Part shown: piece by piece, positions 1 to 26,455 of the stretch
How positions within the stretch are numbered: position 1 is the first letter of the stretch
Layout: each line of letters opens with the position of its first letter
Source: a virus
DNA: 26,455 bases
Virus record (IMG/VR): IMGVR_UViG_3300027668_002649
Span: 1 to 26,455 of that record
Reading direction: 5' to 3' (one strand)
The notes under the pieces: generated by a model
Database searches by the model: none
Told to the model about the DNA's origin: nothing
What the model saw: the letters and a program-made list of their open reading frames with translations, nothing else
Position numbers and translations under genes: made by a program

Positions 1-807
1 TTAAACTCGAGTTATACTTGATCCAGCTCCAGTATTTCTAAGAACGTCAATTACTTTTCCTCTATTATTAAACCTAAACTCAGTAGTACCAAGCTGTATA
101 TGATCATGCTGTAAGTCTTGCCATGCATCGATTACGTATGATCTCCATTGGTTCTTATATGTTAAGAACTCAGTTCCCTCGCTAAATCTCATAAACTTCC
201 ATTGCTTAGTTGTCTTAATACGACTATAGTCCCATTCGCTATCAAAATGACTAGTTCGTATACAGTCTACATCCAGGGTTGGAAATGCTAAGTAAGTGTC
301 TAGTTCTGCAATAGCAAATACTATTTCATTCCTAGATGAAACTTCAGCGTTCAGTTCTTGTTTAGTGTTAATAATAAAACAATCACCTGGTGGTACAAAC
401 CCAGGTTCGTCAAAATGAGTGTATATTGTTTTTAATTTTTCATATCCACACAACCACAGTGCCATAAGTCTACCGCTACCTGGGTGTACTCTGTATCTAT
501 TATGCCAAGGTTCGTGTAATATTTGTGGGTTGTATTTTAAATCTTCAAACAGAATTGCTTCGGTTAAGTAAAATAATTTACTTACGTCTTCCATTACATG
601 TCTATGATTCATACTGTTATCAGTAAGTTGAGCATCTGCAAATTCCATTATATCGTCAAATGGAACTTGTCTAAATTCTTCCAAGAGTTTAACTATACTG
701 TCTTGAGGCGAATGTAATATATTCCAATCAACATAACTAGATGCAACGAACCCGCCCATTGCTTGATGATCTTGTAGAAAGGTGGTGATTGGATCTGCGG
801 CCATCAT
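1..807 (-). CDS. Hypothetical phage protein (268 aa)
   Basis: I do not recognise this protein. It is a soluble, aromatic- and acid-rich protein with no signal peptide or membrane segment. Around residues 105-120 it has a WHNRYRVHPGSGR segment; the His-Pro-Gly-x-x-Arg core resembles a small ligand-binding or catalytic loop, but I cannot assign a family. Its ATG overlaps the TAA of the upstream SGNH-like gene by one base (TAATG), so the two are probably translationally coupled and may act together. A second ATG follows immediately, so the start may be one codon later. The stop codon is the first three bases of the window, so the gene is complete. Confidence 0.75.
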   Translation of the reverse strand: MMAADPITTFLQDHQAMGGFVASSYVDWNILHSPQDSIVKLLEEFRQVPFDDIMEFADAQLTDNSMNHRHVMEDVSKLFYLTEAILFEDLKYNPQILHEPWHNRYRVHPGSGRLMALWLCGYEKLKTIYTHFDEPGFVPPGDCFIINTKQELNAEVSSRNEIVFAIAELDTYLAFPTLDVDCIRTSHFDSEWDYSRIKTTKQWKFMRFSEGTEFLTYKNQWRSYVIDAWQDLQHDHIQLGTTEFRFNNRGKVIDVLRNTGAGSSITRV

Positions 808-1508
808 TACTGACTTAACACTCCGGCAACATTAGCATGCCAATCAGCACCTGGATGATCATTGTCTCGAGCTAATGGGAAGTCTGTTTTTGGTAAATCA
901 TCAAGTTCTTTTTGATGTAGCTTAATGCCGTTTGCCTCACAAAAACTATACAATAATATCTTATTTTTTTGATAATTATGATAGTCAATTTTATCATTCA
1001 TTACCATCATATAGCTACTAAACCATGTAGGAGCTGCCATTTCTTTTTTAAAAGCTTCTTGTGATAAATTTCTAAATTTTATTAACGATCCATCTTCATT
1101 TACATGTTCTCGTCTAGCTTTAAATGTCCATAACACATAAATCTCTTTTGGTTGAAATGTTTTGCAGTACGTAATTGCTAGTCTTGTTATTTGGTCATTG
1201 CTTGCACCATTTTGTCCACAGTTTACAAGACCTAGTAACCCTGGCCAGTGTTGATTTATTCCATATCCAAACGTGTAGCTACATCCAAATGCTGCTGATG
1301 CTCCGATTGCAGGAACTAGTCGTCCTCTGTAACGCCATTCGTTAATATAATAATCTACACTATGTTCAGTAAAGCCCGGAGCACATCCTAATTTTTGTTC
1401 ACCTTCATCTATCCAATTCTTCTCACCAGGATCATCATGCCCTAGTGTGAAGGTACTGAACCAGGCTGATTCAGTATAACGTGCTTCTTTAAAGTCAGTG
1501 TGCTTCAC
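807..1508 (-). CDS. SGNH/GDSL-hydrolase-like protein, GTG start
   Basis: This is probably a serine esterase or acyl-hydrolase-like protein of the SGNH superfamily (233 aa). Block I is visible as FGCSYTFGYG with the nucleophile Ser at about residue 77 (the usual GDS is GCS here). A Gly/Asn-rich block NCGQNGASND lies at about 96-105. The C-terminal DNDHPG at 215-220 fits the block V Asp-x-x-His-Pro. The start codon is GTG, one base after the TAG of the lysis hydrolase, with AGGTGG seven bases upstream as the ribosome site. SGNH proteins in phages are known to trim or acylate glycans on receptors or capsids, but the substrate here is unknown. The superfamily call is fairly sure; the activity is inferred. 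Confidence 0.72.
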   Translation of the reverse strand: MKHTDFKEARYTESAWFSTFTLGHDDPGEKNWIDEGEQKLGCAPGFTEHSVDYYINEWRYRGRLVPAIGASAAFGCSYTFGYGINQHWPGLLGLVNCGQNGASNDQITRLAITYCKTFQPKEIYVLWTFKARREHVNEDGSLIKFRNLSQEAFKKEMAAPTWFSSYMMVMNDKIDYHNYQKNKILLYSFCEANGIKLHQKELDDLPKTDFPLARDNDHPGADWHANVAGVLSQ

Positions 1509-1509
1509 T

Positions 1510-2172
1510 CTAATCCCACCTATAAAATATATGAGAACCTATTTGTGTAACCATTGCCATGTCACGACTGCCTACCCAATATGGCATGACTGAAGTAGCA
1601 TGGTAATGAGTGGCCCCTTCTGTGATATCCACAATAACATCTGTTTCATAATAATTACTAAGAACTAAATGTGCAATTTCTTTCGCTACATACAATGAGG
1701 TTTCATCATGCATTGTATCTGCTCTTCCATCACAATACCAGCTGAACTGACATTTATTACGTACTGGATAAAACACACGGTCTTCTTCTAGTAATTGTTT
1801 ATGTTGTGCAGTTTTCCAACTCTCTTTTATTGGGCCTTCTTTAACAACTTCACAAATTGTATCTGGGTAACGCCAATCATTTACACGATTCATTACTACC
1901 ATAGTTGTAGCATACATACCTGCGTATCCGTCACTACGTGCTTCGTGGTACATATTCTCTGTCAGACATGCTGCATCTTCTAATGCATAATCTTCAAGTA
2001 TAATTCCCATATCAAGAAGATAAACGCCTGCACTGTTAATGATTGGAGACCTTGGAATCTCTCCAGTTGTATCAGCAGCCAAATGCGGCGCTGGCCAAAC
2101 AAGTAATGCACATGCAATAATAGCTCCAACATTCCAACTTGTAAATAATGTTAACGTTAGTATTTTCATCAT
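1510..2172 (-). CDS. SleB-type cell wall hydrolase (endolysin candidate)
   Basis: A 220-aa peptidoglycan hydrolase of the SleB / Hydrolase_2 family, probably the phage lysin. The N-terminus (residues 1-34) is a hydrophobic signal peptide or signal anchor ending near PAPHLAAD, so it should be exported through the host Sec system. The catalytic domain runs from about residue 65: ENMYHEARSDG carries the catalytic Glu (about E77) in the family's x-E-A-R context, followed by VVMNRV, CQFSWYCDG and ATHYHA, all typical SleB blocks. It follows a holin-like gene and a terminator and has its own near-perfect sigma70 promoter about 40 bp upstream. Two ATGs in tandem begin it; a weak AGAGA precedes them. 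A signal-anchor-release mode is possible, but the order of activation cannot be read from sequence. Confidence 0.85.
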   Translation of the reverse strand: MMKILTLTLFTSWNVGAIIACALLVWPAPHLAADTTGEIPRSPIINSAGVYLLDMGIILEDYALEDAACLTENMYHEARSDGYAGMYATTMVVMNRVNDWRYPDTICEVVKEGPIKESWKTAQHKQLLEEDRVFYPVRNKCQFSWYCDGRADTMHDETSLYVAKEIAHLVLSNYYETDVIVDITEGATHYHATSVMPYWVGSRDMAMVTQIGSHIFYRWD

Positions 2173-2204
2173 ATTTTTATCTCTTTTGTTAGTTTATACT
2201 ATGT

Positions 2205-2233
2205 ATTATACAGCAAGATGTATCGGTTGTCAA
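2205..2233 (-). promoter_or_regulatory. Sigma70-type promoter for the lysis hydrolase gene
   Basis: On the minus strand TTGACA (2233-2228) and TATAAT (2210-2205) are separated by exactly 17 bases. Both hexamers are perfect consensus. The spacer ends CATCTTGCTG, nearly identical to the spacer of the promoter at 3833-3861. Transcription would start about 30 bp before the SleB gene. Confidence 0.85.
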
Positions 2234-2245
2234 CCGAATTAGTCA

Positions 2246-2275
2246 ATAAAAAACCCCTGTCGAAACAAGGGTTTT
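2246..2275 (-). terminator. Rho-independent terminator with UUCG loop
   Basis: Read on the minus strand, the 11-base arms AAAACCCTTGT and ACAGGGGTTTT flank a TTCG tetraloop and are followed by TTTTTT. One pair is a G-U wobble in the minus-strand RNA, which supports this orientation. It terminates transcription from the holin-like gene just before the lysin promoter. Confidence 0.85.
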
Positions 2276-2306
2276 CGTTAATATTACTTAATAAATTAAG
2301 CAAGAT

Positions 2307-2528
2307 TTAGTCACGATCAAATAATTTCCACAAAACTGCTGCGGCAATAAGACCAGTCAGTCCAGCTGCGCCAAGTTGGCCAACTATTCCGATTACAGTT
2401 CCAATAACATCACCACCTAAGAAAGGTACTGATCCACCGAATACTATCTGTAGAACGATTGCAAGACCAATTAGCATTACGCCAATATCCATTGCACCAT
2501 GAACTACACTTTTGATTTTATCTAACAT
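2307..2528 (-). CDS. Small two-helix membrane protein, holin-like
   Basis: A 73-aa hydrophobic protein with two predicted membrane helices (about residues 12-32 and 43-68) joined by a Gly/Pro loop (SVPFLGGDVIG) and ending in a short charged tail (KLFDRD). The start is well marked: AGGAGA lies seven bases before the ATG. It is followed by a strong terminator and then the SleB lysin gene. Size, topology and position beside the lysin make a holin the best guess, but small membrane proteins of this sort are common in marine phages and I see no diagnostic holin motif. Confidence 0.7.
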   Translation of the reverse strand: MLDKIKSVVHGAMDIGVMLIGLAIVLQIVFGGSVPFLGGDVIGTVIGIVGQLGAAGLTGLIAAAVLWKLFDRD

Positions 2529-2739
2529 AGTTATTTCTCCTATTATATTTCGTAACCAATTCTAAATCTGTTCGTTACTTTGCTTCAGCGGTTACATCAA
2601 CTGAGCACTCTCCCTTATGGAAACCTTAATAAAACTGGAATTCCATCGTTTACTTCTAGCCCATCTACGCTAGTAAAGTAAACTTTTTTTAATCAATCTA
2701 TGTATTTACTTCTTATTACACCTAAGATAAACTGGTGCT

Positions 2740-2901
2740 TTATTGTAAGTAAACCTCATCAAACTGAGCTTCTGCAGCAACTTCTGCCATCCATTGTATC
2801 TGCTTAGTTTTTAAATGGGGAGATTTCTTTGTTAGTATCTCTACCCATTCTTTTGTTAATCTTTTTAGGATTAACTCTTTAGTCTGTTGTAATTTGCTCA
2901 T
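2740..2901 (-). CDS. Small hypothetical protein (53 aa)
   Basis: A lysine- and glutamate-rich helical protein with no recognised domain. I place the start at the ATG of MSKLQQTKEL; an in-frame ATG 27 bases upstream is less likely because it lies deeper in the preceding gene. It overlaps the 3' end of the upstream gene by 23 bases, which suggests co-translation. Codon use and the compact overlap are consistent with a real phage gene, but nothing points to a function. Confidence 0.55.
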   Translation of the reverse strand: MSKLQQTKELILKRLTKEWVEILTKKSPHLKTKQIQWMAEVAAEAQFDEVYLQ

Positions 2902-3076
2902 AACTTTTAATATCTTCCAAGCATACAAAAATATTAGATTTGCTTGGATTTTCTACTGCTACCTGATCAAGTGCTATTGTACATTCAATCTCATTTGAAA
3001 AGTCACTAACTGGAACAGTTAGTATGTGTGGGGTTGTTGGGTTAATCATTACTAATATCAACAGCCAAGATTCCAT
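2879..3076 (-). CDS. Small protein with hydrophobic N-terminus (65 aa)
   Basis: Unrecognised. The first 10-12 residues (MESWLLILVMI) are hydrophobic and could be a weak membrane anchor or short signal. The rest is polar and acidic, with two cysteines (about C32 and C52). AGGGA lies seven bases before the ATG, which supports the start. It is part of a run of short genes from 3800 to 2740 that shares the promoter at 3833-3861. Such short genes next to replication genes in T4-like phages are often host-takeover factors; that is inference only. Confidence 0.6.
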   Translation of the reverse strand: MESWLLILVMINPTTPHILTVPVSDFSNEIECTIALDQVAVENPSKSNIFVCLEDIKSYEQITTD

Positions 3077-3092
3077 GGTGTGTTCCCTTTTT

Positions 3093-3488
3093 TTAAATGT
3101 TATGTATTTTCTTTTTTTGTTTTAAGGTTGCAGCAGATTCTTCAATCTCTAACTTACGGGCTGCAATAAACTCGTCAACTGCTACACTATCTTCGTAGTT
3201 CTTAATAATTAAACTATCATTTATATTTTGTTTAGTTATAAGTCCCAACTCCATCCAGTCATTTAGCATATCTTCAAATGGAATATTTTTAGATTTTGAC
3301 CAACGTAATACTGTAAATTGACGCATGCGATCACTAAACTTATGTGTGCTTGCATACTTCTTTACAAGGTTATTCATTGTATCTGATGCCATCTCATCTG
3401 TATAAGAATCATCAAATAGTTTTTTTAATTCAGTACGAGCATTACCCGTCCACGTCTTATCTTTACCAAATCTTCGTATCATTCCCAT
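3093..3488 (-). CDS. Hypothetical protein (131 aa)
   Basis: An unrecognised, mostly helical, charged protein rich in Lys, Asp and Glu, ending in a basic tail (LKQKKKIHNI). Two starts are possible. The ATG at 3500 directly abuts the upstream stop with no ribosome site nearby. The ATG at 3488 (MGMIRRFGKD) has GGAG six bases upstream, so I prefer it. The central WSKSKNIPFEDMLNDW region looks like a folded helical core. It lies between two short unknown genes in the same early-type transcript. Confidence 0.7.
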   Translation of the reverse strand: MGMIRRFGKDKTWTGNARTELKKLFDDSYTDEMASDTMNNLVKKYASTHKFSDRMRQFTVLRWSKSKNIPFEDMLNDWMELGLITKQNINDSLIIKNYEDSVAVDEFIAARKLEIEESAATLKQKKKIHNI

Positions 3489-3500
3489 AGTATTCTCCAT

Positions 3501-3800
3501 TTATGAAAAAGTAATTCCAAAAAAGTTGTTTAACTTGCTGTTAACAACATTCTCAATTGAATCTCTACCACACGTACATGCTTCAGTTAAACCAAACATA
3601 TCGTCGCCTGCTGGTATAATATCTTTAACTGTGTATTCTATATGATCAACAGCCATATCAACTCGATTCATAGCATCTTGTTCACTAAGTGCGTTAACAA
3701 ACATGTTATCAACATGTGAACAACTTGCATTAGAAGGGCGAACTCCAACCATGTACTTAGTTTTAAAACTGTTTAAAAAAGCTCTTTTATAATGTGTCAT
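3501..3800 (-). CDS. Hypothetical protein, first gene after an early promoter (99 aa)
   Basis: Unrecognised 99-aa protein. It has three cysteines, C27 (in ASCSH) and a CTC pair near residue 75 (EACTCGR), which could bind a metal, but they do not form a standard zinc motif. AAGGA lies about seven bases before the ATG. The perfect sigma70 promoter at 3833-3861 places it as the first gene of a short operon that continues to 2740. Strong early expression suggests a host-directed role, but the sequence does not show one. Confidence 0.7.
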   Translation of the reverse strand: MTHYKRAFLNSFKTKYMVGVRPSNASCSHVDNMFVNALSEQDAMNRVDMAVDHIEYTVKDIIPAGDDMFGLTEACTCGRDSIENVVNSKLNNFFGITFS

Positions 3801-3832
3801 TTATATCCTTCCTTTATTGTTTATATACTTAT

Positions 3833-3861
3833 ATTATACGGCAAGATGTCTTGTTTGTCAA
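3833..3861 (-). promoter_or_regulatory. Sigma70-type promoter
   Basis: TTGACA (3861-3856) and TATAAT (3838-3833) on the minus strand, with 17 bases between. The spacer ends ACATCTTGCCG, matching the lysin promoter spacer (ACATCTTGCTG). It drives the short genes 3800-2740. Confidence 0.85.
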
Positions 3862-3951
3862 CCTTTTGACAGGTGGTTAAACCGTTGCTGTAACAACGAT
3901 CTAAGATTTATTTTAATTTATTTTACTTTTTTTACCTAAATTTTAGGTATT

Positions 3952-4209
3952 TTAGCCCCAATTTTTAAAATTACCATCAGTTTCATTCTCAAGATAGCCA
4001 CGCACATATGATTGAATTTCAGAATTTGTCATATTTTCTTTTTCTATTCGTGTGCCTCTGTGAGTTCCGGTAGGAAAGTAGTGCGGATTAGATCCACGTC
4101 TATAATAACTATCGGCACTTCCTCTATCGTACGGGCCACCATGTACTTTATCATCTTCCATAACTTTATCAATTTCGGCTTGTATATCTAACCCTACTTC
4201 TGTAACCAT
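3952..4209 (-). CDS. Hypothetical protein (85 aa)
   Basis: Unrecognised hydrophilic protein beginning MVTEVGLDIQAEIDKVM, with a Gly/Tyr/Arg-rich middle (GGPYDRGSADSYYRRGSNPHYF) and a helical C-terminus. I choose the ATG at 4209 because AAGGAA lies at the right distance; a longer reading to 4254 has no ribosome site. The ribosome site overlaps the stop of a possible 31-aa peptide at 4220-4315, so the two may be translationally coupled. About 90 bases of untranslated sequence with only a weak 5-bp hairpin separate its stop from the next promoter. Confidence 0.68.
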   Translation of the reverse strand: MVTEVGLDIQAEIDKVMEDDKVHGGPYDRGSADSYYRRGSNPHYFPTGTHRGTRIEKENMTNSEIQSYVRGYLENETDGNFKNWG

Positions 4210-4219
4210 ATTGTATTCC

Positions 4220-4315
4220 TTATATTGATTGATACAACATGCATAATAGCGCAAATGCTATGACAAGTAGTACTCTCACCATTATCCAATTATGTATCTT
4301 AATTATCCATTTCAT
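4220..4315 (-). CDS. Possible leaderless 31-aa membrane peptide
   Basis: An ATG at 4315 opens a 31-codon frame with a single hydrophobic segment (MVRVLLVIAFALLCMLY) after a basic, amphipathic start (MKWIIKIHNW). This is a plausible one-helix membrane peptide with the positive end inside. No ribosome site precedes it, but the -10 box of the promoter at 4322-4350 ends six bases before the ATG, so the mRNA should begin at the ATG itself. The TAA runs into the AAGGAA of the next gene. It is too short for a family match, and the reading frame could be chance. Confidence 0.42.
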   Translation of the reverse strand: MKWIIKIHNWIMVRVLLVIAFALLCMLYQSI

Positions 4316-4321
4316 ACTATT

Positions 4322-4350
4322 AGTATATAACAAGAACTCTTACTTGTCAA
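4322..4350 (-). promoter_or_regulatory. Sigma70-type promoter downstream of DNA polymerase
   Basis: TTGACA (4350-4345) and TATACT (4327-4322) on the minus strand with a 17-base spacer. The spacer contains TTCTTG, as in its relatives. It sits immediately after the polymerase stop and drives the genes 4315-3952. Confidence 0.75.
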
Positions 4351-4357
4351 CCTAATA

Positions 4358-7051
4358 TTACCATTCAAATAGATCTGTAAATGTGTTTTTAGCAGATGCT
4401 TTATCTAGGTCCCATTTTAACACACCTAATAAGTTTTCTAGCTTTTTAGTTACAACTGTGTATTCCATATGATCATCATCAAACGGAAGTGCCTTAAACC
4501 ATTCAGGGAGTCGGGTTTCATCTGTGGGATAACCTACACTTGTAAAGCCCATTGGATTATCTTTTAACCTACATACAACAGTTTTCATACCATCTGTAAT
4601 TTCGTTAGCATAGTTATCACTGTTAATCTGACGTAACTTATTCCAATTAAGTGCAGCTGTAACGTGTCCTGGCATTGCTGGTTTTTTAACCTCTGCAACA
4701 CTCTTGCCTGTTTCTTGCGCTCGTTTACGATCCTTATCATACCTTGCCATTTTGCCACGATAGTTTGTTAGATTGTTAACACGCTTTGGACTACCTTTTT
4801 GCCAGCTAGCTTTTTCTCTATACTCTCCGCGGAACTCAATAATACGTTTAAGTATTTCTTCTTCTTCAGTTCCAGTTAATACTTTAAGTAATAGCTCGCT
4901 TAAAAAGGCTTGCATCCAAGGTGGTGTATCACTGCGCTTTAAGTCTAAGCCCATTGCTTTAATGTAACCAGCCTTTCCATCTGTATCTTCACGCTTGCCT
5001 TCGTTGTCAAACACTAGCATTGCATAACGCTTCTTTGTAATAAACAAGCCTGCACTTCCGACCATTTCTCGCCCTGCGGCAATAATACTACCTAGCTCAA
5101 GTGTTGTGTGAAATGTTCTGCTCATAAAGCCTGGAAATGTTTTACTTACTTCTTCGCATACTGCATCATAGTAAGCAATAATATTATCTCTGCCCCAGTC
5201 TATTTCACCTTTCTTAATTTGTTCTTTTAGCATAGGATACGCACTAAAGTATGTGGAATCAGTATCACCGTATACAATTGCATCGCCTTGATGATCATAC
5301 ACGCCTGCCATAATTTGATTAATTTCAGCAGCCATATGTTTAGCAATGCTACGCCCTGTTAGTGTTGTACTTTGTCCTAGTCGACTATCAAAGAATCTAC
5401 TACCTGGATTAAGTAACGCACCATATAATGAGTTCAAGTTAATCTTTTTAACCAACTGTCGTTTATCCCAATATGCAAATTCATCACCGCCTTTTTCACG
5501 TGCATCACGTGCTTTAGCTTGTAGTTCTTTACGTTCAGCATACCAACGTTCTAGTAATCCAGGAATAATACCTTTTTTCTCATGTGTAAAGATTGTGCCG
5601 TTAGCACTAATAATCCAAGGTTGTCCACTGTTGAACACAATCTCGTAGATCTCTGCGCCAGTCGCTTCAAAACTAGTTCCATCTTCAAAGTCGAGATGTA
5701 AGATTTCATCAATGTCTTTATTAATTACTAATTCATATTCCTTGCATGCAAACTTTCCTTCCCACGCCTCTGCAACTGTACGTGCATTTTCAATCATTTC
5801 TTTAGTGTAAGTATGCCGTACCTGCCCAATAATAGTTTCAGTACTCATATTACAACTACGCAATATACTAGGATATAGCGAGTTAAGGTCAATACTGCCT
5901 ACGTCTTTGTGTATACCTTTTTTAGGTGTTGCAACATATGCACCAGCGGCTTGTGTTACATCTTTATCGTAACGCTTGTCAGGAACAATTAACCCTTGTA
6001 TGTGTGCTTCGTTCATAATAGCTTGGTCTGTTTGTGCAACAGCACCCATTGTTGTTTGTAACAATACTGTGTTAGAATGTGCTAGTACATTAGCTAAGTC
6101 AATAAACTGTAGCTTCTTATCTAGTTTTACAAGCAAGTCAACATCTTGTCTAGAGTATGCAATAAACTTCTCAAAGTCATTATTAAACAATTGGTCCAGT
6201 GTACCTTCGTATTCTACTTTACGCTCGCCAAGTTCGTATTCACCAATTGCATCCAACGAATAACTATGCATTTCATGATATGTGTACTTACGATAAAGTT
6301 GCATGTAATCCATATGTACACGCCCAATTGTATCGTAGGTCTGATTCTCTGCACCAAAGCGTTCAAATCTACGTTCCCTAGGAAACTTATCCCATAAACA
6401 GAATTTACGTGTATGGCTTTTACTTAATACACGAGCTACACGATTTACCATGTATGGAATATCAAAGCCTTCACTGTTCCAACCAGTTAGGATGTCTGCA
6501 TCATCAATAAGATCTAAAAATGCTTCAAGCATATCACGTTCAGTTGCAAACAACATAGTGTTCTCAAACTTATTAGTAATTTCTTCTGCTGCATCGTGTG
6601 TTAATGTCTTAGGCGCAATTGCAAGACAAATAGTTGTATCCATCCAACTGTTATGTAAACTAATTGCTGTTACTGAATGAAACGGATCTTCTGGAGGCGC
6701 GAAGCCTGTTTTCTTGTCAAAGTCAGTCTCAATATCAAAGAAACAAACATTAAGATCTGGCACACTAGTAGGATCATAATTTTCTGCAAACGTTTTAAAT
6801 ACAACGTTTGTATCACTTTCATACAGTCCTTTGTGTCCGTGTATTTTCTTTTCAGTGTTAAACTTCTTACTTGTATTACATACAACACGTTCTAGCTTTT
6901 CGCCGTAAATGCTTGTATGTTTGCCACGTGCATCTCTGTAGTAAAAGGTATACTTTGCAGGAATTTCTTTGTACTCTCGTCTACCATTTACACGTTCTAC
7001 AACATGTACAATATCTTTATCTTTGTTATGAAATGCGTCTACGTAACTCAT
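4358..7051 (-). CDS. 43: DNA polymerase, family B, T4 gp43-like
   Basis: Replicative DNA polymerase with proofreading (897 aa, about the size of T4 gp43). The 3'-5' exonuclease comes first: Exo I FFDIETDFD (D106, E108), Exo II TGWNSEGFDIPY (about 189-200), Exo III YSRQDVD (Y299, D303). Polymerase motifs follow: motif A DLNSLYPS (388-395), motif B KINLNSLYGALL (about 536-547) and motif C YGDTDS (594-599). The C-terminus ends FTDLFEW, resembling the sliding-clamp-binding tail of gp43. The ATG at 7051 overlaps the TGA of the upstream radical SAM gene (ATGA), indicating coupling; a TTG 12 bases upstream is less likely. A sigma70-type promoter inside the end of that gene (7091-7118) gives independent transcription. 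All catalytic residues are intact, so an active enzyme is expected. Confidence 0.97.
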   Translation of the reverse strand: MSYVDAFHNKDKDIVHVVERVNGRREYKEIPAKYTFYYRDARGKHTSIYGEKLERVVCNTSKKFNTEKKIHGHKGLYESDTNVVFKTFAENYDPTSVPDLNVCFFDIETDFDKKTGFAPPEDPFHSVTAISLHNSWMDTTICLAIAPKTLTHDAAEEITNKFENTMLFATERDMLEAFLDLIDDADILTGWNSEGFDIPYMVNRVARVLSKSHTRKFCLWDKFPRERRFERFGAENQTYDTIGRVHMDYMQLYRKYTYHEMHSYSLDAIGEYELGERKVEYEGTLDQLFNNDFEKFIAYSRQDVDLLVKLDKKLQFIDLANVLAHSNTVLLQTTMGAVAQTDQAIMNEAHIQGLIVPDKRYDKDVTQAAGAYVATPKKGIHKDVGSIDLNSLYPSILRSCNMSTETIIGQVRHTYTKEMIENARTVAEAWEGKFACKEYELVINKDIDEILHLDFEDGTSFEATGAEIYEIVFNSGQPWIISANGTIFTHEKKGIIPGLLERWYAERKELQAKARDAREKGGDEFAYWDKRQLVKKINLNSLYGALLNPGSRFFDSRLGQSTTLTGRSIAKHMAAEINQIMAGVYDHQGDAIVYGDTDSTYFSAYPMLKEQIKKGEIDWGRDNIIAYYDAVCEEVSKTFPGFMSRTFHTTLELGSIIAAGREMVGSAGLFITKKRYAMLVFDNEGKREDTDGKAGYIKAMGLDLKRSDTPPWMQAFLSELLLKVLTGTEEEEILKRIIEFRGEYREKASWQKGSPKRVNNLTNYRGKMARYDKDRKRAQETGKSVAEVKKPAMPGHVTAALNWNKLRQINSDNYANEITDGMKTVVCRLKDNPMGFTSVGYPTDETRLPEWFKALPFDDDHMEYTVVTKKLENLLGVLKWDLDKASAKNTFTDLFEW

Positions 7052-8220
7052 GCTTTTATCCAATAAGGTTCTAATTCGGGTATATAGTTTATTATACTTG
7101 TTTTTCTGTGTTTGTCAAGTATATCAGTGGTTTTACAGAAGAATTTCCAGTCATCTATGTCTTCTTCTGTACGCTCTATTCTAAGAGAATGTATTAATGC
7201 TGTTAGTGTTGGGTAATTAATTTCTATGAAATTTGCTAGTTCTTTTTTATACTCAACATCAGGATGTACACTCATACGCAAGTATCTAGGAAATGCTAAT
7301 GGACTATTAAATAATTGATGATGCTTAAAATGTTTACTAGCCCATTCTAAGTATTCTTTAATATTATATACGTTGAGCAATTGTGGGGTATATGAAATAG
7401 CAGTTTTAAAATATTGAGAAACTGTTTCAATTCTATTTTGTATTTCATCTCCTTTGTATTTTCCAAATGGAGTGCTTGGGCGTATATATTCGTATAACTT
7501 ATTAGCACCATCTAAACTTATAATAAGCAACGTATCTAATTTCTTTAGCTTTTTAACTGTATCTTCTTTTACTAATGTAAGGTTTGTTATGATTTTTAGC
7601 TGTCCTTTGTAATTGTGTTCGATTAATTTATCTAGTAAATAATTGAATTGAGGAGTGTAAAAAGGTTCGCCTCCACTAACATCAATTAATCCAGCATTAA
7701 GAAACTCTACTAAATTATCATCAACTACGCTATCTGATAGTCCATATTCTCTTCCTTTTGGATTAAAGATTGCTCTGCCAACTTCATCGCCCAATGCTTT
7801 GTCTAATACTTTAGCATCTTTATACCAGCCTGTACTGCGGTGCGGACTACACATTGTACATCTAAGATTGCATGCATTGCTAAAATCTATTTTAATCTTT
7901 CGTAGTTTACCTGGTTGTTGCTCAGGAAACATTTCAATAAATTCTTCATAGTTTGAATATCGCATACTGCCTGTAGTAGATGATTCACCACTAACACATA
8001 ATTCACATCCAGTAGGTAAAATATTATTAACTGTTTGTCGTTGTGCTAGATAATACTCGGTTCCTTTGAAAGCTTCTTTAATAGTCATATCTTTAATATT
8101 GCCAACAAACCCCTTGTGTATACAACAAAAGCCAATACGGCCTTCTTGGTCAACGTGTACTTCATTATGCGGACTTACGCAATATGTATTATCTACTGTT
8201 GGTTTATTTTCTAAAGACAT
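7048..8220 (-). CDS. Radical SAM protein with N-terminal cysteine (twitch-like) domain, copy 1
   Basis: A 390-aa radical SAM enzyme that should bind a 4Fe-4S cluster and cleave S-adenosylmethionine to the 5'-deoxyadenosyl radical. The cluster motif is CNLRCTMC (C117, C121, C124), and the SAM-binding GGEP follows in VSGGEPFYTP. Before the core is a cysteine set C14, C32-C33 and C72-x-x-C75, the pattern of an auxiliary-cluster 'N-twitch' domain. The ATG at 8220 has GAAGGTG just upstream; an in-frame TTG at 8232 is less likely. It overlaps the methyltransferase gene by 17 bases and the polymerase by 4. The substrate is unknown; auxiliary-cluster radical SAM enzymes commonly modify peptides or act on sugars and nucleosides. 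Two paralogues lie at 18978-21369. Confidence 0.9.
   Translation of the reverse strand: MSLENKPTVDNTYCVSPHNEVHVDQEGRIGFCCIHKGFVGNIKDMTIKEAFKGTEYYLAQRQTVNNILPTGCELCVSGESSTTGSMRYSNYEEFIEMFPEQQPGKLRKIKIDFSNACNLRCTMCSPHRSTGWYKDAKVLDKALGDEVGRAIFNPKGREYGLSDSVVDDNLVEFLNAGLIDVSGGEPFYTPQFNYLLDKLIEHNYKGQLKIITNLTLVKEDTVKKLKKLDTLLIISLDGANKLYEYIRPSTPFGKYKGDEIQNRIETVSQYFKTAISYTPQLLNVYNIKEYLEWASKHFKHHQLFNSPLAFPRYLRMSVHPDVEYKKELANFIEINYPTLTALIHSLRIERTEEDIDDWKFFCKTTDILDKHRKTSIINYIPELEPYWIKA
7091..7118 (-). promoter_or_regulatory. Internal sigma70-type promoter for DNA polymerase
   Basis: TTGACA (7118-7113) and TATAAT (7096-7091) with a 16-base spacer on the minus strand, inside the last 25 codons of the radical SAM gene. 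It lies about 40 bp before the polymerase ATG. Confidence 0.75.
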
Positions 8221-9316
8221 AGACACCTTCAAACTTTTCCCTTCCTTCTAATTTATTATTACCTGCACCTGGTCTTGTATTTAACATCATTTTAATAGTA
8301 CTAGTATGCTTAAACCCGATCTTTTCAGCAGTTTCAATCCATTTGTCTACTACTAGTACAGGTTCTTTTTGACTGTATGTTTTATAGTCTGCAATGTTTG
8401 TTGCAAATATTCCATCATCATTTAAACCTTTGTATATACTTTGCATAGTAGGCGCAACATATCCTTCAAACCATTCATCTAGTGTAGTGTAGTTTACCAT
8501 ACACTGTGTAGGCTCATCACTATATTTTTCCAAGTTAAAGTAAGGCGGGCTACTAAATGCTAAATCAATATCTTCACTTTGATAGTCTTCGCTTGTGCTA
8601 CATACAATTTCACTGTCACTATTTAAAAAACTATCTAAATAGTTTAAGTAATCAAATGTTTCTGTATTAGGATCTGTGCCAACATAAGTGTAGCTCATGT
8701 TACTACTGCTTATGCCAAGTAGCCTTCCACCGTAACCACAGCTATAATCGTAAATACGACCCCATAGCACCGGGCATAAATGTTCTACAATAGCCCGTGC
8801 ATTTTGTGCTTTAAAGTTAGTAACGTTCTCACCTGTAACAAGCTCTAAGCTTCTACGCATTGCTGTAGGATATATTAGCTTGTTGCCTTCACGAAATTCA
8901 AAACAAATGCGTATAGCACGTTTAAGTTTTTTATCATCATGGAACCTGTCCATTAGACTGTTTGAACCTCTGCCTTTGGGTTCTGCTGTTTGCATGTTTG
9001 TAAAGATAAACCTGTTAAGTGTTTGCCCTGCGTTGTTGCCTAATCCTAGTCTATTACCTTCAACATTATTGTAGGGACGCTTTCTAAAGGAACCAACTGC
9101 TTCTTTAATTCCTTGCTCGGTGAAGTATATAATAGGAACAAGACCTCTACTGCGATACAACTCAAACACACGTTCAATAGTACCAGTAGGATCTGCATCA
9201 TATACTTCTTTAGTGAATGTATCAAATTCTGGGTACAAGTCTTCGTATCCAGTAAACTCATCAGCAAAGATGTGTTCAGCTTTAATGCCCCAGAATTTGT
9301 GTATACGCTCAATCAT
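8204..9316 (-). CDS. DNA methyltransferase (SPPY type, N6-adenine or N4-cytosine)
   Basis: A 370-aa SAM-dependent methyltransferase, probably acting on an exocyclic amino group of DNA. The SAM-binding motif I is DYSCGYGGRLLG (about 190-201), followed by an acidic GTDPNTETFDY, and the catalytic motif IV is SSPPYFNLEKY with SPPY at 256-259. The order I then IV fits the alpha/gamma classes. About 180 residues before motif I include GSNSLMDRFHDD and other conserved-looking blocks, perhaps for target recognition. No restriction endonuclease is next to it, so it is an orphan phage enzyme, likely for protection from host restriction or for regulation. It overlaps the radical SAM gene downstream by 17 bases. 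Base specificity cannot be told from sequence. Confidence 0.85.
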   Translation of the reverse strand: MIERIHKFWGIKAEHIFADEFTGYEDLYPEFDTFTKEVYDADPTGTIERVFELYRSRGLVPIIYFTEQGIKEAVGSFRKRPYNNVEGNRLGLGNNAGQTLNRFIFTNMQTAEPKGRGSNSLMDRFHDDKKLKRAIRICFEFREGNKLIYPTAMRRSLELVTGENVTNFKAQNARAIVEHLCPVLWGRIYDYSCGYGGRLLGISSSNMSYTYVGTDPNTETFDYLNYLDSFLNSDSEIVCSTSEDYQSEDIDLAFSSPPYFNLEKYSDEPTQCMVNYTTLDEWFEGYVAPTMQSIYKGLNDDGIFATNIADYKTYSQKEPVLVVDKWIETAEKIGFKHTSTIKMMLNTRPGAGNNKLEGREKFEGVYVFRK

Positions 9317-9319
9317 GTG

Positions 9320-9628
9320 TTACTGACTCAGCATTAATTTAAGAATACCAGTTGAGTAAATGAAAATTGCTACACCGTTAATAAAAACTAATGCCCTGTC
9401 GTGCCACATCATTCCTACTACTAGCCAACCGATAACACCTAGCAATGATGTCATTAAATTAATTGGCTCAAATCCAGTAGCACTAGTAAGTGCCATTCCT
9501 ACTAATATAAAGAAACTTGCAGCCCATTTAATATACCAGTCAATAGTATATAATGGTGTTATCTTTTTAAATACCCTAGTAGAATCTAGATCTTTAATTT
9601 TATCTGCTAACTTCTTACGATTGTCCAT
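9320..9628 (-). CDS. Small three-helix membrane protein
   Basis: A 102-aa integral membrane protein. A charged cytoplasmic-type N-terminus (about residues 1-28) is followed by three hydrophobic segments (about 32-50, 57-75 and 79-100) with short turns; WHDRAL lies between helices 2 and 3. Its ATG overlaps the TAA of the dsbA-like gene by one base (TAATG). Similar small proteins with a tryptophan-rich W-x-x-G-x-x-W-x-D-R-A-L pattern occur widely in marine T4-like phages (recollection, not searched), but I know of no defined function. Confidence 0.75.
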   Translation of the reverse strand: MDNRKKLADKIKDLDSTRVFKKITPLYTIDWYIKWAASFFILVGMALTSATGFEPINLMTSLLGVIGWLVVGMMWHDRALVFINGVAIFIYSTGILKLMLSQ

Positions 9629-9885
9629 TAGGCTGTGCGTCCTACTACTTCTAAAATAGTTTCTAATGTATCAAAGTCATCACGTGCTTCATGTAACTTT
9701 CCCTTGTGTGCAGTTTTTATTGCTTTATTGAGAACTGCTGGCTTAATGCCCATCTCTTCTGCGATCGCCTTGACCGTATCTCGCAATCCTTCATTCAATG
9801 TTTCAACTTCTGTCATAACATGAACTCCTTCTTGCAATAGTACTTTTAATTTGTCAACGTCTGGTTTTGTGAAATGTATACTCAT
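9628..9885 (-). CDS. dsbA: DsbA-like double-stranded DNA-binding protein (late transcription)
   Basis: An 85-aa protein resembling T4 DsbA, the double-stranded-DNA-binding protein that stimulates late transcription with gp55 and gp33. The region ETLNEGLRDTVKAIAEEMGI, then PAVLNKAIKTAHKGKLHEA and a final acidic helix ETILEVVG, follow the T4 pattern of NELIKDIRIRAKDELGVDG, KMFNRLLALYHKDN and an acidic helix. AGGAG nine bases before the ATG gives a clear start, and a sigma70-type promoter lies 30 bp upstream. It leads the operon with a membrane protein, methyltransferase, radical SAM protein and polymerase. The match is by remembered similarity, not a search. Confidence 0.75.
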   Translation of the reverse strand: MSIHFTKPDVDKLKVLLQEGVHVMTEVETLNEGLRDTVKAIAEEMGIKPAVLNKAIKTAHKGKLHEARDDFDTLETILEVVGRTA

Positions 9886-9914
9886 ACTTGTATTCTCCTG
9901 TGTAGTTAGTCTTT

Positions 9915-9943
9915 ATTATACGCTAGAATTAGCTTATAGTCAA
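9915..9943 (-). promoter_or_regulatory. Sigma70-type promoter for the dsbA to polymerase operon
   Basis: TTGACT (9943-9938) and TATAAT (9920-9915) on the minus strand with a 17-base spacer. The -35 box overlaps the end of the upstream gene. It marks the border between the structural-type block and the replication operon. Confidence 0.78.
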
Positions 9944-10795
9944 TTGATTTTTGATGATTTTTTGAGTTTTATCTATAACTTGTTGAACGTCTGTAATATC
10001 TTCGTTATTAAAACGTACAGAGTTTAGTATAGCTAGTGAGAATAGTTTTTTACCTGGATCAGTATTAAACGTATTATGATAATGCTGATAGATGTAGCTA
10101 AGTGTTTTTAACTTGTCTGCAATGCCAGCTCTGTTTATATCCCATTCTTCATGGTTGTTTTTCATTTTATATTCAGCAACCCATGTATTCATATTTTGAT
10201 TTGAAGGGATGCCAAGTGAAACATATGTATCTAGTGGGTCACCTAACCAATTGTGCATTTCTACTACAAAGTCAGCATGTTTAGCCCATGTTACATCATT
10301 GCTACTAAACTGACTTTGTACATATTTCCATGTGTCAGTTAAACTTACAAACTTGTTCATTTCGTCACTGTATTCTCTTTTTAAGAATAAGTCCATATAA
10401 TTATAACAATTATTGCCCATTATAGTGGTTACAACTTTTACAGGTAAATCCCATTCATCTCGCCAATCCATAATGTCCTGTGTGTTTGTAGCGTGTGTAA
10501 ATAATGCGATGTCTTTGCCTGTAGACAATGTATCCCAACTATTGCATAAGTTTTGCAACGTAGATAACCGCATAGTTTCATTGTTACGAACATTGTGATT
10601 ATACACACGTGCAAATGAATTTGGTATGTTCCACCAATCTTCTATAACAGTAGCGTTTGTAAATTCAGATCCTGCTTCATCTAGCCATAAGTTATTATGA
10701 ACTACATTATAGAATTGTGGGCTTTGATTAATTATGTAGGTTAAGGCACTGGCGCTGATAGCACTGCGAGTGCATACAAGGTATATTTGATTCAT
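9929..10795 (-). CDS. Hypothetical protein, possibly sulfotransferase-like (288 aa)
   Basis: I do not recognise a firm family. The start MNQIYLVCTRSAISASALTY has the shape of a beta strand and loop leading into a helix, like the degenerate phosphosulfate-binding P-loop of sulfotransferases, but it lacks Gly-Lys-Ser/Thr. The middle has several short strand-like segments (DIALFTHA, VKVVTTIMGN), consistent with an alpha/beta Rossmann-type fold. Tryptophan and asparagine are frequent. It overlaps the dsbA promoter at its end and follows a membrane-anchored coiled-coil gene with a four-base gap. A transferase acting on small molecules or glycans is possible; this is inference from fold-like features. 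Confidence 0.7.
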   Translation of the reverse strand: MNQIYLVCTRSAISASALTYIINQSPQFYNVVHNNLWLDEAGSEFTNATVIEDWWNIPNSFARVYNHNVRNNETMRLSTLQNLCNSWDTLSTGKDIALFTHATNTQDIMDWRDEWDLPVKVVTTIMGNNCYNYMDLFLKREYSDEMNKFVSLTDTWKYVQSQFSSNDVTWAKHADFVVEMHNWLGDPLDTYVSLGIPSNQNMNTWVAEYKMKNNHEEWDINRAGIADKLKTLSYIYQHYHNTFNTDPGKKLFSLAILNSVRFNNEDITDVQQVIDKTQKIIKNQLTIS

Positions 10796-10799
10796 GTTA

Positions 10800-11087
10800 T
10801 TATCTTGATGTAGTTTTTTCTAACGATGTTATTCTAGTTTCTAGATCATTAATTTTTTTAGATAGTTTAGGGTTTAGTTTTTTCCAGCCTTCTGGATCTT
10901 GTTTGAACCATGTCCAACCATATCGATTAACAATGTAATCTAATATTGCTGACCATTTGCCATATATCCAAAAGCTAATTCTAGTGCCACGTATGTATGC
11001 AATAAACAATGCACCAAATGCTGCGCCTACTAGTGCTGTATAGATCCATAAACGATCCGTAGCCATTCTTTCAATTATTTCCCACAT
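10800..11087 (-). CDS. Membrane-anchored coiled-coil protein (95 aa)
   Basis: One hydrophobic segment (WIYTALVGAAFGALFIAYI, about residues 14-32) is followed by an aromatic, basic stretch and a C-terminal amphipathic helix (INDLETRITSLEKTTSR) with heptad spacing of Leu and Ile. The topology suggests a small anchored protein that oligomerises through its tail. The ATG overlaps the TAA of the nuclease-like gene by one base. Function unknown; a spanin- or holin-like role is conceivable but not shown. Confidence 0.72.
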   Translation of the reverse strand: MWEIIERMATDRLWIYTALVGAAFGALFIAYIRGTRISFWIYGKWSAILDYIVNRYGWTWFKQDPEGWKKLNPKLSKKINDLETRITSLEKTTSR

Positions 11088-12184
11088 TATTTAATATACA
11101 TTTGAGGGAATGGATATTGATCTGGTTTAACCATTGCAATTACGTATGCTGTGTCCATATGAAACCTCATGTCTGTTTTGTCTAAGTCACTTGCTTGTTG
11201 AATATACACTAGCGAGTTTTTATTTTTATCAATAAACAAAATTCCGTCTAAGGCGCCTTTCTCTCTTTTAATACCGAGATAGTTGTTAACATTTGCTTGT
11301 GCATATAACTGAAGTGCTACTCCAGTATTACCTGTTACAATTGCATCTGTAATAGGACCAGTGTCTACACCTTTAGTGAAGATGCTATTTAAAACATTAC
11401 TTACGTCAGTTTTAAATGCTGATTTATGTTCTGGTTCTGTTAAATAGTTTGCAAATCCAGTCATGTGTTTTAAGTTCATTCCTGATGCTGGCAGTTTTAA
11501 TCCAGATGCTTCTATTAATTTTTTGTATTTGTTTATAAACTCATCAACTATTTGAGTATAGTTAGACGAAACAGTAACATCTCTATCTGTAAATCTTGCT
11601 GCGCCTACACTTCGTGTTTTTACTTCTACGTTCTTGCCGTCAACTATTAAATCGCCTGAGCCGCCTTGTGCTCCGATGCCGGAAATAGTTTTTGAAAGTA
11701 CCGCTAGTGTAAACTCGCCTTCCCCAATTCCATATCCTGAAACTTGGTTAAGGTCATCTACAAATTCTGTAAATGCAGAGTTTGATCCATATCCTGGAAA
11801 TATTTCTTCATGTGATGATGCGCCCGGTGACAGTAATAATTTAGTATTAACTACTCTATTTGCATTCCATTGTTCAAATAACTCTGACATCTGTGCAGAA
11901 GAAAAATCAATTGCTGCAATAATCTTTGCTAACTTGTTAGTGGCTTTTTGTACGTCTTCATCATTAATTGCGGTAACTCTGCCTAGTACACTTGCTACCC
12001 GTCCACCTGCGTCAACGTCACGCAATGCTTGTTCTATTTTATCAATAAGAGCAGCAGTTCTTTCGCCTTGCTCACCCTCAACTGGTAAACTTGAGATTTT
12101 ATCTATTAGTACTTGTTGTAATTTAAGTAACTCTTCTGGAGTTGCTTCAACTAATAGTTTCTCGAATAAATTAATTAATCTCAT
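11087..12184 (-). CDS. PD-(D/E)XK-like nuclease with capsid-targeting-like N-terminus
   Basis: A 365-aa protein with a likely nuclease core: acidic E155/E157 (GYGIGEGEFTL), then SGDLIVDGKNVEVKT giving D178 and E187-x-K189. This is the D-x(n)-E-x-K signature of the PD-(D/E)XK superfamily, with hydrophobic strands around it. The N-terminus MRLINLFEKLLVEATPEE is an amphipathic helix with a possible prohead-protease site L-V-E|A at 11-13, comparable to T4 capsid-targeting peptides. About 100 helical residues separate it from the core. AAGGAA lies eight bases before the ATG. It may be a packaged or head-completion nuclease. Fold-level similarity is visible; activity is inferred. I saw no fused DNA-binding domain. 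Confidence 0.72.
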   Translation of the reverse strand: MRLINLFEKLLVEATPEELLKLQQVLIDKISSLPVEGEQGERTAALIDKIEQALRDVDAGGRVASVLGRVTAINDEDVQKATNKLAKIIAAIDFSSAQMSELFEQWNANRVVNTKLLLSPGASSHEEIFPGYGSNSAFTEFVDDLNQVSGYGIGEGEFTLAVLSKTISGIGAQGGSGDLIVDGKNVEVKTRSVGAARFTDRDVTVSSNYTQIVDEFINKYKKLIEASGLKLPASGMNLKHMTGFANYLTEPEHKSAFKTDVSNVLNSIFTKGVDTGPITDAIVTGNTGVALQLYAQANVNNYLGIKREKGALDGILFIDKNKNSLVYIQQASDLDKTDMRFHMDTAYVIAMVKPDQYPFPQMYIK

Positions 12185-12194
12185 TGTTATTTCC

Positions 12195-12479
12195 TTATTT
12201 CTTAATTGCTTTCCAAAGCTGTGTAACTAACTTGTCTTTAGTTAGTCTACGATCTAATTCAATGCCATATACTCTACCAACTTCTTCAAGTTTAGCTTTA
12301 GTCATGCCATTTAATTCTTTTTTATTTTTAAATGCTGGTCTAACTATCACCGGCTTTATTTCATTTTTCTTTTTTGGCTCTACCTTGTAGTTGGCTGCTT
12401 TAATCTCAACTTTAGGCTTTGATATCCACTTTTGTTCTTTAGCGCCTGCGCCAAACATTTTCTTTACCCAATTAAACAT
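12195..12479 (-). CDS. Small basic protein with C-terminal SAP/HeH-like domain (94 aa)
   Basis: The C-terminal half (about 55-94: LNGMTKAKLEEVGRVYGI then LTKDKLVTQLWKAIKK) has the helix-extended-helix pattern of SAP, LEM or Rho-N domains, which bind nucleic acid or proteins: M-T-K-A-x-L-x-x-x-G-x-x-x-G-I-x-L, then T-K-x-x-L-V-x-x-L. The first half is Lys/Pro-rich and probably disordered after an amphipathic start (MFNWVKKMFGAG). AGGAG precedes the ATG. It could be a DNA-binding virion or head protein, given the neighbours; this is inference. Confidence 0.75.
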   Translation of the reverse strand: MFNWVKKMFGAGAKEQKWISKPKVEIKAANYKVEPKKKNEIKPVIVRPAFKNKKELNGMTKAKLEEVGRVYGIELDRRLTKDKLVTQLWKAIKK

Positions 12480-12506
12480 ATTATTTCTCCTTTTCTTATC
12501 TGTGTT

Positions 12507-12671
12507 TTACCAGAACTTGACTTTGTTACCGACCCATTTAGTACCGGCCACACCTTTATTATAAGTGTTTACATGTGCGTCTTTTGTAGCGGTCCAAGCA
12601 TGGTTACCAGCTTTTTTAAAATCTCCCCAAAACTGGGTTCCAGCGTCTTTACCTTTATTCCAAATACTCAT
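12507..12671 (-). CDS. Tryptophan-rich small protein (54 aa)
   Basis: A short gene beginning MSIWNKGKDAGTQFWGDFKK and ending KWVGNKVKFW. It has five tryptophans, many Lys and Gly, and an amphipathic, basic character. GGAGA lies at good distance before the ATG. An ATAAATA late-promoter motif 18 bases upstream (12690-12697) lies inside the end of the preceding gene, so it should be strongly expressed late. No cysteine and no clear membrane segment; the composition recalls small virion or membrane-interacting proteins. Function unknown. Confidence 0.7.
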   Translation of the reverse strand: MSIWNKGKDAGTQFWGDFKKAGNHAWTATKDAHVNTYNKGVAGTKWVGNKVKFW

Positions 12672-12672
12672 A

Positions 12673-13437
12673 TTATGTTCTCCTATTTGTATTTATTGAT
12701 TCGTTTGCTCGTTTAAGTGCATTTCTTACACTTGGATGTCTAGCTAATCCTTTTGCAACCTTTTCAATAGTTGCATAAGCACCGTCGTAGTTTCCATCTC
12801 TATATCTTGGATCATTTAAAATTCCAAATGCCATTTTAATTTGTTTGTCTGAATATTCTGTTTCTTCTCTTACTTTAGATGCGTTTAATTTTGGTTTAAC
12901 AATTGGGTTAACAGTAATTGTTGGGTTTACTCCACCGCCAAGTTGTCCACTTACTGATACTTTGTTATTGCCGACTGTTGTAGTTGCACTTGCTTGGCCT
13001 CGTGAGCCATCTGCATTAAAATGATTGTTTACTGAACGAGTTGTATCACCTACTTTCTGCGTAGATCTTATACTGCCGGTTCTACTGTTTGCTGTAGTAA
13101 TTGTGTTGCCAGTTCTAACATAACGTTCAGCTGGTCCAAACTCTGAAAGTTCAAGTGACTCTGCATGCATTGCTGCCATGTGTGAGTTATATTTTTTAGT
13201 GCCTTTTTTGTGTGGGCTTTTACCTTCTTTGGGATAATATGTGACTGCTACTGCTTTTGCAGCTAATTCTTCACTTTCGTGATTCATATATTCGTGATTG
13301 TTGTAATGAACTATTGCACTTTCTTCAGATGGTTCACCTGCTATTTGTGCTAAAAAATTACCATCTTCGTCGTACATATCCCAATCTGTGTCATTGTCAT
13401 TGTATCGAGATCTTTCATTTAATTGCGATATTCTCAT
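12673..13437 (-). CDS. Putative virion protein with low-complexity middle (254 aa)
   Basis: The N-terminus MRISQLNE resembles the MKINE family and contains L-N-E, a possible prohead-protease site. Residues about 110-175 are Thr/Ser/Asn/Gly-rich and repetitive (TITTANSRTGSIRST, TTRSVNNHFNADGSRGQ), probably extended and disordered. The C-terminal 60 residues form a helical domain (SDKQIKMAFGILNDPRYRD ... IEKVAKGLARHPSVRNALKR) that looks conserved in marine phage structural proteins. TGGAATG precedes the ATG. Likely packaged or structural, but no enzymatic motif is visible. Confidence 0.72.
   Translation of the reverse strand: MRISQLNERSRYNDNDTDWDMYDEDGNFLAQIAGEPSEESAIVHYNNHEYMNHESEELAAKAVAVTYYPKEGKSPHKKGTKKYNSHMAAMHAESLELSEFGPAERYVRTGNTITTANSRTGSIRSTQKVGDTTRSVNNHFNADGSRGQASATTTVGNNKVSVSGQLGGGVNPTITVNPIVKPKLNASKVREETEYSDKQIKMAFGILNDPRYRDGNYDGAYATIEKVAKGLARHPSVRNALKRANESINTNRRT
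12690..12697 (-). promoter_or_regulatory. T4-type late promoter motif (AATAAATA)
   Basis: The minus strand reads AATAAATAC, matching the T4 late -10 element TATAAATA at seven of eight positions. It is located 18 bases before the ATG of the tryptophan-rich protein and leaves room for a short leader with GGAGA. It lies within the coding end of the upstream gene. Confidence 0.6.
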
Positions 13438-13440
13438 AAT

Positions 13441-13914
13441 TTACATTCCATATACTTCTGTTGACTCGTCCCAACCTGCATGTATTTTTTCAAGTTGTTC
13501 TTTTAGTCTATACATTTCGCCTGTACCTGCTTTATTACCGTTGCCAAGCATTAAGTGGCTATGTTTGTATCTGTAAGTTATAGCTAGATCTAAGTGACTC
13601 ATAAGTTCTTCTAATTCTGCTCTAACGTGATCAGTGTGTTGTTTATCTTTTGCTCGGTAATGTTCGGTACCTTTTTCGTCATCATCTTCTTTGATATCTT
13701 CAACACCTGATAAATGGTGCCAGTACTTTTGTACAATAGCGTTACGAGCTTCAATCTCACTTGGTTCAATATGTCCACGAGCATAATGATCTTTTTGAAT
13801 TTGCATCATTAATTCTAGCTCTTCTGGAGTACCAAAATGTTTTGCCATCTCAATACCGTTTTCAGTGTGATAGTTGTCGTCTTCGTTTGCTTCGAAATCT
13901 GCTAATGTAAACAT
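13441..13914 (-). CDS. Hypothetical acidic helical protein (157 aa)
   Basis: Start placed at the ATG of MFTLADFEANEDD (GGAAG ten bases upstream), since the longer reading runs deep into the preceding gene in another frame. The protein is rich in Glu, Asp and His, with a very acidic patch (VEDIKEDDDEKG) near the middle and a predicted long helix at the C-terminus (RAELEELMSHLDLAITYRYK). The ATG follows the previous stop by one base. Likely part of the structural gene set, possibly scaffold or internal; no family recognised. Confidence 0.7.
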   Translation of the reverse strand: MFTLADFEANEDDNYHTENGIEMAKHFGTPEELELMMQIQKDHYARGHIEPSEIEARNAIVQKYWHHLSGVEDIKEDDDEKGTEHYRAKDKQHTDHVRAELEELMSHLDLAITYRYKHSHLMLGNGNKAGTGEMYRLKEQLEKIHAGWDESTEVYGM

Positions 13915-13915
13915 G

Positions 13916-15169
13916 TTATTTACTTCCCGACAAATCTGCTGGCTGTAAATGACCTTTGTATGAATACTTAGGATTGCCTGCTTTCCATGCCTTCCAGGCT
14001 GGAGTTTTACCTTTTGCATCAATATCTGTTATTTCCATTGTACGTGGTTCAGGATAATTACCTTCTGATACTTTTGAAGCCATAACATGATCTCCATTAC
14101 CTATTACATTTTGAGGATTTCTACGAGGCTTTAATTTTTTTGAAGGCTTCATAATGGCTTTAGATGCTGGTTTAGATGCTGGTTTAATTGTTGGTGCAAT
14201 TGCTGGCGCCATTGGTCCATTATTTACATCTTCTGCTACTTTTGACTGTTTCTGTTTTTTCTTAGCGTTTGCTAAAGCATTTTTAAATAAATCTTTTGCA
14301 ACAACTTGTAAGTCATCTGTGCGTTTACCATTAAAGTCCATGCCTTCCATTAGTCCTAATTCTTTTAAACGATTTTCAATTGCTGGTCTTGCATCTGTGT
14401 CTGGTCCCATAGTATGAGCCATATCAATAAATTCATCAAACAAATCATCATCGCCTAATATGTTATACATAACGTTTGATGCATTGTCACCGTCTTCTCC
14501 AACTGGAAGTTCATTTTGCATAATTGCTGTTAATGCTTCAATGTCTTCTGGAGATTCTGGTACTGCCCATGTTCCTTCTACAACAGCTTCTTCTGGAAGT
14601 TCATGCGGTGCTTCTGCTTCAAACTGCTCTGGTTCTTGTGCGTGTGGTGCTTCATGTGAGTGTGGCATTTCTGGGCTTGCTTCATCTTCGACAGCATTGT
14701 ACTCAGTGTAACGACGAACCGAGTCCATGTCTTTACTAGCTTGTGCAATTTTAGTTTGTACCCAAGGTGCTAAATCATCTCTATCATTTATAACACCATG
14801 CAATGTAATTGCATCTTTAGCTAGGAAGTATAGTTGGCTACGAGCCATAAAACCATCTTCATCGTCGCCGTCTAATACGCCTTCGGCTACCATGCTTGCT
14901 GGTGTGTTTGGTGAAATCTTTTTCTTTTTACTTAGTTGTTCAGTTACATGTCCAACGGCACTATAGTGAGCACTTTCTATCTTATCATATAAGTCAGCAA
15001 ATGTTTCTACTATGTATTTAAGATCTGATGGGTCACCGCCAACATCCATAATAGCTCGTTCTAACGAACCTTCTTGTTTAAAAACTTGTTCAAATTTATT
15101 CATTTCGCCCATAATACGAGTAAATGTATTATCGATTTTATTAATATTACTACCGCGTGTTGTACTCAT
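13916..15169 (-). CDS. Putative structural protein with conserved marine-phage helical domain (417 aa)
   Basis: An acidic, multidomain protein. Residues about 105-155 contain MARSQLYFLAKDAITLHGVI, then DDLAPWVQTKIAQASKDMDS and VRRYTEYN, a helical block (M-A-x-x-x-L-Y-x-L-A ... W-V-Q-x-K-I-x-x-A-x-D) that I know as recurrent in structural proteins of T4-like marine phages. It is followed by a Pro/Glu/His-rich linker (about 160-205), a globular part (210-300) and a Lys/Pro/Ala-rich tail with an imperfect repeat (KPASKPASKAIMKPSKK). AGAGG precedes the ATG. Function likely in the head or assembly; no catalytic motif. The Pro/Ala repeats suggest an extended linker. Confidence 0.75.
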   Translation of the reverse strand: MSTTRGSNINKIDNTFTRIMGEMNKFEQVFKQEGSLERAIMDVGGDPSDLKYIVETFADLYDKIESAHYSAVGHVTEQLSKKKKISPNTPASMVAEGVLDGDDEDGFMARSQLYFLAKDAITLHGVINDRDDLAPWVQTKIAQASKDMDSVRRYTEYNAVEDEASPEMPHSHEAPHAQEPEQFEAEAPHELPEEAVVEGTWAVPESPEDIEALTAIMQNELPVGEDGDNASNVMYNILGDDDLFDEFIDMAHTMGPDTDARPAIENRLKELGLMEGMDFNGKRTDDLQVVAKDLFKNALANAKKKQKQSKVAEDVNNGPMAPAIAPTIKPASKPASKAIMKPSKKLKPRRNPQNVIGNGDHVMASKVSEGNYPEPRTMEITDIDAKGKTPAWKAWKAGNPKYSYKGHLQPADLSGSK

Positions 15170-15174
15170 TGTCG

Positions 15175-15471
15175 TTACCTCTTATTAATGCCACGACTGT
15201 TCGTACCGCCGCGTTTTCTAATTTCTTCTAATTCTGTATAAGTATCTGATATTGCTTTTAACATTGTCTGAATTAAACCTTTATTAAGATTGTGTTCTAC
15301 ACTTTCCCAATTGCCGCTTTCAGCTGTCTTAGCTAATTCAGAAAACATTCTAACTACTTTTGCTTCTAATTGGCTTAATTGTAATCTACCATATCCTTGA
15401 ATTAATACTTCAGGATCCATTTGGTTTTCTTTATTACGTGCATAAATGCTTTCTAATTGGTTTAAATTCAT
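15175..15471 (-). CDS. Small helical protein (98 aa)
   Basis: Unrecognised, almost entirely helical, with Gln/Glu/Leu-rich segments (LQLSQLEAKVVRMFSELAKT) and a Gly/Arg-rich basic end (RKRGGTNSRGINKR) that could touch nucleic acid. The ATG overlaps the TGA of the upstream MKIND gene (ATGA), so expression is coupled to it. Belongs to the structural block by position. Confidence 0.7.
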   Translation of the reverse strand: MNLNQLESIYARNKENQMDPEVLIQGYGRLQLSQLEAKVVRMFSELAKTAESGNWESVEHNLNKGLIQTMLKAISDTYTELEEIRKRGGTNSRGINKR

Positions 15472-15674
15472 CTTTTAATAACCTTTACTTCTTCAGTGTA
15501 GCCAACGCTTTGTTTCTTTCGTTTGCCATCACCTAAGTATCCTTTCGGATCAACAGCCTTTCTAGCTGCCTTTTTTGTAGTACCTGGCGTCATAGGGAAC
15601 GAAACACTGGCAACATTGCCAGACATTGTGCTTCCTGCATCCGCCTCTTCGGTTATAATATCATTAATCTTCAT
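15468..15674 (-). CDS. Short protein with MKIND-type targeting peptide (68 aa)
   Basis: Begins MKINDIITEEADAG, one of the clearest members of the window's shared N-terminal peptide, with a possible protease site I-T-E|E at 7-9. The rest has a STMSGNVASVSFPM segment resembling the S-x-x-x-G-N-V-A stretch of other small marine-phage proteins, then a basic tail (KKAARKAVDPKGYLGDGKRKK). No ribosome site is present: the late motif GATAAATA ends five bases before the ATG, so a leaderless transcript is likely. Probably a head-internal or DNA-associated peptide. Confidence 0.75.
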   Translation of the reverse strand: MKINDIITEEADAGSTMSGNVASVSFPMTPGTTKKAARKAVDPKGYLGDGKRKKQSVGYTEEVKVIKR

Positions 15675-15679
15675 ACAAG

Positions 15680-15687
15680 TATTTATC
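15680..15687 (-). promoter_or_regulatory. T4-type late promoter motif (GATAAATA), start at the ATG
   Basis: The minus strand reads GATAAATACTTGTATG. Spacing in T4 late promoters puts +1 about six bases after the motif, here the A of the ATG of the 68-aa gene. The arrangement is repeated at 25407-25414. Confidence 0.68.
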
Positions 15688-15705
15688 TAATTCGATTATA
15701 AACAG

Positions 15706-16467
15706 CTAGTAATTGAGTGTAGCACTCATTAGCTTCATAACATTTTCCCATGTTTTAGGTATATTCATAACAACATGCATACTATTATCTTTCCAACTAT
15801 GGGTTCTGTGTGTTTTGCGGGTATCAATATAGTATACTCCACCTGCTTTAATTGGCCAAACACGACCATCCATGTGCCATTCATATGCATCGTGTGTTGT
15901 ATTATTTGACACAAACGCTGCAACTCTAAATGTTTCTCTAGTTAATAATGGTTGATCTTTGTGTGGAGGGAACCAGCCACCAGCACCACTATTAACAATA
16001 ATAGTACGACCAATTGGACTCCAGTAGTCTAGTAATGGCTGTAAACTTTTAAGATCGTGATATAATTGTGTAGGAGTGTTAAAATCTAATTCACATAATT
16101 CTCTACCTGCACGTCTTATAGCTTCTGGCATACTTAAACTATCCCATGGTTCATCTCCGGGCAACCCTACTAAGCATAAACCTTCTCTGTTATTTACAAC
16201 ACCTTCTCTGCGTAAATATGGAACCCACTTATCTTCGTATGCTTTAATTTCTTTTTTAAACCAACCTAAATCAATTTCCCATTTTAATGGTTCTACTGCA
16301 CTTAATGCCTGTAATTGTAATTCACACTTAATGTTTTCTGCACTTGGTTCTACTAGTGCTGGATCTGATTTCCATTGTTCATACCAACTTGCTTGAAAGC
16401 TTCTGTTGGCAGCTGGCACGATTGATTCTAGTTTCTTGCCGTCTTTGTCTACTTTTGAGTAATCCAT
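15706..16467 (-). CDS. 2-oxoglutarate/Fe(II) oxygenase, aspartyl-hydroxylase-like
   Basis: A 253-aa protein with a double-stranded beta-helix fold signature. FPPHKDQPLLTRETFRVAAF gives H169-x-D171, and the distal iron ligand is H223 in KTHRTHSW after VYYIDTR. This fits the aspartyl/asparaginyl beta-hydroxylase group and related phage oxygenases. The Arg that usually binds 2-oxoglutarate about ten residues after the distal His is not obvious; the aligned stretch is DNSMHVVMNI, so another residue may do it. AAGGA lies before the ATG. The substrate could be a virion or host protein, or a small molecule. Its position among structural genes is notable. Confidence 0.78.
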   Translation of the reverse strand: MDYSKVDKDGKKLESIVPAANRSFQASWYEQWKSDPALVEPSAENIKCELQLQALSAVEPLKWEIDLGWFKKEIKAYEDKWVPYLRREGVVNNREGLCLVGLPGDEPWDSLSMPEAIRRAGRELCELDFNTPTQLYHDLKSLQPLLDYWSPIGRTIIVNSGAGGWFPPHKDQPLLTRETFRVAAFVSNNTTHDAYEWHMDGRVWPIKAGGVYYIDTRKTHRTHSWKDNSMHVVMNIPKTWENVMKLMSATLNY

Positions 16468-16477
16468 ACTATTTCCT

Positions 16478-16705
16478 TTACTTGTCTATATTTTTTATTA
16501 TTTGTTTACTAACATTTCTATCGTGTTTCTTAGTAATCTTTTTAGCATTTTGCTTTTTAGCAACTGCTACACGTTTTAATTGTTTTGGATCGTAGTCTAC
16601 ACCAGCTTTTGCATTAGCCCAGACTTCAGCATCGTCTTTTGCTACACTGTTCATAGGACCGTGTGTATCCGTTAATTCTTCTTTATTAAAATTCTTGTTT
16701 GGCAT
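16478..16705 (-). CDS. Small basic protein (75 aa)
   Basis: Unrecognised. The first half is acidic/polar (MPNKNFNKEELTDTHGPMNS), and the second is strongly basic (LKRVAVAKKQNAKKITKKHD), suggesting binding to nucleic acid. No ribosome site is evident; the upstream sequence is CTAAATATAATT directly before the ATG, which partly resembles a late promoter (CTAAATA), so a very short or absent leader is possible. It is separated from its neighbours by about ten bases on each side. Confidence 0.68.
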   Translation of the reverse strand: MPNKNFNKEELTDTHGPMNSVAKDDAEVWANAKAGVDYDPKQLKRVAVAKKQNAKKITKKHDRNVSKQIIKNIDK

Positions 16706-16713
16706 AATTATAT

Positions 16714-17094
16714 TTAGCGAATGAAACTTACTCGAAGATTCACATTGTTCGCTACCTTTAAACTGGCTTTATTACTTGGATTAATAACACACCAAAGCTG
16801 TTTATCAGCAAATTGTTCTTTAGCTAATACGAGTGCTCTGGTAGCTATTCCTAAATTCCTATACTTCTCATTTACAAAATAAGCTGTTTCCATATCATCT
16901 TTTACTTCTATTGCGCCTACTAGTATCCCACCATTTATCCATATCCCCCATGTATTATAACTTAAAATGAAAGATTCTGCAACCTTTTTTGTAAATGGCC
17001 ACTCTATTGTTGCCAGTAATGCAGTAGTTGATGTTAATGAAGCTCGTAGTTGGAATGTGTCTTTAAGAACCAATCTTCTCAGATCTACATTCAT
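16714..17094 (-). CDS. GNAT-family N-acetyltransferase
   Basis: A 126-aa single-domain acetyltransferase. The acetyl-CoA-binding motif A is YFVNEKYRNLGIATRALVLA with R79-x-x-G82-x-A84, preceded by the strand GGILVGAIEV and followed by LWCVINPSNKASLKVA, the usual motif B region (N-x-x-S). Length is typical of small GNAT enzymes. GGATAAG lies before the ATG. It sits between small structural-type genes, so the acceptor may be a virion or host protein, but GNAT substrates cannot be read from sequence. Confidence 0.82.
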   Translation of the reverse strand: MNVDLRRLVLKDTFQLRASLTSTTALLATIEWPFTKKVAESFILSYNTWGIWINGGILVGAIEVKDDMETAYFVNEKYRNLGIATRALVLAKEQFADKQLWCVINPSNKASLKVANNVNLRVSFIR

Positions 17095-17095
17095 T

Positions 17096-17287
17096 TTACT
17101 TATCCATTAGTTTAACTATTCTAGGTTTGAATAATTTTTGATCGCCTTTGGTTGTTTTTAATACAGGCTGATTGTTTTCGTCTGTTGCGAATCCTGTTAC
17201 TGTGGCTTTACGGTTTTTGAACTTTCCTACTAGTATCTCGTCACCGATCTCTATAGCAGGTAGTTGTAGTACGTCTTTTATTTTCAT
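17096..17287 (-). CDS. Small SH3/KOW-like beta protein (63 aa)
   Basis: MKIKDVLQLPAIEIGDEILV followed by KNRKATVTGFATDENNQPVL and a terminal KPRIVKLM. The pattern of short strands with conserved Gly-Asp and a basic strand resembles a small beta-barrel of the KOW or SH3 type. The first six residues resemble the MKINEV peptide, but it lacks a clear I-x-E. It overlaps the metalloprotease-like gene by four bases (ATGA). Confidence 0.7.
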   Translation of the reverse strand: MKIKDVLQLPAIEIGDEILVGKFKNRKATVTGFATDENNQPVLKTTKGDQKLFKPRIVKLMDK

Positions 17288-18303
17288 TTCGGGGTAGCCT
17301 TTTTAATTACTGGCGGCTTGCTCTGTTTGGGTTTTTGCCAATTCTTAGGTACATCGTTATAATGCTTACCTAATTTATTTTTTGGAACAGTACCTCGTTT
17401 AGCAACATTAGTTGGGTCTTGCATAGGATCAGATGTGATGTCAGTTGCATATGGATTGTCGTGAATTGTTAGCGGATTAAGATCGCTTTGATTGCTTCCT
17501 GGCGTAGTAGTATCAACGTTATTATTATAGGTTATAGCATTTTTTCGTTTTTGTGTTATCAAGTGATTAGTGTCTGTTGGTGTTGGTGTTGGCATTGCTG
17601 CTCTTTGTTGAAATGACAGTTCTCGTCTTTCTGCTGTCTTTCGAGCGTATGCTTCTTTAGAAAATGCAAGATATTGGTCATAGTCTGATAATCCATTTGG
17701 ATTATTACGCTGGTTAACCGGAGTTACGTATTCATGATTATTTGGTTTTTCATAAGATTGAGCTACGTGTTCTAGTTCATGTACAGCGACATCTAAATAA
17801 TCTTCCCATTCGTTATATTCATTGCCTGGAACAGATGGTTTTTTTGCAAGAGATATTGTATTGTTGTATTGATCCCACGATCCATCAGCTCCATCCATGT
17901 CTTTAGGATCCAAAAATTCAACTGTAGTATTTTTCCACTGTGGGTAAGCAGCTGAAAGTTCAGAATGAGAAAAAATATCTGTTGCTTTAAATGAAGATCC
18001 AGTTTTGATACTAGTCGGATCAATTTTAAACTCAAAATTCTCATCACTTATTTCTTGTCTCCAATCACCATTGACATTTCTATAAGTTCCAGTATCATGC
18101 CATATTTCATCTCGGTGGGCTCCATTTTTTTCCATTTGCTGTGCCAGGCGTGCTAGTGTGTTGTTAAAGTTTTTTGCATTAGGCCCAATGTTAATTGCTA
18201 GCTGATTTTCTGCGTTTCTATCAACAGGCGGCATTTTAAATGAGCTACTGTCAGGTACCTTAATGTTAGGAAACTTTTCTGTTATTACTTCATTAATCTT
18301 CAT
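17284..18303 (-). CDS. LPD23-like zincin metallopeptidase with MKINEVITE targeting peptide
   Basis: A 339-aa protein that probably cleaves peptides with zinc. AVHELEHVAQSYE holds H175-E176-x-x-H179 (HExxH), and a later EAYARKTAERREL (about 217-229) could supply the third ligand. Upstream blocks EIWHDTGTYRNVNGDWRQEI and HSELSAAYPQW, then a Gly-Ser-x-x-Tyr-Asn turn (GSWDQYNNTISLAK), match my recollection of the LPD23 family (large polyvalent protein-associated domain 23). The N-terminus MKINEVITEK carries two I-x-E sites (INE, ITE). The C-terminal third is Pro/Thr/Asn/Lys-rich and likely disordered. It shares TAATG with the gene before it. A packaged protease acting in the head or in the host is plausible. 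Confidence 0.8.
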   Translation of the reverse strand: MKINEVITEKFPNIKVPDSSSFKMPPVDRNAENQLAINIGPNAKNFNNTLARLAQQMEKNGAHRDEIWHDTGTYRNVNGDWRQEISDENFEFKIDPTSIKTGSSFKATDIFSHSELSAAYPQWKNTTVEFLDPKDMDGADGSWDQYNNTISLAKKPSVPGNEYNEWEDYLDVAVHELEHVAQSYEKPNNHEYVTPVNQRNNPNGLSDYDQYLAFSKEAYARKTAERRELSFQQRAAMPTPTPTDTNHLITQKRKNAITYNNNVDTTTPGSNQSDLNPLTIHDNPYATDITSDPMQDPTNVAKRGTVPKNKLGKHYNDVPKNWQKPKQSKPPVIKKATPK

Positions 18304-18473
18304 TAGAATTTTCCCATATCAAAACTGGTCTCACTTCGTCCTGGTGCTGTTGCTTTCTTAGGTGTAAAGTATTGTTTCCAGTACGCATTACGTTCGTTTG
18401 TACTTGCTCTACGTGCTTCAAATTCTTTACCTTTTTCCATGTAATGTGCTAATTGTTCTTTAGTTAATTTCAT
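18303..18473 (-). CDS. Small hydrophilic protein (56 aa)
   Basis: Short gene beginning MKLTKEQLAHYMEKGKEFEA and continuing with Arg-rich, aromatic residues (NAYWKQYFTPKK) to GRSETSFDMGKF. It is helical at the start and extended at the end. The ATG lies 13 bases after the previous stop with a weak AGAGAG; the stop TAA overlaps the next ATG (TAATG). The tight linkage to the zincin gene supports it as real and suggests joint expression. Confidence 0.68.
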   Translation of the reverse strand: MKLTKEQLAHYMEKGKEFEARRASTNERNAYWKQYFTPKKATAPGRSETSFDMGKF

Positions 18474-18485
18474 ATCATTGACTCT

Positions 18486-18749
18486 CTATCTAGTTGGAAA
18501 TACGCAATTGTAGCTTGTTCCAGGTTCATACTCAGTCTTATCACTTAATATATTATTTAACACAAAATCATGTATAACATATCCATATTGCCCATGACGC
18601 CATTTTTCTTCTAGTTTTCCTGCTTTTTGTGCTAATTTAAAATCAGTGAATACGCCAGCTACATATCTATGTGGCTCTTTCTTTGTTGATAGACATGGAA
18701 ATTTATGTTCTACTATTTTTTCCATTTGTACTATATATGCTATGGTCAT
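18486..18749 (-). CDS. Hypothetical protein (87 aa)
   Basis: Unrecognised small alpha/beta protein. MTIAYIVQMEK starts as a beta strand, RYVAGVFTDFKLAQKAGKLE reads as a strand followed by a helix, and YGYVIHDFVLN as another strand. The pattern recalls a compact ferredoxin-like or DUF-type domain. It begins one base after the stop of the MKINEV gene. A GATAAATA sequence ends two bases before the ATG but also forms part of the upstream coding end, so its promoter value is uncertain. Confidence 0.68.
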   Translation of the reverse strand: MTIAYIVQMEKIVEHKFPCLSTKKEPHRYVAGVFTDFKLAQKAGKLEEKWRHGQYGYVIHDFVLNNILSDKTEYEPGTSYNCVFPTR

Positions 18750-18750
18750 T

Positions 18751-18960
18751 TTATTTATCTTCTGCTACGAGTCCTAGGTTGTATAGCGTGTGCGGACTGC
18801 TATTTTTACTTGCTTTCTTATGCAAGGGCTTAATTTTACCATTACCAAACTTTGCGGCTTGACGCTCAGTTTCGCCTGGTTTAACATCTACTGTAGTGTT
18901 AACACCTGGGACTATTACACCGTCTTCTGTTATTGTAGTAATTACTTCGTTAATTTTCAT
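18751..18960 (-). CDS. Short protein with MKINEV targeting peptide (69 aa)
   Basis: Begins MKINEVITTITEDG with possible protease sites I-N-E and I-T-E|D. The rest contains VPGVNTTVDVKPGETERQAA, KFGNGKIKPLHKKA and a final SPHTLYNLGLVAE, a combination I recall in short virion-associated proteins of marine T4-like phages. A late motif GATAAATACTT lies 22 bases upstream and AAGGA is in the leader. Likely a small head-internal or structural protein. Confidence 0.78.
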   Translation of the reverse strand: MKINEVITTITEDGVIVPGVNTTVDVKPGETERQAAKFGNGKIKPLHKKASKNSSPHTLYNLGLVAEDK

Positions 18961-18977
18961 AGTGTACTATCCTTGTT

Positions 18978-20207
18978 TTAAGTATTTATCGATTTATACA
19001 AATTAACAAACACTTTATTCCAGTTTGTTCCTCGTATCTCATCTAACTTTTCTACAAACTCTGCACAAGTGTATGGGTTACTGTCATAGTCAATATGAAC
19101 ATTTAAATAGTTTATTAAATGCAATAGCTTATCTTTGTGTATTGAATTAGCATACATGTCTATAATATCTAATTTTGCTTGCCTAGGAAGGTGCTTTGCA
19201 TCAAACATATCAGGAGCTGATAGTATTCGTATATTGATATAATAATTATCAAAATGGTCTAGCAATTTTAAAAATGTAAATGCATTAAGAATTTGCCAAG
19301 TAACACTTATTTCTATCTGTGTATTAGGTAATACACTGTCAATACGTTTAACATTCTCATCTAGTTTATACCATTTACTTGGAAAGCGTATATAATCATT
19401 TTGTTCACCAAAATCATCAATACTTACTCTAAGCATTAACTTTTTAAAATGTTTCCATTGGTCAATTGCACGTTGATGTACGTTTGTAATGTTTGTGTCA
19501 TACTCTAGTGTAACATTGCCTGCTACACCTGCATCTATTAGCTTTTGCAAAAATACATAATGATGTTCTATAAGCATAGGTTCGCCACCAACAAGATAAA
19601 CATGTTCCAGTTGATCCATGTTGTTTTCTAGCTGTTCCCAAAAGTGTTCACTTTGCCACCAATCATATTCCGATGCATGATCATTCCCTTGTTGTTTCTT
19701 TCCGTCCGTGATGTTTATCTTTGTACCACTGTCGTAAAAATGATCGGTGTTGTGAACTTTTGCCCAGTCCTTGTACCACATGTTACTGCTTTGCGGTCCA
19801 CACATTACACATTTTAAATTGCATAAGTTGCCAAACCTTAGATCCCAATATATAGGCATCTGTGTTGTACTTCCATCGGGTTCTGTTAGTTGTACTGCTT
19901 TGTCGTAATCAAATGTATCTTTGTACATTTTATTTGTAAATGTGCGTCTGCTTTTTCCGCCAGCATCTTCCTTAATCCAACATGTACTACACTCATCGGG
20001 CCGTTCACCTGCAAGAAACTGCTTACGAATCTTACGAGTAAATTCACTATTATGTATTTCTTCTATTGTATGATTTTTAAAATTGTGTCCAGTAAGCCCA
20101 CCATCACCTTCTTCGTGATTGCTCATTAAACAACAAACTCTGCTGGTTCCGTTTGTTTTACTTGCTGTATGTATCCAAGGAATGGAACAAAAACTATTCT
20201 TCTGCAT
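18978..20207 (-). CDS. Radical SAM protein with N-terminal cysteine (twitch-like) domain, copy 2
   Basis: A 409-aa radical SAM enzyme. The core motif is CNLKCVMC (C129, C133, C136), with LVGGEPMLIE as the GGEP SAM-binding strand and RVSIDDFGEQN downstream. The N-terminal domain holds C7, C25-C26 and C73-x-x-C76, the same spacing pattern as its two relatives. I start it at MQKNSFCSIPW (20207), 14 bases inside the upstream gene, with GGAG close by; a longer reading to 20285 adds residues without a ribosome site. It is co-transcribed with copy 3 from 21388-21416. Differences outside the motifs indicate separate substrates or partners rather than a recent duplicate. Confidence 0.88.
   Translation of the reverse strand: MQKNSFCSIPWIHTASKTNGTSRVCCLMSNHEEGDGGLTGHNFKNHTIEEIHNSEFTRKIRKQFLAGERPDECSTCWIKEDAGGKSRRTFTNKMYKDTFDYDKAVQLTEPDGSTTQMPIYWDLRFGNLCNLKCVMCGPQSSNMWYKDWAKVHNTDHFYDSGTKINITDGKKQQGNDHASEYDWWQSEHFWEQLENNMDQLEHVYLVGGEPMLIEHHYVFLQKLIDAGVAGNVTLEYDTNITNVHQRAIDQWKHFKKLMLRVSIDDFGEQNDYIRFPSKWYKLDENVKRIDSVLPNTQIEISVTWQILNAFTFLKLLDHFDNYYINIRILSAPDMFDAKHLPRQAKLDIIDMYANSIHKDKLLHLINYLNVHIDYDSNPYTCAEFVEKLDEIRGTNWNKVFVNLYKSINT
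18983..18990 (-). promoter_or_regulatory. T4-type late promoter motif (GATAAATA)
   Basis: The minus strand reads GATAAATACTTAAAACAAGGAT before the ATG at 18960. The motif is identical to that at 15680-15687 through GATAAATACTT, and it is placed inside the end of the radical SAM gene. A normal leader with a ribosome site follows. Confidence 0.7.
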
Positions 20208-21369
20208 CGCTCCAAATCCATTCAGCCAATTGTGGATCAAAGTTATCATATTTAACTGGCCCATTCTTGTCATAATAATCAACAAACTTTCTTACTGTAA
20301 GTTTACGTTTCATATCATTATTAAATGGCTTTCGCATTTCATTAATAACGTGATCAACTCCTTCTAGTTTATTCTTATGTTCTTCAAAGAACGCTAAACT
20401 TTCTGCTTTAAATCTATCAGGAATGTTTTCCATAAGTACCTCTGTTTTATTAATCACTGGTCTTATTTGTACTTTTACATCTGGGTATGTTTCCCATAAG
20501 AATTTAATTAACTTAGGAATAGATCTAACACTTAACGCATTAGCAGTAACATCCCAAACTTTTAATTTAAAGTGTTTATGATACTGTTTCATTACTTCTA
20601 ATGTTTCGTCCCAACAAATGCCTTGTCTTGTCCATTCGTTTGATTGTGCCCACCCATCAACACTAAATCTTAAATATACATTTTCAACAGTTTTAAGTGT
20701 TTTTAAATCTTTTTCTCTTAACAAACGGGTCCCGTTTGTATTAATAACAAACCGCGCCTTGGGTGCTAATGCACCTAATCTTTCTACCGTACTTGGAAAG
20801 TTCTTAAGATAAAATGGTTCGCCGCCTGCTAAGTATACATGCTTTAAATTTTTATCTACACTTGAAATAATATTATCCCACGCCACTGGATCGTCACTCC
20901 AATCATAATTACGTTTGTGATATTTTTCTGCTTCTTTTTCTAATCTGCCTGGCTTCCAATCAAAATGTGTTGCCATTGTTTTATGATTATGTAATATTTT
21001 ATTACTGTTACCTGCATAACACATAACACATGCTAAATTACATACGTTGCCTAGTCTTAAATCTAATGCATGAATTTTTTCATCTGCAAACGGAACTCCG
21101 TTATTAATCATTCCAAGTGCTTTTTGCCTGAAGCTACGTATGCCATCTCGTTCTGGATCATAGCATTTAAAGCAACCTGCTGGTTCGCCACCTGCGGCAA
21201 TCTCTGCTCGTACTGCATGCATTTCTGGGCTGTTCCAAATATCACTAAGTTTGTGTTCTTTAATATGATATGGAAGTTTATGTTTTAGGTTTTTACAACA
21301 TAATGCTACATATCCGTCATTGTCAACGAATGTAAAATTATTTGTATATATACAATATTTGTCTGTCAT
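20194..21369 (-). CDS. Radical SAM protein with N-terminal cysteine (twitch-like) domain, copy 3
   Basis: A 391-aa radical SAM enzyme. The cluster motif is CNLACVMC (C110, C114, C117), with LAGGEPFYLK as the GGEP strand, VINTNGTR and RFSVDGW as later core strands. The N-terminal domain has C6, C24-C25 and C66-x-x-C69. It is the first gene behind a strong sigma70 promoter and overlaps copy 2 by 14 bases, so the pair is expressed together. No obvious short precursor peptide with a leader lies beside it, although small unannotated frames could exist. A modification of peptide, sugar or nucleoside is possible. Confidence 0.9.
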   Translation of the reverse strand: MTDKYCIYTNNFTFVDNDGYVALCCKNLKHKLPYHIKEHKLSDIWNSPEMHAVRAEIAAGGEPAGCFKCYDPERDGIRSFRQKALGMINNGVPFADEKIHALDLRLGNVCNLACVMCYAGNSNKILHNHKTMATHFDWKPGRLEKEAEKYHKRNYDWSDDPVAWDNIISSVDKNLKHVYLAGGEPFYLKNFPSTVERLGALAPKARFVINTNGTRLLREKDLKTLKTVENVYLRFSVDGWAQSNEWTRQGICWDETLEVMKQYHKHFKLKVWDVTANALSVRSIPKLIKFLWETYPDVKVQIRPVINKTEVLMENIPDRFKAESLAFFEEHKNKLEGVDHVINEMRKPFNNDMKRKLTVRKFVDYYDKNGPVKYDNFDPQLAEWIWSDAEE

Positions 21370-21387
21370 GAGATCTCTTTTGATTAT

Positions 21388-21416
21388 ATTATACAGGAAT
21401 TTACTGTATATGTCAA
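21388..21416 (-). promoter_or_regulatory. Sigma70-type promoter for the radical SAM pair
   Basis: TTGACA (21416-21411) and TATAAT (21393-21388) on the minus strand with a 17-base spacer ending TTCCTG. Transcription would start about 13 bases before the ATG at 21369. It is the only such promoter in the right half. Confidence 0.85.
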
Positions 21417-21423
21417 GTTACTT

Positions 21424-21699
21424 TTAGTTTGAGTTTGTAATTACAGGATCAAAATTATCAAGGTAGTATTTTTCTAATGCTTTATGATCAACATCTCTAT
21501 GTCCGCCAGCTAATTTCATTACGTACCAGCCTAATGCATGTCTAAAATGTCCGCCATTTTCTTCTTGCTTACGCAATAGTACAGCATGTAATTTTTCTGC
21601 AACTTTTTGATACTTGTTATGTTGTACAACTGGTGCCATTTTTCTTTTAAGTAATTCCCAAGGACTAGCTTCGTTTGTTGTTACTTCATTAATTAACAT
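21424..21699 (-). CDS. Small protein with MLINEV targeting peptide (91 aa)
   Basis: Begins MLINEVTTNEASPWELLKRK, a variant of the shared N-terminal peptide with I-N-E. The rest is a compact helical domain with conserved-looking EENGGHFRHALGWYVMKLAG and a His/Asp segment HRDVDHKALEKYY. The ATG overlaps the stop of the 1080-aa gene by one base (TAATG), with AAGGA inside that gene's end. Coupling suggests that the two are made together. Function unknown; head-internal location is inferred from the peptide. Confidence 0.75.
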   Translation of the reverse strand: MLINEVTTNEASPWELLKRKMAPVVQHNKYQKVAEKLHAVLLRKQEENGGHFRHALGWYVMKLAGGHRDVDHKALEKYYLDNFDPVITNSN

Positions 21700-24600
21700 T
21701 ATAATTCATCCTTAATTTCGTCTGGAATACCAATGTCTTTAATTACGTGGTTATCTTTAAAGCCTTGTATAACATAAGCCTGTGCTTCCTTAGTCCAATT
21801 CTTTTTCATTGCTGTTAGTAATGATTCAAAACTATTTAAATCTGTACTACTGTCTAGTTTTAACACTTTTGCAATTTCATCTGGTTGTTTCCAAGGGCCT
21901 TCAATTGTTTCGTTGTTATTTTTCTTAGTATATCCTTCGCCAGTCTTTTTAGGAACAGGTGTACGCTTAACACGCAATAGTCCTTCTGTTGGGCTCCACA
22001 TATAGCGTCTTTCTTCCATAGCTCTACCATCGTCTAATTTAGCATCACTCAGTTGTCTATCAAGTACTGATGCCATTGATGCAATCATTATGTTGCGATA
22101 TACGCCTTTGTATTTTGATTCTTCTTCACTTGGCGAATGATAATAAGTTTTCATCCAACCTGGGTCGCCTGGCATAAAGTCTACCTGTACAAATCCTGTA
22201 CGTGGTCTACCATCTGTTTTAGATTCATCAAAGTCTGTAATTTTTACCTTTGTCATAATAACACTGCTCTTAGCAATGTCCAATACTAATGGATTCTTTT
22301 TAAGTGCTTCAATAAATGCTGGTAATTCTTCTGTTTTAATATCTAATGCAACGTCAATGTCACCGCTAAACTGTCTTTTACCAACACTACCTAACACATG
22401 ATTTTTTAAGTCTACACCAATGGACTTTTCTAATGCTTCTAGTGTAGGGTTAATTTCATCTATGTGTATTGCTCCGACACCTGGCATTGCTCCGCCCTCT
22501 GTAATCATAAAGTATTTTTTAACTAGATTTTCATTTTCAAATGTGCCATATTTTTGAACCCACTTGTATAGATTTGTTTTCCAAAGATCATTCATGCCGC
22601 CAGTTCCAAAGTTCTTCTTGCTAATTTTCTTTGCTGTTCGTTTCTTGTTATTATCAGTATTATTAGTATTATTTGTTGCGGCTGCTGCGGCTGCTGTTGC
22701 GGCTGCTGCGGCTGCTGTTGCTGTTGCGACTTCCGGTGGATTAAGTACACTAGGTGGTGCTAATCCTGTTGGAACTGATGTTGTAACTGAGGTAGGTGGA
22801 TTAAGTACACTAGGTGGTGCTAATCCTGTAGGTATTACAGTATTTGCAGTTGCCGCTGCATATGCTGTAGCAAGTGCAATAAGTTTTGCATCACTAGCTG
22901 TTGTTTGAGCATTTGTTTTAGCTGTTATTTGTGCATCTTTATATGCTTGTCCAAGTGCAATAAGTTTTGCATCACTAGCTGTTGTTTGAGCATTTGCTTT
23001 TGTTTGTGCATTTTGTTGTGCTACTTGTTGTCCAAGTGCAATAAGTTTTGCATCACTTGTTGCATTTTGAGAATCTATTTTATTTTGTTGTGCTACTTGT
23101 TGTCCAACTGCAATAAGTTTTGCATCACTAGCTTTAGTTTGTGCATCTGCTTTTGCTTGTGCATCTGACGCTGTAGCTCTTTGATCTATTCTATCATTCT
23201 GATATTCGTCATGTGCTGTTTGTTGTGCTGCTGATTTAGCAGTTGCTGCCGCTTTATCTGATGCACCAGCTATACTAGCTATTCTATCATTTTGATATTC
23301 GTCATGTGCTGTTTGTTGTGCCATAGATTTTGCTAGTGCTGCTTCTGCATCTGATGCACCAGCTATACTAGCTATTCTATCATTTTGGAATGTAGCATGT
23401 GCTTGTGTTTGTGCTGCTGATTTAGCAGTTGCTGCTGCTTTATCTGATGCACCGGCTACACTAGCTATTCTATCATTTTGATATTCGTCATGTGCTGTTT
23501 GTTGTGCTGCTGATTTAGCAGTTGCTGCTGCTTTATCTGATGCGCCAGCCACACTAGCTATTTTATCATTTTGATAAGCGTCATTTGCCTGTTGTGCGTT
23601 CGTGGCTGCTATTGCTGTTCCTAATGCTATAAGGTTGTTATCACTAGCTCGGGTTTGTGACATTGCTTTAAAATCTGCATCTGATGCAGTTGCTATGCTG
23701 TCTATTCTACTATTTTGCAGTGTGGCATGTGCTGTTTGTTGTGCTGTTGCTAATGCTAGTGCCGATGCTTTATCTGATGTATCTGCTATAGCTTCTATTC
23801 TGTTATTTTGCATCGTAGCATGTGCCAATTGTGCTTGTTGAGTGGCATACTCGGATCCGATTGCTATTAACTTTGCATCACTTAATTCTGTTGCTCTTAA
23901 ATCTGCTTGTGTTGCTGCATATGCTGTACCAAGTGCTATTAAATTTTTATCACTTAATGCTGTTGCTCTAGCATCTGCTTGTGCTTGTGATATTTCAGTT
24001 GCTAGTGCTATAAGCGAAGCATCGCTAACTTTAGTTTGTGCATCTGATTTTGCTTGTGCATCAGATGTATTTGCTATTTGTGCTATTCTGTCATTTTGTA
24101 TTTTGGCGTTTGCTGTAGCAATTTGTTGATTTTTTGCTAATGTGGCAGTGTCTATATTATTATTTTCAATTGCAGTATCAACTAGTGTGTCGATACCTGT
24201 TGTTAGTTCTGTATTCAATGCGACAGTAGTGTCTACTACCATTGCATCGTCACTGATGCTCATGTCTTGTACGCCTCTAACTTTATCCCATAGTTGGTTA
24301 GCTACTAAAGCAGATGCTGCCATCTTTCTTTCAAGCCAAGGAAATTCACCTGGATTAGCAACAATATATGCCGCTGCGGTGACTGCTGTAAACTTTACTC
24401 CAAACCATGCTGCTTGTGCATACCTAGCATATACATATGCTTGCCATGCTATAATACCAATTGGTACTGCTAGTGCTGCAGGGCCTGCTTCATTAAGTTG
24501 TTGTATAGACTCAAATACTTGTTTGTGTTGTGTGTTATCTAATGAATAGTCATGTGATTGAACTTCAAACTCTCTATTAGATGTTTTAAAATTCTTCTTA

Positions 24601-24941
24601 CGCATTACTGTTTTAGCAATAAGATCTAGTTCATTATTAGCTGAATCCCAACGTAATGCAAATGGTACATTAAGATCTGTTGCTAAATCTTTAAGTACTG
24701 CTTCTGCATCTGGGCCTAGTTGTGCAATAGGCTTGCCCCAACGTTTGTATTCTTGTTTAAATAGACGAGTAAGCTCGCTTGCTGTAATTTGTTTTACATT
24801 ACGATCATCATTAACTCTATCTAAGAAATGACGGGTGAATTCTACATCAATACCAACTTTTGCGAATAATCTATCTGCAAAAATCTCTAATTGATCTAGT
24901 TCTACGTGTGATAAGTGTTTGTCTACTTCATTAATTCTCAT
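21699..24941 (-). CDS. Giant protein: targeting peptide, conserved phage domain, tandem repeats and C-terminal nucleotidyltransferase
   Basis: A 1080-aa protein. MRINEVDKHLS opens it (start chosen at 24941, where AGGAAATGG precedes). Residues about 25-120 hold GIDVEFTRHFLDRVNDDRN and VMRKKNFKTS, a conserved block of marine T4-like phages. About 152-199 contain hydrophobic, Ala-rich helices that could insert in a membrane. About 265-695 are tandem repeats of two kinds (SDAKLIALG and NDRIASIAGASD), Ala/Gln-rich and probably coiled coil, then an Ala/Thr/Asn linker with two PTGLAPPSVLNPP copies. The C-terminus has a polymerase-beta-type nucleotidyltransferase: LGSVGKRQFSGDIDVAL (G851-S852, D861, D863) and FVQVDFM (D921). 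The layout suggests a packaged or ejected effector or a virion scaffold enzyme. The target nucleotide acceptor is unknown. Confidence 0.82.
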   Translation of the reverse strand: MRINEVDKHLSHVELDQLEIFADRLFAKVGIDVEFTRHFLDRVNDDRNVKQITASELTRLFKQEYKRWGKPIAQLGPDAEAVLKDLATDLNVPFALRWDSANNELDLIAKTVMRKKNFKTSNREFEVQSHDYSLDNTQHKQVFESIQQLNEAGPAALAVPIGIIAWQAYVYARYAQAAWFGVKFTAVTAAAYIVANPGEFPWLERKMAASALVANQLWDKVRGVQDMSISDDAMVVDTTVALNTELTTGIDTLVDTAIENNNIDTATLAKNQQIATANAKIQNDRIAQIANTSDAQAKSDAQTKVSDASLIALATEISQAQADARATALSDKNLIALGTAYAATQADLRATELSDAKLIAIGSEYATQQAQLAHATMQNNRIEAIADTSDKASALALATAQQTAHATLQNSRIDSIATASDADFKAMSQTRASDNNLIALGTAIAATNAQQANDAYQNDKIASVAGASDKAAATAKSAAQQTAHDEYQNDRIASVAGASDKAAATAKSAAQTQAHATFQNDRIASIAGASDAEAALAKSMAQQTAHDEYQNDRIASIAGASDKAAATAKSAAQQTAHDEYQNDRIDQRATASDAQAKADAQTKASDAKLIAVGQQVAQQNKIDSQNATSDAKLIALGQQVAQQNAQTKANAQTTASDAKLIALGQAYKDAQITAKTNAQTTASDAKLIALATAYAAATANTVIPTGLAPPSVLNPPTSVTTSVPTGLAPPSVLNPPEVATATAAAAAATAAAAAATNNTNNTDNNKKRTAKKISKKNFGTGGMNDLWKTNLYKWVQKYGTFENENLVKKYFMITEGGAMPGVGAIHIDEINPTLEALEKSIGVDLKNHVLGSVGKRQFSGDIDVALDIKTEELPAFIEALKKNPLVLDIAKSSVIMTKVKITDFDESKTDGRPRTGFVQVDFMPGDPGWMKTYYHSPSEEESKYKGVYRNIMIASMASVLDRQLSDAKLDDGRAMEERRYMWSPTEGLLRVKRTPVPKKTGEGYTKKNNNETIEGPWKQPDEIAKVLKLDSSTDLNSFESLLTAMKKNWTKEAQAYVIQGFKDNHVIKDIGIPDEIKDEL
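22735..22829 (-). repeat. Two direct copies of a 35-bp repeat, 60-bp period, in the giant gene
   Basis: Two copies of a 35-bp segment (22735-22769 and 22795-22829), identical along their length. They encode the linker peptide PTGLAPPSVLNPP. The identity at DNA level suggests a recent duplication. Confidence 0.85.
22871..23115 (-). repeat. Tandem repeat of 81 bp (27 aa), C-terminal repeat class
   Basis: The sequence CAAGTGCAATAAG (plus strand) recurs at 22871, 22952 and 23033, exactly 81 bp apart, then in a variant 72 bp on at 23105. Each unit encodes SDAKLIALG plus an Ala/Gln-rich helix. Confidence 0.85.
23188..23600 (-). repeat. Tandem repeat of 93 bp (31 aa), about 4.4 copies
   Basis: The plus-strand sequence ATTCTATCATT (last copy ATTTTATCATT) begins at 23188, 23281, 23374, 23467 and 23560, a constant 93-bp period. 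Units encode NDRIASIAGASDKAAATAKS and AAQQTAHDEYQ and are nearly identical in DNA, so the array is young or homogenised. Single units could be gained or lost in frame. Confidence 0.92.
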
Positions 24942-24942
24942 A

Positions 24943-25401
24943 TTACCATTTCCTACAACTCCAATATCTCGCTTTAGTTTTTGGTCCTGGATTATCACAG
25001 TTATGTCTTGCTCTGAAACTCTTACGTGCTTTAGGATTAGACTTACGAATTTTCATAGTCTTCTCACCTTTTGCTTTAGCACTTGTTCCACCGTGTCCAA
25101 AGTTAACCTTAACTACGTTACCTTTATCATTCTTAACGTAAACCTTAAACTTCTTAACATCGCCTCTTGTGGGTTTGTTTAGTTTAACTGTACGTCCTTG
25201 ATACTCTGCTTCAAATAATTCTGTTTCACATAAACTGTACGCTAGATATCCAAAATGTTCATGGAAGTCTTCATGATCCTCTAATGTGATTTCACTTTCT
25301 TTAACGCAATTGTTTACACGCTTGCCTTTGTTTTTGCCTGTGCCAGATTTAGTTCCATCTTTTTTGTAACCATCCCAACAATCTATTTCATTTATCTTCA
25401 T
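24943..25401 (-). CDS. MKINE protein with Cys and basic C-terminal phage domain (152 aa)
   Basis: Begins MKINEIDCWDGYKKDGTKSG, then KGKRVNNCVKE. The C-W-x-G-Y-x-x-D-G-T-K ... V-N-N-C pattern is recurrent in T4-like marine phage proteins (from memory). The C-terminal part, from FEAEYQGRTVKLNKPTRGDVK through VYVKNDKGNVVKVNFGHGG to NPKARKSFRARHNCDNPGPK and RYWSCRKW, is basic and likely a compact domain, with two more cysteines. No ribosome site precedes it; a CATAAATA late motif ends five bases before the ATG. Probably a packaged or structural protein. The stop is two bases from the start of the giant gene. Confidence 0.82.
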   Translation of the reverse strand: MKINEIDCWDGYKKDGTKSGTGKNKGKRVNNCVKESEITLEDHEDFHEHFGYLAYSLCETELFEAEYQGRTVKLNKPTRGDVKKFKVYVKNDKGNVVKVNFGHGGTSAKAKGEKTMKIRKSNPKARKSFRARHNCDNPGPKTKARYWSCRKW

Positions 25402-25406
25402 ACAAC

Positions 25407-25414
25407 TATTTATG
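25407..25414 (-). promoter_or_regulatory. T4-type late promoter motif (CATAAATA), start at the ATG
   Basis: The minus strand reads CATAAATAGTTGTATGAAG. The spacing to the ATG is the same five bases as at 15680-15687, so the expected +1 is the A of the ATG. It should serve the MKINE gene and possibly the giant gene after it. Confidence 0.68.
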
Positions 25415-25428
25415 CCTAACGCATCCTC

Positions 25429-25788
25429 TTACATTAAAAATACTATGTATGCATACGTTGCAAAATGAAATATTTGGTCAAATGTTTGTAGACGCCAAAA
25501 CGCTGGACTATCCCTTTTAATTCCAAATACCCATAGTATATTTGATTTAAACCAATCTATGTGCCAGTGTGCTACATAGTCTAGTATAGCAAACGCCAAT
25601 GCTAGCCATGGATTAATAAAAAATATTAACACTGCAAGTGTAAGTACTGCGTGATCTAATGCATGTACATGCAATCCTTTGTTTAGATAAAGTCTTTTTT
25701 TACCTGGTTTTCTAAATGATTGTACTGCTAGATCTGCAACTGCGTGTTTGCACATTAACAAGAACAATATTACTGTTTCTACTTCCAT
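25429..25788 (-). CDS. DUF3307-like integral membrane protein (119 aa)
   Basis: A membrane protein with about four hydrophobic segments. Polar positions stand out: CKHAVADLAVQ, LHVHALDHAVLT, LDYVAHWHIDWFKS and QTFDQIFHFATY, a His/Asp pattern within helices that fits DUF3307. The family's molecular function is not established; such proteins occur in phages and bacteria. Conserved His and Asp in the membrane could coordinate a metal. The start follows the upstream stop at once, with GGGAAAA as a weak ribosome site. Confidence 0.82.
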   Translation of the reverse strand: MEVETVILFLLMCKHAVADLAVQSFRKPGKKRLYLNKGLHVHALDHAVLTLAVLIFFINPWLALAFAILDYVAHWHIDWFKSNILWVFGIKRDSPAFWRLQTFDQIFHFATYAYIVFLM

Positions 25789-25789
25789 G

Positions 25790-26011
25790 TTATTTTCCCG
25801 TTGGTTTTTCGCCAGTTAGATGAGGTTTTGAAAACCAAAGTTGAAACCATTCATCTGTGCCAGGCTGTATTTTCTTTTCTCGTTGAATTCTTCCTTTGTC
25901 ACTTCCAGTAATACTAATATTACTACCGGTGGGTGATTTAGATGCTTTTTTGCCATCTTTGTCAAGTATTCCAGCTAGTCGCTGTAATTCATAAATTTCA
26001 TTTATTTTCAT
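25790..26011 (-). CDS. Short MKINE protein (73 aa)
   Basis: Begins MKINEIYELQRLAGILDKDG with I-N-E and a helical continuation. The middle is Ser/Gly/Lys-rich (SKSPTGSNISITGSDKGR), and the end has PGTDEWFQLWFSKPHLTGEK, a tryptophan motif recurrent in marine T4-like phage proteins (recollection). The ATG shares ATGA with the cysteine-rich gene upstream, and AGGAG is present. Probably head-internal or structural. Confidence 0.78.
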   Translation of the reverse strand: MKINEIYELQRLAGILDKDGKKASKSPTGSNISITGSDKGRIQREKKIQPGTDEWFQLWFSKPHLTGEKPTGK

Positions 26012-26139
26012 TTAGACGCTCCTAAGTATCTTTTATTGCATCCACATTTACATCCTGCTTTGCAATCACAATCTGCTACTCTATGTCCACATGAGCACCA
26101 TTCTTCTTTTTGAGTTTGCTTGAATATTAATTTAGGCAT
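26008..26139 (-). CDS. Cysteine-rich metal-binding-like peptide (43 aa)
   Basis: A short gene starting MPKLIFKQTQKEEW, then CSCGHRVADCDCKAGCKCGC. Seven cysteines, five of them in Cys-x-Cys pairs, and one His lie within 20 residues. The density matches metallothionein-like or zinc-binding peptides, with the rest of the chain polar and basic. TTGGAG lies just before the ATG, and the TGA overlaps the next ATG (ATGA), so it is translated with the MKINE gene. It could buffer zinc or iron, or form a tiny zinc module. Metal and role are not shown by sequence. Confidence 0.68.
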   Translation of the reverse strand: MPKLIFKQTQKEEWCSCGHRVADCDCKAGCKCGCNKRYLGASK

Positions 26140-26152
26140 TGCTCCAATTGGA

Positions 26153-26455
26153 TTAATCTTCATCTTCGTTATCCACTTGTTTTTCTAATTTAGAAATAGT
26201 AGTAGCTACACTGCTATCTGCATGTTGGATCCCTATGCCACCTGCACTTTCCCACTTACTAATGTTTTCACCAAAGTCATCAATTAATCCATTCGGAGTC
26301 CCGTCTGCTTGTTTAGCATATGCGGCTTTATTAGGATCAATAATAATCTTTGTAGGTGGAAACATACTTAAATGCTTTTGAATCCATGCACGTTTTTGTG
26401 GTTCTGATTCTGGATCACCTGGAAGGGGAGCACTTAGTATATTATATTTTCCTTT
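26153..26455 (-). CDS. HAD-superfamily phosphatase/nucleotidase-like protein (N-terminus outside window)
   Basis: The open frame runs through the right end of the window, so only the C-terminal 100 residues are visible. The later HAD motifs appear: motif II-like ILSAPLPGDPESE, motif III K and its following strand (TKIIIDPNKAAYAKQ), and motif IV GLIDDFGENISKWESAG with two adjacent Asp. This layout fits 5'(3')-deoxyribonucleotidase-like or polynucleotide-kinase-type phosphatases. The nucleophile motif DxD must lie upstream, beyond the edge. An internal ATG at 26365 is not the start; the frame continues in a conserved way before it. Role in nucleotide metabolism is inferred. Confidence 0.8.
   Translation of the reverse strand, partial: KGKYNILSAPLPGDPESEPQKRAWIQKHLSMFPPTKIIIDPNKAAYAKQADGTPNGLIDDFGENISKWESAGGIGIQHADSSVATTISKLEKQVDNEDED

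Follow-up and report, generated by a model that had tools for sequence, protein, structure and literature searches.

The 26,455-nucleotide stretch analysed here (the window) is itself an IMG/VR virus record. It encodes a T4-type family-B polymerase that shares 44–48% identity with the enzymes of such large phages as Phosso, Atu_ph07, CBB and 121Q. The phage is a giant or large T4-like phage from an aquatic setting. Its protease gene is a real open reading frame (ORF), as the preliminary description had proposed, and lies on the minus strand, which that description had not given. The product joins an LPD23 domain to a zincin-type metallopeptidase and starts with a short label that recurs on neighbouring genes. 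The features of the locus are collected in Table 1.

Table 1. Features of the protease gene and of the tagged ORFs in the window.
Feature	Position	Strand	Remarks
LPD23-zincin metallopeptidase ORF, capsid-targeting-like N-terminal tag	17284..18303	-	ATG start, 339 aa
Tag MKINEVITE, residues 1–9, predicted capsid targeting sequence	18277..18303	-	predicted prohead-protease cut after E9, P1' = K10
LPD23 domain (PF18838), residues 40–93	18025..18186	-	Pfam score 42.7 bits, cut-off 27 bits, E 4.8e-11
HELEH active-site motif, residues 175–179	17767..17781	-	model helix 162–185; invariant in relatives
E217, predicted third zinc ligand	17653..17655	-	model helix 207–225; GE[AV]EAR in relatives
C-terminal tail, residues 246–339, low confidence	17287..17568	-	net basic (15 K+R, 7 D+E); model and composition
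Tagged ORF, 68 aa, MKINDIITE	15468..15674	-	orthologs in G024, G025, G026, G027, G030
Tag-like ORF, 63 aa, MKIKDVLQLP	17096..17287	-	directly downstream of protease gene; orthologs in G024, G026, G027, G030
Tagged ORF, 69 aa, MKINEVITTITE	18751..18960	-	C-terminal part behind other tagged N-termini in G026, G027
Tag-like ORF, 91 aa, MLINEVTTNE	21424..21699	-	
Tagged large protein, 1080 aa from internal ATG (MRINEV)	21699..24941	-	nucleotidyltransferase-like C-terminal domain
Tagged ORF, 152 aa, MKINEIDCWDGYKK	24943..25401	-	
Tagged ORF, 73 aa, MKINEIYELQRLAGI	25790..26011	-	ortholog adjoins protease gene in L124
Possible tag remnant, 51 aa, MKINPIGAMP	26008..26163	-	Cys-rich C-terminus

Starting from the enzyme, the blocks W68-HDTG-TYR75 and E115-L-SAAYP121 and the HELEH at 175–179 all stand where the preliminary description had placed them, and the likeness to LPD23 that it had drawn from them is borne out by a Pfam match above the curated cut-off, as well as by a match at the DNA level (46.2 bits). 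HELEH itself falls outside the 58-residue Pfam domain, within the adjoining zincin. A single-sequence scan returned no close relatives, so a profile scan of IMG/VR was used, which gave 80 viral relatives and, with the window protein, an 81-sequence alignment. In this alignment H175, E176, H179 and D87 are 100% conserved, E217 and Q182 99% and Y211 98%; the same seven residues are invariant in a 52-sequence alignment. E217 sits in a GE[AV]EAR motif, and its conservation suits the third metal ligand of PolyVal zincins. The window protein departs from its relatives in carrying HELEH in place of a near-universal HExQH, and in an unusual insertion between HExxH and E217.

The AlphaFold model has a pLDDT above 90 over most of residues 40–150, the LPD23-zincin core, and places HExxH and E217 on separate, successive helices, matching the description of PolyVal metallopeptidase (MPTase) domains (PMC5512222). 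The best structural match in the PDB is IrrE/PprI, at a weak Z of 6.8 (below 8), followed by the VgrG2b effector domain, a DPC-repair protease and selecase, with ArdC lower down; these matches are mostly HExxH zinc metallopeptidases, all of them weak, with Foldseek E values above 0.1. A PDB sequence search gave weak IrrE matches only, and the BFVD matches include several phage proteins whose names refer to large polyvalent protein domains. The window protein is not itself a large multidomain polyvalent protein, which requires at least two effector domains: its 339 residues hold a single LPD23-zincin module and no second Pfam domain at cut-off. From its conserved residues and the model it is very probably an active-type zincin with predicted zinc-dependent proteolysis. 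Searches of the open literature found nothing on LPD23 function.

The preliminary description regarded a compact, stand-alone LPD23-zincin as unusual. Such proteins turn out to be common in phages, as the majority of the 80 viral relatives are encoded by stand-alone ORFs of about 300–460 residues, often adjoined by terminase and portal genes; for this module, compactness is therefore nothing new, nor is a link with packaging. Within the same phage clade, HExxH is kept by the close homologues, as HELQH in L124 and HEWQH in L337 (2507–3529), rather than lost.

The N-terminal tag is shared more widely in the window than the enzyme, a recurrence that the preliminary description had missed. Besides the protease, the ORFs at 15468, 18751, 21699 (from an internal ATG), 24943 and 25790 start with M[KR]IN[ED][VI]; near variants open the ORFs at 17096 and 21424. 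The tag is present on at least six window ORFs including the protease, and all tagged or tag-like ORFs lie within 15.4–26.2 kb, a cargo island. One segment, GVNTTVDVKPG.., is found at the C terminus behind different tagged N-termini (window 18751–18960, L335 19226–19750 and L337 6379–7374), which suggests shuffling within the island. A short two-cysteine motif, CW.GYKK ... NNC, recurs right behind the tag or close to it on many otherwise different proteins, among them the window ORF at 24943–25401 and proteins of L032, L056 and L106. The T4 late-promoter octamer TATAAATA is absent from both strands of the window (0 found, 4.6 expected by chance), so that late expression gets no support. The window also encodes radical-SAM/SPASM proteins at 7048–8232, 18978–20285 and 20194–21369, and the SPASM load of the clade is unusual, with 18 matches in the 184-kb relative G030, 12 in the 80-kb G025 and 0 in four isolates.

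Across IMG/VR, MKINE[VI]ITE is found in at least 119 stretches, and nearly all matches are ORF starts. With the label removed, 118 tagged proteins fall into 27 unrelated clusters, on which Pfam recognizes PARP/ART-like, GGACT and GNAT domains; in G030, tag-like starts are borne by poly(A)-polymerase-type (CCA-type), NT5C and zeta-toxin-type kinase proteins, the first two being enzymes usually considered cytoplasmic. A chance N-terminus is rejected: MKINE has no exact match in eight related or reference isolate genomes (approximately 2.9 Mb), none of which has an MKINE start, compared with four MKINE starts in the 26-kb window. We found no isolate that carries the commonest tagged family, and no mention of the MKINE label in the open literature. 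Tag codons follow background usage, which places selection on the protein rather than on the DNA and leads us to reject a translation-level or DNA-repeat explanation of the tag.

The last residues of the tag resemble a protease site. I7-T8-E9 in the window protein fits the L/I-x-E site after which the T4 prohead protease gp21 cuts (PMC9026906). Because the IMG/VR scan had fixed I-T-E, the site was assessed on an unselected set of ORFs starting with M[KRL][ILVM]x[ED][ILVMF], with residues 7–9 left free; [IL]xE occupies these residues in 15 of 72 ORFs with tag-like starts, against 35 of 1112 other ORFs. The following residue, never selected in the tag scan, is A, G or S in 47 of 82 tagged proteins, compared with 427 of 1640 at residues 11–30 (P = 7e-9; about 7e-4 with one representative per cluster). 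The window protein has Lys at this P1' position, which is rare there (4/84). As for the setting of tagged genes, a 15-kb stretch of G030 holds 5 of its 6 tagged ORFs (P = 0.0009). A neck or head–tail adaptor gene directly precedes 24 of 85 tagged genes, only a few bases away, and a head-and-packaging virion gene directly precedes 13 of 85.

Where the head module of a tagged contig is complete, an S77 gp21 and gp23 are present, in T4 order in G001, G003, G004 and G006, where L-x-E is kept before mature gp23. The window, a 26-kb fragment, has neither gene; its close relatives too are fragments that lack the head module, and no S77 match was found in the closest 184-kb relative, which may be incomplete. 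In the 354-kb contig G002, gp23 matches are scattered fragments at 151–154 kb and 354 kb, perhaps split genes or introns. A small ORF between the portal and a gp67-like gene starts in a tag-like manner with MFLNEVF, MLIYEFF, MLLQEFF or MLLQEFW in L246, L247, L351 and L352.

The comparison that gives these features a meaning is with the internal head proteins of T4, which are injected from the head and disable host restriction systems, and whose ip genes were found through a shared N-terminal label (PMC12373910). IPII and IPIII start with MKTYQEFIAE and Alt with MELITELFDE; ten residues at the N terminus of IPIII are enough for targeting, a step that can be separated from processing (PMC9026906). 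IPI is encoded as a 95-residue ORF and is 76 residues long when mature (PMC3012670), from which a cut after I-T-E at residues 17–19 is deduced, the same tripeptide that ends the tag. As with the capsid targeting sequences (CTS) of IPI, IPII, IPIII and Alt, the label is N-terminal and about ten residues long (longer in IPI), with the MK start of the IPs; a short hydrophobic-x-E site precedes the mature protein, the cargo is otherwise unrelated, the genes are accessory, and S77 gp21 and gp23 occur in tagged contigs with complete head modules. The two systems differ in the label itself, a nine-residue MKINE(V/I)ITE rather than MK[TS][FY]xxFxxE, and in the cargo, here a metallopeptidase and many other enzyme families. 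They also differ in that packaging is here read from sequence and the sites vary between orthologs.

The two kinds of N-terminus interchange on homologous cargo. A domain with the motif WSxKYK follows MKINEIITE/T in L041 and MKSFKQFQE/S in cyanophage Bellamy; a domain with FGRxNPPTxGH follows MRIFEILSE/A in L014 and MKSFFQFLSE/A in S-SM2 (43% identity; 41–43% for S-SM2 and P-TIM68); and the FADRL domain, N-terminal in the 1080-residue window protein, follows MRINEV there and LKTFLQF in Melnitz (68% identity). In one phage group, three cargo domains thus bear the MKI-type label, and in Kyanoviridae and their relatives the same domains have T4-type MK[ST]F starts. Among Kyanoviridae proteins of unknown function, many start with MK[ST]F..F(x)E, which makes this start a candidate for a label of the T4 type (T4 gp61.1 starts with MKTFKEFIKE), and cyanophage S-SRM01 (MW015081) has eight MK[ST]F..F starts; by analogy with T4, these cyanophage starts may be capsid-targeting sequences.

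A further connection runs to a virion protein. The C-terminal domain of the 1080-residue tagged protein matches EST35_0231 of Pseudomonas phage PA5oct (29% identity, E = 5e-18), which, like the preceding EST35_0230, is annotated as structural and was detected by ESI-MS/MS; EST35_0230 starts with MRLDEI. What links the two is homology; the virion detection belongs to the PA5oct protein. Unlike in the window, the PA5oct domains are on separate ORFs, and the searches made there found no LPD23-zincin.

Head delivery of such an enzyme, which the preliminary description offered as a new use of the domain, had in fact been predicted in 2017, when Iyer et al. proposed packaging and injection for phage polyvalent proteins that contain zincin MPTase domains; the packaged phage N4 vRNAP carries such a domain (PMC5512222). 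As in the PolyVal zincin MPTases with LPD domains, the window protein has LPD23, then HExxH, then a downstream helix with Glu, and is phage-borne with predicted delivery alongside the DNA. It differs in being a stand-alone protein with a T4-type label, in HELEH rather than HELQH, in the insertion before the third ligand and in the basic, low-confidence C terminus.

How the protease relates to the label can be followed among its orthologs. Where its gene sits within the island differs between the window, G024 and G027, and the 184-kb relative G030 lacks it. The clade orthologs start with MKITEITNLK (G024) and MKINEITKKE (G027), both MKI[NT]EI, whereas the tag is found on none of the 57 relatives outside the clade that have a callable ORF. 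Among 23 other tagged contigs, LPD23 occurs in none except the sister G024, which makes the protease a rare cargo. The differing place, the absence from G030 and the clade-only label are the expected look of an accessory, recently labelled cargo. Both G024 and G027 orthologs lack [IL]xE at residues 7–9; cleavage is therefore not conserved and, with Lys at P1' in the window protein, is less certain than targeting.

We propose that the protein is an LPD23-linked, PolyVal-type zinc metallopeptidase that is packaged as a T4-type internal head protein and ejected into the host, a reading of the sequence that we consider probable. The title claim of the preliminary description, an LPD23-like zinc metallopeptidase whose N-terminus resembles a capsid-targeting sequence, finds support in conservation, the fold model and the tag comparisons, which liken that N-terminus to those of T4. 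Against the packaging reading count the lack of gp21 and gp23 in the window, the Lys at P1', the unconserved site in the orthologs, the cytoplasmic type of some tagged enzymes and the lack of MKINE starts in the eight isolates. The proposal builds on an observed LPD23 domain, zincin motif, shared tag, position-specific protease-site signature and interchange between the tag and T4-type N-termini. During assembly, the tag MKINE(V/I)ITE would bind the prohead core, as the first ten residues of IPIII do in T4, and that it acts as a capsid-targeting sequence appears likely, with good confidence, from its distribution and its T4 counterparts. A gp21-type prohead protease would then cut after I-T-E and free the enzyme inside the head; a cut exactly after E9 is favoured on the site signature, with some reserve. 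At infection the enzyme would leave the head with the DNA and, in the new host, zinc held by H175, H179 and E217, with E176 as general base, would allow it to cleave a host protein. This zinc and general-base chemistry is well supported by the conserved residues. The target would most likely be a defence or takeover protein. Presence in the virion and action on host proteins are what we infer from these observations.

Two other accounts of the label and the enzyme are each improbable, yet deserve weight. According to the first, the tag does target the prohead, and the zincin is a second maturation or cargo-processing protease inside the head, for example trimming tagged proteins, an option that Iyer et al. 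listed for PolyVal zincins (PMC5512222) and that agrees with the terminase and portal genes beside the relatives. One would expect constancy of a maturation protease, however, and this one is accessory, moving within the island and missing from G030; it also consists of one enzyme module and has no further domain that it could release. We lean towards action in the host over action in the head, with reasonable rather than high confidence. According to the second, MKINEV is some other shared N-terminal feature, serving partner binding, intracellular localization or late-gene translation, and the protease is cytoplasmic late in infection. That several tagged proteins are ordinary metabolic enzymes, and that I-x-E is not kept at the same place in orthologs, would suit this account. 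A purely DNA or mRNA signal is hard to square with the background codon usage, and the protease-site and P1' signatures, the interchange with T4-type N-termini and the head and neck operon context are all predicted by packaging.

It is much less probable that the zincin fold is retained and proteolysis lost, leaving a binding-only or inhibitor-like domain: the replacement of HExQH by HELEH and the unusual insertion point that way, but the window protein and the two clade orthologs retain every catalytic residue. That the tag serves the adjoining radical-SAM/SPASM enzymes as a leader peptide, as two SPASM genes inside the island (18978–21369) and the SPASM-rich clade might suggest, is hardly credible and largely refuted, since the tagged contigs G001, G004, G005, G007 and G008 (the last three possibly fragments) have no SPASM match and the cargo consists of large folded proteins rather than small peptides.

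Returning to packaging and injection, we think it rather likely, judging from sequence, that MKINE(V/I)ITE is a second, undescribed capsid-targeting code across aquatic giant T4-like phages, a mark carried by dozens of unrelated cargo families that are packaged and injected, the LPD23 metallopeptidase among them. Systems of this kind are known; in searchable papers, neither the label consensus nor such a breadth of labelled cargo appears to have been described. If the proposal is right, the injected protein set of a phage could be read from metagenomes, and a second label in uncultured giant phages would allow candidate injected effectors to be listed from sequence. The LPD23 zincin and the ART-like, GNAT, GGACT and nucleotidyltransferase-like proteins would provide defined cargo families for counter-defence tests, and whether phage-injected proteases act before any phage gene is expressed would become a testable question.
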